A stretch of 64,000 nucleotides of DNA, from IMG/VR virus record IMGVR_UViG_3300021959_008125, positions 21,866 through 85,865 of that record; one strand, 5' to 3'. Positions 1-64,000 of this stretch are shown here, one piece after another. Below the pieces are notes generated by a model, which saw nothing but the letters and a program-made list of their open reading frames with translations, had not been told where the DNA came from and did no database searches. The DNA comes from a virus. Both the position numbers and the translations under genes were made by a program. Each line of letters opens with the position of its first letter. The stretch's first letter is position 1.

Positions 1-1
1 G

Positions 2-553
2 CATGTATCAGAGTTATTTAAAGATATATTACAAACAGAAAATATAGAAAACCTTATTTCTAAAGTTCCATTCGACATAGACGAAACAGATAAAACAAAC
101 CACGGTCCTCCTGGGTTTAAACCAGGATATTTTAACGCAGATCTACCATATAACCCAGTTCATTACACGAATACTTTTATAAGTACAGTTATGTGTGCCT
201 TTCCGTTTGTAGAAAACGCATGTCATCTGCACGATTCAACTTATAATCCTATATACTGCGGTCATCCTGTTATTCAATTTGGACCCTACAGACATTTACA
301 AAAGTTAAAAGAACTAGGATTTAAAACTTTCGATCGATGGTGGGATGAAAGTTATGATAATATTGAAGACGGATGGGAAAGATTAAATGCTGTATTCGAT
401 ATTATAAAACAGATTTCTAAACTCTCTAATAAAGATTTATTAAAAATGAATAGAGAAATGAAAGATATACTCATTCATAACTCAGAGTTAATAAACAATT
501 TTGACGTAGAAAAACACCTTGTAAAACGAATTTTTGATGAAACAGTTTTATAG
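2..553 (+). CDS. Glycosyltransferase-like protein, C-terminal part (5' end outside window)
   Basis: The frame is open from the first bases of the window to the stop at 551-553, so the gene begins upstream; the first internal ATG (191) is unlikely to be the true start. The C-terminal part carries a pattern (CGHPVIQFGP, then LGFKTFDRWWDESYD and an arginine-rich helix) that I associate with C-terminal halves of phage and bacterial surface-glycan transferases of the exostosin/fucosyltransferase-like type. It opens a block of overlapping sugar genes. The family assignment is inference from motif resemblance; the donor and acceptor are unknown. Confidence 0.55.
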   Translation, partial: HVSELFKDILQTENIENLISKVPFDIDETDKTNHGPPGFKPGYFNADLPYNPVHYTNTFISTVMCAFPFVENACHLHDSTYNPIYCGHPVIQFGPYRHLQKLKELGFKTFDRWWDESYDNIEDGWERLNAVFDIIKQISKLSNKDLLKMNREMKDILIHNSELINNFDVEKHLVKRIFDETVL

Positions 554-953
554 AAACTACACCATTATTAACTTTTTTAAAAAACCAATTTTAGAAAAGT
601 ACGAAAACATTAAAGTACATAATAATGCTAATGAAAATACTCTATTTGAAATTAAAAACTATGAAATAGACAATCACTTTTTATACAAAGGACATATACT
701 TTTGTTTGGAAAGTTGATTTATCCTATAGAAGATATACTAAAACATTCGTTATCGAGATTTAATTTATATGCCAACCACAGTTCATTGAACACAGTAAAT
801 CATTCTACAGTAGATCGTTCTGTAGTATACTGCAGTTCTTGGGTGCTTCCATTTATTTTTCATAATATGGAAAGTAATAAATCTCTATACGAAGCTTGTA
901 TAAGACATAGAATACAGGTAGAAACATTTGATAAAATTTCTATACTATTATGA
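534..953 (+). CDS. Hypothetical protein in glycan cluster
   Basis: A 139-residue protein that I do not recognise. It overlaps the preceding gene by 20 bases and the following gene by 4 bases, so it is almost certainly co-translated with them. It has no signal peptide, membrane segment or obvious catalytic motif. The context suggests a part in surface-sugar synthesis, but nothing in the protein itself shows it. Confidence 0.6.
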   Translation: MMKQFYRNYTIINFFKKPILEKYENIKVHNNANENTLFEIKNYEIDNHFLYKGHILLFGKLIYPIEDILKHSLSRFNLYANHSSLNTVNHSTVDRSVVYCSSWVLPFIFHNMESNKSLYEACIRHRIQVETFDKISILL

Positions 954-1750
954 GAATAGCAGTACTATTAAGCGGTCAAGTAAGAGATTGGATGGTCTGT
1001 AGAGATAACCAAAAGTTCTTTTGGACTTCCTGTACCCAAAAAGACCCTCAAGTAGACTACTTTATACATACATGGGATTATAGTCAAGATAGAACAGGAG
1101 TTACAAAACCTTATCAAAACAGAAATATATCTGAACAAGAATTTGAAGAAATTTTAGATTTTTACCAACCAAAAAAGTATATTATAGAGAGCAAACCTAG
1201 TAAAGATGTATTTTATGATGACCACTGGTGTAACTTATTTTATAGTTTCGTTAAGTCTTTACAGTTTAAAAGAGAGTATGAATTAGAAAATAATTTTAAA
1301 TACGATGTAGTTGTTAAATCGAGATTCGATTTAGCTTTCGATCCAAGATACCATTTCAGGATACCGGTACTTTTTAACAATTGCCTCTATACTACCCACG
1401 GAGGTCCTATGGAAATGGAATGCGGTATGTTTAATTTTAACGACTGTGTATTTCTAGGCAATTCTTATTCTATGGATTTACTTATTAACATCTACCATTA
1501 TCGTCAGTTTCTTATAAGAACATTTGAACAAAAAGATTCTCTAACAGATAATCGAAACAGGCCCGGTCACCCATACGGTCCTGGTACTTTAATGCATGAA
1601 TACTTCAGAGATTATGGAATAACACCTATGTTTAATATGGGTTGGCAAGAAACTATAATTAAAGCAGGTCATCCAGAAGGACTTAATTTATTTAAACCTG
1701 AGGAGTTTGATATTATGGAAAAGTATTTTAGAGACTGGTATCTTAATTAA
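950..1750 (+). CDS. Putative glycosyltransferase, SGQ...RxD family (copy 1 of 4)
   Basis: A 266-residue protein that begins with a Rossmann-like strand and the motif LLSGQVRDW, followed by a VDYFIHTWD segment and, near the middle, YDVVVKSRFDLAF. The arrangement (N-terminal nucleotide-sugar-like strand, HTW motif, central RxD) recurs in three other proteins of this window (8230, 16998, 40025). The RxD element could be the metal/nucleotide-sugar motif of a GT-A fold; that is inference. It lies between overlapping sugar genes. No membrane segment is seen. Confidence 0.55.
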   Translation: MRIAVLLSGQVRDWMVCRDNQKFFWTSCTQKDPQVDYFIHTWDYSQDRTGVTKPYQNRNISEQEFEEILDFYQPKKYIIESKPSKDVFYDDHWCNLFYSFVKSLQFKREYELENNFKYDVVVKSRFDLAFDPRYHFRIPVLFNNCLYTTHGGPMEMECGMFNFNDCVFLGNSYSMDLLINIYHYRQFLIRTFEQKDSLTDNRNRPGHPYGPGTLMHEYFRDYGITPMFNMGWQETIIKAGHPEGLNLFKPEEFDIMEKYFRDWYLN

Positions 1751-1751
1751 T

Positions 1752-2687
1752 ATGAAAAAAAAGATTGCTTTTTACTGCTGTACTAATGGATTAGGGCATT
1801 TTAAACGAGTTAATGAAATAGCAAAATATTTAACTGACCTGTTTAAAATTACCATCTATTGTAACCAAGTACAGGCAGAAAAAATTGGGAAGCTTGATAC
1901 CGTAGAGTATATTTTTTACTCTCAAGACAATATAAAATGGAATTTAGTTACTCAAGGCCATGGAAAAAAAGCAATAGATACCTATTTTAACTGGCTACAG
2001 CAATACGGTCCAACAGTTAAACAGTATGATATAGTAGTTTCGGATAATTTAGTAGGATTATGTGATTATGGAAATGTACTTCTAATGGGTTCATTTTTTT
2101 GGAAAGACGTTTTTAATTCATATATAGGTGAAAACCTACTCAGTAAAGTTGATGAACGAATACTTTCTGAGAAACAACCTGTAATTTGTACAAATAAGTA
2201 TGTTGAAACACAATCAATTAAAGAATATCCATTTAAATTTCAATCAGGATTTGGATGTGAACAGCAGCTTAAAGTAGCGAGTGAGACTAAACATACAATT
2301 ATACAGTATCCTAGTTTACCTTATTTAGAAAAGTATAATACATATCTAGATAAATTATTTAGTATACAGGAACTTGGATGTACGAAAAATTTATCGTATA
2401 TTTATGATACTCGTATAATCGCAAGACCTGGAGTTGGTACTATTACTCATTGTGTAGAATATAGAATTCCTTTAATTGCTTTGTACAGTAATAAAGATTC
2501 TGCAGAAATTATAGAACTAGCTCATATAGTTGAAGAATTAAAAATAGGGTACAAACAGAATATAGAGGAATCTTTAGATATGACTAAAATTAAGATGTTG
2601 AGATCAAATACAAATTTTTGTTATGTAGATCCACCTTTCGAACTAAACGGATACAGTAAAATTGCAAATTATATAAAAAAATTATGA
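1752..2687 (+). CDS. GT-B type glycosyltransferase
   Basis: A 311-residue protein when started at the ATG at 1752, directly after the preceding stop; an upstream in-frame ATG at 1707 would add a poorly conserved-looking extension inside the previous gene. The N-terminus (CCTNGLGHFKRVNEIAKYL) is the GxGH acceptor-domain motif of MurG/UDP-glycosyltransferase-like enzymes. The C-terminal RPGVGTITHCVEYRIPLIALY is the donor-binding motif in which the sugar nucleotide is held. It probably adds a sugar from an NDP donor to a glycan. It overlaps the next gene by 4 bases. Confidence 0.75.
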   Translation: MKKKIAFYCCTNGLGHFKRVNEIAKYLTDLFKITIYCNQVQAEKIGKLDTVEYIFYSQDNIKWNLVTQGHGKKAIDTYFNWLQQYGPTVKQYDIVVSDNLVGLCDYGNVLLMGSFFWKDVFNSYIGENLLSKVDERILSEKQPVICTNKYVETQSIKEYPFKFQSGFGCEQQLKVASETKHTIIQYPSLPYLEKYNTYLDKLFSIQELGCTKNLSYIYDTRIIARPGVGTITHCVEYRIPLIALYSNKDSAEIIELAHIVEELKIGYKQNIEESLDMTKIKMLRSNTNFCYVDPPFELNGYSKIANYIKKL

Positions 2688-3454
2688 AAATAGGTATTAT
2701 AGGAAAAGGAGTCGTCGGCACGGCTATCAAAAAAGGTTTTGAGAAAATTAAACACGAAGTAAGTTATCATGATATTAAACATGATACTAAAATACAAGAT
2801 GTATTAAATACTGAAATTATTTATATCTGTGTTGGTACCCCATCGGATAACGAAGGTAATTGTAATATTTCTGCAGTTATTTCTGTGGTAAAAGAATTAA
2901 GTGAATTAGAATACAGAGGAATAGTAGCAATTAAATCTACTGTTAAACCAGGTACTACTTTAAAACTCAAAGAAAAACACCCAGAACTAACTTTATGTTT
3001 TGTACCTGAATTTTTAAGAGAAAGGTGTGCCTATGAAGACTTTGTGTATAATAATAGTGTTTTAGTGGTTGGTACAGATAATGTTGATGTTTATAAAAAG
3101 ATAGTTAAATCTCATGGTGTTTTACCTACACATAAGTTACAGTTATCTATACCTGAAGCAGAATTAATGAAGTATTTCTCTAATACGTATAAAGCGATGA
3201 GAATAACTTTTGCTAATTCTTTTTACAGGCTTGCTAAACATTTTGGTGCTAATTACGATGCAATTAAAGATGCTTTTTTATTCCATGCAGTAGAAGAAGG
3301 ACATTACTTAAGAGTTAATAAAGACTTTGGGTACGGGTATGGCGGAATGTGTTTACCTAAAGATACTAAAGCGATGAAAAAATTAGTAGAAGAGGAAGGA
3401 CTAGACTTAGGTATATTTAAGTTTATCGATGAAGAGAATGATAAATTTGTATGA
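2684..3454 (+). CDS. UDP-glucose/GDP-mannose dehydrogenase family protein, short form
   Basis: NAD-dependent oxidation of a nucleotide sugar to a uronic acid is the usual family reaction. The N-terminal dinucleotide fold is clear (IGIIGKGVVGTAI), the ICVGTPSD and KSTVKPGTT segments are typical, and the catalytic cysteine lies in GGMCLPKD (family GGxCxPKD). At 256 residues it is much shorter than the usual 400 or more: the C-terminal UDP-binding domain is absent. It may therefore use a different substrate or a partner subunit. Cytoplasmic, and overlapping both neighbours by 4 bases. Confidence 0.8.
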   Translation: MKIGIIGKGVVGTAIKKGFEKIKHEVSYHDIKHDTKIQDVLNTEIIYICVGTPSDNEGNCNISAVISVVKELSELEYRGIVAIKSTVKPGTTLKLKEKHPELTLCFVPEFLRERCAYEDFVYNNSVLVVGTDNVDVYKKIVKSHGVLPTHKLQLSIPEAELMKYFSNTYKAMRITFANSFYRLAKHFGANYDAIKDAFLFHAVEEGHYLRVNKDFGYGYGGMCLPKDTKAMKKLVEEEGLDLGIFKFIDEENDKFV

Positions 3455-4308
3455 AAATAATTTCTGGAGAAGCTATTCAAGATTTATGTGGAGTAAGTAT
3501 AAGTAAGCAAGAACATAAACCTTTTGAGAGTAGTAATCAAATAGATTCTATAGATATAGATAATTTTGATTTTGAAAATTTTGACAACCCTTATAAAGTA
3601 TATGTAAACAGTTCTCTCATTAATCGAGTAAAGCCAAAGTTAATTGAATCGAAACTATATGAAAAACTTTCTAAGTTTCAAAACCCTTTCGACCTTATAC
3701 TACATAACTCAGATGACTCTTTTAATGATGCACATCTAAACTTTTTCAATTTACCTAAAGTTAAAAGAATATTTTCACAAAATGTCAACACTACTAATAG
3801 TAAGTTGATTCCTTTACCAATAGGTCTAGCAAACAGTTTTTGGAAGTGGGGCGATAAAGAGTACTTTAAAACAGAATTAAAAGAGCTTATTCCAAAAACT
3901 AAATTTATTCACTTTAACTTTACTGTTTATGATGGCGGGGTAAGAGATGAATATAGACCTCAATGTTATGAAGCTGCTATAAGTAAAGGGTTAGAAACTA
4001 CACCCAGCTTTGAATTTAAAGAATATGTAAAAGAGTTAAAAAAATACAAATACAGCTTAAGCCCTGAAGGTAATGGAATAGATTGTTATAGAATGTGGGA
4101 ATGTTTGTACCTTAAAGTTATACCTATATGCCATAGAAACATTTTAACTGAGTATTTTTCTAAGATTTTTCCTATAGTATTAGTAGACGATTGGAATGAT
4201 TTAGATATAAACTACTTAGAAGAAAATTATGAAAAACTTTCTAATTGGAAAAATTACTACTTGTTAGACTTAGATCTATATCTTAAACATATAAATTTTT
4301 ATGATTAA
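3451..4308 (+). CDS. Exostosin-like glycosyltransferase
   Basis: A 285-residue protein. The C-terminal half contains YKYSLSPEGNGIDCYRMWECLYLKVIPIC, which matches the exostosin-type signature (LSPxGNGIDCxRxWEaLyxGxIPI) found in many phage and protist sugar transferases. The N-terminal half is diverged. It is embedded in the overlapping sugar gene block (4-base overlap upstream, 8-base overlap downstream). The sugar transferred is unknown. Confidence 0.65.
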   Translation: MKIISGEAIQDLCGVSISKQEHKPFESSNQIDSIDIDNFDFENFDNPYKVYVNSSLINRVKPKLIESKLYEKLSKFQNPFDLILHNSDDSFNDAHLNFFNLPKVKRIFSQNVNTTNSKLIPLPIGLANSFWKWGDKEYFKTELKELIPKTKFIHFNFTVYDGGVRDEYRPQCYEAAISKGLETTPSFEFKEYVKELKKYKYSLSPEGNGIDCYRMWECLYLKVIPICHRNILTEYFSKIFPIVLVDDWNDLDINYLEENYEKLSNWKNYYLLDLDLYLKHINFYD

Positions 4309-4936
4309 CCATATTAATAAGTTTATTTTTTTACATATTCCTAAAACAGGAGGAATGTCTATTGGACAAACTCTATACAATTTGATGGGAGTAACTAAAA
4401 AATATGACGGATTTAGAATACATCATGATGAATTTAATGAAGATATATTTAGAGATTACTTTGTTTTTACTTTTGTCCGAAATCCCTGGGATAGGTTATA
4501 CTCCCAATATAAATTTAGACCTTTTCTTAAAGAACATAATTTTGAATACGCAGTTAATAATTTAGAAGATTTATTTGAACAAGAATTAGGCGGTATACCT
4601 GATAGTGCTAAGTACACTTTGAACACTCCTATTCAAACAGTATCAGATGGTTCCGGTGAATTCATACATTTAGCTAGTCAAGTAGAATTCCTTCAAGGAA
4701 AATTTAGTCAAAATGTTGATAGATTACCTTTTATAAATTTTATAGGTAGATTTGAAAATTTACAAGAAGATTTTAATTATGTGTGCAGTAAGATAGGAAT
4801 ACCACAAACACAGCTCTTACATATGAACAGAGGAAACTCAAGTACACCTTATAAAGATATTTATAATAAAGAGTTAGTAGAAAAAACCAGAAAAAAATTT
4901 TCTGACGATATAAGTTATTTTAATTATGAGTTTTGA
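4301..4936 (+). CDS. Carbohydrate sulfotransferase (PAPS-dependent)
   Basis: A 211-residue protein with both cofactor-binding signatures of the sulfotransferase family: the 5'-phosphosulfate loop FLHIPKTGGMS at residues 10-20 and the 3'-phosphate site FTFVRNPWDRLYSQY at about residues 57-71. Members move sulfate from PAPS to hydroxyl groups of sugars. Its presence with glycosyltransferases points to a sulfated glycan. An APS kinase that could supply PAPS is encoded in the same genome at 39253. No membrane anchor is present, unlike Golgi relatives. Confidence 0.85.
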   Translation: MINHINKFIFLHIPKTGGMSIGQTLYNLMGVTKKYDGFRIHHDEFNEDIFRDYFVFTFVRNPWDRLYSQYKFRPFLKEHNFEYAVNNLEDLFEQELGGIPDSAKYTLNTPIQTVSDGSGEFIHLASQVEFLQGKFSQNVDRLPFINFIGRFENLQEDFNYVCSKIGIPQTQLLHMNRGNSSTPYKDIYNKELVEKTRKKFSDDISYFNYEF

Positions 4937-5741
4937 TAATCTTTATTTTAATAAAGTACACTATTACTTTGATACTTTTTCTCACTTAGAAAATTTTGAT
5001 ATTATACCGTATCAAAAAGTCGTAGACCTGTATTTAAAGAATCATACTACGTTAAAAAAAAGTAACCAAAGTTTTGGTGAAAACGAACGTCCATTAAATT
5101 CTAAAGTAGATAAGTTAGACAGAAAAGGATTTTGGTTTGGTTTTGCCCCTATGTACTTTGAGGTTGATAAGTACGTTCAGACTAAAGCTGATGTAATATC
5201 TATGGATATGGTTGGAGTTGGAGAAACTTGGGATAATTTTATTTATTTAACTATTCCCGGAGAATTAATTAATAAGTTTATGAATAGTGTGCATGATAAT
5301 GAGGACTTGACCCTTGCTAAACAATTTATAGACGAGGTTGAGAAAAAGGACCCTAACTGGGAAACCGAATACTACCTAGAACTACAATCAGAATACGATA
5401 AAAGATATAATGAACATTCAGAATATACTGATTATTTTGAGACTCATAAGGTTCTGAAGTGGAGACAAGATATAAGCTTTGAACAATATCAGTCAATTAA
5501 ACAAAACGGACTTATATACCCAATCTGTTATAATAACTCAGAAGAAATCTTTGACAGAGGTACCCACCGCGCAGTTTTTCTAGCTAAAAGTAAAAGTGAT
5601 GTACCTGTTTTTATACAGTTCCCTATAGATAAACCTTTAAATATGCAAATACATACTCCACCTCACTTTAGAGGATCAAAATTATTAATTGATTTAGATA
5701 TACATAAAAAAAATATGGAGTTTAAATTTAAAGATAGTTAA
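4926..5741 (+). CDS. Hypothetical protein with ParB-like DRGTHR segment
   Basis: A 271-residue protein that I do not recognise overall. Near the C-terminus it has IFDRGTHRAVFLAKSKSDVPVFI, which resembles the DGxHRxxAxxxxGxxxVPV strand-helix of ParB/sulfiredoxin-fold domains; a preceding GLIYPICYN segment would fit the first strand of that fold. In sugar clusters such domains are seen in small enzymes of unknown role. It overlaps the sulfotransferase by 11 bases and is followed after 1 base by the next gene. Confidence 0.5.
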   Translation: MSFDNLYFNKVHYYFDTFSHLENFDIIPYQKVVDLYLKNHTTLKKSNQSFGENERPLNSKVDKLDRKGFWFGFAPMYFEVDKYVQTKADVISMDMVGVGETWDNFIYLTIPGELINKFMNSVHDNEDLTLAKQFIDEVEKKDPNWETEYYLELQSEYDKRYNEHSEYTDYFETHKVLKWRQDISFEQYQSIKQNGLIYPICYNNSEEIFDRGTHRAVFLAKSKSDVPVFIQFPIDKPLNMQIHTPPHFRGSKLLIDLDIHKKNMEFKFKDS

Positions 5742-5742
5742 A

Positions 5743-6558
5743 ATGATACATATAATTACTTCCCACCATAATACTGAAGAGTTCATACTCCCTCAGATTC
5801 ATTTTTTAAAGCAAAATTTAAAACAAGAGTATAAAATATGGGCGTATTTTGACCCTGAGGATAAAAGTAAGATAAAAAAGTATAAAGACTATTTCTATTT
5901 TTTAGAGTATCCACCTTCTTTAATACAGATAATAAAACAAGGAGGTACAAGTAAAGATATAACATATAAAAACGAACCAGGTAGTTTAGATGCACATTAC
6001 TTAAAACTAGACCACCTTACAAGTAAAGTAATTACCGACGAAAATACAGATGATAATGATATTTTATTATTTTTAGACGGAGATTCTTTTCCTATCGCAC
6101 CTATCGACGATTTTATAGAAGAAAAGCTCAAAAGATATGAATTATGTGCTATTCAAAGATTAGAAAATGGATTTGATCTACAACCTCATGGTTCTTTTAC
6201 TTTGACTACTGTAAAGCTTTTCAAAAGAATTAAACCATCTTGGGCTCCTGGCTTTAGCTGGGTAAATGATTTTCTATCAGTAAGATCAGATGTAGGTGGT
6301 GAAATACTTCGTAAATTAATAGAACATAGAGTCGACTGGTTTCCATTAAGAAGATCTAACAAACAAAATATACACCCAGTCTGCTTTGGAGTTTACGATG
6401 ATCTTATTTATCACCACGGTGCAGGGTTTAGAGGTAAAATTGATGGATTTACTCTTAAACATAGACCTAACCAGAATACAGAAGAAATGTACGAGCAAGC
6501 AAGAATACTAGAAGATAGAATGAGTAAATTAGAAACTTTTTATGATGTATTACTATGA
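5743..6558 (+). CDS. GT-A type glycosyltransferase-like protein
   Basis: A 271-residue protein with an N-terminal strand (MIHIITSHHN), a central acidic metal site in ILLFLDGDSFPI (a DxD motif, roughly residues 105-116) and a FSWVNDFLS segment further on. This layout is that of GT-A nucleotide-sugar transferases that hold Mn2+ through the DxD. It begins 1 base after the previous stop and overlaps the next gene by 4 bases. The acceptor is unknown. Confidence 0.65.
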   Translation: MIHIITSHHNTEEFILPQIHFLKQNLKQEYKIWAYFDPEDKSKIKKYKDYFYFLEYPPSLIQIIKQGGTSKDITYKNEPGSLDAHYLKLDHLTSKVITDENTDDNDILLFLDGDSFPIAPIDDFIEEKLKRYELCAIQRLENGFDLQPHGSFTLTTVKLFKRIKPSWAPGFSWVNDFLSVRSDVGGEILRKLIEHRVDWFPLRRSNKQNIHPVCFGVYDDLIYHHGAGFRGKIDGFTLKHRPNQNTEEMYEQARILEDRMSKLETFYDVLL

Positions 6559-7229
6559 AAAAATTAGCAGTTTTAATTCACGCTCGTAGAGAAAGCACAC
6601 GAGTACCTGACAAACATCTTAGACCTTTAGACTCGGCTGGATCATGTATGTTAGACATAGCTCTAAAAAATATAAGGGATTTAAAAAACGTCAACGAAAA
6701 ATGGTTAGCAGCATGGGATGCAGATATAAAAGACAGGTATATACCAGGAGTTTCGATATTACATAGAGAAAGAGCATCTGTCGCACCTGGCAACTGTCAC
6801 CACTCAATAATGTATAAACACTTAGAAGAAGTAAAATCGGATTATATATGTAATTATAATCCATGCCAACCTTTTTTGGATGTTAGCAAAGTTCAAGAAG
6901 TCATAGATTGGTTTATATCTAGTAACTATGAAAGTGCTATAACAGTAAAAAAAGTAAGAAACTTTTTCTGGTACGATAATCTTAAACCAATTAACTTTAA
7001 ACAAAAAGATAGATTATCAACTACTGCTGGTCCTTGGGTTTATGAAGCTACACATTCTTTAGTATTTTATAGAAAAGATTATATGTTGAACAATTGGGAA
7101 TTATTTTCTAATGCAGAAAACGATCCTCATCCGTATGTAATTGACTGGCCAGAAGAAGAGCTTGTGGATGTTGATACTGAGTTAGACTTTAAATTAGTAA
7201 AAACTTTATATAATGAAGTACATAATTGA
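6555..7229 (+). CDS. CMP-nonulosonate cytidylyltransferase-like (NeuA/KdsB family)
   Basis: A 224-residue protein with the nucleotide-binding start of CMP-sugar synthetases (LIHARRESTRVPDKHLRPL, family ARxxSxRxPxKxL), a NPCQPFL segment after the central sheet, and a C-terminal IDWPEEELVDVDTELDF that matches the family ending in which a bound acidic sugar is recognised. It would activate a nonulosonic (sialic-like) acid with CTP. A NeuB-type synthase is encoded at 13473 in the same block, which strengthens the reading. Confidence 0.75.
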   Translation: MKKLAVLIHARRESTRVPDKHLRPLDSAGSCMLDIALKNIRDLKNVNEKWLAAWDADIKDRYIPGVSILHRERASVAPGNCHHSIMYKHLEEVKSDYICNYNPCQPFLDVSKVQEVIDWFISSNYESAITVKKVRNFFWYDNLKPINFKQKDRLSTTAGPWVYEATHSLVFYRKDYMLNNWELFSNAENDPHPYVIDWPEEELVDVDTELDFKLVKTLYNEVHN

Positions 7230-7512
7230 TATAGACAATACAATTTGTAAAGAGGAGGGACCTGTTATAGATAGAAGACCATACCTAGATAGAATAGAAA
7301 AAATTAATCAACTCTATGATGACGGTCATATTATTATATTCTATACAGCAAGAGGAAATAAAAGCGGAAGAGGGGAAGCATATTATAGACCGATAACTGA
7401 AGCTCAATTAGAGAATTGGGGGTGTAAGTATCACCATTTATTCTTTAAGCCTTTTGATGGTGATATATTTATAGATGATAGGAGTATTCATCCAAATGAA
7501 TTTTTCAAGTAA
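7213..7512 (+). CDS. HAD-superfamily phosphatase, capsule type
   Basis: A 99-residue minimal HAD hydrolase. Motif I is YIIDIDNTIC near the N-terminus (nucleophile aspartate and acid/base aspartate), motif II is FYTARG, and the metal-binding acidic motif is FIDDRS near the end. Small HADs of this kind sit in capsule and LPS clusters and remove phosphate from sugar intermediates. It overlaps its upstream neighbour by 17 bases and abuts the nucleotidyltransferase gene. A second HAD of the same size class is at 39687. Confidence 0.75.
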   Translation: MKYIIDIDNTICKEEGPVIDRRPYLDRIEKINQLYDDGHIIIFYTARGNKSGRGEAYYRPITEAQLENWGCKYHHLFFKPFDGDIFIDDRSIHPNEFFK

Positions 7513-8237
7513 TGAAACAGTTTTTTAATTTAGTTGTACCGATGGCCGGAAGAGGCTCAAGATTTACCGAACAAGGTTACACAGATTCAAAACCTTTTAT
7601 CGATGTAAATGGAAAACCAATGATTCAAAGAGTCATTGAGAACCTTAACTTTGAATTCAATCCAGATTTTAAGACTATAATTCTTTGTCAAAAATCAGAT
7701 TATGAAAGATATGATTTTTCTATCTTTAAAGAGATTATAGGACATAATAATATAGAAATTATTCAAGTCGACGGTATTACCGAAGGTGCAGCATGTACTT
7801 TGTTATTAGCAAAAGAATTCATTGATAGCGACGTTCCTATGTTATCATTTAACACTGATCAAATGATTGACTACGATGTTAACGGTACGTTCTTTAAAAT
7901 GCAAAATTTTGACGGAGGTATACCTTGCTTTAAAGGAGATAGCACAGACTGGTCTTATGCTAAGACAGATGAAGTGGGATATGTAACTGAAGTAGCAGAA
8001 AAGAAAGTCATTTCAAATGATGCTACCGCAGGATACTACTACTGGGCTAAAGGTTCTGATTTTGTTAAGTACGCAGAAGAAATGATTGCAGCTAACGATA
8101 GAGTAAATAATGAATTCTACGTAGCTCCAGTCTATAATTATGCAATTAAAGATGGTAAAAAGATCTGCATTACATATGTAGATAAGGTATACGAATTAGG
8201 TACACCTTACTATTTAAAGAAGTTTTTAAATGGATAA
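7512..8237 (+). CDS. Sugar-phosphate nucleotidyltransferase
   Basis: A 241-residue nucleotidyltransferase. The NTP-binding signature is at the N-terminus (VVPMAGRGSRFTEQGY, then SKPFIDVNGKPMI), and the central LSFNTDQM matches the metal-binding aspartate region. It would join NTP and a sugar 1-phosphate to give an NDP-sugar donor for the neighbouring transferases. The GRGSRF version of the loop is common in proteins fused to or next to small HAD phosphatases, as here. It overlaps the next gene by 8 bases. Confidence 0.8.
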   Translation: MKQFFNLVVPMAGRGSRFTEQGYTDSKPFIDVNGKPMIQRVIENLNFEFNPDFKTIILCQKSDYERYDFSIFKEIIGHNNIEIIQVDGITEGAACTLLLAKEFIDSDVPMLSFNTDQMIDYDVNGTFFKMQNFDGGIPCFKGDSTDWSYAKTDEVGYVTEVAEKKVISNDATAGYYYWAKGSDFVKYAEEMIAANDRVNNEFYVAPVYNYAIKDGKKICITYVDKVYELGTPYYLKKFLNG

Positions 8238-8883
8238 AAAAAGAGTTGCTATTTGCTTTTTTGGTCAGGTTAGAACTTTTAGAGTTTTAGATGAACTGTA
8301 TAAAACTTTGAGTAGTGATAAGTTTGATGTAGATTATTTTATAAGCACTTGGGATGATTTCAACGATAAATTTAAGTTTAATTTTTGCACAAAAAAAGAG
8401 TTCATCAAACCAGATATTATAAAATTTAAAAATAATACGGATAGAGCAGCATATACTCTTTTTAGAGTAAATAATTTAAAATCAAGATTTGAAATAGATA
8501 ATAACTTTATATACGACTGTGTGGTATGGACAAGATCAGAAATTCTTTTTAAAGAAGATAGTTTAATAAATTTATTAGAAGATAAAATTTTTAACTGTGA
8601 AGATTACGAAATCAATACTTTGAGTAGTATAAAAGTAAATAAACAGAAAATTCCACATCTTCCTTTAGACTATTTCTACTTAGGTTCATCATTAGCTTTT
8701 GATCTTTACTCTACTGGATGGAAATCTTACTTTAAAAGTAAAAAGAAACCCTATGTAGGTCAAACTTACGGTGGTCATACCTTCCATCCTCATTGTATTT
8801 TAAAAAATAACTTAAAATTGAATGAAGTAAATATTCCTAACAAGTTTTTATTTAATCAAACAAAACAGAGAGAGATAAAGTAA
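8230..8883 (+). CDS. Putative glycosyltransferase, SGQ...RxD family (copy 2 of 4)
   Basis: A 217-residue relative of the protein at 950: it starts with VAICFFGQVRTF, has VDYFISTWDD where copy 1 has VDYFIHTWD, and a central YDCVVWTRSEILF where copy 1 has YDVVVKSRFDLAF. Here the RxD aspartate is replaced by glutamate. The same conserved spacing supports a shared fold. It overlaps the nucleotidyltransferase gene and abuts the radical SAM gene. Confidence 0.55.
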   Translation: MDKKRVAICFFGQVRTFRVLDELYKTLSSDKFDVDYFISTWDDFNDKFKFNFCTKKEFIKPDIIKFKNNTDRAAYTLFRVNNLKSRFEIDNNFIYDCVVWTRSEILFKEDSLINLLEDKIFNCEDYEINTLSSIKVNKQKIPHLPLDYFYLGSSLAFDLYSTGWKSYFKSKKKPYVGQTYGGHTFHPHCILKNNLKLNEVNIPNKFLFNQTKQREIK

Positions 8884-9818
8884 TGAAACCATTAACATAT
8901 ATAAATCTAGAAACTACTAATTACTGTAATTTAGATTGTTCTTTTTGTGATAGATCTAATGTTATTCACAGACTAGAACATATGTCTGTTGAAAGATTTA
9001 TTCACATAATGGAAAAACTTAAACATCATCCTTTAGATAGAGCAAAACTTATGGGTCTCGGCGAACCATACCTTAATCCTAAATTTGATGTATTATGTAG
9101 AATATTTAAAGAATATTTTCCTAAAACTACTCTCATTGTTGCCACTAATTGCCAGTACCCTATTAAAGAAGGGAGTAAGATGAGAGCTAGATTGCAAGAA
9201 ACAATGAAATATATAGATCTTTTATACTTAAGTATCGACGGTTATGAAGAAAGTTATGAAAGAGATAGATCACCAGCTAAATGGTCAAGGTTATTAGAAT
9301 TTTTAGATAATTTTAAAAATATAGATAAACATAAATGTAAGGTCACTTGTAATTATGTAGTTAACCCTCATAATATTAACGACATACAGACTTTGTACGA
9401 TAATATAATAGTACCTAACAATATAGAAGAATTAAGATTAAATATAGCTCAAGAGTGGGCAGAAGATAAAACTATGGTCGGGGGATACACGAAAGAACAG
9501 CTATCTTATCTTAAAGAAAATTGGTCGGAAAATATTAAAGGGATCCCCTACTGGGATTACGATCAATGTGTTTGGGTAAGAGAGTCTTCTTATATTACTG
9601 TAGACGGCGGGGTAGAAATGTGCTGTATGAATTCCTCTGTGAAAAAATTTGGCAATATACTCGATGATGATATTGATAATATAAGACAGTCGGAAAGATT
9701 CCAAGCAGTTAAAAAAGGATGTGATACTAACAACCCTACTTCACACTGTGTTAACTGTAGTTATAAAGAACTAAATAAAACTCTTAATTATTTAATAGGA
9801 GATGAAAAAACACCTTAA
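8883..9818 (+). CDS. Radical SAM protein with SPASM-like C-terminus
   Basis: A 311-residue protein. C15, C19 and C22 form the CxxxCxxC site that holds the 4Fe-4S cluster for S-adenosylmethionine cleavage; MGLGEP follows as the GGE-like SAM motif. The C-terminal third has several cysteines (MCCM, GCDTNNPTSHCVNC) like SPASM auxiliary-cluster domains. In sugar or peptide-modification clusters such enzymes carry out difficult carbon or sulfur chemistry; the substrate here is unknown. It overlaps the aminotransferase gene by 17 bases. Confidence 0.8.
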   Translation: MKPLTYINLETTNYCNLDCSFCDRSNVIHRLEHMSVERFIHIMEKLKHHPLDRAKLMGLGEPYLNPKFDVLCRIFKEYFPKTTLIVATNCQYPIKEGSKMRARLQETMKYIDLLYLSIDGYEESYERDRSPAKWSRLLEFLDNFKNIDKHKCKVTCNYVVNPHNINDIQTLYDNIIVPNNIEELRLNIAQEWAEDKTMVGGYTKEQLSYLKENWSENIKGIPYWDYDQCVWVRESSYITVDGGVEMCCMNSSVKKFGNILDDDIDNIRQSERFQAVKKGCDTNNPTSHCVNCSYKELNKTLNYLIGDEKTP

Positions 9819-10803
9819 TAGTATTTATAGAAAGACTAACCAAGAAGATAAATCTAAATATGAGTACGTCCTTACTCAAAATGAGAGAAATCATTCTATA
9901 GATTCGGATTTGTTAAATAAGTTTTTTAACTCCCTTAATCAAAAAGACATATGTTTTTATCCAAACACAGAAAACCTCAAAAGTAAAATAAGCAAATATT
10001 TTAATATTGGGCAAAGTAATTTACTTCTTACACCCGGTTCTTCTTTCTCTATAAAGACTATTTTTGAAACATTTGACGTAAAAGATAAAAACGTAATTAC
10101 ATCAGACTACTTTTTTCCTATGTATCAAGTTTACAGTGATTTATATCAGTGTACTCTTAAAAAAGCTAAATATTGTGGAATGAAGCTTCGTACAACAGAT
10201 TTGATTAATTTGATTGATAGAAATACTAAGTTTATTATTTTAGCTAATCCAAATTCTCCATTAGGAGATACCTACAATCTTACCGATATTTTAGAACTTT
10301 TAAATACCGGTATTTATGTTGTAATAGATGAAGCCTATATTGAATTTACAGATCAACCGTCTGTTGTTTCTTTAGTAGATAAACACAAAAACCTAATAGT
10401 CACAAAAACTTTTTCTAAGGCTTACGGAGCAGCAGGCTGTAGAACTGGTTTTTTAGTAAGCTGTGAAGAAAATATAGAAATACTTTCCAAATTCAGGTTG
10501 ATGTATGAAATAAATTCCATAGGCGTAAAGTATACTGAATTTATTTTAGATAATATAGATTATTTTAATTCGTATATAGAAGAAACTAAAGACAATAAAA
10601 AATTTTTAGTAAATAAACTTAAAAGTAAAGATTTTGAAATTATAGATACTGATGCAAGCTGGTTCTTTTTAAAACGGTATGGCAATATAGATAATCTTAA
10701 GTACTTTAACGACTTAGGTATCAGCCTAAGAACACTTATATTACCTAACGGTCACGAATATATAAAATTTAACTATGATTTAAAGTTAAAAAATCTGTTT
10801 TGA
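9802..10803 (+). CDS. PLP-dependent aminotransferase, histidinol-phosphate aminotransferase-like
   Basis: A 333-residue class I/II aminotransferase. Recognisable parts are ILANPNSPLGD (substrate/PLP asparagine), VVIDEAYIEF (PLP-ring aspartate) and VTKTFSKAYGAAGCRTGF, in which the lysine forms the Schiff base with PLP. The closest family is HisC/threonine-phosphate decarboxylase-like. In this context it may aminate a sugar or a phosphonate-like building block rather than make histidine. The stop overlaps the TTG start of the next gene. Confidence 0.8.
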   Translation: MKKHLNSIYRKTNQEDKSKYEYVLTQNERNHSIDSDLLNKFFNSLNQKDICFYPNTENLKSKISKYFNIGQSNLLLTPGSSFSIKTIFETFDVKDKNVITSDYFFPMYQVYSDLYQCTLKKAKYCGMKLRTTDLINLIDRNTKFIILANPNSPLGDTYNLTDILELLNTGIYVVIDEAYIEFTDQPSVVSLVDKHKNLIVTKTFSKAYGAAGCRTGFLVSCEENIEILSKFRLMYEINSIGVKYTEFILDNIDYFNSYIEETKDNKKFLVNKLKSKDFEIIDTDASWFFLKRYGNIDNLKYFNDLGISLRTLILPNGHEYIKFNYDLKLKNLF

Positions 10804-12164
10804 AAGTTATATTAAATCAAGGTAGTAAAAAAATACTTAGAGAGGTATTTGAAGAAAATAACATATATCATTTTTCAGATTACCCTTATCAAGCTTTATG
10901 TGCTGACGCTAGTGTAAGGGACTTTGAAAAAGAAATGGTTAATTTAAAATGGCTATTTGACCAAGATGGCTTTTATAATAGATTACCTCACTTTAGAACT
11001 TTTCAAAATAGATTAATAGAATTTAAATCGACTGCAGATTACTTACACAGCTTGAGACAGAGGTTGAATATTACTCATGAACTCATAGAATGTAATTTTA
11101 AATCTAATTTACCGGTACATATAAGTATAGTTCCTAGAGAAGATAAAGAAGAGTATACTTTAGATTTAACTAATATAGAATCTTTAAAGCAATTTACTTT
11201 TATTATACACCCTGGTCAGACAAGAGCCCAAGGAGCAGTATTTTTTAGAAAATCTTTAAAAAACGTAATGTTATATTCTCTTAAAAAATATAACATAAAA
11301 GTAAGTACTAATCTAGCATGTGAACAAATTACACAAATAGGTAGACTATTAGATTTTTATATACCCTATTCAAAAGACGGTTCTGATATATCTAATGAAT
11401 CGTTCGTATATGAATTTTATATACCGCATATAAGAATAAAAGAACACGTTCACGGTAAAAAAGCTAGTGTTAAAATTTTAAAAGCTGATTCTATACGCTC
11501 AGAAAATAATAGTGTCCATCCAAGCAGTTGGTATATTACTAAAAGTTTTACAAGTTCTAATAAATTTTTTAATATACTGTTTAATAATAAATTCAAAATA
11601 TATACTACTAATTTACAATTAGCTAAGGCTAATCAATGTAAGGTTTTTAATAAAAATATATCCAAATTTTTAGGTACTGCTGATCCTAATTTAATTAGCA
11701 GGTTTATATACTACTTTAGAATTAATAGTATAGAAAGTTACAATCAACCTAGCACATGGATGAAAAATGCAAGAGTAGAAAATAGATACGACCTATTTAA
11801 CTTAGAGTTAAATGAATTAGAGAAAGTATTTATGAAGAATGAAAGAGAGATAGAGAACGAGTTAGTGGAACAACAACAGCAAATATTTCCTTCAAAGGAA
11901 TATATAGAATGCAAACAGAATTTTGAATTAACATCGATACCTAAATTAAATAAATTTAGAGGCTTCAGTATATTTAATAGACTCGATAAATATGTACCGA
12001 CTATAGACTATTACGAGTTATTATTCTGTATCCCTGCTAATGTCACTATGAGTAAAAATAAAACTGAAAGCTTAGTAATAATTAATAATGAACATCCTTA
12101 CTGGCAAACAGGTAATAACTACTCAGAGTTTATAATAAACGATGATTTCTTAACAAGAATATGA
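10800..12164 (+). CDS. Hypothetical protein in glycan cluster
   Basis: A 454-residue protein that I do not recognise. It uses a TTG start that overlaps the upstream stop by 4 bases, and its own stop overlaps the next ATG. A distinctive segment, FTFIIHPGQTRAQGAVFF, lies about one third of the way in. There is no signal peptide or clear membrane helix. The length and location suggest a cluster-specific enzyme or acceptor protein, but no function can be supported. Confidence 0.55.
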   Translation: MKVILNQGSKKILREVFEENNIYHFSDYPYQALCADASVRDFEKEMVNLKWLFDQDGFYNRLPHFRTFQNRLIEFKSTADYLHSLRQRLNITHELIECNFKSNLPVHISIVPREDKEEYTLDLTNIESLKQFTFIIHPGQTRAQGAVFFRKSLKNVMLYSLKKYNIKVSTNLACEQITQIGRLLDFYIPYSKDGSDISNESFVYEFYIPHIRIKEHVHGKKASVKILKADSIRSENNSVHPSSWYITKSFTSSNKFFNILFNNKFKIYTTNLQLAKANQCKVFNKNISKFLGTADPNLISRFIYYFRINSIESYNQPSTWMKNARVENRYDLFNLELNELEKVFMKNEREIENELVEQQQQIFPSKEYIECKQNFELTSIPKLNKFRGFSIFNRLDKYVPTIDYYELLFCIPANVTMSKNKTESLVIINNEHPYWQTGNNYSEFIINDDFLTRI

Positions 12165-12967
12165 AGACTATAGGATTTTACACACCTTACAAACATCTAC
12201 CAAATTTTAAAGAGTTTGTTGAATCTAAATTTATTTGTAGAGAACTAACAGGACCGATTCCGGAAGATGTAGATTATCTTTTTTGTGCACCAAACTATGC
12301 TAGATTTACAATCACAGATAAACATATAGAAGGAACAGGAGTCAAAGCTATACTAACCCCGTCAACAGGCCGTAATCACATCGATGTTACATCTATACCT
12401 GTTTACGATATATTTCGAAGTAAAATATTAAAAGAGATTTACTCAACAGCTGAACATAACCTTTACCTTTGCTTACAAGTAGTTAGACAAGTTCCTCCTA
12501 TTATAGAACTTAGAGATTTAACTTTAGGTATTATGGGATATGGACGTTTAGGTAAGATGCTAAAAAGAATAGCTAAACCTTTATTTAAAGAAGTCCTAGT
12601 GATGGATATAAATAAAACAGATGAAAGCTTCTATGACAAAGTAGATATGTTAAGCATTAATATCAACCTTACCCCAGAAAATGAAAATATAATAAATGCT
12701 AATTTTATAGGTAAATTTAAAAAAAGTATCTATATTGTAAATACAGCAAGAGGTGAAGTAGTTGATGAATCAGAATTAGTCAGACAAATTAATTTTGGAA
12801 AAGTAAAAGGATATGCAACCGATGTAGTTAAAGAAGAACATACAGCTAGTAGATCCTTTCTTACTATTATAGATCACCCTAAAATTTTCATTACACCTCA
12901 TGTTGGCGGAACAGCATTATCAGCACAAGAAAAAGCCTATAGAGAAATTTTAAATAGCATATTATGA
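12161..12967 (+). CDS. D-2-hydroxyacid dehydrogenase family protein
   Basis: A 268-residue NAD-dependent oxidoreductase. The dinucleotide fold is LTLGIMGYGRLGKML; the catalytic arginine is in IVNTARGEVVDE and the catalytic histidine in IFITPHVGG, the family signatures. Members interconvert 2-oxo and 2-hydroxy acids. The N-terminal catalytic domain is shorter than usual. In sugar clusters it could reduce a keto-acid precursor of a glycan substituent; that is inference from its place between an unknown gene and a NeuB-type synthase unit. Confidence 0.8.
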   Translation: MKTIGFYTPYKHLPNFKEFVESKFICRELTGPIPEDVDYLFCAPNYARFTITDKHIEGTGVKAILTPSTGRNHIDVTSIPVYDIFRSKILKEIYSTAEHNLYLCLQVVRQVPPIIELRDLTLGIMGYGRLGKMLKRIAKPLFKEVLVMDINKTDESFYDKVDMLSININLTPENENIINANFIGKFKKSIYIVNTARGEVVDESELVRQINFGKVKGYATDVVKEEHTASRSFLTIIDHPKIFITPHVGGTALSAQEKAYREILNSIL

Positions 12968-13476
12968 AAGCACATTGGTCTCAATTTACTAAATATACTG
13001 ATGTATTTAAATACATTCAAAAGTATAAACCTAAGTTAATTGTGGAGTATGGAGGCGGGCAGAGTACATTTTATATTAATCAATTACTAGATGAATTAGA
13101 TTATGGCGGTAGAGTAGTAGCTTTTGAGTCAGAAAAGGAATGGATGAATGATCATATCGAAAAAGGATTTAATCGACACGGTAGTATACACTTAGTCCCT
13201 ATTACCATGCAATGTAACATTAAAGGGCATTTAAGGTACGAACACTCTTTAGAAGGATTAGAAAAAGTAGATTTTATAATTTTGGACGGACCTGATTACA
13301 AAACTTACCCTGTTGTAGGAGGTACCCCAAGTAATTTAACAACGAATATAGATGATTTAGTAGAGATTAAGGGAGAACCTATACCGTATTTTATAGACGG
13401 AAGAAGCGGGTGCGTAAACTACTACAGAGCCAAATACCCTACAGAATATCACATAAAACAGTTAACTAGAGAATGA
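12964..13476 (+). CDS. Rossmann-fold methyltransferase-like protein
   Basis: A 170-residue protein with IVEYGGGQSTFYI (a SAM-motif-I-like glycine loop), VVAFESEKEW (acidic end of strand 2) and VDFIILDGPDY (strand 4). This is the layout of class I methyltransferases of the macrocin/TylF-like or capsule type. It overlaps both neighbours by 4 bases. It may methylate a sugar, but a non-catalytic relative cannot be excluded. Confidence 0.6.
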   Translation: MKAHWSQFTKYTDVFKYIQKYKPKLIVEYGGGQSTFYINQLLDELDYGGRVVAFESEKEWMNDHIEKGFNRHGSIHLVPITMQCNIKGHLRYEHSLEGLEKVDFIILDGPDYKTYPVVGGTPSNLTTNIDDLVEIKGEPIPYFIDGRSGCVNYYRAKYPTEYHIKQLTRE

Positions 13477-14306
13477 GAATTATCGCTGAACTTTGCCAAA
13501 ACCATAATGGCAATCTAGATATATTAGAGCAGATGGTAAAGGCAGCATCTGAAAGCTGTGATATTGTAAAAATTCAAACCATACTTGCCGATAGTTTATC
13601 CAAAAGAGAACAGTATGAAAGCTTTAGACCTTATGAAGGTGAATATAAAAGACTAAAAGGATTAGAACTATCAGAAGAAGACGAAAAATTCTTTATAGAT
13701 AAATGTAGAGAGTACGGTGTTGAACCTATGACTACTCTATTTTCAAAAAATCAGATAGAAAGATTTAATCGCTTGGGATATAAAAAGCTCAAGATATCTG
13801 GGTATTCTATGAGAGCGTTTGATTACGGGAAAGCATTAAAAGATATTGAGTTTGATGAACTATTCTTTTCTAATTCAAGTATGAGTCATCCTGAAATGAA
13901 GCGAACAGTCATTAATCTTAAGCAGATGGGTATTAAATTTACTATGCTACAGTGTACTTGCATATACCCTACACCGTTAGAAAAAGCTATGCTTCAAAAT
14001 ATTCCTTTCTTAAAACAAGAACTAGCATTAGATAGTATAGGTTATAGTGATCATTCTAATCCTTATGAAGATGGGTTATTGATACCTAAGTTAGCTATAT
14101 TTTCTGGAGCTGATATATTAGAGAGACATTTTACTATATTAGATGAAAAAGATACTAGAGACGGTAAAGTATCTATAACTCCTGAGATGGCTAAAGAACT
14201 TAAAGAATTTAGCCTTAGAGTACCTTTCCAGCAATACTGGAGATTAAATGAATTTAACGAAGAACAAAAATTTAACCATGAATACTACAGAGGAAGGTTC
14301 GTATAA
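13473..14306 (+). CDS. neuB: NeuB-type nonulosonic acid synthase, short form
   Basis: A 277-residue member of the sialic acid synthase family, which condenses phosphoenolpyruvate with an N-acyl sugar to form a nine-carbon acid. The start IIAELCQNHNGNLDI is the family signature; DIVKIQT, the SNSSMS segment, QCTCIYPTP and IGYSDHS followed by ILERHFT are all typical catalytic-barrel elements. The usual C-terminal antifreeze-like SAF domain is missing, so the barrel stands alone. It pairs with the cytidylyltransferase at 6555. Confidence 0.85.
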   Translation: MRIIAELCQNHNGNLDILEQMVKAASESCDIVKIQTILADSLSKREQYESFRPYEGEYKRLKGLELSEEDEKFFIDKCREYGVEPMTTLFSKNQIERFNRLGYKKLKISGYSMRAFDYGKALKDIEFDELFFSNSSMSHPEMKRTVINLKQMGIKFTMLQCTCIYPTPLEKAMLQNIPFLKQELALDSIGYSDHSNPYEDGLLIPKLAIFSGADILERHFTILDEKDTRDGKVSITPEMAKELKEFSLRVPFQQYWRLNEFNEEQKFNHEYYRGRFV

Positions 14307-14532
14307 GATACCTGCAGAAGACCTAGAAAGAATTAATAAATTTTTAAAAAATAAAGAGTTATTAAAGAATGAACTAGGTATTATAAAACTATCCCAATTA
14401 GAATTGGAAGAAAGAGAAAATAACGCTAAGCTGTTTAGAAAAGAGCTTTTAAAAGAAGAAAGTGAAATATCTAAAAAATACGGTAATGGGGTGTTGAATA
14501 CTGATGAAGGAACCTTTGCTCCTAATAGTTAA
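14278..14532 (+). CDS. Small coiled-coil protein at the glycan/tail boundary
   Basis: I chose the ATG at 14278, which gives an 84-residue protein and a 29-base overlap with neuB; an in-frame ATG at 14248 would extend it further into neuB. The sequence is rich in Glu, Lys and Leu and looks like one long helix, followed by a short Gly/Asn tail. Function unknown; it could be a virion or assembly protein, because the tail genes follow. Confidence 0.5.
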   Translation: MNTTEEGSYKIPAEDLERINKFLKNKELLKNELGIIKLSQLELEERENNAKLFRKELLKEESEISKKYGNGVLNTDEGTFAPNS

Positions 14533-14551
14533 GTTTGCCTCTTTTTATACA

Positions 14552-14560
14552 TATTTATAT
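14552..14560 (+). promoter_or_regulatory. TATTTATAT late-type motif upstream of tail sheath
   Basis: One of two copies in the 113-base gap before the sheath gene. The 8-base core TATTTATA recurs in front of most structural genes of this window. The gap also contains TTTGCC near 14533 and GGCAAA near 14582, which could pair. Confidence 0.4.
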
Positions 14561-14608
14561 ATACGAATTCTACACTTAAGTGGCAAATAGTTTTCGGTAC
14601 TTTATTCA

Positions 14609-14618
14609 TATTTATAAT
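14609..14618 (+). promoter_or_regulatory. TATTTATAAT late-type promoter motif of tail sheath
   Basis: TATTTATAAT ends 27 bases before the sheath ATG, a normal promoter-to-start distance. The core is the exact reverse complement of the T4 late promoter TATAAATA. The recurrence before structural genes is seen; the promoter role is inferred. Confidence 0.5.
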
Positions 14619-14645
14619 AGATAAAACACTTTAACATAAATTAAC

Positions 14646-16424
14646 ATGGCAGAAACTTTACTCTCTCCCGGTGTATTAGCAAGAGAAAATGATATCTCAG
14701 CTATTGCTCCTCTACCAGTTGAAGCCGGCGCTGCAATTATTGGACCAGCCGTTAAAGGTCCAGTAGAAGAACCTACCTTAGTAACATCTTATGGTCAGTA
14801 TCAAAGAATCTTTGGTACTACTTTCGAATCTGGATCTACTAAACAGGAGTTTATTACTTCTATTGCTGCAAAATCTTACTTTAATCAAGGAGGAAATTCT
14901 CTATTAGTAACCAGAGTAGTTAGCGGTTCATTCTCACAAGCTCAAAACACAGCAATTTCAGCAGCAACAGGATCGATCACTACTGCACCATTTAGTTTAA
15001 AAACTATTGGTAAAGGTGTGATTTACAACAATACTTCTGGTTCTGTTTACAATTCAGGATCACTATTAGATGAAAACTCAGATGGTTCGTTAAAATCAGG
15101 TTCAGCAGATAACCTTAGATGGGAGATCTCTAACATTAATAATGCAAAAGGAACTTTCAGTCTTTTAGTACGAAGAGGAGATGATAGCACTAAGCAAAAA
15201 ATTATATTAGAAACGTTTAACGATTTATCTTTAGATCCTAACTCAGGAAATTATATTGAGAGAGTAATTGGTAATCAATATAAAACTAAGTCAACAGATG
15301 GAGATGTAACATATATCGATACTGTAGGCGAGTATCCAAACAGATCTAACTACGTTTACGTAAGTGGAGTAAATAAACTACTAAACTATGTAGGAACTGA
15401 TGGAATAACTATAGGTTCTAACGCTGACGGTCCTTACTCTAGCTCACTACCTTCAGTACAGTCTGGTTCATTCTATGGTGCTACTGGAAAACTTGTAAAT
15501 AACATATCAGGAAGTGGTGCAGTGGATAACTACTTTAAAGATATCGATAATATCGGTAGTCAAGGAGTACCAGCAACAGTTTATGCTGATTCTATCTCAA
15601 TCTTAGAGAATAAAGATGAATATGTATTTAACATTATTTCAGCACCTGGATTATTATACGACTTTGGAAGTCATAAAATTCAATTAGATTCAATTATTTC
15701 CTTAGCAGAAACAAGAGGAGATTGTATCGCAGTAATTGATTTAGAGCAGCATGGAGCTACAGTATCTAATACAACTGCAGCAGCAGCAACAGTAAATAGT
15801 TCTTATGCAGCTTCTTACTGGCCATGGTTACAAACTCAATCAGCTACAGGAAGAAACGTATGGGTTCCAGCTTCAACAGTAATTCCAGGAGTATACGCAT
15901 TCTCAGACGGAGTATCAGCTCCATGGTTTGCTCCAGCAGGTCTTACTAGAGGAGGTATTCCTAACGTAATTCAAGCAGAAAGAAAATTAACAAGAGGTCA
16001 AAGAGATACTCTATATGCAGCTAATGTTAACCCAATCGCTACATTCCCAGGAAGTGGAATTTCAGTATTCGGTCAGAAAACATTACAGAAACAAGGTACT
16101 GCCTTAGATAGAGTAAATGTAAGAAGATTGTTAATCGACCTTAAGAAATTTATTGGAGATGTTTCTCAAACATTAGTATTCGAACAAAATACTACTTTAA
16201 CACGAAACAGCTTCTTAGCAAGAGTTAATCCTTACTTAGATTCAGTAGTACAAAGACAAGGTCTTTATGCTTACAGAGTAGTAATGGACGATACTAATAA
16301 CACAGCAGACGTGATCGATAGAAACTATTTAGTAGGTCAGATTTATATCCAACCAGCTAAAACAGTTGAATTCATTGTACTAGATTTTACAATCGAACCA
16401 ACAGGAGCTACTTTTACGGCATAA
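14646..16424 (+). CDS. Contractile tail sheath protein
   Basis: A 592-residue sheath protein forming the contractile outer tube of the tail. The N-terminus (LLSPGVLARENDIS, then AAIIGPAVKGPVEEPTLVTSYGQYQRIFG) is the classic sheath opening. The C-terminal part (YAYRVVMDDTNN and IYIQPAKTVEFIVLDFTI) matches the conserved inner domain that contacts the tube. The middle is Ser/Gly-rich and variable, as expected for the outer domain. The tail tube gene follows, as in T4 (gp18-gp19). Confidence 0.95.
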   Translation: MAETLLSPGVLARENDISAIAPLPVEAGAAIIGPAVKGPVEEPTLVTSYGQYQRIFGTTFESGSTKQEFITSIAAKSYFNQGGNSLLVTRVVSGSFSQAQNTAISAATGSITTAPFSLKTIGKGVIYNNTSGSVYNSGSLLDENSDGSLKSGSADNLRWEISNINNAKGTFSLLVRRGDDSTKQKIILETFNDLSLDPNSGNYIERVIGNQYKTKSTDGDVTYIDTVGEYPNRSNYVYVSGVNKLLNYVGTDGITIGSNADGPYSSSLPSVQSGSFYGATGKLVNNISGSGAVDNYFKDIDNIGSQGVPATVYADSISILENKDEYVFNIISAPGLLYDFGSHKIQLDSIISLAETRGDCIAVIDLEQHGATVSNTTAAAATVNSSYAASYWPWLQTQSATGRNVWVPASTVIPGVYAFSDGVSAPWFAPAGLTRGGIPNVIQAERKLTRGQRDTLYAANVNPIATFPGSGISVFGQKTLQKQGTALDRVNVRRLLIDLKKFIGDVSQTLVFEQNTTLTRNSFLARVNPYLDSVVQRQGLYAYRVVMDDTNNTADVIDRNYLVGQIYIQPAKTVEFIVLDFTIEPTGATFTA

Positions 16425-16437
16425 TTTAATAACAAGA

Positions 16438-16447
16438 TATTTATAAT
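16438..16447 (+). promoter_or_regulatory. TATTTATAAT late-type motif upstream of tail tube
   Basis: The same ten bases as before the sheath gene lie in the 37-base gap between sheath and tube, ending 14 bases before the tube ATG. Identity of the ten-mer before two adjacent structural genes supports a regulatory role. Confidence 0.5.
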
Positions 16448-16461
16448 AAAGCAAATATAAA

Positions 16462-16947
16462 ATGGCAGTATTAGATCCTAACGAAATAATGTTTAGAGCT
16501 TTTGAGCCCAAAGTTCAGAACAGATTCATAATGATTGTAGATGGTATTCCATCATTTATGATTAAAGGTGTTTCTGCTCCATCTTTTGAGGACGAAGAAG
16601 TAAAACTAGACCACATCAACACATATAGAAAAATTAGAGGTAAAAGAGAGTGGCAGAATATGGACATGACTTTATATGATCCAATCACACCTTCTGGAGC
16701 TCAAGCAGTAATGGATTGGGCTAGACTTTCTTACGAATCTGTAACCGGTAGAGCTGGATACTCTGACTTCTATAAAAAAGATATTACTTTAAATATCTTA
16801 GGGCCTGTAGGAGATATCGTATCTGAGTGGGTGATTAAAGGAGCATTTATTACTTCTATGTCACAAGGTAGTTTTGATTGGGGTACTTCTGATGCAACTG
16901 AGTTAACTATTTCAGTAGCGATGGATTACTGCATCTTGAATTACTAA
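16462..16947 (+). CDS. Tail tube protein (gp19-like)
   Basis: A 161-residue inner tail tube subunit. Recognisable features are the opening FEPKVQNRFIMIVDGIPSFMIKGV, the central VKLDHINTYRKIRGKREWQNMDMTLYDPI and the closing beta strands, matching T4 gp19-like proteins in length and order. It follows the sheath and is closed by a strong intrinsic terminator at 16968. Confidence 0.9.
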   Translation: MAVLDPNEIMFRAFEPKVQNRFIMIVDGIPSFMIKGVSAPSFEDEEVKLDHINTYRKIRGKREWQNMDMTLYDPITPSGAQAVMDWARLSYESVTGRAGYSDFYKKDITLNILGPVGDIVSEWVIKGAFITSMSQGSFDWGTSDATELTISVAMDYCILNY

Positions 16948-16967
16948 GATAAATAATATAGTATACT

Positions 16968-16995
16968 AAAGCCCGGTTAATCCGGGTTTTTTTAT
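16968..16995 (+). terminator. Intrinsic terminator after tail tube
   Basis: The stem CCCGG / CCGGG has a TTAAT loop, is extended by A-U pairs on the outside and is followed by a run of eight Ts. It separates the sheath-tube unit from the next gene. Confidence 0.85.
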
Positions 16996-16997
16996 TT

Positions 16998-17744
16998 ATG
17001 AAAATAGCAGTTATAATAATAGGTCGTATAGAAGAGCAGTACCAACAACTAAACTTACAGTTACTGCAAGGATGTGATATCTTTATTCACTCAGATATCG
17101 AAAATCAACAATTAGCCCTTCAATATAATCCTAAATTTTTAAAGCTTACAGATTCTACCTATTTAAATCAAACCGTAGAGCTTTTTATAGAACAATATTC
17201 TCATTTAATAGATAAAGTAAGAGAAGAAACTGACCAAGAAAAACCCTTCAGGCATAATTTTGAAAGAATAGTTCAATGGAAAAGATTAAATGAAGTATTG
17301 ATTGAAAATAAATTTGAAGAATACGATTATATTCTTAAATGGAGAGTAGATCTTAATAAATTTAATATTGATACTGAACTTTCAGAAATAATTAAAAAGT
17401 ATAAAACGGTTAAAAACTATATTTCAAGTATTGAGTTGAATAAAAGTTGTATATATACCTATAAAGATTTTTTATTTTTATTTGTTCCATCAAAGAGCTA
17501 TGCTGTAGACGTATATAATAATATAGAAGACTATATTGGTGTAAAAGAAGATAAATTTACGTACGATATTGATATTCTAGAGCAGTGCGACACTGAAGGA
17601 AAGTTTAAATGTGCAAATTTTACATGGTTAACTCCTAAAAATAAACTATTTTCTCATGTATTTACTAGTGAGACTGCTATGATTATACATTGTTTAGTAA
17701 ATAAAGTACCTTTAAAAAACATTTTCAAAGGGTTGTATTCATAA
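16998..17744 (+). CDS. Putative glycosyltransferase, SGQ...RxD family (copy 3 of 4)
   Basis: A 248-residue protein inserted between tail tube and tail-assembly genes. It starts MKIAVIIIGRIEEQY, has CDIFIHSDIE where its relatives have FIHTWD, and a central YDYILKWRVDLNKF with the RxD motif. It is flanked by a terminator upstream and a late-type motif downstream, like a cargo gene inserted in the tail operon. It may modify a virion glycan or host surface; that is inference. Confidence 0.55.
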   Translation: MKIAVIIIGRIEEQYQQLNLQLLQGCDIFIHSDIENQQLALQYNPKFLKLTDSTYLNQTVELFIEQYSHLIDKVREETDQEKPFRHNFERIVQWKRLNEVLIENKFEEYDYILKWRVDLNKFNIDTELSEIIKKYKTVKNYISSIELNKSCIYTYKDFLFLFVPSKSYAVDVYNNIEDYIGVKEDKFTYDIDILEQCDTEGKFKCANFTWLTPKNKLFSHVFTSETAMIIHCLVNKVPLKNIFKGLYS

Positions 17745-17757
17745 TTTTTTATTCATA

Positions 17758-17766
17758 TATTTATAT
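17758..17766 (+). promoter_or_regulatory. TATTTATAT late-type motif upstream of tail chaperone
   Basis: TATTTATAT ends 26 bases before the ATG at 17793, the same spacing as the sheath motif. It restarts expression of tail genes after the inserted gene at 16998. Confidence 0.5.
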
Positions 17767-17792
17767 GAAAGACTAGTTTTATAATAAAATTT

Positions 17793-18530
17793 ATGGCAAC
17801 AGAAAACAAATTTCCAACAGAGATTGTAGAATTACCTTCAAAAGGACTTCTTTATCCTAAAGAATCTCCTTTATCTTCTGGTACAGTTGAGATGAAGTAT
17901 ATGACTGCAAAGGAAGAAGATATTCTTACTAATCAAAATTACATTCAAAACGGTACTGTTATTGATAAACTTTTACAGGAACTTATTGTAGATAAAAAAG
18001 TTAATTATGGAGACTTATTAACTGGAGATAAAAATGCATTATTGGTAGCTGCTAGAATCCTTGGGTACGGTAAAGATTATCAATTTAATTATGCCGGGGA
18101 TACCGTTACAGTTGATCTTGCTGAGCTTGATAATAAGACGTTAAATGAAGAACTTTTTAAAGAAGGTAAAAACCAATTTAGCTTTAAATGTCCTACAACA
18201 GGAACTCTTCTTACATTCAAACTTTTATGTCACTCTGACGATGTTAAAATAGATAACGAAGTAAAAGGACTTAAAAAGATTAATAAAAATGCTTCTCCTG
18301 AATTATCCACAAGACTTAAACATATGATCACCTCAGTTGACGGTAATGAAGAGTCTAAAGAAATAAGAGATTTCGTAGATAATAGATTTTTAGCTAGAGA
18401 TTCTAGAGAACTTAGAAAGTATATAGCAGAAATTCAACCAGATGTAGATCTTAAATTTTACCCGGACAATGGGCCGGAGGAAGGAGTGGAGGTCCCTATC
18501 GGGATCAACTTTTTTTGGCCTGACGCCTGA
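17793..18530 (+). CDS. Tail assembly chaperone / gp26-like baseplate hub assembly protein
   Basis: A 245-residue protein located just before the tape measure gene. The start IVELPSKGLLYPKESPLSSGTVEMKYMTAKEEDIL is typical of T4-like gp26-family baseplate hub assembly proteins. Its position equals that of the G-type tail chaperones of other tailed phages. Close to the 3' end, a run of seven Ts (18510-18516) offers a shift into the +1 frame, where a second reading frame continues to 18777. Unshifted translation stops at 18528-18530. Confidence 0.75.
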   Translation: MATENKFPTEIVELPSKGLLYPKESPLSSGTVEMKYMTAKEEDILTNQNYIQNGTVIDKLLQELIVDKKVNYGDLLTGDKNALLVAARILGYGKDYQFNYAGDTVTVDLAELDNKTLNEELFKEGKNQFSFKCPTTGTLLTFKLLCHSDDVKIDNEVKGLKKINKNASPELSTRLKHMITSVDGNEESKEIRDFVDNRFLARDSRELRKYIAEIQPDVDLKFYPDNGPEEGVEVPIGINFFWPDA

Positions 18531-18777
18531 GTATAGATTAGACGTATTTAACGTCATACATAACATAGTATTTCACGGAAAAGGTGGCTTTGACTGGCAT
18601 ACAGTATATAATATGCCTATATGGCTGAGAAACTTTACCTACAGGAACATACAAGAATTTTATCAAAAAGAGAAAGAAGCTTACGAAAAAGCACAAGGTA
18701 AATCTCAATTAAAAGGAAATCAACCAAAAGGTCCTGCAATTCGTACACCTTCTTATAATACAAAGGCTCGCAAATAG
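18469..18777 (+). CDS. Tail chaperone frameshift extension (T-like domain)
   Basis: This frame is one position ahead (+1, or equally -2) of the chaperone gene. The ATG at 18469 is probably not used: up to the T run the protein-like sequence is in the other frame (EEGVEVPIGINFF), and after it this frame reads FGLTPEYRLDVFNVIHNIVFHGKGG. A shift at 18510-18516 would give a fusion of about 327 residues, with 86 residues from this frame. The basic, Pro/Gln-rich tail is typical of an assembly factor. A homopolymer sequencing error is the alternative. Confidence 0.65.
   Translation: MGRRKEWRSLSGSTFFGLTPEYRLDVFNVIHNIVFHGKGGFDWHTVYNMPIWLRNFTYRNIQEFYQKEKEAYEKAQGKSQLKGNQPKGPAIRTPSYNTKARK
18510..18516 (+). 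other. Putative programmed frameshift site (seven Ts)
   Basis: In the zero frame the codons are AAC TTT TTT TGG. Skipping one T, or slipping back two, places the ribosome on GGC CTG ACG, the frame of the downstream extension, 4 codons before the zero-frame stop. The position just before the tape measure gene is where tailed phages usually keep a chaperone frameshift. Confidence 0.6.
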
Positions 18778-18788
18778 TGGGCCTTTCC
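18762..18788 (+). terminator. Weak hairpin after tail chaperone
   Basis: AAAGGC (18762-18767) can pair with GCCTTT (18781-18786) across a 13-base loop that includes the stop codon. There is no long T run, so it may be a weak terminator or an RNA-processing hairpin. Confidence 0.3.
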
Positions 18789-18797
18789 TATTTATAT
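18789..18797 (+). promoter_or_regulatory. TATTTATAT late-type motif upstream of tape measure
   Basis: TATTTATAT ends 15 bases before the GTG start of the tape measure gene, with the same core as before sheath and tube. Confidence 0.45.
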
Positions 18798-18812
18798 AAA
18801 ATATAACCACAC

Positions 18813-21065
18813 GTGGATCCAAAAATACAAGAACTTTTAAACGCACTAGACGCAGCTGGAAAAAGCACTGCATCGTTTCGTAATGAGTACGAAAGATTAA
18901 AAAAAGAAGGTCAGGAAGTTAATTCCTTGATGAATACTATGGAGTCTACTCTTAAAGGAGCTCAAGCAGAAGCTAGAGGACTAGGAGATGGTTTTAGAGA
19001 TGTTAGGGATATACTACGAGAATCTTTAGCAGAGTTAAAGGAGACTGAAACTGCAATAAAACAAGGTACTAAAGCTTACCGTAACTTAACCAGTGTTGTC
19101 ACATCTTTAGCACAAGAAGAAGAAGGAATATATACCTATTCGGTAAAGCAACTTGAAACATACGATAAAAGAGCTAAATCTGCATTATCTGAACAAAAAC
19201 TTGCAGCCGAAAGATTAGCGAGAGAAAAAATAGGGTTAAACTTTTCTGGTGAATTAAATGAGCAAACGATAGATAGGTTAAAATTCTTAGGTAAGATAAA
19301 CGATGAAGAAGAGGCTTTATTAAGAGCAGCAGCAAATGGTTTTGATATAGAAGAAGAATCAGTAAGATTAATCGAAAAACGTTTAAAAAGAGAAAAAGCA
19401 CTCGTAAAAACTTTCGGACTAGCAGGAGCAGCATTAGAAGGAGCTACTAAAATAGCTAATAAGTTCGGAATGAGCCATATCTCAGAAGAACTCAACGATA
19501 TAAACTCTCAGCTTAAAGATGAAATGCGTGCTGAAATAAAAGCAAACGGAGATGAATCTTTAGGATTTGGTAGAAAGTTTGCCTATGCAGGTAGAGCCAT
19601 AGGAAAAACTGCTGTTGCTATAGGAAAAGGAATGATGGATCCTTTGTTTATAATTGGAAAGATATTTAATTCTTTTCTTAATATAAATAAAGAAGCAGTA
19701 AACCTTAGCAGATTAGTAGGCCGTTCAAATGTAAGTTTTAATAATTTAAACAGTAGCCTCGCTACAACTGTGGAACTCTTACAAGAAGCTGCAGAATTTA
19801 CAAGACAGACAGGATTAGCAGCAACTTCTATATTTTCAAATGATCAGCTGGCTAATATTGCTGAATCTAAAAAACTACTAGGATTGTCTGCCGAACAGGC
19901 CGGCAACTTAGCCTTATTCTCAAACCAGACAGGAGATAGTATTACTCAATTCGAAGATGGATTAGTAGACGGTATAAAAGCAGCTAATAAATTAGGTAAA
20001 TCAGCTGTTGCACCCGGTGTTGCTTTACAGGATGCTTTATCAGCTGCCAAAGGCATTGCTTTATCTCTAGGTAATAATCCTAAATTATTAGGTCAAGCAG
20101 CAACAGCAGCACGTGCATTAGGTTTAGAACTATCTAGAGTTGATGATATTGCTGAAGGGTTGTTAGACTTTGAATCTTCTATACAGAATGAATTAGAGGC
20201 ACAGCTTTTAACCGGAGGCCGTATAAATTTAGCAAAAGCTAGAGAATTAGCATTAAATAACGATTTAGCCGGCCTATCAGCAGAATTAGCTAAAAACGGA
20301 GCATCAGCAGCTGAATTTGCTAATATGAATCGTATTGCGCAGACTTCATTAGCTAAGGCTTTAGGTATGTCTAGAGATGAATTAGCTAACATGCTTATTC
20401 TACAAGATACCCAAGGTAACTTAACAGATGAACAAAGACAAAAGATACTAGGAGTAACTAAAGAACAACTAAAATCCTTAGATATACAGCAAAGCATAAA
20501 TGACTCTATTACTAAAATGTCAGAAGCTTTAGCTGGCCCTTTAGCATCTTTAGCACAGTTAATAAGCCATGCAACGATATTAAAAGGCATTATAGGTGGT
20601 ATTGCTACTATTATAGGAATTAATATGGTTACTGGATTAATACAAAATTTGAAGTATTTAGGCAGAGTACTAAAACTTTCTAAAGGAATAGCAATTGCTG
20701 AAGCAGCTATAGCATCTGTAAGAGCTTTATCAAATCCTTTTCTAGCTATTGCTGGAATAGCAGCTGCAGCCGCAGTAGCAGGTGCTGCAGGGTACTATAT
20801 CGGTAAAGCAAAACAAACAGGAGACTTACAAATTAATCCTAATGGCGGACCAGTAGTAATGTCCCCAAGAGAAGGAGGCTTATATCAAGGAACTAAAAAT
20901 GACGCCTTAATGATGGCACCTCCAGGTGCTATGGGTGGATCAAATGCCGAGTTAATAGCAGAAATTAGAGCATTAAGAACTGTGGTAGAAAAAGGAGGAG
21001 ACGTAGTAATGGACGGTTCTAAAGTAGGGCAAGTTATTACAATGAATTCATATAAATTATCATAA
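18813..21065 (+). CDS. Tail tape measure protein
   Basis: A 750-residue protein with a GTG start. The first third is helical and charged, like a coiled coil. The middle has many Ala/Gly/Leu helices. Toward the C-terminus there are hydrophobic stretches (ILKGIIGGIATIIGINMV and a long Ala-rich segment before GYYIGKAK) that could insert into a membrane. Length, helical content, hydrophobic patches and position after the chaperones fit a tape measure that sets tail length and aids DNA entry. Confidence 0.8.
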   Translation: MDPKIQELLNALDAAGKSTASFRNEYERLKKEGQEVNSLMNTMESTLKGAQAEARGLGDGFRDVRDILRESLAELKETETAIKQGTKAYRNLTSVVTSLAQEEEGIYTYSVKQLETYDKRAKSALSEQKLAAERLAREKIGLNFSGELNEQTIDRLKFLGKINDEEEALLRAAANGFDIEEESVRLIEKRLKREKALVKTFGLAGAALEGATKIANKFGMSHISEELNDINSQLKDEMRAEIKANGDESLGFGRKFAYAGRAIGKTAVAIGKGMMDPLFIIGKIFNSFLNINKEAVNLSRLVGRSNVSFNNLNSSLATTVELLQEAAEFTRQTGLAATSIFSNDQLANIAESKKLLGLSAEQAGNLALFSNQTGDSITQFEDGLVDGIKAANKLGKSAVAPGVALQDALSAAKGIALSLGNNPKLLGQAATAARALGLELSRVDDIAEGLLDFESSIQNELEAQLLTGGRINLAKARELALNNDLAGLSAELAKNGASAAEFANMNRIAQTSLAKALGMSRDELANMLILQDTQGNLTDEQRQKILGVTKEQLKSLDIQQSINDSITKMSEALAGPLASLAQLISHATILKGIIGGIATIIGINMVTGLIQNLKYLGRVLKLSKGIAIAEAAIASVRALSNPFLAIAGIAAAAAVAGAAGYYIGKAKQTGDLQINPNGGPVVMSPREGGLYQGTKNDALMMAPPGAMGGSNAELIAEIRALRTVVEKGGDVVMDGSKVGQVITMNSYKLS

Positions 21066-21066
21066 C

Positions 21067-21077
21067 TATTTATAAAT
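21067..21077 (+). promoter_or_regulatory. TATTTATAAAT late-type motif after tape measure
   Basis: The motif sits directly after the tape measure stop and ends 7 bases before the next ATG. That spacing is short for a promoter of the 65-residue gene alone, so it may mainly serve the genes downstream. Confidence 0.4.
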
Positions 21078-21084
21078 AAACAAT

Positions 21085-21282
21085 ATGGGAATTTTAAAAA
21101 ACCAATTACAAGGAAGTAACTTAGGATTTAAAGGAAACACTCCTGCAAAAAGAGAAGGAGCATTACCTACCTCAAACCTACACGCAATCAGTAAAGGACA
21201 GGTATCTTCACCTTCTTTCAACTCAAAGCACGACCTGGACGGACTTACCCCAGACAAATACTCTGATAACAAACCTCAATAA
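21085..21282 (+). CDS. Small virion-associated protein
   Basis: A 65-residue protein rich in Ser, Asn, Pro and Gly that ends with HDLDGLTPDKYSDNKP. It lies between tape measure and baseplate genes with 3 bases to the next gene. I do not recognise a catalytic family. Small proteins of this style near the baseplate are usually structural; that is inference from position. Confidence 0.55.
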   Translation: MGILKNQLQGSNLGFKGNTPAKREGALPTSNLHAISKGQVSSPSFNSKHDLDGLTPDKYSDNKPQ

Positions 21283-21285
21283 TAG

Positions 21286-22794
21286 ATGGGCATAATCCAG
21301 AACTTTAAGGAAGGTAAGATGGATGGACTGCGTTCACTTAAAAACAGTGAATTCGGTACAAAGGATCTATATATAAGTAAAGATCTTCCTCCGTCTAATC
21401 CGTTAAACTCATCTGGATTTTCTTACAATGGAATAAACTCTAGAACTAACGATTTAGGGAGAATTGCAAAACTTATTGCAGATAAACCCGGCTTTAAGTA
21501 TATTAGTAATATTAATCTACTTAACCAGGTAGATACATCTGCTAAGATTCAGAGATCTGGCAATCAAAAAGGACAATTTGATTTAAAGACTTTTGGTAAC
21601 AAAGTTAAGGAAGGAATTATTTCTGGGCTAGTTAATACTGCTTTACAGGTCGGCACAGTTTTAGCTCAAGTTCCTGTAAATGGAACAGGGCTACATTTTA
21701 TAAACGGACTTTCTCCGTCAGGATATCTCCAGACAGGAGCACCTAGAACTTCCGGTTTAGGTCAGTTTTTAGAATCACAGGGTATAGGCGGAGGAGTCAA
21801 CGGAGCAAAAAGTGTACTGAATGGAATGCCTGTTCCTACCGACGTTGAACAAAGACTTGAAAGTATACTAGCTGATCAAGGTTCTTCAACTAACAATATT
21901 AGTGATAGAACTATTAAACCTAAAATTGAAAACAAATACCTTGTAGATGATTTTTCTAAAGGAGCTACTACAACTACCTATAATGTTTCTGGAGTTAGTA
22001 TCGAAAACAAATTCAAAAAAACTCAATCAGGAAATAACCATACTTCAGCCGACTATATAAACGGTCTAGCAGAACAAACTAATTCTATTTTAGGAGATGA
22101 CGACGACATTATACCTTTTGAATTTCATAGATTAGGTATAGAAAAAGAAGATAATGGAATTTTTCTATACTTTAGAGCGTTTTTAGATAGTTTTAACGAT
22201 AACTACTTAGGTGAATGGTCTGGCACACGTTATATAGGTAGAGCAGAGCAGTTCTATACATATCAAGGATTTAACAGAGAGATTCAATTTAGTTTTAAAA
22301 TTGCAGCTTTTAGTAAAGTCGAGATTAATCCTCTTTATAGAAAGTTAAATTTATTAGCCGGAACAACAGCACCATCTTATAATGCCAATAAAGATTTTAT
22401 GAGAGGAACATTAACTTCGATTACAATTGGAGATTATTTAGTAGCTCAAAAAGGATTTATAAGTAACATAGCATTAAGTTGGGAAAAAGGGTATCCATGG
22501 GAAATCACAACCGGAGACACAGAAGAAAAAGGAAACGTAAAACCTGAATCAAGATTAAGAGTTCCTCATATACTAAATGTTGATGTATCATTTACACCTA
22601 TACATGAATTTAATGTTAAAACAGATTTAGAATTAAGTACTAACGATAAGTATATTGGGGGGTCTAATACTTTAAAAAATATACCTATAGAACAGATAAG
22701 AAGACCGAGAACAGAACCTACTGAGGAACAGACTCAAAATTTTGATCAATTTTCCGGAGAACAAGGATTTGGAACTTTAGGTAGCGGATTTTAA
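21286..22794 (+). CDS. Baseplate / tail-tube initiator protein candidate
   Basis: A 502-residue protein. The N-terminal half is low-complexity and Gly/Ser-rich. The C-terminal half is beta-rich and contains IPFEFHRLGI, YLGEWSGTRYIGRAEQFYTYQGFNREI and a tube-like FSFKIAAFSKVE. The tube-like segment, and the place between tape measure and the LysM-type baseplate gene, suggest a T4 gp54/gp48-type protein on which the tail tube starts. Assignment is by context and motif style only. Confidence 0.6.
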   Translation: MGIIQNFKEGKMDGLRSLKNSEFGTKDLYISKDLPPSNPLNSSGFSYNGINSRTNDLGRIAKLIADKPGFKYISNINLLNQVDTSAKIQRSGNQKGQFDLKTFGNKVKEGIISGLVNTALQVGTVLAQVPVNGTGLHFINGLSPSGYLQTGAPRTSGLGQFLESQGIGGGVNGAKSVLNGMPVPTDVEQRLESILADQGSSTNNISDRTIKPKIENKYLVDDFSKGATTTTYNVSGVSIENKFKKTQSGNNHTSADYINGLAEQTNSILGDDDDIIPFEFHRLGIEKEDNGIFLYFRAFLDSFNDNYLGEWSGTRYIGRAEQFYTYQGFNREIQFSFKIAAFSKVEINPLYRKLNLLAGTTAPSYNANKDFMRGTLTSITIGDYLVAQKGFISNIALSWEKGYPWEITTGDTEEKGNVKPESRLRVPHILNVDVSFTPIHEFNVKTDLELSTNDKYIGGSNTLKNIPIEQIRRPRTEPTEEQTQNFDQFSGEQGFGTLGSGF

Positions 22795-22796
22795 AA

Positions 22797-23108
22797 ATGG
22801 CAGATAGATACAAAACTATACAGCAATTTAAAGATGATTTAGGTAGAAGATACTACACTAACCCTATCTACCCTGATGTACCTGTTACTGAAAATGATAC
22901 TTACGTTATAACAACAGCAGGAGATAGGTACGATTTACTAGCACAGCAATTTTATGGTGATAGTACATTATGGTGGGTAATTGCATCAGCTAATGTAGAC
23001 GTATCTAAAACTGACGGAATGGCAACAACTCCCGGTATTCAATTAAGAATACCTGCTAACGCTCAACAGGTAGTGTTTAACTATCAAGAGGTAAATGAAA
23101 AAAGGTAA
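22797..23108 (+). CDS. LysM-like baseplate wedge protein (gp53-type)
   Basis: A 103-residue protein. The core DTYVITTAGDRYDLLAQQFYGDSTLWWVIASAN followed by GIQLRIP is a LysM-like fold as found in baseplate wedge proteins (T4 gp53 and equivalents in many contractile machines). It starts 2 bases after the previous stop and overlaps the hub gene by 1 base. Confidence 0.8.
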   Translation: MADRYKTIQQFKDDLGRRYYTNPIYPDVPVTENDTYVITTAGDRYDLLAQQFYGDSTLWWVIASANVDVSKTDGMATTPGIQLRIPANAQQVVFNYQEVNEKR

Positions 23109-25279
23109 TGGCAGAGACATTCGGTTCCGGTATAAGTACAAAGATTACTGATCAATTAAAAGCTAGAACTAAGCTTTTTTCTGATAGAAAAGATCCTAAG
23201 CAATTACAGGTTATAAATTCTAACAGTGCTTGGATTAAAGTACGTTCAAGTGTCAATATAGCAGGTGATAATTCTAAAGCAAAACAATTTATTCTTTCCA
23301 ATAGCGGAAATAAAGAAGGAATAGGAGACACCAATACTTCTTTATACAAAGCTGATAATAGGTTAGGATTTAGACCAGCTCCTGGAATAACAGGTTTCAA
23401 AGTAACATCAAAAAATACCTACGGTACACTACAGGAAGCTACTGTAAATTTTAATGTTTGGACACTAAAGGATTTAGAGGACGCCGAAAAGCTATTCTTT
23501 AGACCTGGGTATAGTGTTTTAGTAGAATGGGGCCACAGTGCATACATTACTAGTGACGGTACTTCTAATATAAAATTTACTAATAGGGAAGCAGTACTTG
23601 ATGATAATAAGTGGTTTCAAAGCAGTACGTATGGGGCAATAGAAAAACTAATAGCTAAAAAACGAGATAACTACTACGGTAATTATGAAGGTTTTTTAGG
23701 GTTAATAGTAAATTTTTCTTGGTCTTATAGATCAGATGGAGGTTATGATTGCTCAATAAAAGTAGTCTCAAAAAATGTTGTATTAGAATCTATTGCTATA
23801 GGAAAAGGAACTGATTTAGTAAAGTCTGAAGAAAATGCTAATAAAAAAGTTGGTCAATTAGATTCTAAAATCCGAAAAAGTCCATTTCATGTTTATTACT
23901 TAGGATTAGAGGGATTTTATAGAATAGAAAATGAAGGTAAAACTGGAGTTCAGGCACTAGGAGGCGGAATCTTAGTAGATTCAGGAGAAGGAGAAAAAAT
24001 TGTAACAGATGCTCTTTACTACAATTTAAAGGCAGCCTTAGGGCAGAAATATAAAGATTCTGTAAAGTTTTACATTAATACTACAGACTTCACTGTCTTT
24101 AGATTAAAAATATCTAAAAGTAATGAATCACACCTTGATTATTCAAAAAATAACGTTATACACTATGTTCCTTTGAGTTCTGTATTAGAGATATATAATA
24201 ATCATATTTGTATTAAAGATAAAAATAACAAAGAAGTACTTATTCCTTTTGACTTAGAATCTGAAGAAAAATTTTTTACTTTTGGCGGACATTATAGTGC
24301 ACTTCCTCATGAAGTTTTAATGCGAACAATTCCGTCGGTTCCTAAAAATAGTATACTCCCCCCACCGTTTGACTATGAGGGTTTTCGTGTATTTAACTTT
24401 CAACCTAATAATACTTTTGATACTAATCCCTTATTAATAAATAATATTTATGTTTCTACAAGAGTTATTTTAGAAGAAGTAGATAAAGTAATTGAAAGTA
24501 ATTCAGAGGGAGTAGGAGTTTTAGAAGCTATTGAAGGTATATTATCAAGAATTGAAAGAGCATACGGTGGAGTAAACGAGTTTGACATAGTAAATGCCGA
24601 TGATAATTCTTCTATGAAAATAGTAGATAGAAAAAACCTAGACCCAACAAAAGCTAAATCTCTTTCAACAAGATTAGATGTAACCGGGCTTGGCTCGACA
24701 GTAGTAGATTTATCGGTCAGCAGCGGAATTACCTCAGACATAGCTTCTCAAATAGCTGTAGCAGCGCAAGCTCCTAGTAATTCTACAGATGACAATGTAG
24801 CTAATTTACTTAGATGGAATAAAAACTTGACTGACAGACATTTAGAGAAAAAAAATACTACAGACGATAGTCTATCAGATCCAGAACCAGAAGCTAGCGA
24901 AGCATTTAAACTGAATCAACTCTGGAAAGCAGTTAATGAAAAGAACAAAGATTCAAGTTCAAACTCATGGACGTTTGAGGAATGGGAAAATTTATACCAA
25001 CAAACTTCTTCACATATTCAAGAACTAGCACAGTTACCTTATATAGTAGGAGATGAATTTGAAGAAGCTGTACCTGGAGTAGTTCCTGTAGAACTTTCAC
25101 TTAAAATGTTAGGTCTAGGAGGATTTAAAGTAGGAACTACTTTTAAATTACAGAAAGGTATTTTACCGGCTAAATATGATGAATTTGGATATATTATTAC
25201 AGGTGTCGAGCATGAAATAGCATCTGATAACAAATGGTATACTAATATTAACACACAATTTTTCGTTCTTAAAAAATAA
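23108..25279 (+). CDS. Baseplate hub protein (gp27-like)
   Basis: A 723-residue protein that follows the LysM-type gene. It has a beta-rich first half including KDLEDAEKLFFRPGYSVLVEWGH and FLGLIVNFSWSYRSDGGYDCSIKVVS, and ends with ILPAKYDEFGYIITGVEHEIASDNKWYTNI, a closing pattern I associate with hub proteins of the gp27/late-control D fold. A Ser/Asp-rich linker separates the two halves. It would form the trimeric hub at the tail tip. Confidence 0.7.
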   Translation: MAETFGSGISTKITDQLKARTKLFSDRKDPKQLQVINSNSAWIKVRSSVNIAGDNSKAKQFILSNSGNKEGIGDTNTSLYKADNRLGFRPAPGITGFKVTSKNTYGTLQEATVNFNVWTLKDLEDAEKLFFRPGYSVLVEWGHSAYITSDGTSNIKFTNREAVLDDNKWFQSSTYGAIEKLIAKKRDNYYGNYEGFLGLIVNFSWSYRSDGGYDCSIKVVSKNVVLESIAIGKGTDLVKSEENANKKVGQLDSKIRKSPFHVYYLGLEGFYRIENEGKTGVQALGGGILVDSGEGEKIVTDALYYNLKAALGQKYKDSVKFYINTTDFTVFRLKISKSNESHLDYSKNNVIHYVPLSSVLEIYNNHICIKDKNNKEVLIPFDLESEEKFFTFGGHYSALPHEVLMRTIPSVPKNSILPPPFDYEGFRVFNFQPNNTFDTNPLLINNIYVSTRVILEEVDKVIESNSEGVGVLEAIEGILSRIERAYGGVNEFDIVNADDNSSMKIVDRKNLDPTKAKSLSTRLDVTGLGSTVVDLSVSSGITSDIASQIAVAAQAPSNSTDDNVANLLRWNKNLTDRHLEKKNTTDDSLSDPEPEASEAFKLNQLWKAVNEKNKDSSSNSWTFEEWENLYQQTSSHIQELAQLPYIVGDEFEEAVPGVVPVELSLKMLGLGGFKVGTTFKLQKGILPAKYDEFGYIITGVEHEIASDNKWYTNINTQFFVLKK

Positions 25280-25803
25280 TGTACTTACCTAAATCTAAAT
25301 ATAGAATATTAAATAAAGTTGACGGAAAGTTAATTGATCCTGAAACTAAAGAAGAGTATACCGGTACCTTTATTAAGGATTATAAAGAAAGGTACTACAA
25401 AGGTTCAATACCAAAACGTACCCCAGAGCCGTTAGAATTTATCCCTAACAATGCTCCTATAAGCATTTCAGAGTTTGTGTTCAAAAACGACTATGTGGAA
25501 CCGACTGAAAAAGATTATAAAAGAAAATTCTACTTAAGGTACTTTATTCAAGATACAAGAGATAGAAAAATAGTAGAAGTAAAAGTAGATTCTTTTACTC
25601 AAGCAATAAGAAATCCGGTATTGTATAGAAAACCTTTAAGGATAGAGTGGGAACTAAGTCAACCACTAGAAGATACTGTTTTCAAAGGATTCAAATACGA
25701 AGGATCTCGTACAAAAAATATTAAAACTACCGAAAGAGCTGAAGAAATCCTACCGGGAATCACTGAACAGCATCTTTCTGACCCTGCACAGTTTGTAAAA
25801 TAA
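25279..25803 (+). CDS. Hypothetical protein following baseplate hub
   Basis: A 174-residue protein that shares its first base with the last base of the hub gene. It is basic, beta-rich and rich in Tyr and Pro; I do not recognise a family. Translational coupling to the hub suggests a baseplate component. A promoter-like motif of the replication class follows it. Confidence 0.55.
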   Translation: MYLPKSKYRILNKVDGKLIDPETKEEYTGTFIKDYKERYYKGSIPKRTPEPLEFIPNNAPISISEFVFKNDYVEPTEKDYKRKFYLRYFIQDTRDRKIVEVKVDSFTQAIRNPVLYRKPLRIEWELSQPLEDTVFKGFKYEGSRTKNIKTTERAEEILPGITEQHLSDPAQFVK

Positions 25804-25810
25804 ACTTTTT

Positions 25811-25821
25811 ATCTTATATTA
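25811..25821 (+). promoter_or_regulatory. CTTATATTA-class promoter before polymerase-like gene
   Basis: ATCTTATATTA preceded by a T run lies 17 bases before the GTG start at 25839. It marks the change from tail genes to replication genes and matches the motif found before the single-stranded DNA-binding and helicase genes. Confidence 0.5.
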
Positions 25822-25838
25822 CTTAAAAGGTTATATAA

Positions 25839-27164
25839 GTGTTTTATATAGTAGAGACAGAAATCCAATTAGAAAAGTTAGAAAGACTAGGACGCCTAGG
25901 AGGTTATGTAGATATTATATCTTCTAATAATAACTTCCATCCAAAGCTTACCTCTACTATTGCTATATATCTCAGACCTACAAATAGTAAGCATGGATTT
26001 ATTATTCCTATAAATCACGATGAAGGAATTAATACAGCTAAAGAACGTGTCTCTAAGATACTTAATGCCTACAAACCACTTTATACCTTAGATAAGAAAA
26101 ACCTTCTGTATCACTTTAATATACAGGATAGTATAGATTTATCTTTACTTTATGCTATGACTAATTATAGCAAATTAGAGTATTCTAGAGAAAACTCCTC
26201 TTTAAACTTTTTCTATAATAAGTTTTCTAAACATACAAACATTAATCAGCTTATTCCTATAACAAAATTGTATGAATCTTGTGAAAAAGTATACGAGTCT
26301 GTAAAAGAATTCTTAAATTTAACTATACCTGATAAGTTTGACTTTTATAATAAGACTGCAACTAATGTATTTTTTCTTTTAGAGCAGTCAGGATTAGGAA
26401 TACACTATGAGGCTTTCAATAAAATGTTTAATCCTAGAGATCCTTTATACAATATAAAAGACAATATAACTTATTCGTCATATAATCTATACAATGCTAC
26501 ATCTAGACCTACTAATGCTTTCAATTCTGTTAATTATGCTGCTATCCCCAAGACAGAAGAGCATAGAAAATGTTTTAGGCCCCAAAACGACTTTTTTGTT
26601 GAGCTGGACTTTGACGGTTATCACCTTCGGTTACTTTGTGATCAGATTGACTTTGATATTCCTTCTGATTCTGCTCATAAATATTTAGCACAAATTTACT
26701 TTAATAAAGAAGAGATTAATGAAGAAGAATACCAAGAAGCAAAACAAACTAACTTTCACGCAATTTATGGCAAAATACCAGAGAAGTGGGCGAGCCTTGA
26801 AATCTTTTGCAGAATTAATTCGTATATCCGAGAGCTTTGGAGACAATATGAAAATGACGGAAAAGTCTTGGCTCCTATTAGTGGAAAACCATTTACAAGG
26901 GGATTACGAGACATGAATCCTCAAAAGCTGATGAACTATATCATGCAATCGCTTGAAACCTCAAGAAATATTCTTATATTAAAAGATGTACTTAGGTACT
27001 TAAAAGATAAAAAAACTAAGGTAGCTCTTTATACCTACGATGCGATTTTATTCGACTTTTCAAAAGAGGACGGTAAAGAAACATTACAAAAACTTAAGGA
27101 GATAATGGAATCCGGTGGAAAATACCCAGTAAAATTTAAACACTCCAGGGATTTACGTTTATAG
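25839..27164 (+). CDS. Diverged family A DNA polymerase-like protein (no exonuclease domain)
   Basis: A 441-residue protein with a GTG start. Family A motifs occur in order: motif A LDFDGYHLRLLC (about residues 253-264), motif B EAKQTNFHAIYGK (about 298-310, with the conserved Lys and Tyr) and motif C LYTYDAILFDF (about 397-407, where the usual VHDE is TYDA). The catalytic aspartates are kept, but motif A Glu and motif C His/Glu are replaced. No 3'-5' exonuclease motifs are present. A second, more typical polymerase begins at 62396. Confidence 0.75.
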   Translation: MFYIVETEIQLEKLERLGRLGGYVDIISSNNNFHPKLTSTIAIYLRPTNSKHGFIIPINHDEGINTAKERVSKILNAYKPLYTLDKKNLLYHFNIQDSIDLSLLYAMTNYSKLEYSRENSSLNFFYNKFSKHTNINQLIPITKLYESCEKVYESVKEFLNLTIPDKFDFYNKTATNVFFLLEQSGLGIHYEAFNKMFNPRDPLYNIKDNITYSSYNLYNATSRPTNAFNSVNYAAIPKTEEHRKCFRPQNDFFVELDFDGYHLRLLCDQIDFDIPSDSAHKYLAQIYFNKEEINEEEYQEAKQTNFHAIYGKIPEKWASLEIFCRINSYIRELWRQYENDGKVLAPISGKPFTRGLRDMNPQKLMNYIMQSLETSRNILILKDVLRYLKDKKTKVALYTYDAILFDFSKEDGKETLQKLKEIMESGGKYPVKFKHSRDLRL

Positions 27165-27183
27165 AACTAAAAAGATATTTATA

Positions 27184-27642
27184 ATGAACGAAATAGTTAC
27201 TAAACCGAGGTTTGATTACGACATAGAACCTTTTCAGTTTAACGAAGATATGAGCAATAAGCTTTTTTGCACCTTTGCTACAGAAAATACTCTAGATTCA
27301 GTACTAGAGGAAATTCAGGAAAGGTATAAAATTATTTACAACAAAATTTTTGTCCTTTACTCTAAAAGTCAAGATGAGTATATTTGTACTTATAATGTAG
27401 ACTTTGGAAATGTAGGAGCATTTTTAGATAATACTATTCTCGTCCACAGAAAAAAAGAATCTAACACACTCTATACAATTAATGCCCTTAATACTCTAAT
27501 TAAAGAGTTAAACGGAGGGCAATTAGACACATCTTATAGAGTTAACTGGCCTGATTACAGAAACTGTATACTACTAACCAAAGGACCAGAACTCAAGAGA
27601 GTAAATACAAAACTTTTCCGTATTGTAGAGTTGGATCGTTAA
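27184..27642 (+). CDS. Hypothetical protein upstream of single-stranded DNA-binding gene
   Basis: A 152-residue acidic alpha/beta protein that I do not recognise. It begins within a TATTTATAAT motif (27176-27185) that overlaps the start codon, so if that motif is a promoter the gene would be leaderless or read from further upstream. It sits between the polymerase-like gene and the single-stranded DNA-binding gene and may be a replication accessory factor. Confidence 0.55.
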   Translation: MNEIVTKPRFDYDIEPFQFNEDMSNKLFCTFATENTLDSVLEEIQERYKIIYNKIFVLYSKSQDEYICTYNVDFGNVGAFLDNTILVHRKKESNTLYTINALNTLIKELNGGQLDTSYRVNWPDYRNCILLTKGPELKRVNTKLFRIVELDR

Positions 27643-27647
27643 GATCT

Positions 27648-27660
27648 TTTTCTTATATTA
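27648..27660 (+). promoter_or_regulatory. TTTTCTTATATTA promoter before single-stranded DNA-binding gene
   Basis: TTTTCTTATATTA, 28 bases before the ATG. This exact 13-mer also occurs at 36654 and 56619; with G in place of the sixth base it occurs at 60271 and 61998. Confidence 0.6.
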
Positions 27661-27688
27661 AAATAAAACGTTATAATAAATTAGTTAT

Positions 27689-28471
27689 ATGGATTTAAAT
27701 GCGATTAAGGCTAAACTAGATGCCTTGAACAACAACGGTCAGCAAAGAGAAAAGACTGACTATTCAACAATTTTTTGGAAACCTGAATTAGGTAAGCAAA
27801 CGATTAGAATCGTTCCTTCTGCCTATGATCCTGCTTTCCCGTTTAAGGAATTAAAATTCCATTACGGAGTAGGAAAGTACCCGATGGTTGCTTTATCAAA
27901 CTTTGGTAAGCAAGACCCAATCGAAGAGTTCGTAAAAGAACTAAGAAAAACTAACGATAAAGATAACTGGTCTTTATCAGGTAAACTCAACCCTAAAACT
28001 AGAATCTTTGCTCCTGTAGTAGTTAGAGGAGAAGAAGATAAAGGAGTTAGATTATGGGGATTCGGTATTACTATCTATAAAGCATTACTTGCTTTGGCAG
28101 AAGATGAGGATATCGGAGACTTTACAGACGTTATTAACGGATGGGATATGGTAGTAGAGCAGGTACAAGGTAACCCTTACCCTGAGACTACTGTTCGTAT
28201 TAAACCTAAACAGACTCCATTATCAGATAATAATGATTTAGTTGATAAATGGTTAAAGGAACAACCTAATCCGGTAGAAGTACATACTCAATATGATTAT
28301 GACTTTATTAAAAAGCAATTACAGAACTATCTTAACCCTGGATCAGGAGACGATTCATCAGATACTCCAGCAGCAGCACCTGCACCTAAGCAATCTGACT
28401 TTACGTTAGAAACTGCTACTGAAGGTAATAAAGATACTGTATCAAAATTTGACGATTTATTTAATGAGTAA
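27689..28471 (+). CDS. Single-stranded DNA-binding protein (gp32-like)
   Basis: A 260-residue protein. The opening TIFWKPELGKQTIRIVPS and FPFKELKFHYGVGKYPMVALSNFGKQDPIEEFVKELR follow the gp32 core of T4-like phages. The C-terminus is a flexible Ala/Pro/Ser linker and an acidic tail (KFDDLFNE), which in gp32 recruits replication partners. It coats single-stranded DNA in replication and recombination. The recombinase gene starts at the last base of its stop codon. Confidence 0.85.
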   Translation: MDLNAIKAKLDALNNNGQQREKTDYSTIFWKPELGKQTIRIVPSAYDPAFPFKELKFHYGVGKYPMVALSNFGKQDPIEEFVKELRKTNDKDNWSLSGKLNPKTRIFAPVVVRGEEDKGVRLWGFGITIYKALLALAEDEDIGDFTDVINGWDMVVEQVQGNPYPETTVRIKPKQTPLSDNNDLVDKWLKEQPNPVEVHTQYDYDFIKKQLQNYLNPGSGDDSSDTPAAAPAPKQSDFTLETATEGNKDTVSKFDDLFNE

Positions 28472-29541
28472 TGGCTAAGAAAAAAGAGACACAACAAAAA
28501 GCTGCAGCAGCAGTACAGAAGTCTTTTAATCTTAGCAACTTCAAAAAGAAGAAAGGTTATTCAAATGCATCTGTTAAGTTTAAAGAGCAAGGATGGATTC
28601 CCCTATCTAAAGCCTTTCAAGATATTACTTCCCTGCCTGGTATCCCAACCGGGCACATCACTCTGTTGAGAGGACATAGTGATACAGGCAAGACAACTGC
28701 CTTGTTAGAAGCTGCGGTGAATGCTCAAAAAATGGGCATTCTCCCTGTCTTCATTATAACTGAGATGAAGTGGTCTTGGGAACACGCTAAAGAGATGGGT
28801 CTTCAATTCGATGAAGTAAAAGATAAAGACGGTAACGTATTAGATTACGAAGGCCATTTCCTTTATGCTGATAGAGGTCAACTGAATACTATTGAAGATG
28901 TAGCAGTTTATATTGCAGACCTTATGGATGAGCAATCCAAAGGAAATTTACCTTTTGATATGTGTTTTTTCTGGGACAGTATTGGCTCAGTACCCTGTGA
29001 TCTTTCGGTTAGATCAAATAAAAACAACAACGAATGGAATGCTGGAGCAATGTCTACTCAGTTTGGTAATAACTTAAATCAAAAGATTCTTCTATCTAGA
29101 AAAGAAAACTCTCCTTATACCAATACTATGGTGGCTATCAATAAGGTTTGGACTATGAAACCTGAATCACCGATGGGTATGCCTAAGTTACAAAATAAAG
29201 GAGGTATGTCTATGTGGTATGATGCTACGTTAGTGATTACTTTCGGTAATATTACTAACCCAGGTACATCAAAGATAAAAGCTATCAAGAACGGACTTCA
29301 GGTTGAATTTGCTAAACGTACAAACGTACAGATAGAGAAGAACCATATTGGTGGAGTTCAATCTAGAGGAAGAGTAGTTATGACCTCACATGGTTTTATA
29401 CCTGATGATAAACGTGCAATCGATAAATATAAAGACGAGCATAAAGATCACTGGTTGAAATTAGTCGGTAGTCTAGACTTTGACCTAATAGAAGAAGGAG
29501 ATTTAGAAGAAGATAATATTACTCCTAATCTATTAGATTAA
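28471..29541 (+). CDS. uvsX: UvsX/RecA-like recombinase
   Basis: A 356-residue RecA-fold ATPase. Walker A is LLRGHSDTGKTTALLEAA (about residues 66-83) and a Walker B-like strand is MCFFWDSIGSVP. It would pair with the single-stranded DNA-binding protein to drive strand exchange and recombination-dependent replication. The basic, Lys/Gln/Ala-rich N-terminus is probably a flexible DNA-binding tail. The acidic C-terminus also fits UvsX. It shares one base with each neighbour. Confidence 0.85.
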   Translation: MAKKKETQQKAAAAVQKSFNLSNFKKKKGYSNASVKFKEQGWIPLSKAFQDITSLPGIPTGHITLLRGHSDTGKTTALLEAAVNAQKMGILPVFIITEMKWSWEHAKEMGLQFDEVKDKDGNVLDYEGHFLYADRGQLNTIEDVAVYIADLMDEQSKGNLPFDMCFFWDSIGSVPCDLSVRSNKNNNEWNAGAMSTQFGNNLNQKILLSRKENSPYTNTMVAINKVWTMKPESPMGMPKLQNKGGMSMWYDATLVITFGNITNPGTSKIKAIKNGLQVEFAKRTNVQIEKNHIGGVQSRGRVVMTSHGFIPDDKRAIDKYKDEHKDHWLKLVGSLDFDLIEEGDLEEDNITPNLLD

Positions 29542-30554
29542 TGGCATACGACGATATTCTAAAAAATCTTAAAGAAACCCCACCCCGAGCTCTTAATGAT
29601 CATATCTTGATCATAGATGCGATGAATACCTTAATCAGGTCATTCTCGCTGCTCAAGGCGATGAATCCATCAGGCACCCATGTTGGCGGTCTGGTGGGTT
29701 TCCTTCGCTCGCTAGGGTACGTAACCCGCATCTTTGACCCGACAAGGGTCATTGTTGTGTGGGACGGTAAAGGTGGTGCCGGAAATAGAAAGAATATCGA
29801 TCCGAATTATAAAGCACAGAGAGCTACAGCTCGAATAACTCACTGGGGTTTATACGATACCAGAGAAGAAGAACAAGAAGCTTTAATCGGACAATTATAT
29901 AGAACCCAGGATTATCTTGAATGTCTACCTATACATCAGATGGGGTTAGAAAAACTTGAAGCTGATGATATCATAGCATATCTAGCTAATAGAGCATCCA
30001 ATGCCGGTAAAAAAGTAACTATAGTATCATCAGATAAAGATTTTTTACAGCTAGTTAATGGTAATATCGAAGTATATGCTCCGGTTAAAAAGAAAACTTT
30101 TACAAAAGATAATATATTTGAAGAATTAAAAGTTCTTCCAGTAAATTATAATATAGTAAAAGCTCTACTTGGAGATAATTCTGATAACTTATTAGGAGTC
30201 AAGGGATTAGGGATAAAGACTATAGTATCTGAATTTCCTAAGCTACTTACCGAGGTATCTGATTTAGATTATGTTTTCAAAACTGCTGAAGAAAAACTTG
30301 AAGGCAAAAAAATCTTTGCTAAAATTATTCATAACTGGGATAGAGTTGAGACTAATTTCAAGTTAATGGACTTACATGAAACTACTTTAGATGAGAAAGA
30401 GATAGAATATGTTGAGTCCATTATGAAAGAAAATATACCTGGACTCCAAACAGGAGCATTCTTGCATCTTATGGACCAAGATAAGATAGAAGGTATTACT
30501 AAGAATACCGAAGGCTGGTTAGAAACATTCCGAGCTTTAACTACTGTAAAATGA
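29541..30554 (+). CDS. 5'-3' exonuclease / RNase H (FEN-like)
   Basis: A 337-residue PIN/FEN-family nuclease. Metal-binding acidic residues are visible in HILIIDAMNTLIRSF, VIVVWDGKGG, GLEKLEADDIIAYLA and VTIVSSDKDFLQLV, and ALLGDNSDNLLGVKGLGIKT is the helix-hairpin-helix region. This is the layout of T4 RNase H, which removes RNA primers. It is coupled to the recombinase gene by a one-base overlap. Codons 30-75 use more G and C than the rest of the gene. Confidence 0.85.
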   Translation: MAYDDILKNLKETPPRALNDHILIIDAMNTLIRSFSLLKAMNPSGTHVGGLVGFLRSLGYVTRIFDPTRVIVVWDGKGGAGNRKNIDPNYKAQRATARITHWGLYDTREEEQEALIGQLYRTQDYLECLPIHQMGLEKLEADDIIAYLANRASNAGKKVTIVSSDKDFLQLVNGNIEVYAPVKKKTFTKDNIFEELKVLPVNYNIVKALLGDNSDNLLGVKGLGIKTIVSEFPKLLTEVSDLDYVFKTAEEKLEGKKIFAKIIHNWDRVETNFKLMDLHETTLDEKEIEYVESIMKENIPGLQTGAFLHLMDQDKIEGITKNTEGWLETFRALTTVK

Positions 30555-31126
30555 ACACAGGTATACTAAAGTTAAGTTTTAACTTAGATTGGAAAAATAT
30601 AAAACCTATAGCTGAAAAACTTATAGAAAGAAGTAGACGTGATAGTTTAGAGGTAAATACCGATAATACTATGTTTAACAGAGAACAACCAACACACCTA
30701 CTTCCAGAACTAAGGTCTTTTTATACTTTTTTAAAACCTCATTACTTAAATTTAGCTTATAATATTCTCAAATATCCAAAAGATCTTGAATTAGTAGTCT
30801 TACATTCTTGGTTTAACAGGTATAATGATAATGGCTACATTAAGACTCATGATCATGCAGGAGCAATTATTAGTAGTGCTCTATATTTAGAAGTACCTGA
30901 AAATAGTGGAGATCTTTTATTTAGAGATCCGTACTACGACTTTAAGAAAAACTACAGTACAAGTTCATCTGAAGATTGGCTTTGGGAAAAAGCTAATGTA
31001 AAAGTAAACGACCTTTTTATTTTTGATGCAGCAATTTCACATAGAAGTGAACCAAATAAAAGTGGAAAAGAAAGGTGGGTATTAGGTACTAATATTGGAA
31101 TAAAACCTAAAAAAACATTATTATGA
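30551..31126 (+). CDS. 2-oxoglutarate/Fe(II) oxygenase-like protein
   Basis: A 191-residue protein with the iron-binding pattern of the prolyl-hydroxylase-like oxygenase fold: HDHAGA (His-x-Asp) around residue 97, a distal AISHRSEPN histidine and KERWVLGTNI, whose arginine would bind 2-oxoglutarate. Such enzymes in T4-like phages hydroxylate proteins, nucleobases or sugars; the target here is not evident. It overlaps the exonuclease and cytidylyltransferase genes by 4 bases each. Confidence 0.75.
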   Translation: MNTGILKLSFNLDWKNIKPIAEKLIERSRRDSLEVNTDNTMFNREQPTHLLPELRSFYTFLKPHYLNLAYNILKYPKDLELVVLHSWFNRYNDNGYIKTHDHAGAIISSALYLEVPENSGDLLFRDPYYDFKKNYSTSSSEDWLWEKANVKVNDLFIFDAAISHRSEPNKSGKERWVLGTNIGIKPKKTLL

Positions 31127-31521
31127 GAAAAGGAGTTATAGCAGGAAATTTTGATGTAATTCACCCAGGATATATAAAGATGTTTAAGGAATGTAAAGAT
31201 AATTGTGATGAATTTATTATCCTTTTACACTCTGATCCTTCTATAGAACGCCCTCATAAACTTAAACCTATCCTGTCAGTAGAAGAAAGAGACGAAATGC
31301 TTATGTCAATAAAGTATATTGATAATGTATTTACTTATACTTATGAAAGAGAGCTTTTAGAGCTTTTAAAAATAGTAAATCCTCAAGTTAGGTTTTTAGG
31401 TGATGATTATAAAGATAAACCATTTACTGGTTATGATTTAAAAATACCTATTCATTATTTGAATAGAGACCACGGGTGGTCAACTACAAAATTTAAAAAA
31501 TTAATTGCTCAATCGATTTAA
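31123..31521 (+). CDS. Glycerol-3-phosphate cytidylyltransferase-like protein
   Basis: A 132-residue nucleotidyltransferase. GNFDVIHPGYIKMFKECK carries the HxGH-like motif (here HPGY), and FLGDDYKDKPFTGYDL and HGWSTTKFKKLI match the family's middle and closing (RxSTT-like) segments. The usual HxGH second histidine is a tyrosine. It would activate a phosphorylated polyol or sugar with CTP, which fits glycan synthesis more than replication, although it lies in the replication operon. Confidence 0.7.
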   Translation: MRKGVIAGNFDVIHPGYIKMFKECKDNCDEFIILLHSDPSIERPHKLKPILSVEERDEMLMSIKYIDNVFTYTYERELLELLKIVNPQVRFLGDDYKDKPFTGYDLKIPIHYLNRDHGWSTTKFKKLIAQSI

Positions 31522-31533
31522 TTTTCTTATATT
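31522..31533 (+). promoter_or_regulatory. TTTTCTTATATT promoter before helicase
   Basis: Directly after the preceding stop and 17 bases before the helicase ATG. It differs from the 13-mer consensus only in its last base. Confidence 0.6.
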
Positions 31534-31550
31534 TAAACAAAGGTTACTGA

Positions 31551-32891
31551 ATGACATTAAAGAGTTTACAACAATACGGGAAGGGGTTCCAACTAAAAGT
31601 TTTAGGATCATTACTCACAGATAAAAAGTTCTTACTTAACGTAAGAGACGTTTTACACGATAATTATTTTGATGCTGATTCACATAAGTGGATCATAGGT
31701 CAGATATGTTCTTATTTTGATAAGTACCATACTAATGTTACTATGGACGTTCTTAAAGTAGAGCTTCAAAAACTCGAAAACGAAGTCCTTCAAGTAGCAT
31801 TAAAAGAAGAGTTAAGAAACTCTTATCAAGCCTCTCAAGACGATTTAGAATACGTTCAAGAAGAGTTTACTACTTTCTGTAAGAATCAAGAAATGAAAAA
31901 CGCCATACTTAACTCAGCCGATCTTCTTAAAGAAGGAGATTTCGATGGTATTAGAAACCAGGTCGAAAAAGCAATGAAAGCGGGTATGGATAAAAATATC
32001 GGACATGAATATAATAAAGACGTTGAAACGAGATATCGTACGGATTACCGTCCTACTATTCCTAGTCCTTGGAGCATACTTAATGACGGTATCCAAGGCG
32101 GGTTTGGTCCCGGAGATCTTGCAATTGTGTTTGGTAATCCTGGTGGCGGTAAAAGCTGGACTATGGTTGCTATTGCTGCTCATGCAGTTAAACTTGGATA
32201 CAAAGTCAACTACTATACACTCGAATTGGGAGAGGATTATGTTGGTAAGCGTTTTGATTGCTACTTTACTGGCTATTCTATAGATGAAGTAAATAAACAT
32301 AGAAAAGAAGTACAGACGTACGTCGACAATCTAAAAGGTAAGCTTATAGTAAAAGAATATGCTCCTAAGTCAGCGACGGTAAATACCATAAAGTCACACG
32401 TACAAAAGTGTGTTGACATGGAACATAAACCAGACCTTATTATTATTGACTACGTTGATTATTTAAGAGCACCTTCTAGAGGTAAATCGTTTGAAAGGAA
32501 AGATGAGATTGATGATGTATTTATCGCAACCAAAGGATTAGCTAAAGAATTAAAAATACCTATTTTGACACCATCACAGGTTAATAGAATGGGAGCTAAA
32601 GATTCTGTAATTGAAGGAGATAAGGCAGCCGGATCTTATGATAAGATGATGGTGGCTGATATCTGTCTATCTCTTTCAAGACAGAAAGAAGATAAAGTTT
32701 TAGGTACCGGTAGAGTTCACGTGATGAAAAATCGATATGGTCAAGATGGTATGACTTATAATGTAAAAATGGATACTAATAACGGACATATAGAGTTTTT
32801 AGAAAAAGCAGATGCTAGAGATTTGATACCAGAAGAAGATTCTAAACCTAAATTTAATTTATCTCGCGAACAAATGGAAAAATTATTATAA
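31551..32891 (+). CDS. Replicative DNA helicase (DnaB/gp41-like)
   Basis: A 446-residue RecA-fold hexameric helicase. A small helical N-terminal domain (first ~120 residues) is followed by FGPGDLAIVFGNPGGGKSW with Walker A near residue 195, a Walker B-like strand PDLIIIDYVDYLRAP, and ILTPSQVNRMG as the DNA-facing loop. It unwinds DNA at the fork. It is expressed from its own promoter-like motif and closed by the terminator at 32933. Confidence 0.9.
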   Translation: MTLKSLQQYGKGFQLKVLGSLLTDKKFLLNVRDVLHDNYFDADSHKWIIGQICSYFDKYHTNVTMDVLKVELQKLENEVLQVALKEELRNSYQASQDDLEYVQEEFTTFCKNQEMKNAILNSADLLKEGDFDGIRNQVEKAMKAGMDKNIGHEYNKDVETRYRTDYRPTIPSPWSILNDGIQGGFGPGDLAIVFGNPGGGKSWTMVAIAAHAVKLGYKVNYYTLELGEDYVGKRFDCYFTGYSIDEVNKHRKEVQTYVDNLKGKLIVKEYAPKSATVNTIKSHVQKCVDMEHKPDLIIIDYVDYLRAPSRGKSFERKDEIDDVFIATKGLAKELKIPILTPSQVNRMGAKDSVIEGDKAAGSYDKMMVADICLSLSRQKEDKVLGTGRVHVMKNRYGQDGMTYNVKMDTNNGHIEFLEKADARDLIPEEDSKPKFNLSREQMEKLL

Positions 32892-32932
32892 AAATATTGC
32901 ATGAAAGTGGAATATATATTATATTTATTAAC

Positions 32933-32965
32933 ACGTCCCCAAGAAAACCTCAAGGGGATGTTTTT
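32933..32965 (+). terminator. Intrinsic terminator after helicase
   Basis: ACGTCCCC (32933-32940) pairs with GGGGATGT (32954-32961) in an 8-base stem with one G-U pair, followed by a T run. The 13-base loop is A-rich. Confidence 0.8.
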
Positions 32966-32996
32966 GTCTAATCACCTTACAAATATATAAAGATAT

Positions 32997-33974
32997 ATGA
33001 GTTTACTAGAAGAAAGAGTAGTGTACAAACCTTTTGAATACCCACAAGCATTTGATTACTGGTTAAAACAACAACAAGCTCACTGGTTACATACAGAAGT
33101 ACCGATGGCACAAGATGTTACTGATTGGAAATCTAATATGAAAGATCATGAAAAGAACGTTGTCGGTCAAATTTTAAAAGGGTTTGCACAAACAGAAACT
33201 ATAGTAAACGACTATTGGTCTACACTCGTAACTAAATGGTTCAGAAAACCAGAAGTTATTATGATGGGTACGACTTTAGGGTCTTCAGAAACTATTCATG
33301 CTGAAGCTTATTCATTATTAAACGAGCAATTAGGATTAGACAATTTTGCTGAATTTTTAGAAGATGAAACTACAGCAGCTAAGATAGAGTCATTGATGGC
33401 TGTTAGAGATAATCACGATGGTACACCTAACTGGCATGAAAGAGCTAAGTCACTAGCGATTTTTTCCGCGTTTACAGAAGGTGTGAACCTATTCTCTTCT
33501 TTTGCTGTTTTACTATCTTATAAAATGAGAAACCTACTTAAAGGTGTAGGTCAAATTGTAGAATGGTCTGTAAGAGATGAATCTTTACACTCTGAAGCAG
33601 GCTGTTGGTTATTTAGAACTCTTATGAAAGAGCATCCTGAATTTAAAACTCCAGAACTTATTCAAGAAATTGAAGAAGCAGCTAAGTTAGCTCTTCAATT
33701 AGAATTCGATTTTATCGATAAAGTATTCGAAATGGGAGATTTAGAAAATTTAGGTAAAGAAGAACTTAAAAATTTCATCAGACATAGAGTTAATACTAAA
33801 ATGGCTGACCTTGGGTTAGAACCTATCATCCCAGCTTCTGATATCGATAAAGGTGCATTAAAAACTATGAAATGGTTTGATGCAGTTATCGCAGGTAAAC
33901 AACAAACAGATTTCTTTGCCAATAGAGTGACCAACTATAGCAAAGGACATATGGACTGGTCATCAGCATTTTAA
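32997..33974 (+). CDS. nrdB: Class I ribonucleotide reductase small subunit
   Basis: A 325-residue ferritin-fold radical subunit. Iron-ligand helices are visible: HEKNVVGQILKGF, SSETIHAEAYSLL and DESLHSEAGCWLF. It generates the radical used by the large subunit to make deoxynucleotides. It precedes the large-subunit gene by 7 bases; thioredoxin, the likely reductant, is encoded at 36818. The start was chosen as the first ATG after the upstream terminator. Confidence 0.9.
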   Translation: MSLLEERVVYKPFEYPQAFDYWLKQQQAHWLHTEVPMAQDVTDWKSNMKDHEKNVVGQILKGFAQTETIVNDYWSTLVTKWFRKPEVIMMGTTLGSSETIHAEAYSLLNEQLGLDNFAEFLEDETTAAKIESLMAVRDNHDGTPNWHERAKSLAIFSAFTEGVNLFSSFAVLLSYKMRNLLKGVGQIVEWSVRDESLHSEAGCWLFRTLMKEHPEFKTPELIQEIEEAAKLALQLEFDFIDKVFEMGDLENLGKEELKNFIRHRVNTKMADLGLEPIIPASDIDKGALKTMKWFDAVIAGKQQTDFFANRVTNYSKGHMDWSSAF

Positions 33975-33981
33975 TTATTTT

Positions 33982-35697
33982 ATGAGTATAGTAGTAGATA
34001 CTTCCAACTGGGAGGCCGGTAAGGATTATCCTGAATGGATGAATGAGGTTTCTCTTGCAACAATATCAAAAGGGTATTTAATGCCCGATGAAACACCTAA
34101 AAAAGCATACCGTAGAGTAGCAGATACTATAGCAAATAGATTAGACCGTCCAGATCTAGCTAATAAATTCTTTCGGTATATGTGGAAAGGTTGGCTAAAT
34201 CTAGCTTCACCAGTTCTATCTAATACAGGAACAGATCGTGGCTTACCTATTTCTTGTTTTGGTATAGATACTCCTGACTCTATTAGAGGAATTGGTCTTA
34301 CAAACGCTGAGTTAATGAGATTAACATCATTAGGAGGTGGTGTAGGCATCGGATTATCTAAAGTCAGAGGTAGAGGTCAAAAAATCGGTAAAGATGACAT
34401 GGGACAATCAGAAGGCATCGTTCCATGGGCTAAAATCTACGATTCAACAATCATAGCAACTAATCAAGGGGCAGTAAGAAGAGGAGCAGCTTCTGTCAAC
34501 TTAGATATAAACCACCCAGACATAGAAGAATTTCTACAGATTAGAAGACCAAAGGGAGATCCTAACAGACAATGTCTAAATCTACACCAGTGTGTTGTAG
34601 TAGACGATGCATTCATGCAAAAGTTAGAGCATAGAGACCCTGAAGCAATGAAATTATGGGTAGAAATATTAAAATCAAGGGTAGAAACAGGTGAACCTTA
34701 CATTATGTTTAAGGATAACGTAAATAACGCTAATCCTCCAGCATACAAAAAGAATAACCTAGATGTTTCAATGACAAATATTTGCTCAGAGATCACTTTA
34801 CACACAGATGAAGAGCATAGCTTTATTTGCTGTCTGTCATCTGTTAACCTTACTAAATGGCATGAATGGCGCAACACAGATCTTATAGAAACCGCAATAT
34901 ATTTTTTAGATGGAGTGTTAGAAGAGTTCTTAGCAAAAACTTCTGGAAGGGAGTCACTGGTAAGAGCCCACAGATCCGCTAAAAAAGGTAGAGCAATCGG
35001 TCTAGGTGTGTTAGGATGGCATACTCTACTGCAGAACGAAAGAATCCCTTTCGCTTCTATTGCAGCTACATCTTTAACACACCAGATCTTCTCTGATATT
35101 AGAAATAAGGCGGAAGCTGCTTCAAGAAAGCTAGCAGATGAATATGGAGAACCTGTATGGTGTAGAGGAACCGGTATGAGAAACAGCCACTTACTTGCTA
35201 TTGCACCAACTGTATCTAACAGTACTATATCAGGAGGAGTATCAGCAGGTATTGAACCTGTTCCTGCTAACGTCTACACGTTTAATTCCGCTAAAGGAAC
35301 GTTTATTAGAAAGAATCAAGCACTTGTAGATTATTTAGAAGAAAGAGGAGCAAATACTGAAGAAGTTTGGGATCAAATTATGAAAGATAGAGGTTCAATT
35401 GCAAATCTACCTGAAGATGTAATGCCGGCAGAAGATAAACCTATCTTTTTAACATTTGCAGAAATAAATCAGCTACAACTTGTAGAACAAGCTGCAGCAA
35501 GACAAAAGTATATAGACCAGACTCAATCACTTAATTTAGCCTTCGATCCAACTGATAGTCCTAAGTTTATTAATGAAGTTCATCAAACAGCTTGGAGATT
35601 AGGAGTTAAAACCTTATATTATTTAAGAACAGATTCAGTAATTAATGGAGATATAGGAAGTAGAACGTCTACTGATTGTTTATCTTGTGATGGGTAA
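33982..35697 (+). CDS. nrdA: Class I ribonucleotide reductase large subunit
   Basis: A 571-residue catalytic subunit. LNLASPVLSNTGT and LPISCFGID contain the first active-site cysteine, TNICSEITL the radical cysteine and glutamate, and LAIAPTVSNSTISGG the phosphate-binding loop. The C-terminus STDCLSCDG keeps the two redox cysteines that pass electrons from thioredoxin. The N-terminal ATP-cone is absent, so activity is probably not subject to dATP shutdown through that domain. Confidence 0.9.
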   Translation: MSIVVDTSNWEAGKDYPEWMNEVSLATISKGYLMPDETPKKAYRRVADTIANRLDRPDLANKFFRYMWKGWLNLASPVLSNTGTDRGLPISCFGIDTPDSIRGIGLTNAELMRLTSLGGGVGIGLSKVRGRGQKIGKDDMGQSEGIVPWAKIYDSTIIATNQGAVRRGAASVNLDINHPDIEEFLQIRRPKGDPNRQCLNLHQCVVVDDAFMQKLEHRDPEAMKLWVEILKSRVETGEPYIMFKDNVNNANPPAYKKNNLDVSMTNICSEITLHTDEEHSFICCLSSVNLTKWHEWRNTDLIETAIYFLDGVLEEFLAKTSGRESLVRAHRSAKKGRAIGLGVLGWHTLLQNERIPFASIAATSLTHQIFSDIRNKAEAASRKLADEYGEPVWCRGTGMRNSHLLAIAPTVSNSTISGGVSAGIEPVPANVYTFNSAKGTFIRKNQALVDYLEERGANTEEVWDQIMKDRGSIANLPEDVMPAEDKPIFLTFAEINQLQLVEQAAARQKYIDQTQSLNLAFDPTDSPKFINEVHQTAWRLGVKTLYYLRTDSVINGDIGSRTSTDCLSCDG

Positions 35698-35698
35698 C

Positions 35699-35707
35699 TA
35701 TTTATAT
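35699..35707 (+). promoter_or_regulatory. TATTTATAT late-type motif after nrdA
   Basis: It begins two bases after the nrdA stop and ends two bases before the next ATG, too close to serve as an ordinary promoter for that start. It is listed because the core is identical to the motifs before tail genes. Confidence 0.35.
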
Positions 35708-35709
35708 AT

Positions 35710-36636
35710 ATGCCAAGAAAGTATACATTAACAGCAACATCTTTAGGAGTAGATACAGATATAGTTGATATTTACCATACCTCTGTAACTGCAGGGAATT
35801 TATTAACATCTAGCATCTCAGCTTCAAGTCTGTTGACCGGTGTAGAGTTAATAGTTAATGACAATACTTCATCATTTATTGTAGTTAATTCTAGTACTGC
35901 TTGTTCTGGTTCTTCCGGCAGCGTGGATGAAGGTGTGTATGAACCTAATACAAGATTTTTTGAATTAATTGTTGCCGATACTAACGCAGTGGCAGCCGGG
36001 TCCGGTACAGGTTCTATTTCTATTAGTTCTCCGACATCGGCAGGCCCTTCATCAACTTCCCTTACCCAAACAGTCGATTTTGATGCAGCTTCAACTTTTA
36101 CTACCACTGCAACAGGTAATTCTAATTATGATTTTACTGGGTGGTATACTTCTAGTTTAACATCATCTGGTGCATTAATATCTACTAATGCTACTTTAAA
36201 CATTACTGAAAACGCTTATACTCATAGTTTAAGAGAAGACAGATTTTATGCTGTATTTTCTTACAATCCACCAGCAACTAACTGGAGTGTGACTGGTTCA
36301 CTTACTTCGGGTTTTGTTACTTCTTGGAAAGTTATATACGACTATGGAGGAGTATTTAATGTAGTACATGATTTAGATAGCGGGGGTAATAATTTAGAAG
36401 ATGACAGGATTTCTGGTAATGCTTCAACTGTAGATATTACTGTTTATAAGGTAACTAATGCAGGTGTGGCCCAAGATGCAGGTAATGTAAGCGCTAGAGT
36501 TATTGGAGGTTCAGTACAACAGGATATATTCAACACAAATGATAATATAGGTTCTGGTAATCCCTTTACGTATACTCTTAACATTTCTCCATTCCAACCT
36601 GGTGCACAAGTTGAAGTAATAATAGAAGAAGGATAG
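35710..36636 (+). CDS. Virion-surface or adhesin-like protein with GWYTS repeat
   Basis: A 308-residue Ser/Thr/Gly-rich beta protein. The middle contains YDFTGWYTSSLTSSGALIS followed by RFYAVFSYN, which resembles the InlB-type beta repeats (FxGWYxx...FxAxF) of Gram-positive and Bacteroidota surface proteins. No signal peptide is present, so a virion decoration or fibre protein is more likely than a secreted one. It interrupts the run from nrdA to thioredoxin. Confidence 0.6.
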   Translation: MPRKYTLTATSLGVDTDIVDIYHTSVTAGNLLTSSISASSLLTGVELIVNDNTSSFIVVNSSTACSGSSGSVDEGVYEPNTRFFELIVADTNAVAAGSGTGSISISSPTSAGPSSTSLTQTVDFDAASTFTTTATGNSNYDFTGWYTSSLTSSGALISTNATLNITENAYTHSLREDRFYAVFSYNPPATNWSVTGSLTSGFVTSWKVIYDYGGVFNVVHDLDSGGNNLEDDRISGNASTVDITVYKVTNAGVAQDAGNVSARVIGGSVQQDIFNTNDNIGSGNPFTYTLNISPFQPGAQVEVIIEEG

Positions 36637-36653
36637 TTGTTTTTTACGTATAA

Positions 36654-36666
36654 TTTTCTTATATTA
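36654..36666 (+). promoter_or_regulatory. TTTTCTTATATTA promoter before thioredoxin unit
   Basis: An exact copy of the 13-mer found before the single-stranded DNA-binding gene, 17 bases before the small gene at 36684. Confidence 0.6.
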
Positions 36667-36683
36667 TATATAAAATAAGTTAT

Positions 36684-36821
36684 ATGTCAAAAAATTCAAG
36701 CAAACAAAATCTTAACCAGTTGATAGAGTGGCTAGCGGCCAATAAAAACGTTAAGAAGGTATACAAAGAAGGAGGAAAAGTAAAATTTAATGCACCTCAC
36801 TTTAACAAAAGAAGAAAATGA
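36684..36821 (+). CDS. Small basic protein, 45 residues
   Basis: The reading frame runs from ATG at 36684 to TGA at 36819-36821 and overlaps the thioredoxin start by 4 bases. The product is lysine- and asparagine-rich (KNSSKQNLNQLIEWLAANKN at the start, NKRRK at the end). The promoter spacing and stop-start overlap argue that it is a real first gene of the unit. Function unknown. Confidence 0.6.
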   Translation: MSKNSSKQNLNQLIEWLAANKNVKKVYKEGGKVKFNAPHFNKRRK

Positions 36822-37078
36822 AAAAGTTAATAAAATTTTATGCTGCATGGTGTGCTCCATGTAGAAGTTATGCAAATACCTGGGATGAAGTAACTCCTGA
36901 TTATGCAGATCAAATCGAACTTCATAATATCGATATTGATAAAGATACAACAGGTCTAGCTAATGAATACCAAGTAAGAAGTATTCCTACAACAGTTTTA
37001 GTTAGAGAAGACGGGTCAACTGTTAAAAAAGTAGGAGCTTTATCTAAAGAAGATTTAACCGAACTAATTTTATCATAA
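36818..37078 (+). CDS. Thioredoxin-like protein
   Basis: An 86-residue thioredoxin. The active site is FYAAWCAPCRSY, and RSIPTTVLV carries the conserved cis-proline. It is a likely electron donor for the ribonucleotide reductase encoded just upstream. Its ATG overlaps the stop of the 45-residue gene, and the next gene follows without a gap. Confidence 0.9.
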   Translation: MKKLIKFYAAWCAPCRSYANTWDEVTPDYADQIELHNIDIDKDTTGLANEYQVRSIPTTVLVREDGSTVKKVGALSKEDLTELILS

Positions 37079-37375
37079 ATGTTACGTAAACCAGATTCAA
37101 TCCCTGCAGGGGATACAATTATCGAAGATCCAGCAATGGAACCATTTTTTATTACTAAATCACAGACAGGTGGATATACTGTTTATGAAAGAGTAACAAA
37201 AGGAGAGAACAATACTAATTATATTAAAACTGTAAGTTACCCTTCAAACTTTGGTGCAGCATTAAAAACTGTATCTTTAGAGCTATTAAATGAAGGAGGA
37301 AAAGTTTATAATATAAAAAGTTATGTAGAACGTTGGGAAGAAATAAAAAATTCCTTAACTTCTGTATTAGAATAG
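37079..37375 (+). CDS. Hypothetical protein between thioredoxin and queC
   Basis: A 98-residue protein starting one base after the thioredoxin stop. It contains MEPFFITKSQTGGYTVYERVTKG, a beta-hairpin style segment, and a helical C-terminus. I do not recognise it. It is co-transcribed with thioredoxin; the RNA hairpin before queC begins within its stop codon. Confidence 0.55.
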   Translation: MLRKPDSIPAGDTIIEDPAMEPFFITKSQTGGYTVYERVTKGENNTNYIKTVSYPSNFGAALKTVSLELLNEGGKVYNIKSYVERWEEIKNSLTSVLE

Positions 37376-37412
37376 CGTTTGCCTATACGCTTAATAATAC
37401 CTGGCAAATTTT
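37374..37412 (+). other. Candidate pseudoknot leader before queC
   Basis: AGCGT (37374-37378) can pair with ACGCT (37387-37391), leaving the loop TTGCCTAT. The loop bases TTGCC (37379-37383) can pair with GGCAA (37403-37407), which lies after an AT-rich linker. This is an H-type pseudoknot layout, 16 bases before the queC start region. It may instead act as a terminator, since TTTTATT follows. No known riboswitch class is matched. Confidence 0.3.
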
Positions 37413-37427
37413 ATTAATTATTTTATC

Positions 37428-38246
37428 ATGGCAAAAAATGTCGTAGTTAGTCTTTCAGGAGGGATGGACTCCTCTACTCTTTTACTTAGATGTTTATCTG
37501 AGTATGACAATGTAACAGCTTTATCTTTTGATTACGGTCAAAAGCATAGAGTAGAACTTGAAAGAGCACAGTCTTTAGTAGATTATATTAATGAAAATTG
37601 TACTGACGAAAATTGTTTCGGCGGATGCAGAGTTAACTATCAAGTAATTAAGTTAGATGGCTTAGTTAATCTTTTAAACTCTAACCTTGTAGAAGGTGGA
37701 GAAGATGTACCGGAAGGTCATTATGAAGAAGATAACATGAAAGCAACAGTTGTACCTAATAGAAATAAAATCTTTGCTTCTATCACGCAAGCTGTAGCTT
37801 TATCAGCAGCTAATGCTAACGGTTTAGATACCGATATTGCTTTAGGAATTCATGCCGGTGATCATGCTATCTATCCAGACTGTAGACAAGAGTTTAGAGA
37901 TGCAGACGATAATGCATTTAGAATCGGTAACTGGGATGCAGAAAAAGTAGGTTATTTTACTCCTTACTTAGATACTGATAAATTAGGAATTTTAAAAGAT
38001 GGACAAAAATTGGTTAAAGAGTTGGGAATTGAGTTTAATGAAGTTTACAAACGTACTAATACTTCCTATAAGCCTTTTCCTAGCGGGAATAGTGATTATA
38101 AGTCCGCTTCATCTGTTGAGCGAATCGAGGCGTTTATCAACCTCGGTGTGGATGACCCTGTTCAATACGAGGATGAAACTGGACCGGTTGACTATTCAGT
38201 TGCGAAATCTCATGTTGAAAAGCTTTTAGCAGAACACGCAGCATGA
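37428..38246 (+). CDS. queC: 7-cyano-7-deazaguanine (preQ0) synthase
   Basis: A 272-residue ATP-dependent amide-to-nitrile ligase that makes preQ0 from 7-carboxy-7-deazaguanine. The pyrophosphatase loop is VVVSLSGGMDSSTLLLRCL at the N-terminus; VPNRNKIFASITQAVALS and ALGIHAGDHAIYPDCRQEF are typical. In place of the C-terminal zinc site of QueC (TCY...CGxCxxC) the sequence reads NTSYKPFPSGNSDYKSASS, with no cysteine. An insert with three cysteines (CTDENCFGGC) near residue 60 might provide ligands. Other pathway genes are at 51.1-61.7 kb. Confidence 0.9.
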   Translation: MAKNVVVSLSGGMDSSTLLLRCLSEYDNVTALSFDYGQKHRVELERAQSLVDYINENCTDENCFGGCRVNYQVIKLDGLVNLLNSNLVEGGEDVPEGHYEEDNMKATVVPNRNKIFASITQAVALSAANANGLDTDIALGIHAGDHAIYPDCRQEFRDADDNAFRIGNWDAEKVGYFTPYLDTDKLGILKDGQKLVKELGIEFNEVYKRTNTSYKPFPSGNSDYKSASSVERIEAFINLGVDDPVQYEDETGPVDYSVAKSHVEKLLAEHAA

Positions 38247-38578
38247 AAAAGTTAATTTTATTATTTTCTCTTATGGTAGGTTCTCTTGCTTTCGGGCAAG
38301 AGGATGTACCTTTTGAGGTATACGGAATTTGGCAGAGCGTAGATAATGAGTTTTTACGAGTCTACAGAACAGAAGATGGAAAAGCTGCTTTTCAAAGAGT
38401 AAGCGGTAGATCTATAAAAGCTATGGGAATAATTGAATTTGTTGACGGTGAAATGCATATCACCAGAGGAGATAAAAAAGATGAATATTCTTTAGCTTAT
38501 TTTTTAGGTAATGATAATATGGTAATTGCTAAGCCTAATTCTAACCAAGCATGGTTATGGAGTAAGGTAGGTAGTTAA
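38243..38578 (+). CDS. Small secreted protein
   Basis: A 111-residue protein with a clear cleavable signal peptide (KKLILLFSLMVGSLAFG, then QEDVP as the likely mature start). There is no lipobox cysteine. The mature part is a small beta-rich domain (GIWQSVDNEFLRVYRTEDGKAAFQ), somewhat like lipocalin-type DUF2147 proteins. It would act in the periplasm or outside the cell, unusual for a phage gene inside the queC unit. It overlaps queC by 4 bases. Confidence 0.65.
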   Translation: MKKLILLFSLMVGSLAFGQEDVPFEVYGIWQSVDNEFLRVYRTEDGKAAFQRVSGRSIKAMGIIEFVDGEMHITRGDKKDEYSLAYFLGNDNMVIAKPNSNQAWLWSKVGS

Positions 38579-38583
38579 CTACA

Positions 38584-38655
38584 GGCCCCTTCGTCTATCG
38601 GTTAGGACGTTAGGTTTTCATCCTAGAAAGAGGAGTTCGATTCTCCTAGGGGCTA
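38584..38655 (+). tRNA. tRNA-Glu (anticodon TTC)
   Basis: A complete cloverleaf: acceptor GGCCCCT / AGGGGCT with one G-U pair and discriminator A, D stem GTCT / GGAC, anticodon stem TTAGG / CCTAG with loop TTTTCAT (anticodon TTC), and T stem AGGAG / CTCCT with loop TTCGATT. CCA is not encoded. The codon GAA that it reads is very common in the surrounding AT-rich genes. Confidence 0.95.
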
Positions 38656-38668
38656 CAAATAACTTTCT

Positions 38669-39256
38669 ATGAAAATTCTCTTATTATGTGAACCCAGATC
38701 AGGCTCTACTAGATTAGGGAACTGGTTTGGTTTAAATAATGATTTTGATGTTAGGTATGAATCGGCAGCTTGGGATAGCCCTTGGTGGTACGGTCCTAAA
38801 CCAGAGAATAATATTTTAAGAGACGGGTATAAACATTTAGTACTTAAAGAAGTTTTTTATGGGAGATCTAGTCAAATTAAAACCAATTGGGTCGACTATA
38901 TGGATTATGTAGATAAGACGATATTTCTATACCGTGAAAATGAAGAAGATCAAATCATATCCTGGAATCATGCTCAGGTGACTGGTAACTTCTGCGGTCA
39001 ATATCCTGCGAACACTGTTGAGCTTGTACCGGATAACGTAAATTACTTTAAAAAAATCAAAAAGAATTTTGAAGATTTTAGAGAAGAGCACAAAAATAGA
39101 GCATTGAATATATCTTATGAAGATTTGTATTATAGAAATAAAATTCATATTTTAAAAGAGTACTTAGGATTAGATAAAGAATTGAATTATACGTTTCCTA
39201 TTGGGGTTCGATACCGTTATGAAAAGAAAAAACAAGATCCTAAAAAGTTAATATGA
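38669..39256 (+). CDS. Sulfotransferase-like protein
   Basis: A 195-residue protein. LLLCEPRSGSTRLGNWFGL at the N-terminus resembles the 5'-phosphosulfate loop of sulfotransferases (xxRSGSTxL), and IFLYRENEEDQIISWNHAQ fits the 3'-phosphate-binding helix. The next gene is an APS kinase that makes the PAPS donor, overlapping by 4 bases, which supports the assignment. The acceptor is unknown. Confidence 0.7.
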   Translation: MKILLLCEPRSGSTRLGNWFGLNNDFDVRYESAAWDSPWWYGPKPENNILRDGYKHLVLKEVFYGRSSQIKTNWVDYMDYVDKTIFLYRENEEDQIISWNHAQVTGNFCGQYPANTVELVPDNVNYFKKIKKNFEDFREEHKNRALNISYEDLYYRNKIHILKEYLGLDKELNYTFPIGVRYRYEKKKQDPKKLI

Positions 39257-39714
39257 TATACTGGTTTACAGGACAGCCGGCACACGGTAAAACGGTTTTA
39301 GCAAACATGTTAAAACAGCATCTTCCTAATGCTTTTAGGATAGATGGAGATGAGATGAGAGAACTCTTTACTAATAAAGATTACTCTATTAATGGCAGAG
39401 TAGTTAATGTAGGTACAGCTCAAAAGATAGCACACTATCTTCATAATCAAGGAGAAGATGTAATTGTATCTTTAGTTGCACCTTACATAGATCAAAGAGA
39501 AGATTTTAAAAAATTACTTGGTGATAATATAGTAGAGATATATGTACATACATCAGAACCTAGGGAACGAGATCACTTTAGAGCGATAGCTTATGTTGCT
39601 CCTCAGGAAAATTTTATCGATATTGATACTACTGACGATACCCCTGAAGAATCTTTTGAAAAGATAATTGTTGCTATAAATAAAAAATGGAAAAAAAGAA
39701 CACATACTTCGTAG
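39253..39714 (+). CDS. cysC: Adenylylsulfate (APS) kinase
   Basis: A 153-residue kinase that phosphorylates APS to PAPS. The P-loop is FTGQPAHGKTVLAN (the usual GxSGxGKT has Pro-Ala-His), followed by FRIDGDEMRELF (family LDGDxxR), and VIVSLVAPYIDQREDF (family VSxISPYxxxR). The ending DIDTTDDTPEESFEKII also fits. It supplies the sulfate donor for the sulfotransferases at 38669 and 4301. No ATP sulfurylase is seen in the window, so APS must come from the host or from genes elsewhere. Confidence 0.85.
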   Translation: MIYWFTGQPAHGKTVLANMLKQHLPNAFRIDGDEMRELFTNKDYSINGRVVNVGTAQKIAHYLHNQGEDVIVSLVAPYIDQREDFKKLLGDNIVEIYVHTSEPRERDHFRAIAYVAPQENFIDIDTTDDTPEESFEKIIVAINKKWKKRTHTS

Positions 39715-40028
39715 ATATAGACGGGACTATTTTTGTCTATAGAAAATTTGAAACTTATGAGAGTTCCGAAGCTCAAGTTATAAAATCTACAAAACAATTT
39801 CTACAGCAGAAAAAAGATGAAGGCCACTGTATAGTTTTAACTACAGCTAGACCAAATTACCTAAGATTACATACTGAATATGAATTAGAAATAAATAATA
39901 TTCCTTATGACCAATTAGTTATGGGCATAGAAAGAGGACCAAGGTATTTAATTAATGATATGGACCCTAATAATCCCGGAGAACGAGCAATTGCGATAAA
40001 CTTACATAGGGATATAGGAATCAAATGA
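39687..40028 (+). CDS. HAD-superfamily phosphatase, capsule type
   Basis: A 113-residue HAD protein. Motif I is TYFVDIDGTIF, motif II is IVLTTARPNYL, and YLINDMDPNN is the acidic metal site. It overlaps cysC by 28 bases. It is similar in size and motif pattern to the HAD at 7213, so the two sugar blocks each carry one. The likely substrate is a phosphorylated sugar or nucleotide by-product. Confidence 0.7.
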   Translation: MEKKNTYFVDIDGTIFVYRKFETYESSEAQVIKSTKQFLQQKKDEGHCIVLTTARPNYLRLHTEYELEINNIPYDQLVMGIERGPRYLINDMDPNNPGERAIAINLHRDIGIK

Positions 40029-40759
40029 TTAATATAGGTGTCTGCATCTCAGGAGAGTTTAAGAACTACAACCTTACCAATCAATTATTTCAAACATGGA
40101 ATAGTTTATTTTCAGACGTTAATTTTAAATTTTTTTATTACGCATCAGGAAATTTAACAGATATACCTACAAATATTTCTTGGACGAAAGGCAGCAATAC
40201 AGTTTCTTACGCACATAGTCTACAGGAAGTACATAAATGTAGAGCTTCTTATAAAAATTTTGATATAATTATACAGACTAGACCTGATGTAATAATTTTT
40301 AAATATACTTTAGATTATATTAGAGACTTAGTAGTGAACGGATACGATTCTAACACGTTATTTGTAGGAAAAGGTCTTTATGAAGAAGGAGACGTTAAGT
40401 ATTTGTTAGATGATAATGTAAGTTTCGGTAGTAGTGAAATGATGGATAAGTATTCTAAAATGTATCAATATGGATTTATAGAAAATAAATTTTCTAAAAA
40501 CCAATTAGGACCCCATAGAATAAATGCTGCATGTTTGGACTTTAATGATATTTCTGTTAAAACGACCGGGTTATTTAGTTTCCTTATTAGAGATAAAAAA
40601 CTTTTCAAAAACAATATTACGTTATTAGAAAAAGGATATATAACACCTGAAATTTTAGAAGAAGAATTGAACAACAGCCCTCAAACTTTTTTGACAAAGT
40701 ATAAAAATGTTGGAGAATGGTTGGAGTTTACATTAAATAATTCATATATTACTAAATAA
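40025..40759 (+). CDS. Putative glycosyltransferase, SGQ...RxD family (copy 4 of 4)
   Basis: A 244-residue member of the family seen at 950, 8230 and 16998. It starts INIGVCISGEFKNY, and the central FDIIIQTRPDVIIF has the RxD motif in the same setting. It lies between the HAD phosphatase (4-base overlap) and a nucleotidyltransferase. The recurrence in a sulfation block supports a role in building or decorating glycans. Confidence 0.55.
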   Translation: MINIGVCISGEFKNYNLTNQLFQTWNSLFSDVNFKFFYYASGNLTDIPTNISWTKGSNTVSYAHSLQEVHKCRASYKNFDIIIQTRPDVIIFKYTLDYIRDLVVNGYDSNTLFVGKGLYEEGDVKYLLDDNVSFGSSEMMDKYSKMYQYGFIENKFSKNQLGPHRINAACLDFNDISVKTTGLFSFLIRDKKLFKNNITLLEKGYITPEILEEELNNSPQTFLTKYKNVGEWLEFTLNNSYITK

Positions 40760-40766
40760 AGCTACT

Positions 40767-41168
40767 ATGGCAGAAATAAAAGCAAAGGCAGATAAAGAAA
40801 GTTCATCATCAGAAGTAAAGTATTCATTCTTTGCTGGTAGATGGCAACCACTACACAAAGGACACCTTTGGTTAATCAACGAAAGATTAAAAGAAGGTTA
40901 TAATGTATGGTTAGGAATTAGAGATGTTAAACCTGACGAAAAAAATCCTTGGACTGCTCAGGAAATCTTAGAAATGGTAAAAGAAGGAGAGTTAAAAGAA
41001 CTCATTGAAGCTGGTAAAGTTTTACCTACTATTATTCCAGATATTGAATCTATTAACTACGGTAGAGGAGTTGGTTACGATATAATAGAACATATTCCAC
41101 CTAAAGAAATAGGAGATATATCAGCTACCTCTATTAGAGAACAAATGAAAAAAGATGGTAAGTTATAA
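40767..41168 (+). CDS. Nucleotidyltransferase (HxGH family)
   Basis: A 133-residue protein. After a charged, Lys/Ser-rich extension, FFAGRWQPLHKGHLWLINERL contains the HxGH nucleotide-binding motif, and ISATSIREQM near the end is the ISxTxIR motif. This is the cytidylyl/adenylyl transferase fold (NMN adenylyltransferase, phosphopantetheine adenylyltransferase and sugar-1-phosphate relatives). The context suggests activation of a sugar or polyol phosphate. It is too short for an ATP sulfurylase. Confidence 0.75.
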   Translation: MAEIKAKADKESSSSEVKYSFFAGRWQPLHKGHLWLINERLKEGYNVWLGIRDVKPDEKNPWTAQEILEMVKEGELKELIEAGKVLPTIIPDIESINYGRGVGYDIIEHIPPKEIGDISATSIREQMKKDGKL

Positions 41169-41361
41169 AAGACATATAGCAAAAACTATTTCATGGAGAA
41201 TCATAGGTACTTTAGATACTATGATACTTTCTGCTATTATAACTGGTAGTTGGAAAATAGGGCTCACCATAGGAGGTATAGAAGTTATTACTAAAATGGT
41301 ACTTTACTTTTTGCATGAAAGAGCATGGTATAAGTTTTCTAAATTTGGACTAAAAAAATGA
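41155..41361 (+). CDS. DUF2061-type small membrane protein
   Basis: A 68-residue protein with hydrophobic segments on both sides of a short charged turn. KRHIAKTISWRIIGTLDTMI and the closing FLHERAWYKFSKFG are the DUF2061 hallmarks. In bacteria I recall this family near sulfate-activation genes such as cysC, which would fit the APS kinase three genes upstream; that link is from memory and not certain. It overlaps both neighbours. Confidence 0.75.
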   Translation: MVSYKRHIAKTISWRIIGTLDTMILSAIITGSWKIGLTIGGIEVITKMVLYFLHERAWYKFSKFGLKK

Positions 41362-43034
41362 TACAATTAGGTATATCAGCATTCTATCACGACGCTGCAG
41401 CATGTATCGTAAAAGACGGTGTAGTAATTGCAGCTGCAGAGGAAGAAAGGTTTACTGAAATTAAACACGATAGCTCTTTTCCGATAAATGCTATTAAATG
41501 GTGTTTAGAATACACAAATTTTAAAATTCAGCATATTGATGAAGTATGTTGGTATGAAAACCCAGAAACTAAAAAAGATAGGGTACTTAAAATATTTAAA
41601 AAACGACCTTTTCGTACATTTTTACTCAAAAGAAAATTTCTAAAAGAATTTGAAGTTAATAACCCAAAGGTACTTTTAGAAGAAATCGGGTATAAAGGTA
41701 AGATTGTATTTACAGAACATCACTTATCACATGCAGCATTTAGTTTTTTAACTAGCCAATATGATGAAGCTGCTATTTTAACTGTGGATGGTGTTGGGGA
41801 GTGGGAAACTATTACTATTTCACATGGTGACGGTACTAAAATCGAGAAAAAATTATCTATAGATTTTCCTAATTCTCTTGGAATGCTTTACTCTACTATA
41901 ACAGCATATTTAGGGTTTAAACCTAACGAAGGTGAATATAAAGTTATGGGGTTAGCACCTTATGGTGATCCTACAAACTATTTTAGCAAATTAGATAAAA
42001 TTTTCACACATACTACCAATAAATTTTGGATAAAACAGAAATACTTTACTTGGGAATATTCCGATAAAGTAATGTTTAATAAAAAATTCTTTAACTTACT
42101 TAAACTACCCCCTCGGCTACCGGAAGATGAACTTACACAGGAACATAAAGATTTAGCAGCAGCATTGCAAAAAATTTATGAAAGAGAATTCTTAAAGTTA
42201 GTAAGAACTGCTAAATTAATAACAGGAAGTAAAAATTTATGTCTAGGTGGAGGTTGCGCTTATAACGGAGTAGCAAATTCTAAAGCATATAAGTATTTTG
42301 AATCTATACATATACCATTTGCACCATCAGATGCTGGTTCTGCGATTGGAGCCTGCTTATATAATTCCAAATCTAAGTTATTGCAAAATAATTCTCCTTA
42401 TTTAGGTCCTGATTATAGTAATAATTATATTTTAAAGTTACTTAAATCATACAGTAGCAGCATTCAATACTTTAAACTATCAGAACAAAAATTACTTGAA
42501 AAAACAGCAGAAATACTAAACAATCAGAACATAGTTGCTTGGTTTCAAGGAAGAATGGAATTTGGAGCAAGAGCCTTAGGTAACAGAAGCATATTAGCTT
42601 CACCTAAAGATGCTAAAATGAGAGAAAAATTAAATTACGTAATTAAAAAAAGAGAAGGATTTAGACCCTTTGCTCCTTCAGTTATAGAAGATAGTGCCTA
42701 TAAGTACTTTCATATTAAGGAACCAGTTCCTTATATGAATCAAGTTGTAAACGCTATAGATTTAGACGGCTTTGCAAGATTTACTAGATTTCCTGCTGCT
42801 ACACATGTGGATAACACATGTAGAGTTCAAACAGTAAATAAAAATTTAAATGAGAGATATTATAAACTTCTTATAGAATTAAAAAGAATATCAGGCTTCC
42901 CTGTAGTACTTAATACTTCGTTTAACTTAAAAGATCAAACTATTACTATGACTCCTAAACAGGCGATAGAAAGGTATTTGAATTCTGAAATTGATTATCT
43001 GGTAATTAATAACTATTTAATAAAAAAGATATGA
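41358..43034 (+). CDS. Carbamoyltransferase (NodU/CmcH family)
   Basis: A 558-residue protein with the two domains of the family. The N-terminal Kae1-like domain starts QLGISAFYHDAAACIVKDG and has FTEHHLSHAAFSF (metal histidines) and AILTVDGVGEW. The C-terminal part has WFQGRMEFGARALGNRSILASP, the YrdC-like carbamoyl-adenylate signature. It transfers a carbamoyl group to a hydroxyl, classically on a sugar (Nod factor, polysaccharides, antibiotics). It closes the second decoration block. Confidence 0.9.
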   Translation: MIQLGISAFYHDAAACIVKDGVVIAAAEEERFTEIKHDSSFPINAIKWCLEYTNFKIQHIDEVCWYENPETKKDRVLKIFKKRPFRTFLLKRKFLKEFEVNNPKVLLEEIGYKGKIVFTEHHLSHAAFSFLTSQYDEAAILTVDGVGEWETITISHGDGTKIEKKLSIDFPNSLGMLYSTITAYLGFKPNEGEYKVMGLAPYGDPTNYFSKLDKIFTHTTNKFWIKQKYFTWEYSDKVMFNKKFFNLLKLPPRLPEDELTQEHKDLAAALQKIYEREFLKLVRTAKLITGSKNLCLGGGCAYNGVANSKAYKYFESIHIPFAPSDAGSAIGACLYNSKSKLLQNNSPYLGPDYSNNYILKLLKSYSSSIQYFKLSEQKLLEKTAEILNNQNIVAWFQGRMEFGARALGNRSILASPKDAKMREKLNYVIKKREGFRPFAPSVIEDSAYKYFHIKEPVPYMNQVVNAIDLDGFARFTRFPAATHVDNTCRVQTVNKNLNERYYKLLIELKRISGFPVVLNTSFNLKDQTITMTPKQAIERYLNSEIDYLVINNYLIKKI

Positions 43035-43147
43035 AAATTATCCAATATATAAAGAATAAGTTTGTTGAATTCAAAAGAAATAGAGAATTTAAAAAAAAAT
43101 TAAAGGAACTTAAAAAAAGAGATCCTTTTACTTATAAAAATTTCTAG
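43031..43147 (+). CDS. Small basic helical protein, 38 residues
   Basis: ATG at 43031 overlaps the carbamoyltransferase stop by 4 bases; the frame ends with TAG at 43145-43147. The product is almost entirely Lys, Arg, Glu and Phe in a helical pattern (YIKNKFVEFKRNREFKKKL). The stop-start overlap is the only support. Function unknown. Confidence 0.4.
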   Translation: MKIIQYIKNKFVEFKRNREFKKKLKELKKRDPFTYKNF

Positions 43148-43191
43148 AATACTTCACTTTAGTTCAACGGTTTTTTTACTGAAAAACTTCA

Positions 43192-43201
43192 TATTTATAA
43201 T
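43192..43201 (+). promoter_or_regulatory. TATTTATAAT late-type promoter motif
   Basis: Identical to the ten-mers before sheath and tube, ending 17 bases before the ATG at 43219. It marks the start of the virion-surface gene block. Confidence 0.5.
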
Positions 43202-43218
43202 AAATCGCTGAACACAAT

Positions 43219-43824
43219 ATGTACACATTATTTACAGATAAGGCAGAGAACTTCGAATGTAATATTGATATTGAAGGAGCTTCAATCTCAGACACTCAGG
43301 CTCGCCTAGTTTTAGAAAGTAAAAACATTAATCTTCTATTTGAAGGTTCTGTGGATGCTAACGGACGTTGCAGTATAGTTATACCAAAACTTAAAGACTA
43401 CTTAAAAGAGTCAAAAGAAGGTAATATGAGATTAGAAGTTATCGCGGAAGATACTTTTTTCTCACCTTGGGAAGATTCTTTTGAATTAAGAGCTAGTAAA
43501 AAAGTTCAAGTAGAAGTATTAAGTAATAAAGATGAATTATTAAAAGAAAATAAACCGTCTATAAAAGTTACTATGCCTACTAAAGAAAAAGTAGAGAAAA
43601 AACCTATACAAGAAAAGAAAACAGTAACCCAAAAGTCAAAACCTCTAACATCTAAACATGGAGCAGTTTTAGCTAAACTCTTAGAAAGAAAAGGTATAAC
43701 TTTATCAAATATAGCTAAAAACCCAACTAAAGTAAATTTAGTTTTAGAAAAGTACTTTAAGACTTATGAGGTTAATGTTACTTATGATAAGCTGATAAAC
43801 GAAATATTGAATCATTTAAATTAA
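43219..43824 (+). CDS. Putative virion structural protein
   Basis: A 201-residue protein. The first half is a compact beta domain (FECNIDIEGASISDTQARLVLES and GRCSIVIPKL); a Lys/Glu/Pro-rich linker follows, then a small helical domain at the C-terminus. The layout of a beta domain tethered to a helical tail suggests a neck, head-tail or fibre-attachment protein. The late-type motif upstream and fibre genes downstream support a structural role. Confidence 0.5.
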   Translation: MYTLFTDKAENFECNIDIEGASISDTQARLVLESKNINLLFEGSVDANGRCSIVIPKLKDYLKESKEGNMRLEVIAEDTFFSPWEDSFELRASKKVQVEVLSNKDELLKENKPSIKVTMPTKEKVEKKPIQEKKTVTQKSKPLTSKHGAVLAKLLERKGITLSNIAKNPTKVNLVLEKYFKTYEVNVTYDKLINEILNHLN

Positions 43825-43831
43825 TTAAACA

Positions 43832-45277
43832 ATGCCAAAAATTATAGATCCGGATCAGTTGAACCAAGGCACAGAGGTAGAATTCCTTTCAGGTTCACTC
43901 CAAATTAAACTTAATACTGCAGGTAATCTATCGACTGACGGAGTATCAATGCAGGCACTTTATTCATTCATTAAAGAAGAATGGAAAAATGATGATAACC
44001 TCATCAAATTCCCATTCCCAATGGTATCTATTACGACCGAGCAGTTTGAATTTATTAACGGCTGGGATCTATCCGGTTCAGCTGCTGTTTCTGCATTACA
44101 AGATACTGCAGGGTCTTGGACTTATATAAAAGACGGTGGATGGGCAGTTGTTAACTCGGCTGGTAATAATACCCAGGAGTGGATGAATATTACTACACTA
44201 GGTGCTTTTAACGCCGGTACTGACCAAGCCTATTACTACCAGACTTCAAGCGGGGACATAGTTAATACAGTACTTCAAGGTGAAGTTAACCAAGGTATTC
44301 AGATTTTATCTTCTGGTTCTATTCCAGGTGAAGAATTTGACTATAGAACTTTCTTTAAGATCTACTTAAGAGAGCAAGGAAAAGTATATGCATTCTACGA
44401 TCTTATCGCAGAACAGAACTTAACAGCTTTAACATATAGAAAGTTTGCCCTACCTTTAGCAAACTCTTTAGACCTTAATATTGAAGCAACTGATAATGAT
44501 ATTACAGGATCAACTCCTTATACAGGAATGTCGATTACATACTTTACTGAATCGTTTGCAAGAGATATTTCAGGTACATCTAGAAACTTCCACGTATTAA
44601 TTAACGGTAACAGTGGTACAAAACAGCAAATTTACGAATTTGTACAGAAACAATTAAGATCTGGTTCAGGATTTGATATCGATGCTGGTGCATCTTTTGC
44701 TAATGTAACCGGTTCGGTAGCAGAAGAATTATTAGAATTCGTTGGGAACACACTTAAAACTAAATTCCAAACATCAGTAGGTGGAAATGCAGCAATTTCA
44801 GGTGGTGTATTTATCGAAAATACTTTAGCAATTGATGCCAACGACTTGGCATTTAGAGATGACCTTAATGTAGAAAGAACATTTGACTTCGTTGCAGCTG
44901 GTAACTTACTATTTAACTCATTCTTACAGTCGGATACCGATGCAATCTACAAAGTATTCTTTACAAATGATGATGCAGGAGATAACACAGGAAGAGATTT
45001 CGGAACTCAGGATGCTATTATCATTTTCCAGAATGACGGGACTACACCTCTAACAGGTTCTGTTGCAACAAGTGCATCAAGAGATTTTGATTACAACTTC
45101 GATAAAAACGTACAAAGAGGAACAGACTCTTCAGGTTCAGTTGTACCATTTACCGGAGTAGCAATCGGATTAAGCTCAGCACAGTATGTAGTTGTTACAG
45201 GTACAATTACTAGATCAACAACGAATACAATTAACTTCGTTGCAGCACAAGAAAGAAACTATTCTAACCCAGCTTAA
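43832..45277 (+). CDS. Virion-surface / fibre protein with conserved NGW domain
   Basis: A 481-residue protein. Near residues 40-80 it has ALYSFIKEEWKNDDNLIKFPFPM and FEFINGWDL, which matches in order a segment of the protein at 49728 (DLYSDWKEWV, then FFLINGWRI). The rest is Ser/Thr/Gly/Asn-rich beta sequence. The last residues (AQERNYSNPA) resemble the end of the next protein. A strong terminator follows. Likely a fibre or baseplate-attached surface protein. Confidence 0.65.
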   Translation: MPKIIDPDQLNQGTEVEFLSGSLQIKLNTAGNLSTDGVSMQALYSFIKEEWKNDDNLIKFPFPMVSITTEQFEFINGWDLSGSAAVSALQDTAGSWTYIKDGGWAVVNSAGNNTQEWMNITTLGAFNAGTDQAYYYQTSSGDIVNTVLQGEVNQGIQILSSGSIPGEEFDYRTFFKIYLREQGKVYAFYDLIAEQNLTALTYRKFALPLANSLDLNIEATDNDITGSTPYTGMSITYFTESFARDISGTSRNFHVLINGNSGTKQQIYEFVQKQLRSGSGFDIDAGASFANVTGSVAEELLEFVGNTLKTKFQTSVGGNAAISGGVFIENTLAIDANDLAFRDDLNVERTFDFVAAGNLLFNSFLQSDTDAIYKVFFTNDDAGDNTGRDFGTQDAIIIFQNDGTTPLTGSVATSASRDFDYNFDKNVQRGTDSSGSVVPFTGVAIGLSSAQYVVVTGTITRSTTNTINFVAAQERNYSNPA

Positions 45278-45303
45278 GAGTTAGATAGTTAAATAATAAA
45301 GAA

Positions 45304-45331
45304 TGGGGTCTTTTGATCCCATTTTTTTTTC
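45304..45331 (+). terminator. Intrinsic terminator after fibre gene
   Basis: TGGGGTC / GATCCCA stem of 7 bases with a TTTT loop, followed by nine Ts. Confidence 0.85.
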
Positions 45332-45340
45332 TATTTATAT
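45332..45340 (+). promoter_or_regulatory. TATTTATAT late-type promoter motif
   Basis: Directly follows the T run of the terminator and ends 35 bases before the next ATG. A terminator followed at once by the motif fits a boundary between two late units. Confidence 0.5.
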
Positions 45341-45375
45341 ATAGAATTAATTCTAAAGTTATTATATTGTAGTAA

Positions 45376-46956
45376 ATGGCCGCAGGAAATTATCAAGTAG
45401 ACTTAACAGTAATAGACTTAGCAGAAGTTAACACTAACTGGGTTGATATTAACCAGGCCGGTGGTGGGGGTGCTAATGAAGCTGCGGTTGACTTTGCTAT
45501 TCAAGGTACTAACGCTATTTCAAGACAGGTTAACAATACTCGAAGGGGTGTACTATATAATAATGGTGCGGGTATAGCTTTAGGTATTGATGATCATGTT
45601 TATGTTTGGACCGTCTCCGCAACCCCTGGTATTACCGATTTAAAATCAGCCGGTGGTATTAGAATATCAATAGGAGACACTACTAATGATTACTATGATT
45701 TTTATGTAAACGGTTCAGACACTCTTCCCCAGGGTGGTATGACTAATTATGCTATATATTATACAGGTTCATTTGCAAGTTTACAAAATGGTACTCCAAC
45801 CGGAAACCCACAGTACTTTGGTTCTCAAATTGTAACAGTTGATACTGCAAGGGGGCTTAATTTTGCATGTGATGCAATTAGATACGGTACAGGATATTAT
45901 ATCTTTGATGGTGATGCTACTACCCCGATTACATTTGATAGTGCTTCTCAAGATAATGATTTAAATGCTAATAGATTTGGAGTACTTACTGCAGTACCTG
46001 GTGGTTTTGCACTTAAAGGTAGGTTTGTAATAGGACAAACAACTGCTAGTGTAGCAACTCAAGCATACTTTCAAGATTCTAACACAGCAGTTACTTTTAC
46101 AGATACAGAATATTCACTACCGGATTTTACACAGGTAAACTTTGATCATCAATCTACAGTAGCAAATTTAACAAACATATCATTTACGGCAATAGGAACA
46201 AACAACCCAGGACAGTTAAATGTGTTAAATGCTTCTACTACTGCCTCTTTTAATTCCCTAGTATTTAATAACATAGGACAAACAAAATTAAATGCTAATA
46301 CTAGTGTTACAGGCTCTACCTGGAATACCTGTGGGGTTATATACCAAAGTGGATCAGGTATAACAACATCTACTTTTAATAGTACCTCATCACCTAGTGC
46401 CTCTATTATATCTAATGATCCATCGTTAATTAATAATTCAAACTTTGTAGGTGATGGAACAAAATTTGGTATAGAAATAGATACAGCCGGTACGTATAAC
46501 TTTACTTCTAATACATTTACCGGTTATGTTTCTGGTTCAGATCCAGGAGCAGAATTACTATTTAACCCAACAACAGGTACCGGTGATTTAACATTAAATG
46601 TGTTAGGAGGAGGAAGTAATCTAAACTTTATTAACCGTTCTACCGGTACAGTAACAATAAATAACAATATTCAGGTAACTTTAACAGGTATGAAAGATTT
46701 TACCGAAGTTAGAATACTTGATGTAACTACTCCTTCTAACCCTATTGAATTAGCAGGTATAGAAAATGTAGTTTCTGCATCAGTTGGTGCAAATGATAAT
46801 GATTTTTCTTTCTCACAACCGGCAGGTACTTTCGTAGATATTGTAGTTCATGCTTTAAACTTTGAATATCAAAGAATATCTAATTTTGAAGTACCAACAG
46901 CTGCAACTGAAATACCAATTCAGCAAAGAGCAGATAGAAATTATAATAATCCATAG
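45376..46956 (+). CDS. Beta-rich virion fibre protein
   Basis: A 526-residue protein rich in Asn, Thr, Ser and Gly with regular short strands in the second half (NLTNISFTAIGTNNPGQLNV, FNSLVFNNIGQTKLNANTSV), the look of a beta-helix stalk. The C-terminus QQRADRNYNNP parallels that of the preceding fibre protein. No catalytic motif is seen. Probably a host-recognition or fibre component. Confidence 0.65.
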   Translation: MAAGNYQVDLTVIDLAEVNTNWVDINQAGGGGANEAAVDFAIQGTNAISRQVNNTRRGVLYNNGAGIALGIDDHVYVWTVSATPGITDLKSAGGIRISIGDTTNDYYDFYVNGSDTLPQGGMTNYAIYYTGSFASLQNGTPTGNPQYFGSQIVTVDTARGLNFACDAIRYGTGYYIFDGDATTPITFDSASQDNDLNANRFGVLTAVPGGFALKGRFVIGQTTASVATQAYFQDSNTAVTFTDTEYSLPDFTQVNFDHQSTVANLTNISFTAIGTNNPGQLNVLNASTTASFNSLVFNNIGQTKLNANTSVTGSTWNTCGVIYQSGSGITTSTFNSTSSPSASIISNDPSLINNSNFVGDGTKFGIEIDTAGTYNFTSNTFTGYVSGSDPGAELLFNPTTGTGDLTLNVLGGGSNLNFINRSTGTVTINNNIQVTLTGMKDFTEVRILDVTTPSNPIELAGIENVVSASVGANDNDFSFSQPAGTFVDIVVHALNFEYQRISNFEVPTAATEIPIQQRADRNYNNP

Positions 46957-46958
46957 TT

Positions 46959-47159
46959 ATGAATAGACGATTTAAAATTATAGAAACTAATTTAGAAAAT
47001 ATTACAGATTCACATTTTGAATGTAACACTGTAATAGGAAAAAAGAATAATTTATTGAACTCTACTTTAAGAACGGTAATGTTTGATGGTATCTATGTAG
47101 AGTTGAGAGGCTTTAAAGGATATATAAAAGGAGAAGTTCATGGAATTCAACCAGAATAG
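46959..47159 (+). CDS. Hypothetical small protein
   Basis: A 66-residue protein beginning 2 bases after the fibre gene stop. It is predicted alpha/beta with a basic N-terminus (NRRFKIIETN) and a C-terminal FKGYIKGEVHGI hairpin. No family recognised. Its place directly after the fibre gene suggests a fibre-assembly or structural accessory protein. Confidence 0.5.
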   Translation: MNRRFKIIETNLENITDSHFECNTVIGKKNNLLNSTLRTVMFDGIYVELRGFKGYIKGEVHGIQPE

Positions 47160-47207
47160 TTTGTAGATAAAAATAAAAGTACTATATTAAAATAAAAACT
47201 ATATAAA

Positions 47208-47414
47208 ATGGCAAATAGCGTAGATTTAGCAATCAGAAAAGTAAGAGAATTACAATCATTAGTTTATGATAACAATGCTTCTAGAACAGACTTATTTAAT
47301 AAATGTGAAGAAGTAATGAAAGAAATGAATAATGCTTCGGCTGAGATTAACACTAATTATGAAACAATCTCTGAGAAACTTACTAAACACATGAACACTG
47401 GTCGTAAACAATAG
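47208..47414 (+). CDS. Small coiled-coil protein
   Basis: A 68-residue, almost fully helical protein (DLAIRKVRELQSLVYDNNAS, then FNKCEEVMKEMNNASAE). A CTATATTA element at 47182-47189 resembles the replication-class promoter core. It is flanked by fibre genes. It may be a trimerisation or assembly factor; function not shown. Confidence 0.55.
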   Translation: MANSVDLAIRKVRELQSLVYDNNASRTDLFNKCEEVMKEMNNASAEINTNYETISEKLTKHMNTGRKQ

Positions 47415-47425
47415 AAAATAACTAC

Positions 47426-47435
47426 TATTTATTAT
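47426..47435 (+). promoter_or_regulatory. TATTTATTAT late-type motif
   Basis: A one-base variant of TATTTATAAT, 49 bases before the large surface-protein gene at 47485. Weaker than the other copies. Confidence 0.35.
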
Positions 47436-47484
47436 TATAATCATGTCTCACAGGCATGGTAAAGTTATGTTATACAATTAAATT

Positions 47485-49728
47485 ATGGCCGGAGAAAAAT
47501 TATTTACCAGAATACCCCCAGCAAGTACTGGTGCTAGAATAGGATTTAGACACAGAGCAATAATTCCTTACGAAAATAGAACAGGAACGTTTGTAGCTGA
47601 TGATATTTTAACTGGAGCTACAAGTGGTATTCAATATCTTATATATAAAGAATTTGCAACCAATGCAACTACCGGATATATAGAGGTAGGATATGATGAT
47701 GCATCGGTATTTAATAACGTAGAACCAACAGCAGGTGAAAATTTAAATGATGTAAATGCCAACACTATCGCTCAGGTATCTAATACTATTGCAGTCACTG
47801 AAGTTTATACAAATGAATCAGTAATCGTCGGTGGGGATAATACTACCAACAGGTTAAATGTAGATGTATTTGGTGCTGCAAACACAACATTTTCCGAAGG
47901 AGCTCCTCAATTATCAGGATTCGGTAAATTAAGAACCACTGAAGATAAGTTACTTGCCAACTACGAATTTAATAATAGTATACTTCCAACTCAATTTGCA
48001 AATACCTTAACTGGATCAGGAGCAATTTCATTTGATTCAGACGGTAAAGCAGCTAAATTAGAAGTGGGCTCAGATACAAATGCACTAGTAACACATACTT
48101 CCAACCTTTATCATCCATACTCTATTGGTAATAACAACTTTTTTGTATTAGGTACTAGAGTAGGAGATACAGGAAAAACAGGAGTAGTTAGAAACTGGGG
48201 ATGTTTTGATTATTTAGATGGATTTTTCTTCCAATTAAATGGTACTTCATTAAGAGTTGTACATAGATGGACGATGGACGGTAACGGTACACAAAATATG
48301 GCCGTTGCACAATCTGCTTGGAATAAAGATACTCTAGACGGTACAGGAGGAGATTCTAACCCATCAGGTATGAACATAGATGTATCTAAATCTAACACAT
48401 ACTGGATTGATTATCAATTTATCGGTGGTGGTAGAACCAGATGGGGTGTATTCTACAAAGGTGAAAGAATTGTATGCCATGAGATGTTCCATCATAACGG
48501 ATTATCTCCATCTCTAACTCCTGCTATCAACAACCCTATAGCTTCTGCGGCAAGACCAATTTGTTGGTCGATGAAAAATACAGGATCACCAGGAGCAGGT
48601 AGTGAATACTACGCCTTAGGTGGTGCAGTATACTATGAAGGTTCAGCAGATTTAAGTCAGGAAGGTTCTACAAAACTTTATGCAACCAATGTAACAATTC
48701 CTTCAGGTTCTGGAGGAACATATTATGCTTTTGCTTTAAGACCTACAAAAAATTTACTAAGTGGGGCAGAAAATCATTCAATTTATACCCCTAAAGAATT
48801 AGATATAGAAGCTTTTAGTTCTGTTGATGAATCTGACGTTAAAGTAGAAGTTAGAATATTTCAAGCCTGTCAAGTAAGAGGAGAAAACTTCCAAAGACAA
48901 ACTTACTCTGAAGTTGAAGTAGATAAGAGTGGAGAGCACGTAGGTCACGGTCCTGAAATATTTAGAAAGCATTTTACCGGAGACGCTACAATTAACTTTG
49001 CAAACATTATCTCAGGGGTACAGTACGGTACTATTAGAAATAATTCAGAAGCAGATGATGCTAAAAATGTACAGCCTTTAACAGCAATCACAAATGCTGA
49101 TCCTGCAGTAGTTACAGTAGGAACTAATCCATTGTTTGGTACTGCAAGACATTATTTTGCAGACAAACAAGCAGTTATTGTACAAGTGGTGACAGCAACA
49201 GATGCAGCAGCAGCATTAAATGGAAATACTTATTATCTATCTTATGTAGATAGTAACGAAACAAAATTATATACTTCAACAAGTGATATAGACGATGATA
49301 GAAAACCTAGAGAAGCTAACCTAACTTTTGCTTCCGGTAGTTCCGTAGCTGTAGGAGAAACTATTACATTTACAGGTGCCGGTACTGCAGTTGTAACTGC
49401 ATTTAGTAGCAATACAGCATCTTTAGAAAACAGAACTAATGCTGCCTTAGACACAGGACTTGCCGGAGGAACAGTATGGTCAGGATCAAGTGGTGCTAAT
49501 GGTACTATTACTAGTATAACACAACAGACTGCTACATATCCTTTGGATTATGAAACTAGCCTTTTAGCTGTAGATGGTTCAGGCTGGTCTGCTCCTGCTA
49601 CTGATGGAGAATTCTTCGGAACACCTCCTTCACAGCCTGCATGGGTATTCATGATACGTCCTTTCTCAGCTAAAGCGTTTGATATCGAAACAAGATGGTC
49701 GCTTAACTGGAGAGAACGTACTCAATAA
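47485..49728 (+). CDS. Large virion-surface protein
   Basis: A 747-residue protein. The start EKLFTRIPPASTGARIGFRHRAIIPYENRTGTFVADDILTG is typical of large structural proteins in T4-like marine phages. The middle resembles a carbohydrate-binding jelly-roll (YWIDYQFIGGGRTRWGVFYKGERIVCHEMFHH). The C-terminal part is Ala/Thr-rich beta sequence. Probably a baseplate-attached or fibre protein that binds host surface sugars; the binding role is inference. Confidence 0.65.
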   Translation: MAGEKLFTRIPPASTGARIGFRHRAIIPYENRTGTFVADDILTGATSGIQYLIYKEFATNATTGYIEVGYDDASVFNNVEPTAGENLNDVNANTIAQVSNTIAVTEVYTNESVIVGGDNTTNRLNVDVFGAANTTFSEGAPQLSGFGKLRTTEDKLLANYEFNNSILPTQFANTLTGSGAISFDSDGKAAKLEVGSDTNALVTHTSNLYHPYSIGNNNFFVLGTRVGDTGKTGVVRNWGCFDYLDGFFFQLNGTSLRVVHRWTMDGNGTQNMAVAQSAWNKDTLDGTGGDSNPSGMNIDVSKSNTYWIDYQFIGGGRTRWGVFYKGERIVCHEMFHHNGLSPSLTPAINNPIASAARPICWSMKNTGSPGAGSEYYALGGAVYYEGSADLSQEGSTKLYATNVTIPSGSGGTYYAFALRPTKNLLSGAENHSIYTPKELDIEAFSSVDESDVKVEVRIFQACQVRGENFQRQTYSEVEVDKSGEHVGHGPEIFRKHFTGDATINFANIISGVQYGTIRNNSEADDAKNVQPLTAITNADPAVVTVGTNPLFGTARHYFADKQAVIVQVVTATDAAAALNGNTYYLSYVDSNETKLYTSTSDIDDDRKPREANLTFASGSSVAVGETITFTGAGTAVVTAFSSNTASLENRTNAALDTGLAGGTVWSGSSGANGTITSITQQTATYPLDYETSLLAVDGSGWSAPATDGEFFGTPPSQPAWVFMIRPFSAKAFDIETRWSLNWRERTQ

Positions 49729-50456
49729 TGTCAACACTAACACATTTTTACAATTTTTATAATCTTTGGGAACTCTATCATAAGGTAACTTTTGATGGGG
49801 TTAACAAACTTATTCTAATTAATCCAGGAGTAACAGATATAAGTGTACAAACAGATTTATATTCAGATTGGAAAGAATGGGTTAGAAATGAAGATTATTT
49901 AAAGTTTTTACCACCTTTTAATACTGTAGGGGGTGAACCAATTGTTGGGGGACAGTCTCTTGATGTTACATTCTTCCTTATTAATGGCTGGAGGATAAAA
50001 CCCTATTATGGTAGTTACACCTTAAATATAGTCGGTAACTTATTTGAGGTAGATGGAGGGTCTATAAAAGTTGATGCTGATGTAGTTACTAACGTTCCTA
50101 ATAACATTGCAATTAACCTCAATACTTCGGTTATTGTAAGAACAGTAGATGTAGAATCAGTAGCATCAGGCTCTGGTTTAACCGATGCAGAAAGTACAGC
50201 ATTATTTAACATTGAAGGAAAGGTTGTTTCCATCTTTAACGGTGCAACCCCCGTCTCTGCCTCATTAGAGCAAGCGCAACTAACTACTCTTAACGACATA
50301 TCAGCGAAAGTAGCAGAGATATGGGCATTGCATGGATTAGACGTTTCTAATCCGTTAACTGTTACAAGAACTTCTAGAACATTTGATGATATAGTACAAT
50401 CAATATCTACTATCGGTACTGGAAGTGCTCAAGAGACTACAATTACTCGATTGTAA
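49728..50456 (+). CDS. Virion-surface protein with conserved NGW domain
   Basis: A 242-residue protein sharing one base with the previous gene. Near the N-terminus it has ISVQTDLYSDWKEWV, FLPPFNTVGGEPIVGGQSL and FFLINGWRIKPYYG, a segment matching in order the motif in the fibre protein at 43832. The C-terminal half contains short helices that may form a trimer stalk. Likely part of the fibre or baseplate periphery. Confidence 0.65.
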   Translation: MSTLTHFYNFYNLWELYHKVTFDGVNKLILINPGVTDISVQTDLYSDWKEWVRNEDYLKFLPPFNTVGGEPIVGGQSLDVTFFLINGWRIKPYYGSYTLNIVGNLFEVDGGSIKVDADVVTNVPNNIAINLNTSVIVRTVDVESVASGSGLTDAESTALFNIEGKVVSIFNGATPVSASLEQAQLTTLNDISAKVAEIWALHGLDVSNPLTVTRTSRTFDDIVQSISTIGTGSAQETTITRL

Positions 50457-50803
50457 TGAATAATATAGTCGATACATACGAAATTGCCACTGTAGGGCAA
50501 AATTTGTCTAATACCTTTACTTTAGCTTCAAACGGTATATTGATTGATATATTAATAGAAGATCTTGCACCAGTAGTTCCACCAGTAGAGAAGAAAGGTA
50601 AAGCACCTTCAGGTGTAGGGTATAGAGAAGAAAAAGAGGAAATTACCCGTAAAAAAATTACTGTAATTGTCACTTTAAACGGCAAGCAATACAAAGAAAG
50701 TATAATTGTAGAAGATAAACCTGAACTAAAAGTTGAAGATATAAATGTAGATGTTCAAGAGACTCAAAATAAACCAAGAATCCGAATATCTTTTGATATG
50801 TAG
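50456..50803 (+). CDS. Hypothetical beta-rich protein in fibre unit
   Basis: A 115-residue protein sharing one base with the preceding gene's end. It has a hydrophobic ILIDILIEDLAPVVPPVE segment, a charged Lys/Glu linker and a final KPRIRISFDM strand. It closes the structural block. No family recognised. Confidence 0.5.
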   Translation: MNNIVDTYEIATVGQNLSNTFTLASNGILIDILIEDLAPVVPPVEKKGKAPSGVGYREEKEEITRKKITVIVTLNGKQYKESIIVEDKPELKVEDINVDVQETQNKPRIRISFDM

Positions 50804-50822
50804 TTGGAGAATAAATTAAAAG

Positions 50823-50833
50823 TTCTTATATTT
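50823..50833 (+). promoter_or_regulatory. TTCTTATATTT promoter before preQ1-like leader
   Basis: It matches the replication/modification promoter class and lies 17 bases before the putative aptamer, so transcription would start just upstream of it. A TATTTATAT core overlaps at 50829-50837. Confidence 0.5.
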
Positions 50834-50849
50834 ATATCAATACTGACTA

Positions 50850-50882
50850 TAGTGTCGTAGCACCACTTTAAAAACACATTTT
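50850..50882 (+). promoter_or_regulatory. preQ1 class I-like riboswitch upstream of the queD-queE unit
   Basis: AGTG (50851-50854) pairs with CACT (50864-50867). The loop reads TCGTAG then CAC, and TTAAAAACA follows before the start codon. The order stem, TCGyAG loop, cytosine before the 3' stem strand and A-rich tail is that of the preQ1-I aptamer; the Thermoanaerobacter tengcongensis aptamer has loop UCGCAGUAAC and tail UUAACAAAACAA. A near-identical leader precedes folE at 57087. The tail ends at the ATG, which suggests control of translation. Pairing of the loop with the tail is weak here. Confidence 0.65.
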
Positions 50883-51140
50883 ATGAAAACAGAAGAACAA
50901 AGGTTATTAGATGAACTCTATGATGTAGAGACAAGAAGAGTAACCGGTGATAGCACTTCATCACCGTTAACAGCCGACAACTTACAAGACTACCCAGACG
51001 CAAAAAAACACCAAATTGTGTCGTTTATTAAATCAGGAATTAGAATTTTAGGATATTGCTTTATACCTTTCAATTTGGTAATTTCAGCAATTTTACTTAT
51101 ATTATCTGAAATAGTAGGTATAATCGAAGAATTAGTTTAA
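50883..51140 (+). CDS. Small membrane protein under preQ1-like leader
   Basis: An 85-residue protein with a soluble, charged N-terminal half and one or two hydrophobic helices at the C-terminus (ILGYCFIPFNLVISAILLILSEIVGII). It is the first gene after the preQ1-like leader, 3 bases before queD. I do not recognise a family. The position suggests a link to 7-deazaguanine metabolism, for example an uptake or membrane accessory; that is inference only. Confidence 0.6.
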   Translation: MKTEEQRLLDELYDVETRRVTGDSTSSPLTADNLQDYPDAKKHQIVSFIKSGIRILGYCFIPFNLVISAILLILSEIVGIIEELV

Positions 51141-51143
51141 GTT

Positions 51144-51608
51144 ATGGGAAAATTTCAATCAACAAAAGTATTTGACGGATTCTCTACAGTATTTCGTCAA
51201 TGGAAAGCAGAAACAACACATTGTAAGTATTTACACGGTTACGGAGTATCTTTTAAACTATGGTTTGAAGGAGATCTAGACGAAAGAAATTGGGTATGGG
51301 ACTTTGGCGGTATGAAAAGAGCTAAAGGAAAAATTGACGGTAAGACTCCTAAAGAATGGATGGATTATATGTTTGATCATACCTTTGTAGTAGCTGAAGA
51401 TGATCCGTATCTACAGTCATTTATTAAAATGGATGGTGTAGTAGCTCAAGTAAGAGTTGTTCCTGCAACAGGAGCAGAAAGATTCGCACAGTTTATCTAT
51501 GATAAAATTAATCCTTTTATTGAAGAAGAAACTGAAGGAAGAGTAAAAATTACAAGAGTAGAATTTAGAGAGCACGGTAAAAATTCAGCGATATATGAGC
51601 CTAGGTAG
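51144..51608 (+). CDS. queD: 6-carboxytetrahydropterin synthase
   Basis: A 154-residue member of the 6-pyruvoyl-tetrahydropterin synthase/QueD family, converting dihydroneopterin triphosphate to 6-carboxytetrahydropterin. THCKYLHGYGVSFKLWFEG carries the catalytic cysteine and zinc histidines (family CxxxHGHxY; the second His is Tyr here). WVWDFGGMKRAKGKI is the conserved DF segment, MFDHTFVVAEDDP the catalytic Asp-His region, and VKITRVEFREHGKNSA the closing strand with the substrate glutamate. It overlaps queE by 14 bases. Confidence 0.88.
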   Translation: MGKFQSTKVFDGFSTVFRQWKAETTHCKYLHGYGVSFKLWFEGDLDERNWVWDFGGMKRAKGKIDGKTPKEWMDYMFDHTFVVAEDDPYLQSFIKMDGVVAQVRVVPATGAERFAQFIYDKINPFIEEETEGRVKITRVEFREHGKNSAIYEPR

Positions 51609-52371
51609 AATAGAAGATTACGATAAAGGGCTACCTGTAGTAGAAGTTTATACAGCAGTACAGTCAGAAGGAAGTCGTCAAGGTTATCCTACGGTTGTTA
51701 TTAGAACTACCGGATGTACTCACAGATGTTACTTTGGTGAAGGCGGATGGTGTGATAGCTGGTATACCTCTATTCATCCGGAAAAAGGTAAATATACTTT
51801 TAACGACATTATTAAAAAGTATGATGAAAATCCTCATATATCTGAAATGATGCTAACTGGTGGGTCTCCTACAATGCACCCTAAGCTTGTAAATGAATTA
51901 ACTCACTTTGCTCACGAAAGAGGAATCTTTATTACAATAGAAACTGAAGGAAGTCATTTCTTAGAAACAGATTATCCTATTAATCTCTTATCTATTAGTC
52001 CTAAGTTTTCTAATTCTATTCCTAAAATAGGTGTTTTAACCCCTCAAGGTAGAGAAACTAATCAAAAGATGATAGATAAACATAACAGCTTAAGACTTAA
52101 TTTAGATGCTATTAAGAAATCTATAGAATATCACGATGATTATCATATTAAACCAGTATTGGATAAGAACCTAACGATCTATGGGGAGGTATGGAAATTT
52201 CTAGATGAGTTACAAATTCCTAACGATAAAGTATGGTGTATGCCTGCTGGAGATGATAGAGAATCACTGATGGAAAGTTATCCAGTAGTTATGGATTTTG
52301 TGAGAGATAAAGGATATAGATTTACTGGTAGATCCCACATAATGGCATTTGATACACAGAGAGAAGTTTGA
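51595..52371 (+). CDS. queE: 7-carboxy-7-deazaguanine synthase (radical SAM)
   Basis: A 258-residue radical SAM enzyme that contracts carboxytetrahydropterin to 7-carboxy-7-deazaguanine. VEVYTAVQSEGSRQGYPTVVIRTTGCTHRCYFGEGGWCDS contains the cluster cysteines; the spacing between the second and third cysteine is widened, as in diverged QueE proteins. MMLTGGSPTMHP is the SAM-binding GGxP motif and LLSISPKFSNS the conserved SPK segment. It is next to queD as in many bacterial operons. Confidence 0.88.
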   Translation: MSLGRIEDYDKGLPVVEVYTAVQSEGSRQGYPTVVIRTTGCTHRCYFGEGGWCDSWYTSIHPEKGKYTFNDIIKKYDENPHISEMMLTGGSPTMHPKLVNELTHFAHERGIFITIETEGSHFLETDYPINLLSISPKFSNSIPKIGVLTPQGRETNQKMIDKHNSLRLNLDAIKKSIEYHDDYHIKPVLDKNLTIYGEVWKFLDELQIPNDKVWCMPAGDDRESLMESYPVVMDFVRDKGYRFTGRSHIMAFDTQREV

Positions 52372-52532
52372 TGGACGAACTTTGGAATCAAATAGAAGCT
52401 CACTTAAGAATAGTTGATAGCAATTTAGGTATATGCTGCCAAGATTATTGTGATGCAGCTATAGCAAGAAGTGAACTAGAACAAGCCATAGATAAAATGG
52501 TAGAAATAAGATTAAAAATAGAAAACAAATGA
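52371..52532 (+). CDS. Small helical protein, 53 residues
   Basis: ATG at 52371 overlaps the queE stop; the frame ends at TGA 52530-52532, overlapping the next ATG. The product is helical with a central ICCQDYCDAA cysteine group. The overlaps at both ends support translation. No function can be assigned; the cysteines might bind a metal. Confidence 0.55.
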   Translation: MDELWNQIEAHLRIVDSNLGICCQDYCDAAIARSELEQAIDKMVEIRLKIENK

Positions 52533-52738
52533 CAAAAGAACTTTACAAAATGTTAAAAACATCTGCAGAAGCAGATAAAGCAAAAGCATTACTATCATTA
52601 GAGTTATTAGGAAATAAAGCTGTAGGTATTGGAGATCATTCCACAGAAGATTTTTATAATAATGCAGAAGAAGCTTTAATTAAACTGGTGGATGCTGATG
52701 ATAGGTTAAATACTTTAGATAAGTACTTTAAAAAGTGA
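52529..52738 (+). CDS. Hypothetical small protein
   Basis: A 69-residue helical protein (KTSAEADKAKALLSLELLGN at the start, ADDRLNTLDKYF at the end). It overlaps both neighbours by 4 bases. Not recognised. Confidence 0.55.
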   Translation: MTKELYKMLKTSAEADKAKALLSLELLGNKAVGIGDHSTEDFYNNAEEALIKLVDADDRLNTLDKYFKK

Positions 52739-52992
52739 GTCATATTATAGGAAATAAATGTGTTGGCGTCAAAGATGGCGTCTGTATAGAAGTTTGCCCT
52801 ATTGATAACTGTATTGTCGAAGGTGAAACCTCAATGTATATTAACCCAGAAACTTGCATAGATTGTGGAGCTTGCATATGGGAATGTCCTGTAGAAGCTA
52901 TTTATGACAGTGAGGATGAAGCCATTTCAGCCGGCGAAGAAGACGCAGTCCACAAAAATTATGAGTTTTTCGGATTTAAATTCAATAGTTAA
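52735..52992 (+). CDS. Ferredoxin, two-cluster type
   Basis: An 85-residue iron-sulfur protein with GTG start. Two cysteine groups are present: CVGVKDGVCIEVCPIDNC near the N-terminus and CIDCGACIWECP in the centre, as in 7Fe/8Fe ferredoxins. It carries low-potential electrons. It lies close to the radical SAM gene queE, so it may reduce QueE or another enzyme of the phage; that is inference from proximity. Confidence 0.85.
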   Translation: MSHIIGNKCVGVKDGVCIEVCPIDNCIVEGETSMYINPETCIDCGACIWECPVEAIYDSEDEAISAGEEDAVHKNYEFFGFKFNS

Positions 52993-53279
52993 TGACATTT
53001 CAAGAAATTATTAAGAATTGCCCTACAGTAGATTATTCTTCTATTTATGTTTTTATAGGAGAAGATTGCGTATGGGATTATAAAGAAGGAGATAAGAGTA
53101 TAATGCTTATTTCTGAGCAGCCCTGCATAGATGACGAAAACGTTACTTTAGCCGAGCTAATAAATTATTCTAAAGAGTTGGAAACTCCAGAAGATTTTCT
53201 TACTTTAGAATGTGAATATGAAAGACAAGAATTAAATTCGTTTGAATGGTTAGAAAACAAACTTATATTGTCCTTTTAG
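52992..53279 (+). CDS. Hypothetical acidic protein
   Basis: A 95-residue acidic protein sharing its first base with the ferredoxin's last. It contains YIFIG-like strands (SSIYVFIGEDCVWDYKEGDK) and a helical end. Its 3' end overlaps the lipoprotein nuclease gene by 34 bases. Not recognised. Confidence 0.5.
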   Translation: MTFQEIIKNCPTVDYSSIYVFIGEDCVWDYKEGDKSIMLISEQPCIDDENVTLAELINYSKELETPEDFLTLECEYERQELNSFEWLENKLILSF

Positions 53280-53857
53280 GACTACTTGCACTAGGCTGCA
53301 CTAAACCAGAGCCAGCATTATCCCAAGAACTTAGAGAAAGAGTAGAATTCAGTATAGATGGATTATTTTCCGGAGTATACTCTGAAGTATTAGAACAGCC
53401 ACTAGAGGTAACTTACATAGTACCATGCCCGGATGGAGATGCATCCAGAACAGGATTAGACTTCTACGAAGACGCAAACATTCATACATCAGATGATGAT
53501 GATTATAGAAATAATGTTTGGGATAAAGGACATTTAGCTCCAGCAGCAGCATTCTCTTGTGATAGAGAAACAATTAAAAAAACTTTTACTTATTTAAATT
53601 CAGCTTTACAGCACCAGTCTTTAAATAGAGGTGCCTGGAACAGATTAGAATCTGTCGAGAGAGGAATGGCCATTTGGCATGAAGTAGAAGTCAAAATAGA
53701 AGTTATATTTGATGAAAACAGTCAGGTTCTACCTTCAGGTGCTACAGTACCTAGAGCATTTAGGAAAACTATTAAAGCTGGGGACGTCACTAAAGTATTT
53801 TACTTCCCTAATATTGATACATCCGGAACGGATTGGGAAGATTACTTAATCCAATAA
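53246..53857 (+). CDS. Lipoprotein DNA/RNA non-specific endonuclease
   Basis: A 203-residue nuclease of the EndoG/NucA type. VWDKGHLAPAAAFSCD is the DRGH-like active site (Lys for Arg), with the general-base histidine, and YLNSALQHQSLNRGAWNRLE is the metal-binding N...N..W..LE helix. The N-terminus (TYIVLLGLLALGCTKPEP) is a lipoprotein signal with lipobox LALGC, so the enzyme would be tethered in the cell envelope. It could degrade incoming DNA or scavenge nucleotides. The start lies inside the previous gene. Confidence 0.8.
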   Translation: MVRKQTYIVLLGLLALGCTKPEPALSQELRERVEFSIDGLFSGVYSEVLEQPLEVTYIVPCPDGDASRTGLDFYEDANIHTSDDDDYRNNVWDKGHLAPAAAFSCDRETIKKTFTYLNSALQHQSLNRGAWNRLESVERGMAIWHEVEVKIEVIFDENSQVLPSGATVPRAFRKTIKAGDVTKVFYFPNIDTSGTDWEDYLIQ

Positions 53858-53858
53858 T

Positions 53859-54032
53859 ATGCCAGAAAAAGAATTTATTGATTGGTTCAAAGGCTTTGCC
53901 GAAGGAGCCCATCATTTTAATATTTCTCCAAAGCAATGGGAGGAATTGAAAGAAAAACTATCGTCCGTTGGGAAGGAATCTAGTAATAATTATGTAATCG
54001 ATAATAATTACTGGACAACAACGATAGCTTAA
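53859..54032 (+). CDS. Small protein, 57 residues
   Basis: Frame from ATG 53859 to TAA 54030-54032, 1 base after the nuclease stop and 9 bases before the receptor gene. The sequence (EFIDWFKGFAEGAHHFNISP, then QWEELKEKL) is helical and aromatic, like small phage proteins that bind partners. Not recognised. Confidence 0.5.
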   Translation: MPEKEFIDWFKGFAEGAHHFNISPKQWEELKEKLSSVGKESSNNYVIDNNYWTTTIA

Positions 54033-54041
54033 AGGTTATAT

Positions 54042-56576
54042 ATGTTTAATTTTAATTTATTTATGATGAGAAATCTCATTTTAACTCTGTTAGGTTTACT
54101 AACAGTTGGAGCTTACGCTCAAGAAAGCGCTGTAAATGACACAATCGTTACACAGCAGTTAGAAGAAGTTGTAGTCTCTTCAAGAGTTATTGACGTTGCT
54201 AAAGCACGTGTTACTCCTGTAGCAGTATCAACAATTTCAGCTAGCGACATTTCGTTGAAAGTAGGTAACTTAGAGTTTCCTGAAATCATGAACAGCACAC
54301 CTGGTGTGTATGCTACAAAACAAGGCGGTGGATATGGGGACTCTCGTATCTCATTACGTGGTTTTGATCAGCGTAACACTTCTTTCCTTATCAATGGACA
54401 ACCAGTTAACGATATGGAAAACGGATGGGTGTATTGGTCAAACTGGCAAGGATTAACCGATGTTGCTTCAGGTATCCAAATCCAAAGAGGATTGGGCGCT
54501 TCAAGGTTAGCAGTACCTTCTGTAGGTGGAACAGTATCCATCTTCACAAAAGCTGCAAGTAAAGATGAAGGAGGATCATTTACTCAAGTAATCGGAAATG
54601 ATGGCTACACTAAAACAACAGCAGCCTACAACACCGGTAAAAACGAGAACGGATGGGCAACTTCTGTTTTATTAAGTAAATGGGCTGGAGACGGTTACAT
54701 TTATAATACATCCGGAGAAGGATGGACTTACTTCTTTGCATTAGGATATGCACCAGAAGATTCTAATCACGCTCTTAACTTATCAGTTTTAGGTGCAGGA
54801 CAATGGCACCACCAAAGAGATGTTTGGGTATCTATTAGAGATTACCAAAACTTCGGAGAAGAAGGAATTGATAGAAGATGGAATTCAAATGGTGGAATTT
54901 TAAATGGAGAAGAATATTCTTTAAGAAGAAACTTCTACAACAAACCATTAGCTACATTGAACTGGGATTGGGATATTTCTGAGAACGTTCAATTAAACAC
55001 TTCTTTCTACGCTTCAGCAGGTAGAGGTGGAGGAACAGGACCTAGAGGTAATAACTTTAGAGGTTCAGCAACAGATATCTTACCTTTTAGAAAAGATCTA
55101 ACTGAGCATTACTTAGAAAATGGTAGAGGTTCAAGATTGGCTAATGGATTTATTGATTTTGATGCTATTGTTGCTTCTAACAGAAATACGACTGATCCTT
55201 ATACTGGAGATATTTCTAGATTTGCTGGTCAAAAAATTGGTTCTAATGGATTTAGAGATGATGGAGTAAATAGAGTAGCTTTAATTAGAAGAGCTTCTAT
55301 GAACTCTCATGACTGGGTAGGTGCAATTTCGTCTTTAGATATTACTTCTGGTAATTTTAAATACTCTTTAGGAGTTGATCTTAGAAACTACACTGGGTAT
55401 CATTACCGAGTAGTTAACGATCTATTAGGATTAGATGGTTATTATTCAACAGGTAACAAGAACTCTGCTGGTCAGATTATTGAAACAACAGTTGAAGCAA
55501 ACCCATTCAAGAACACTGGAATTAGAGGACCTAAAATCGACTACTATAATATCGGTAAAGTAGGTTGGCAAGGTGTTAACGGTTTAGTTGAATATAACAA
55601 CTCTACCTTATCTGCAGTATTACAAGCAGGTCTATCTAACCAATCATTCCAAAGAATAGACTACTTTGATCAACCTGGTAATCCAGAATCTGATGTACAA
55701 AATCAAGGAGGAGGATATGTTAAAGGTGGTGCTAACTATAACTTAGATGAAAAATCTAATGTATTCTTTAATGCAGGTTATATCTCTAGACAGCCACAAT
55801 TTGACGCAGTATTCCCTAACTATGCAAATAACATCAATCCAGATCTACAAAACGAAGAAATTCAATCAGTAGAATTTGGGTATGGATTTATTACAAATAA
55901 GTTAAAATTAAACGTAAACGTTTACTCTACAAACTGGGGTAATAGATTTGTTACAAGAAACTTATCTAACCAGCAAGGAGTAGATGGATTCGCACAATTT
56001 AAAGATATCGATGTTACTCACAACGGTATTGAAATTGAAGGAACTTATAGTTTATCTTATAAAACTAAGTTTAAAGGAATGTTATCAATTGGTGACTGGA
56101 CTTATGATCAAAACTTTGAAGCTGAATTATTTGACGATAATCAGCAATCAATCGGTACTGGAACTCTTTATACTAAAGGAGCTAAAGTTGGTGATGCAGC
56201 ACAATTCGTTGCTAACCTAGCAGTTGATCAAAACTTAGGAAGATTAGGTAAGTTAGATCTTAACTATAGATTCGTAGATGGTTTATATGCTGACTACTCG
56301 ATTACAGATTCAGCATTTACTTCACCAGATAACGATGGTGCGTTAAAACTACCTTCTTACGGTATTGTAGACCTAGGATATACAAAATACTTCGGAAGTA
56401 AATTAAGCTTCAGAGCGAATGTAAATAACGTGTTAGACACAACTTATATTGCTGAGTCTAACTCTAATATTCATGCAGGAGCAGGCTCAACTACATGGAA
56501 TGGAATCGATGTAAGAAACTCAGTATGGTTCGGATTTGGAAGAACTTTCAATGCGTCTCTTAAATATAGATTCTAA
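54042..56576 (+). CDS. TonB-dependent outer-membrane receptor
   Basis: A full-length receptor of 844 residues (837 if the better signal peptide start at 54063 is used: MMRNLILTLLGLLTVGAYAQ). After the signal, LEEVVVSSR is the start of the plug region, with FPEIMNSTPGVYATKQGGG, RISLRGFDQRN and GLGASRLAVPSVGGTVSI as plug motifs. The rest is a beta barrel that ends NASLKYRF with the terminal phenylalanine. It would import a large or scarce nutrient across the outer membrane using TonB. It stands among phage genes on the same strand and is closed by a strong terminator. Confidence 0.92.
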   Translation: MFNFNLFMMRNLILTLLGLLTVGAYAQESAVNDTIVTQQLEEVVVSSRVIDVAKARVTPVAVSTISASDISLKVGNLEFPEIMNSTPGVYATKQGGGYGDSRISLRGFDQRNTSFLINGQPVNDMENGWVYWSNWQGLTDVASGIQIQRGLGASRLAVPSVGGTVSIFTKAASKDEGGSFTQVIGNDGYTKTTAAYNTGKNENGWATSVLLSKWAGDGYIYNTSGEGWTYFFALGYAPEDSNHALNLSVLGAGQWHHQRDVWVSIRDYQNFGEEGIDRRWNSNGGILNGEEYSLRRNFYNKPLATLNWDWDISENVQLNTSFYASAGRGGGTGPRGNNFRGSATDILPFRKDLTEHYLENGRGSRLANGFIDFDAIVASNRNTTDPYTGDISRFAGQKIGSNGFRDDGVNRVALIRRASMNSHDWVGAISSLDITSGNFKYSLGVDLRNYTGYHYRVVNDLLGLDGYYSTGNKNSAGQIIETTVEANPFKNTGIRGPKIDYYNIGKVGWQGVNGLVEYNNSTLSAVLQAGLSNQSFQRIDYFDQPGNPESDVQNQGGGYVKGGANYNLDEKSNVFFNAGYISRQPQFDAVFPNYANNINPDLQNEEIQSVEFGYGFITNKLKLNVNVYSTNWGNRFVTRNLSNQQGVDGFAQFKDIDVTHNGIEIEGTYSLSYKTKFKGMLSIGDWTYDQNFEAELFDDNQQSIGTGTLYTKGAKVGDAAQFVANLAVDQNLGRLGKLDLNYRFVDGLYADYSITDSAFTSPDNDGALKLPSYGIVDLGYTKYFGSKLSFRANVNNVLDTTYIAESNSNIHAGAGSTTWNGIDVRNSVWFGFGRTFNASLKYRF

Positions 56577-56592
56577 TATTGAAAAAAAAATT

Positions 56593-56622
56593 AAGGGGAG
56601 CTTTTTAGCTCCCTTTTTTTTT
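56593..56622 (+). terminator. Intrinsic terminator after receptor gene
   Basis: GGGAGCT / AGCTCCC, a perfect 7-base stem with TTTT loop, extended by A-U pairs and followed by nine Ts. Confidence 0.9.
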
Positions 56623-56631
56623 CTTATATTA
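56619..56631 (+). promoter_or_regulatory. TTTTCTTATATTA promoter
   Basis: Merges with the T run of the terminator and ends 5 bases before the ATG at 56637. An exact copy of the 13-mer seen at 27648 and 36654. The short distance implies a very short leader. Confidence 0.55.
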
Positions 56632-56636
56632 TTAAT

Positions 56637-57056
56637 ATGAAAGAAAAGGTTTATTTATCATGGAATTGGGTAGATCAACAAGTTATGACTCTTGGGGAGA
56701 CTATCAAAGAATCAGTCAGTGAATTTTTATACGTAACAGGCATTCCAAGAGGAGGTTTAATCCCTGGAGCATACCTTTCACATTATTTAGGAATAAAATA
56801 CATTCCATATGCTGATGCAAAACAGCTTCCTATAAGTCTTAGAAAACAAGTTTTAGTAATAGACGATATCTGTGATAGCGGTATGACTTTATTAGAAGCT
56901 ACAGAATACGGATTCCAGACAGCAGCTTTAGCATACAGATACTCTTCTCCCTATATGCCTGAATGGTATTCAGAAAAAATAGAAGATGATAGATGGCTTG
57001 TATTTCCATGGGAAAGAGTAGATTCAAAAACAATACAAGATTATTTGGATAATTGA
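56637..57056 (+). CDS. Phosphoribosyltransferase family protein
   Basis: A 139-residue protein. QVLVIDDICDSGMTLLEA is the PRPP-binding signature of type I phosphoribosyltransferases (VxVxDDxxxTGxT, with Ser for Thr), preceded by the VTGIPRGGLIPGAYLSH substrate-side loop. It would salvage a nucleobase or act as a related regulator. It lies between the receptor and folE, in a genome rich in purine-derived modification genes. Confidence 0.8.
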   Translation: MKEKVYLSWNWVDQQVMTLGETIKESVSEFLYVTGIPRGGLIPGAYLSHYLGIKYIPYADAKQLPISLRKQVLVIDDICDSGMTLLEATEYGFQTAALAYRYSSPYMPEWYSEKIEDDRWLVFPWERVDSKTIQDYLDN

Positions 57057-57062
57057 GATAAT

Positions 57063-57074
57063 ATTCCTATATTG
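57063..57074 (+). promoter_or_regulatory. ATTCCTATATTG promoter before second preQ1-like leader
   Basis: A variant of the CTTATATTA class, followed by TATAAT, 13 bases before the leader stem. The geometry parallels that at 50823. Confidence 0.45.
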
Positions 57075-57086
57075 TATAATGGTTAT

Positions 57087-57118
57087 GAGTGTCGTAGAAC
57101 CACTTTAAAAAACAATTA
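57087..57118 (+). promoter_or_regulatory. preQ1 class I-like riboswitch upstream of folE
   Basis: AGTG (57088-57091) pairs with CACT (57101-57104), extended by an outer G-U pair. The loop is TCGTAG then AAC, and the tail is TTTAAAAAACAA, ending 3 bases before the ATG. Compared with the Thermoanaerobacter tengcongensis preQ1-I aptamer (loop UCGCAGUAAC, tail UUAACAAAACAA), the loop differs by one missing base and one C-to-U change. FolE makes the first intermediate of the 7-deazaguanine route, so feedback by preQ0 or preQ1 would make sense. Confidence 0.7.
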
Positions 57119-57787
57119 ATGAGTAAAGATTTAGAATTAGTAAAAGTAGGTTATGCCAACGGAGTTGCTCCTGGCTTTCCTCTAACAGAAGATGAAAAAT
57201 GGAAAATGGTCGAACTAGCGGCTGAAAAGTATGGAGAGTTTCTCGATGCTTTAGGTTGTGATTGGCGTAATGATCCTAATTCGGCTGATACTCCTAGAAG
57301 AGTAGCTAAAGCCTATGCATTCGATCTATGGAAAGGTAGATACGATGCTATGACTGATATAACAGCATTTCCTTCTGACGGTTATAACGGAATCGTTCAG
57401 GAGTCTAATATCCCGGTGACATCGATGTGTAGCCATCACCATCAGACTATTGGTGGTCGTGTGAGTATCGCTTATGTACCGTCTGAGAATGGTAAAGTAG
57501 TAGGTCTGTCTAAACTCAACCGAATCGTCGAGCATTTCGGTAGAAGAGGTGCTATACAAGAGCAGCTTACTGTAGCCATTCATAATGCAATCGATAAGAT
57601 TTGCGAAGGTAACTTAGGTGTAGCGGTAATGATCGATGCTACCCATAACTGTGTTAGCTGTAGAGGTGTTAAACATCACGGTGCTTCAATGCAAACAGCT
57701 AAACTATCAGGATGCTTCTTAAATGAAGATTCAGCGAGAGCGGAGTTTTACAAGAATATTGAACTAGCAGGAAAATGCAGATCGTAG
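57119..57787 (+). CDS. folE: GTP cyclohydrolase I
   Basis: A 222-residue enzyme that converts GTP to dihydroneopterin triphosphate, the first step toward 7-deazaguanines (and folate). VTSMCSHHHQTIGGRVSIAYVP contains the zinc cysteine and histidines, LSKLNRIVEHFGRRGAIQEQLT is the GTP-binding helix region, and THNCVSCRGVKHHGASMQT supplies the second zinc cysteine. Length is normal for the family. It is preceded by the preQ1-like leader and overlaps the cupin gene by 13 bases. Confidence 0.95.
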   Translation: MSKDLELVKVGYANGVAPGFPLTEDEKWKMVELAAEKYGEFLDALGCDWRNDPNSADTPRRVAKAYAFDLWKGRYDAMTDITAFPSDGYNGIVQESNIPVTSMCSHHHQTIGGRVSIAYVPSENGKVVGLSKLNRIVEHFGRRGAIQEQLTVAIHNAIDKICEGNLGVAVMIDATHNCVSCRGVKHHGASMQTAKLSGCFLNEDSARAEFYKNIELAGKCRS

Positions 57788-58209
57788 ACTTCGAAGAAAG
57801 ACCTTGGGGGTATTATGAAGTTCTTTTAGAGCTTCCTGAGACTAAAGTAAAGCAGATTACAGTAGATAACGGTCATAGATTATCTTATCAATATCATGTG
57901 CATAGAGATGAGACTTGGGTTGTTGTTGCTGGAAAAGCTAAAGTAACCTTAGACGGTAAAAATACTATAGTAGAACCAGGTCAGACTATTCAAATTACTA
58001 GAGGTGTAAAACATAGAGTAGAAGCCATAGGTAAAGAAGACTTAACATTTATAGAAGTACAGACCGGAGATTACTTCGGTGAAGATGATATAGTTAGGTT
58101 AGAGGATGATTATGAAAGAGCAGAATTAGAGCATCTTAGAGATAATAACTATATTGGGGGGTTAACTATGCCTATTAAAAATACTAATAAACTAAATAAA
58201 GATGAGTAA
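57775..58209 (+). CDS. Cupin, mannose-6-phosphate isomerase type II-like
   Basis: A 144-residue single cupin domain. VDFEERPWGYYEVLLE is the opening seen in type II mannose-6-phosphate isomerase domains; YQYHVHRDETWVVVAGKAKVTLDG holds the metal histidines, and GVKHRVEAIG the last one. It may isomerise a sugar phosphate for the glycan blocks. Its place in the folE unit does not show a link to deazaguanine synthesis. Confidence 0.8.
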   Translation: MQIVDFEERPWGYYEVLLELPETKVKQITVDNGHRLSYQYHVHRDETWVVVAGKAKVTLDGKNTIVEPGQTIQITRGVKHRVEAIGKEDLTFIEVQTGDYFGEDDIVRLEDDYERAELEHLRDNNYIGGLTMPIKNTNKLNKDE

Positions 58210-58765
58210 GCAATTATCATTATTCCCAGCAGAAGAACTAGAATGGGTTAACGGAGTCCCGTTTGTGGATGAAGTAGAAACTTTTAACAAAACATTTGGT
58301 AAACCAAATAACTATGAACCAACTATCCCCGCAGAAAAAGAATGGAAGTTTGTCTATGACTTCATACTCGAAGAACTTGAAGAATATAGAGAAGCTTGCG
58401 AAAGGGGCGACATTGTGGAAGTTTTGGACGCTTTGTGCGACATTACTTATGTTTCCCTTGGGAACGGTGTTATGTTACATGGCCTTAAGGATAAGATATG
58501 GGACGCATATCAAGAGGTACAAGCAAGTAATATGTCAAAAGCTTGTAAAACTGAAGAAGAAGCCATACAGACCGTCAGCCAAAGAAGTGAGGAACAAGGT
58601 GAGGCCTGTCATTATGAGAAGATTGCGCAAGGAAGGTTTATTGTCTACCGTTCCAGAGATCGAAAAGTAATGAAATCAATTAACTACTTCAGACCAGACT
58701 TAACTAAGTTTTTTACTGAAGATGATATATTTAGAAATAGACCACAACAACACGTAGGAATATGA
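58202..58765 (+). CDS. MazG-like nucleotide pyrophosphohydrolase
   Basis: A 187-residue protein. FILEELEEYREACERGDIVEVLDALCDITYVSLG is the all-alpha NTP pyrophosphatase signature (EExxE...ExxD), binding Mg2+. A C-terminal extension (CHYEKIAQGRFIVYRSRDRKVMKSINYFRPDL) resembles phage MazG-like proteins that end with a small beta unit. It would hydrolyse NTPs or dNTPs, possibly unmodified or alarmone nucleotides. It overlaps its neighbours by 8 and 4 bases. Confidence 0.82.
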   Translation: MSKQLSLFPAEELEWVNGVPFVDEVETFNKTFGKPNNYEPTIPAEKEWKFVYDFILEELEEYREACERGDIVEVLDALCDITYVSLGNGVMLHGLKDKIWDAYQEVQASNMSKACKTEEEAIQTVSQRSEEQGEACHYEKIAQGRFIVYRSRDRKVMKSINYFRPDLTKFFTEDDIFRNRPQQHVGI

Positions 58766-58935
58766 TTAATTTAGATGAACATAAAGTTTACGTAGAGAGT
58801 CATAAAATGGATATGATTCCATATTCAGTTGCTAAACAAGCTGTGCAAGAAGCTTACAATAATGCTGAACAAGTAGAGACTTCATTAAATGATATCATAA
58901 AAGCTTTTAATAAATTAAATTCATTAGATGATTAA
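58762..58935 (+). CDS. Small protein, 57 residues, upstream of dpdA
   Basis: ATG at 58762 overlaps the MazG-like stop; the TAA at 58933-58935 overlaps the dpdA start by 8 bases. The product is acidic and helical (YSVAKQAVQEAYNNAEQVET). The tight overlaps support translation. Function unknown. Confidence 0.55.
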   Translation: MINLDEHKVYVESHKMDMIPYSVAKQAVQEAYNNAEQVETSLNDIIKAFNKLNSLDD

Positions 58936-59755
58936 AATAGCACACGAAGCTCCTATAGATATCTTTGAAGAAGTTCAGAGATTTACAGATTACGATTATG
59001 CTTTAGTTCATTTGCTTGAACAAAATTCTAGATATAGAGATACTTTTGAAAGAGTTATTAAAAAAGGTAGAGAAGTTATTTTAGATAATTCTATCTTTGA
59101 GTTAGAAGAAGCTTTTGAAGCTGATAGATTTGATCAGTGGATTAATAGACTTAAGCCGTACTGGTATATCGTTCCTGATGCATTAGAAGATGCAGAAAAA
59201 ACTATGCGTCAAATGCAAGACTGGAATGATAAAGGATACGGGTATAAAGGTAGCTGTAAGATAGGTGTTGTTCAAGGTAAGACTTATGATGAGATTGTTG
59301 ACTGTTATAACTTTATGAATGAACCTCAACAGGATGTAGATATGATTGCTATATCTTTTGACTATTCGTATTATACTGTATCTGTCCCTCATCCTAACAA
59401 ATATGTAAGTTGGATGCTTGGTAGAGTTAAACTCTTAGGAGACCTATTGAGAGACGGTGTGATAAACACTGAAAAGAAGCATCACCTATTAGGTTGCGGA
59501 TTACCTCAAGAATTTAGTTTTTATAAGCATTCAGATTATAATTGGATCTATTCTTTAGATACTTCTAACCCTATAGTACATGCTATAAAAGGCATAGAAT
59601 ATACCGATCAAGGATTATGGAACAAAGAATCTCAAAAGCTACATGAGCTTATCGATTATGATATTGATAAAATTGATTTGTCTTTAATGAAGACTAATTT
59701 GGTTAAATTTAGATGGTTTACAAATGGAGAAACGCCAGTGGGTAGCATACTTTAG
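58928..59755 (+). CDS. dpdA: DpdA-type guanine transglycosylase for DNA
   Basis: A 275-residue relative of tRNA-guanine transglycosylase. Barrel motifs occur in order: ILDNSIFE (51-58), YIVPDALED (80-88), IGVVQGK (112-118, cf. TGT GxVQGG), MIAISFDY (139-146), HHLLGCGLPQEF (185-196, cf. TGT HLLGxGxP) and YSLDTSNP (208-215). It lacks the tRNA-recognition and zinc region of bacterial TGT. Phage DpdA proteins exchange guanine in DNA for a 7-deazaguanine. The window also encodes all enzymes to make preQ0 and preQ1, which supports the assignment. Confidence 0.85.
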   Translation: MIKIAHEAPIDIFEEVQRFTDYDYALVHLLEQNSRYRDTFERVIKKGREVILDNSIFELEEAFEADRFDQWINRLKPYWYIVPDALEDAEKTMRQMQDWNDKGYGYKGSCKIGVVQGKTYDEIVDCYNFMNEPQQDVDMIAISFDYSYYTVSVPHPNKYVSWMLGRVKLLGDLLRDGVINTEKKHHLLGCGLPQEFSFYKHSDYNWIYSLDTSNPIVHAIKGIEYTDQGLWNKESQKLHELIDYDIDKIDLSLMKTNLVKFRWFTNGETPVGSIL

Positions 59756-60269
59756 TCAGACAGGAGCTGAAATAGCTGATATTTGCGAGTCTATCGGTAG
59801 ATGGCCTACTCGCATTATTACTAATAAAAGACCTAAGCACTTAAGAACCATAGATCCTAGAATTACTCAGCATGGTTATTTAGAAATGTCTAATAAACCA
59901 ACCTTTAATGAATATCATGAAATACTTCAATATTTAAATGATCCTATTATTACTTTACATGGATGGCTAAGAATAATGCCTCCTGGAGTTTGTGATGCGT
60001 TTGAAATTTTTAATGGTCATCCCGGACTAATTACTAAGTATCCAGAACTTAAAGGTAAAGATCCTCAAGTAAAAGCTTTTTCAGCTCAATATAAAGAGAT
60101 TGGTTCTGTTATACATAAAGTAGATGCAGGAGTAGACGAAGGTCCTGTATTAGCAGAATCGAGTATTTTTATTGGCGGATTCAGTTTAGAGGATTATTAT
60201 AAAGAACTTAAGATATTAAGTTTAGAACTTTGGGAAGATTTCTTGAGAGAACGTTTAAATATCGAGTAA
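59724..60269 (+). CDS. Formyltransferase, candidate DpdN (dPreQ1 formyltransferase)
   Basis: A 181-residue formyltransferase of the GART/methionyl-tRNA formyltransferase fold. The catalytic triad is visible: N97 and H99 in FEIFNGHPGLI, and D138 in HKVDAGVDEGPVL. The donor would be 10-formyl-tetrahydrofolate. It overlaps dpdA by 32 bases. A dPreQ1 formyltransferase called DpdN has been described for phages that carry 7-(formylamino)methyl-7-deazaguanine, so that role fits here. Purine synthesis (PurN) or formyl-sugar synthesis are alternatives. Confidence 0.75.
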   Translation: MEKRQWVAYFSQTGAEIADICESIGRWPTRIITNKRPKHLRTIDPRITQHGYLEMSNKPTFNEYHEILQYLNDPIITLHGWLRIMPPGVCDAFEIFNGHPGLITKYPELKGKDPQVKAFSAQYKEIGSVIHKVDAGVDEGPVLAESSIFIGGFSLEDYYKELKILSLELWEDFLRERLNIE

Positions 60270-60270
60270 T

Positions 60271-60283
60271 TTTTCGTATATTA
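60271..60283 (+). promoter_or_regulatory. TTTTCGTATATTA promoter
   Basis: The motif follows the formyltransferase stop by 1 base and ends 5 bases before the next ATG. It is identical to the copy at 61998. Confidence 0.55.
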
Positions 60284-60288
60284 TTATT

Positions 60289-60807
60289 ATGGTAAAAAGA
60301 ATAGCATTAGTTGGAGCAAGTAGTACAGGTAAAACAACTGTTTATGAATTACTTAAGACTAAGCTACCTAAGTATGAATTTGTAAACGAATCTACTAGAA
60401 CAGTAGGTAATTATGGTTTTCCTATTAATGAGGCTGGTACTTCTGAAACTCAATTAGCTATCAGTAGCTTCCATTTAGAAGCATTACTACAACCTTATAA
60501 TCTTGTATTAGACAGATGTTATATGGATCTAGTAGCATACTCTAGATTCATGCCTAATATAAGCAAAGAGACGTTAAAATATATCTTAGATACATGGCAA
60601 AGGGTTAAAAATGAATATACTCATTATGTATATTTTCCTATCGAATTCGACTCTGTTGATGATGGAGTTAGAAGTATTGACGAGCAGTGGAGAAAAGATA
60701 TAGATGATGAGTTTTTTGAGATGCTGCAAGATGTAAGACAACCTTACTTATCTGTTACAGGATCTCCTATGCAAAGAGTAGAACAAATATTAGAATTTAT
60801 AAAATGA
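60289..60807 (+). CDS. P-loop kinase, NadR/AAA_28-like
   Basis: A 172-residue ATPase. The P-loop is GASSTGKTT (residues 9-17), FVNESTRTVGNYGFPINEAGTSETQ fits the family's substrate loop, and NLVLDRCYMDLVAYS is the Walker B/DR segment. This fold includes the kinase domain of NadR and other nucleoside/nucleotide kinases. It is coupled to queF by a 4-base overlap, so phosphorylation of a nucleoside or a precursor in the modification route is possible but not shown. Confidence 0.75.
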   Translation: MVKRIALVGASSTGKTTVYELLKTKLPKYEFVNESTRTVGNYGFPINEAGTSETQLAISSFHLEALLQPYNLVLDRCYMDLVAYSRFMPNISKETLKYILDTWQRVKNEYTHYVYFPIEFDSVDDGVRSIDEQWRKDIDDEFFEMLQDVRQPYLSVTGSPMQRVEQILEFIK

Positions 60808-61715
60808 GTGAAGTTAAAAATTACCAAGAAGTAGTAGAGATTGCATCAAAGCACTTAGGACAAGTCGGAGGAGCTGGTTATTCAGATCAATACAATCCTG
60901 AACTACTAGTAAAAGTTCCTAGATACTTAAACAGAGAGGGTTATGGTTTAACATCAGATAGTTTTTTAGGTGTGGATACCTGGAACTGTTACGAAGTATC
61001 AGCGATTACTACCAAAGGTCAGCCTGTTGCCGGAATGCTTAAAATTGTATGTCCTGCAGATTCGGAGTTTCACGTAGAATCTAAGTCAATTAAGTTATAT
61101 TTAAACTCTTTTAATATGACTCAGATTGGCGATAATGCTGCTGATTGTATTAAAGCTATAGAAGCTACAGTTAAAAGAGATTTAGATGAATTATTAGAAA
61201 CTAATACTACAGTTTCATTTTATGCTTCTAATGATGAAGGTGAGGCTCTATCTTTTGAAGGATATCAAGATTTAGGAGATGTTGTAGATTTAGACCAAAT
61301 AGATTTTACCGCATTTAAGTCTGATGCTTCTCAGTTAATGGTTGAAGATACTGATGATGAAGCTAAAGTAATTAAATTTAAATCTAATCTACTTAGATCT
61401 AATTGTAGAGTTACTAATCAACCAGATTGGGGTGATGTATTTATCTACTTAAAAGGAAAAAAACTACCTGCAGCAGATTCGTTAGCAAAATATATAGTAA
61501 GTCATAGAACAGTAAGTCATTTTCATGAAGAAATATGCGAGATGGTTTACAAACATATATCAGATGCATATGAACCTGAGCAGTTAATGGTTGCTTGTCT
61601 TTATACTAGAAGAGGAGGTTTAGATATTAATCCGATTAGAGCATCTCATTCTATGCTAATACCAGAATTTTTTATTAATCCTGATTATAGAATTACTAAA
61701 ACTTTAAGACAGTAA
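60804..61715 (+). CDS. queF: 7-cyano-7-deazaguanine reductase
   Basis: A 303-residue, two-domain (long) QueF that reduces preQ0 to preQ1 with NADPH. The opening (VPRYLNREGYGL, then GVDTWNCYEVSAITTKGQP) parallels Escherichia coli QueF; ESKSIKLYLNSFN (92-104) is the signature of the first domain. The second domain has the nucleophile C201 and D208 in LRSNCRVTNQPDWGDV and RRGGLDINPIR (269-279). Its presence means that the base offered to DpdA can be preQ1, which is also the substrate needed for formylation. Confidence 0.92.
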   Translation: MSEVKNYQEVVEIASKHLGQVGGAGYSDQYNPELLVKVPRYLNREGYGLTSDSFLGVDTWNCYEVSAITTKGQPVAGMLKIVCPADSEFHVESKSIKLYLNSFNMTQIGDNAADCIKAIEATVKRDLDELLETNTTVSFYASNDEGEALSFEGYQDLGDVVDLDQIDFTAFKSDASQLMVEDTDDEAKVIKFKSNLLRSNCRVTNQPDWGDVFIYLKGKKLPAADSLAKYIVSHRTVSHFHEEICEMVYKHISDAYEPEQLMVACLYTRRGGLDINPIRASHSMLIPEFFINPDYRITKTLRQ

Positions 61716-61972
61716 TGGCAGTAGAAACACAGGAAGTAATTGAATTAATAGCAGAAAGAATGCCACCTGGCGATAATTGGGAGCTATTGATAGATAGAGG
61801 TAACACAATTGAAGGGTTAGTACAGACATTAACTCAATATATGCGTAAGACTAAATTTAAAGGTCACTATAGATTAGAGCCTTTAAACGGTAAGCTTTTT
61901 ATTATTAAAGAACAGCAGATTGACGTTCCGGAACCTGAACCAGAAGTTTGGGATTTATACGGAGAATATTAA
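61715..61972 (+). CDS. Hypothetical small protein after queF
   Basis: An 85-residue alpha/beta protein sharing one base with the queF stop. It has GDNWELLIDRGNTIEGLVQTL and a C-terminal Pro/Glu-rich tail (VPEPEPEVWDLYGEY). It ends at a strong terminator. Not recognised. Confidence 0.55.
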   Translation: MAVETQEVIELIAERMPPGDNWELLIDRGNTIEGLVQTLTQYMRKTKFKGHYRLEPLNGKLFIIKEQQIDVPEPEPEVWDLYGEY

Positions 61973-61973
61973 G

Positions 61974-62001
61974 AAAGAGGTTGGTTTATCCAACCTTTTT
62001 T
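61974..62001 (+). terminator. Intrinsic terminator after queF unit
   Basis: AGGTTGG / CCAACCT, a perfect 7-base stem with TTTAT loop, followed by six Ts. The T run merges with the next promoter-like motif. Confidence 0.88.
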
Positions 62002-62010
62002 CGTATATTA
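61998..62010 (+). promoter_or_regulatory. TTTTCGTATATTA promoter before HNH-polymerase unit
   Basis: Ends 16 bases before the ATG at 62027. The same 13-mer as at 60271; terminator and promoter are fused, as at 56619. Confidence 0.6.
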
Positions 62011-62026
62011 AAGTATAATTAAGGTT

Positions 62027-62395
62027 ATGTGTAAAGTTACATGGTGTAATACCCCTATAGAAGAAGGAGCTCACTTTGCTACTAAGTACTGTAAAGTTCA
62101 TAGACAGTATAAGACATACGGTAAAAATGCTCCTAGAAGACCTTGGCTATTTTATAAGACAGAAAGGGTAGTAGCAGGTAATTTAAAATGTGAAAGCTGT
62201 GGTTATGACCCTACGGAATTTTATTCTAGAACTTTAAAAGAATTGAGTGGTTTATTTGACGTAGATCACATAAATTCTAATACTAAACATACTGTAGAAG
62301 GAGAACAACCCTCTAACTATCAACTTGTTTGTAAACATTGTCATATACTTAAATCATATGACGAAGGTGATTTTATTAGAAAAGATTTTAGATAA
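62027..62395 (+). CDS. HNH endonuclease domain protein
   Basis: A 122-residue protein with an N-terminal zinc-like group (CKVTWC, then CKVHRQY) and a C-terminal HNH domain: KCESCGYDP, FDVDHINSN (catalytic His) and LVCKHCHILKS. It may be a homing endonuclease sitting before the polymerase gene, or a nicking enzyme used in replication or packaging. The polymerase ATG follows its stop with no gap. Confidence 0.8.
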   Translation: MCKVTWCNTPIEEGAHFATKYCKVHRQYKTYGKNAPRRPWLFYKTERVVAGNLKCESCGYDPTEFYSRTLKELSGLFDVDHINSNTKHTVEGEQPSNYQLVCKHCHILKSYDEGDFIRKDFR

Positions 62396-64000
62396 ATGCA
62401 ATTAGAAAAAAAGTACTATACCGTCCAAGACTCTGAGACGTTAAAGTTAATGTTCCAACACATTCAAGAGTCAGAAGTAATAGCAGTCGATACAGAGACC
62501 TCCGGTCTTAATCCTAGAAAGAATAAAATTGTAGGATGGTCACTATCTGGTGATGAAGGTATCGGTTTCTATATTCCTACTTTAGTTTGGAATTTTGAGA
62601 AAGGTGAACTAGAGTTACAGACTATTGACGGTACTTCTACCGAAACTATCTCTAAAAATCTACTCAAAGCATTAAAAGGTAAAAAGCTTGTATTTCACAA
62701 TGCTTCTTTCGACGTTCAGTTTATTAAAAACTACTTCGGTGTAGATTTACTACCAGACGTTTGGGTTGATACTGGATTACTTGTACATACAGTTTACGAG
62801 GAGGGTGCTTTTGGATTCGGTAACCCTTTTGGACTAAAGTCCATAGCGATAATGAACCAAGAAGCTCTTGGACTAAATGTCGAAGAGGCTGCTAACCAAG
62901 AACAAATTGAACTAAAAGAAAGTATTAAGAAAAATGGTGGTTCTGTTACTAAAGAAAGTTTTGAGATCTATAAAGCAGATCTTGAGATACTCAGCAAATA
63001 CGCTTCTGCTGATACTGACCTTACCCTTCGCATTTGCAATCTATATTTGGATAAGCTTAGAGATGAAGGACTTGAGAAATTCTTCTTTGAAGAGGAAGTA
63101 ATGCCTATATACCGTGAGGTTACTGTACCTATGGAGGCTTACGGAGTAGATTTAGATACGGAACTTATCGACCGTATTCACGATGAAATCGTAGAAGATC
63201 AGAAAAAGAATAAAGAGATAGTTATGAAGTCTCTTTTAGCTATACCTGAAGTCAAAGAGTGGGTAGTAGCTACGTCTATGGAAAACTATCCTGTCTCGCA
63301 TAAAGGTAATTGGGCTCAGAGTTTAGTAGAAAGATATTCTCTACCTTTACCTAAATCTGAAAAAACTGGTAAGTATTCTCTTACTGCAAAGTATATTAAC
63401 GAACTAGAAGATTCAAACGTCAAGCAATTCCTACTAACCGGAGACGATACCCTTATTGACGATATTGAAAAAGCTAGAATCTCTATGGCTCTATGGAAAG
63501 AGTCTAATGACGGAGACTATATTAATATACAATCTAAAAAGCACTTGGGTGAAATCGTCTTCGGTTACATGGGAATCAAACCTAAAGTATCAGGAGCTAA
63601 TACTAAATCTGGTCGAGATAAGTTCGACATGGATATGGTTGAAGAACTCGCTAAAGAATATCCTTGGGCTGAAAACCTACGCATCTATAATAAGTTATTA
63701 AAGATCAAATCTACCTACGTAGACAGGTTTAGAGACCGTCAGGAAGATGGTAGATACTACTTTTACTTTAAACAAAACGGTACTGTATCAGGCCGCTACG
63801 GTTCTGATGCCCAGCAGCTACCTAAACCTCTTGAACCAGGTGAAGATGCCCCTGTAATCGAAAAGTACGTTAATATTGTTCGTGCTTTCTTGATTGCCGG
63901 AAAAAGTAGAAAGGTAATTGATTGTGACTACGAATCTCTTGAACCTCACTGTTTTGCTTCTGTAACTGGAGATAAGAAACTTCAAGAAATCTTTAATAAT
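62396..64000 (+). CDS. DNA polymerase I family (family A), 3' end outside window
   Basis: The frame is open from ATG 62396 to the window edge (535 codons). The 3'-5' exonuclease domain is at the N-terminus: VIAVDTETSGL (about residues 28-38), FHNASFDVQFIKN and YASADTDLTLRICN. The polymerase part has SGRYGSDAQQLPKP and motif A KVIDCDYESLEPHCFASVTGD. Motifs B and C lie beyond the edge. With the exonuclease domain present, this is the likely main replicative polymerase, in contrast to the diverged one at 25839. Confidence 0.92.
   Translation, partial: MQLEKKYYTVQDSETLKLMFQHIQESEVIAVDTETSGLNPRKNKIVGWSLSGDEGIGFYIPTLVWNFEKGELELQTIDGTSTETISKNLLKALKGKKLVFHNASFDVQFIKNYFGVDLLPDVWVDTGLLVHTVYEEGAFGFGNPFGLKSIAIMNQEALGLNVEEAANQEQIELKESIKKNGGSVTKESFEIYKADLEILSKYASADTDLTLRICNLYLDKLRDEGLEKFFFEEEVMPIYREVTVPMEAYGVDLDTELIDRIHDEIVEDQKKNKEIVMKSLLAIPEVKEWVVATSMENYPVSHKGNWAQSLVERYSLPLPKSEKTGKYSLTAKYINELEDSNVKQFLLTGDDTLIDDIEKARISMALWKESNDGDYINIQSKKHLGEIVFGYMGIKPKVSGANTKSGRDKFDMDMVEELAKEYPWAENLRIYNKLLKIKSTYVDRFRDRQEDGRYYFYFKQNGTVSGRYGSDAQQLPKPLEPGEDAPVIEKYVNIVRAFLIAGKSRKVIDCDYESLEPHCFASVTGDKKLQEIFNN

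Follow-up and report, generated by a model that had tools for sequence, protein, structure and literature searches.

The locus examined here raises the question of why a phage should carry the gene for a TonB-dependent receptor and, before that, whether the gene is complete and belongs to the phage at all. The DNA analyzed, which we call the window, is a stretch of 64,000 nucleotides within an 85,865-base IMG/VR record, and the receptor is encoded on its plus strand by an uninterrupted ORF of 844 codons at positions 54042–56576.

The window encodes a complete TonB-dependent receptor

The original prediction was of an intact 844-codon frame starting 9 bases after a small gene. The frame is intact, and the 9-base gap is correct for the ORF as listed, but comparison with the related loci L010 and L164 moves the start. 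In the sister phage gene L010, which is 84% identical, the equivalent of position 54042 is a TTG with an in-frame TAA, and the protein begins MRNL, matching the window's ATG at 54066. Because of this, the true start is probably 54066, which would give a gene at 54066–56576, a protein of 836 amino acids, and a gap of 33 bases to the small upstream gene.

From this start, the protein would begin with a signal peptide, MRNLILTLLGLLTVGAYA (54066–54119, plus strand, as are all features of the receptor unit), with a cut before QES predicted by eye from the sequence and by comparison with relatives. It is followed by a TonB-box-like motif, LEEVVVSS (54159–54182), that is retained in phage and bacterial copies, and by a plug domain (54207–54530), which is the most conserved part of the protein in both and matches Pfam Plug (PF07715) at residues 56–163 with an E value of 2.5e-11. 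The beta-barrel (54570–56573) matches TonB_dep_Rec_b-barrel (PF00593) at residues 298–797 with an E value of 1.1e-8, has model strands over residues 177–843, and ends in Phe as the last residue of the protein. Both Pfam matches are above the cut-off, and part of the receptor also matches PHROG 5687 (E value of 5.9e-14), a family with function unassigned in PHROGs. An AlphaFold model (pLDDT 81, pTM 0.81) has a plug and a long-stranded barrel, and the closest solved structures found with Foldseek are PqqU, Fiu, FhuA, and FecA. These are 22-strand receptors, and profile and model together are consistent with a 22-strand barrel in the phage protein. Features of the SusC subfamily were not found, in that a Pfam scan detected no CarboxypepD_reg-like N-terminal domain in the window protein, and Pfam and PHROGs gave no SusD-like match among the scanned neighbours. 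The unit ends with an intrinsic terminator at 56593–56616, with a 10-bp stem and a T tail; a terminator of its own had been predicted for the gene, and the same stem with a different loop is retained in L010. Thus, every element first noted in the protein (signal peptide, plug motifs, barrel, and terminal Phe) was recovered by Pfam, sequence reading, and model, and with the TonB-box-like motif added, the gene reads as that of a complete TonB-dependent receptor.

The arginine codons of 54042–56576 are split along the gene, with CGT dominating in the plug part and AGA used nearly exclusively in the barrel, and L010 has the same split. It is possibly the trace of an old recombination with a host gene; as to a recent recombination with a host, a comparison by segments gave no single matching donor.

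The receptor is an accessory gene at a fixed site in a phage backbone

The prediction that phage genes lie on both sides of the receptor is borne out, with genes in the window for a contractile tail sheath, DnaB helicase, ribonucleotide reductase, and a virion structural protein. A misjoin at either edge of the receptor, which the original prediction named as a check, is excluded, as is chimeric assembly in general: phage contigs L010 and L028, from other metagenomes, share the junctions with the 57-codon gene on the left and the phosphoribosyltransferase gene on the right, and other relatives show the empty site. Cellular contamination of IMG/VR was likewise ruled out for the loci examined, where homologues of the flanks lie almost all in other viral loci. 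The flanks of the best 80 receptor-bearing stretches are mostly one-strand gene clusters that share few homologues with the flanks of 80 bacterial loci, and of 15 receptor-bearing viral records, 10 have a tail sheath or terminase gene on the receptor contig. These 15 records, which are possibly fragments, gave no integrase. We conclude that the receptor gene is real, intact, and truly viral, and that the window phage is a contractile-tailed, probably virulent virus of marine Bacteroidota. Viral context, shared junctions, and a tree with bacterial copies mark the receptor as a host-derived gene in a viral genome and a candidate auxiliary metabolic gene (AMG), which may be expressed in infection and change host metabolism.

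The window also holds a near-complete 7-deazaguanine pathway (QueC, QueD, QueE, FolE/GTP cyclohydrolase I, and QueF-like; 37428–38246, 51144–51608, 51595–52371, 57119–57787, and 60804–61715), suggesting that the DNA of the phage contains a modified base. A Nol-like carbamoyltransferase at 41358–43034 (phrog_1601, E value of 1.9e-118) is possibly another DNA-base or surface modification gene.

Related phages share the gene order QueD, QueE, (ferredoxin), HNS nuclease, 57-codon gene, phosphoribosyltransferase, FolE. The ferredoxin in the window is a small 4Fe-4S ferredoxin-like protein (52735–52992) whose place next to QueE is conserved. In the window, L010, and L028, the receptor lies between the resident 57-codon gene (phrog_28500; 53859–54032, plus strand) and the resident phosphoribosyltransferase gene (PF00156, phrog_8995; 56637–57056, plus strand), and in L070 and similar phages, a receptor, an S1/P1 nuclease, and a kinase fill that same gap. 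The site is occupied in 11 loci and empty in 25 among related phages, where the occupied loci include several near-copies or overlaps and are not 11 independent events. In the phages with an empty site, the 57-codon gene, where found, mostly ends 3–30 bases before the phosphoribosyltransferase gene. The receptor alleles at the site form three identity groups (window/L010; L028; L070/L056/L325/L246), and those included in the tree are placed in different parts of it with bacterial copies between them. Comparison of these loci thus identifies the receptor as an accessory insertion at a fixed site of the phage backbone. The insertion is possibly of the moron type; it has a terminator, relatives show empty sites, and no integrase was found in the phage. 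In a set of 50 phage records chosen by backbone genes, only two have a plug protein, both of the window receptor family; most backbone relatives therefore lack the receptor, and it is not essential.

Upstream of the 57-codon gene is the resident gene for an exported lipoprotein-type DNA/RNA non-specific endonuclease, HNS (53246–53857, plus strand; PF01223, E value of 4.8e-21). Both in the window and in several other phages, the receptor is flanked by genes for exported nucleases, and phages use TonB-dependent receptors such as FhuA as their own receptors, with FhuA being inactivated by the phage protein Cor (PMC11436027). These observations could fit superinfection control, where the receptor acts as bait or saturates the surface and the exported nucleases (the HNS lipoprotein and S1/P1) destroy the DNA that rival phages inject there. 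However, most related phages with the HNS nuclease have no receptor (77 of 80 phage loci, within the stretches examined), and the literature searched held no use of this receptor by phages. We regard superinfection control as the main alternative to nutrient import, though unlikely, and the protein itself speaks further against it, as described below under selection. As an obligatory partner of the receptor, the HNS nuclease was ruled out, the two being together in three of the 80 loci; this type of exported nuclease lipoprotein (53246–53857 in the window; L164–L243) is widespread in phages without the receptor.

That such receptors generally serve phages (PMC11436027) also allows for the receptor being supplied for the phage's own spread, with released membrane or surviving cells that carry it altering the adsorption of progeny. 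We found no evidence that the window phage uses the receptor, and a virulent phage gains little from extra receptor on debris, so we consider this reading very improbable.

One receptor family was captured repeatedly

The search for the gene in related phages, proposed with the original prediction, was successful in L010 and L028 at the same junctions and reached well past them. A scan of IMG/VR gave 429 stretches that encode relatives of the receptor; flanks and contexts were examined for the best 80 of the 429, which look viral by their flanks, and among these 80, the receptor sits in several unrelated phage gene orders. Besides the insertion site described above, its neighbours in other phages are what we take to be clamp loader and IMP-dehydrogenase-like genes and, elsewhere, ribonucleotide reductase.

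In a FastTree phylogeny, phage copies are interspersed with bacterial ones. The label changes 16 times, and well-supported branches force at least 11 of these changes; the count is approximate because at least one row labelled "bacterial" comes from a phage contig within a MAG. This row is L094, a contig labelled Crocinitomicaceae, whose receptor is identical to that of viral L041 and which has the same small minus-strand gene and 2160-aa gene. By this shared content, L094 is a phage contig binned as bacterial. From the interleaving, we conclude that hosts and phages have exchanged the receptor many times. The phylogeny had been proposed as a means of naming the substrate class; the tree gave the interleaving, and the gene neighbours gave two leads to the substrate.

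Bacterial orthologues in marine Bacteroidota reach 78–79% identity to the window receptor. In 14 bacterial genomes chosen for having the receptor, each encodes 16–52 plug proteins and one copy of the window receptor family, at 68–79% identity. A spread sample of 201 Flavobacteriaceae genomes had a copy at 61% identity or more in about six, with relatives at 40–55% or none at threshold in the others, which rules out a universal core gene of the host family. On the phage side, 13 of 14 large receptor-bearing records have one plug protein and one has two. The 252-kb phage record of L009 (G001) encodes, besides the receptor, a different plug-domain protein with a 661-aa open frame (contig 233192–233494). 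Exact short patterns from one sequence, which are weak negatives, found no viral contig with SusC or a paralogous receptor. Together, these data show that many unrelated marine phages repeatedly captured one receptor family out of dozens per host.

Frequent transfer could also mean that the gene is transient cargo, often gained by recombination and lost again, which brings the phage little benefit and spreads the receptor among bacteria. The patchy presence at the insertion site, the many host–phage transfers, and the patchy distribution among the sampled Flavobacteriaceae are as expected for cargo. Cargo would not explain why one family was taken out of the 16–52 plug proteins of a host genome, why the terminator is conserved, why cassette partners are conserved, or the low dN/dS within phage pairs presented below, and we give it little credence, less than superinfection control.

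Neighbouring genes give two leads to the substrate

The receptor often travels with the same partners. S1/P1 nuclease genes (PF02265) adjoin it in 14 of the 15 viral loci where the upstream side is evaluable, and it lies upstream of an AAA_28/thymidylate-kinase-like gene in 51 of 60 loci; many of the loci behind both ratios are related and are not independent counts. The window's own record has no S1/P1 nuclease, which is present at the same site in relatives L070 and L166. In L422, the kinase-like gene instead has upstream of it a receptor only 35% identical to the window's (1687–3948), a hint that a different receptor can take this place in the cassette.

Bacterial contexts vary. Two Arcticimaribacter MAGs (including L088) have the receptor followed by an S1/P1 nuclease and the nucleoside transporter NupC. 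The S1/P1 nuclease was rejected as a general bacterial neighbour, being adjacent only in this pair. Bacterial L097 has the receptor in a glucan locus with SusC, SusD, GH16, and GH17, and in L100, it adjoins GH16. The copies at L097:2165–18080 and in L085 are part of a beta-glucan locus of the laminarin type, together with GH16, GH17, and SusCD. The receptor adjoins a phosphoglucose isomerase gene in 13 of 43 bacterial copies and a recA-like gene in 6 of 43. Structure gave no single ligand, with PDB matches spanning PQQ, siderophore, copper, and citrate receptors. We put nucleic-acid-derived compounds first as substrate, at a probability somewhat short of even; beta-glucan oligosaccharides such as those of laminarin are less probable, and some other substrate is about as probable as these.

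The phage copies are under purifying selection

The original prediction took the intact frame as a sign of selection, and sequence comparison agrees. dN/dS is about 0.06–0.25 in phage receptor pairs with enough divergence and 0.13 between the window and L010, and these low values indicate purifying selection on the phage genes. Site by site, the entropy of 38 phage copies correlates with that of 28 bacterial copies (r = 0.90), and of the 268 positions invariant in bacteria, the window departs at one (W836F). In phage and bacterial copies alike, the conservation of long loops is about that of the strands. Phage pairs have a modestly higher pN/pS in every region (0.05 vs 0.015 in the plug), and therefore, constraint is strong but slightly looser than in bacteria. 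This site-by-site pattern fits a protein that would still bind and import the same ligand as the bacterial copies.

These results bear on the three roles first proposed, which were raised nutrient import, replacement of the host receptor to block superinfection, and a decoy. Raised import is the best fit. An altered replacement or a transport-dead decoy fits poorly since the loops have not diversified and the TonB box and plug are kept; bait or an altered receptor for superinfection control would need neither of the latter to be conserved.

A model for import during infection

The explanation that we favor, and consider reasonably probable, is that the phage carries a working receptor from marine Bacteroidota that would sustain or raise host import during infection. 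The receptor would have been captured from these bacteria and be carried as an accessory unit of leader, gene, and own terminator. A scan of 15 phage records for TonB_C found no such domain, and therefore, the host's export, assembly, and Ton complex would be needed: the host would export the phage-made receptor and insert it into the outer membrane, where host TonB-ExbB-ExbD would energise it. Import of the bacterial counterpart's ligand would then be kept up or raised, so that the outer-membrane step of import stays running while host genes are shut off, and the ligand would supply carbon, nitrogen, phosphorus, or nucleotide precursors for phage replication. Expression, membrane insertion, transport, and benefit are what we infer from the gene and its relatives.

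Retention of the TonB-box-like motif, plug, and loops as in bacteria favors a working importer over a decoy, and repeated capture, sometimes with an exported nuclease, suggests continued feeding of the infected cell and not a stray gene. Against import during infection, the window phage has no S1/P1 nuclease beside its receptor, the bacterial contexts point to different substrates, most backbone relatives do without the receptor, and where the supply of host receptors is not limiting, adding a single gene would not have to increase import. A narrower proposal, which we hold only tentatively and think rather doubtful, is that receptor, exported S1/P1 or HNS nuclease, and nucleotide kinase form a mobile outer-membrane scavenging module that would feed breakdown products of extracellular nucleic acid, perhaps from lysed neighbours, into phage DNA synthesis.

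If import during infection is true, infected marine Bacteroidota would be reprogrammed in what they take up from seawater, with consequences for carbon and phosphorus flow in algal blooms. The phage receptor offers a genetic route to the ligand of this receptor family, and phages may be vehicles that spread it between bacterial orders.

Comparison with known systems

Cyanophages carry uptake genes (PstS and similar) that act in the periplasm with the host ABC transporter. Like the window receptor, PstS is a phage-borne component of host nutrient uptake; the window's is instead an energised outer-membrane receptor. Most uptake genes known from phages encode products that act interior to the outer membrane, whereas here phages carry the energised gate in that membrane.

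The marine megaphage Mar_Mega_1 and LR745206 encode a putative TonB-dependent receptor (SusC), read as raising carbohydrate uptake (PMC9723777). Like the window's, it is a TonB-dependent receptor encoded by a marine phage, with a proposed role in raising uptake during infection, but it is known from one record and one relative, whereas the window receptor is full-length, of a non-SusC family, and captured many times. LR745206 matches the window receptor at 34% over 25% of its length. A single phage "SusC" has thus already been reported, and it was the only prior report in the literature searched. None of these papers described a single receptor family taken up again and again, a site empty in some phages and occupied in others, or the nuclease cassette; repeated capture and the cassette appear to be new.

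The bacterial orthologues (pgi-linked, recA-linked, in the glucan locus, or S1/P1-NupC-linked) have the same per-site constraints as the window receptor. Unlike it, they are chromosomal, and many have a CarboxypepD_reg-like N-terminal extension that the window protein lacks. FhuA with Cor (PMC11436027) or Llp (PDB 8a60) is similar to the window system in being an interplay of phage and TonB-dependent receptor, but in that case, the phage gene product inhibits the receptor, whereas the window phage encodes the receptor itself.
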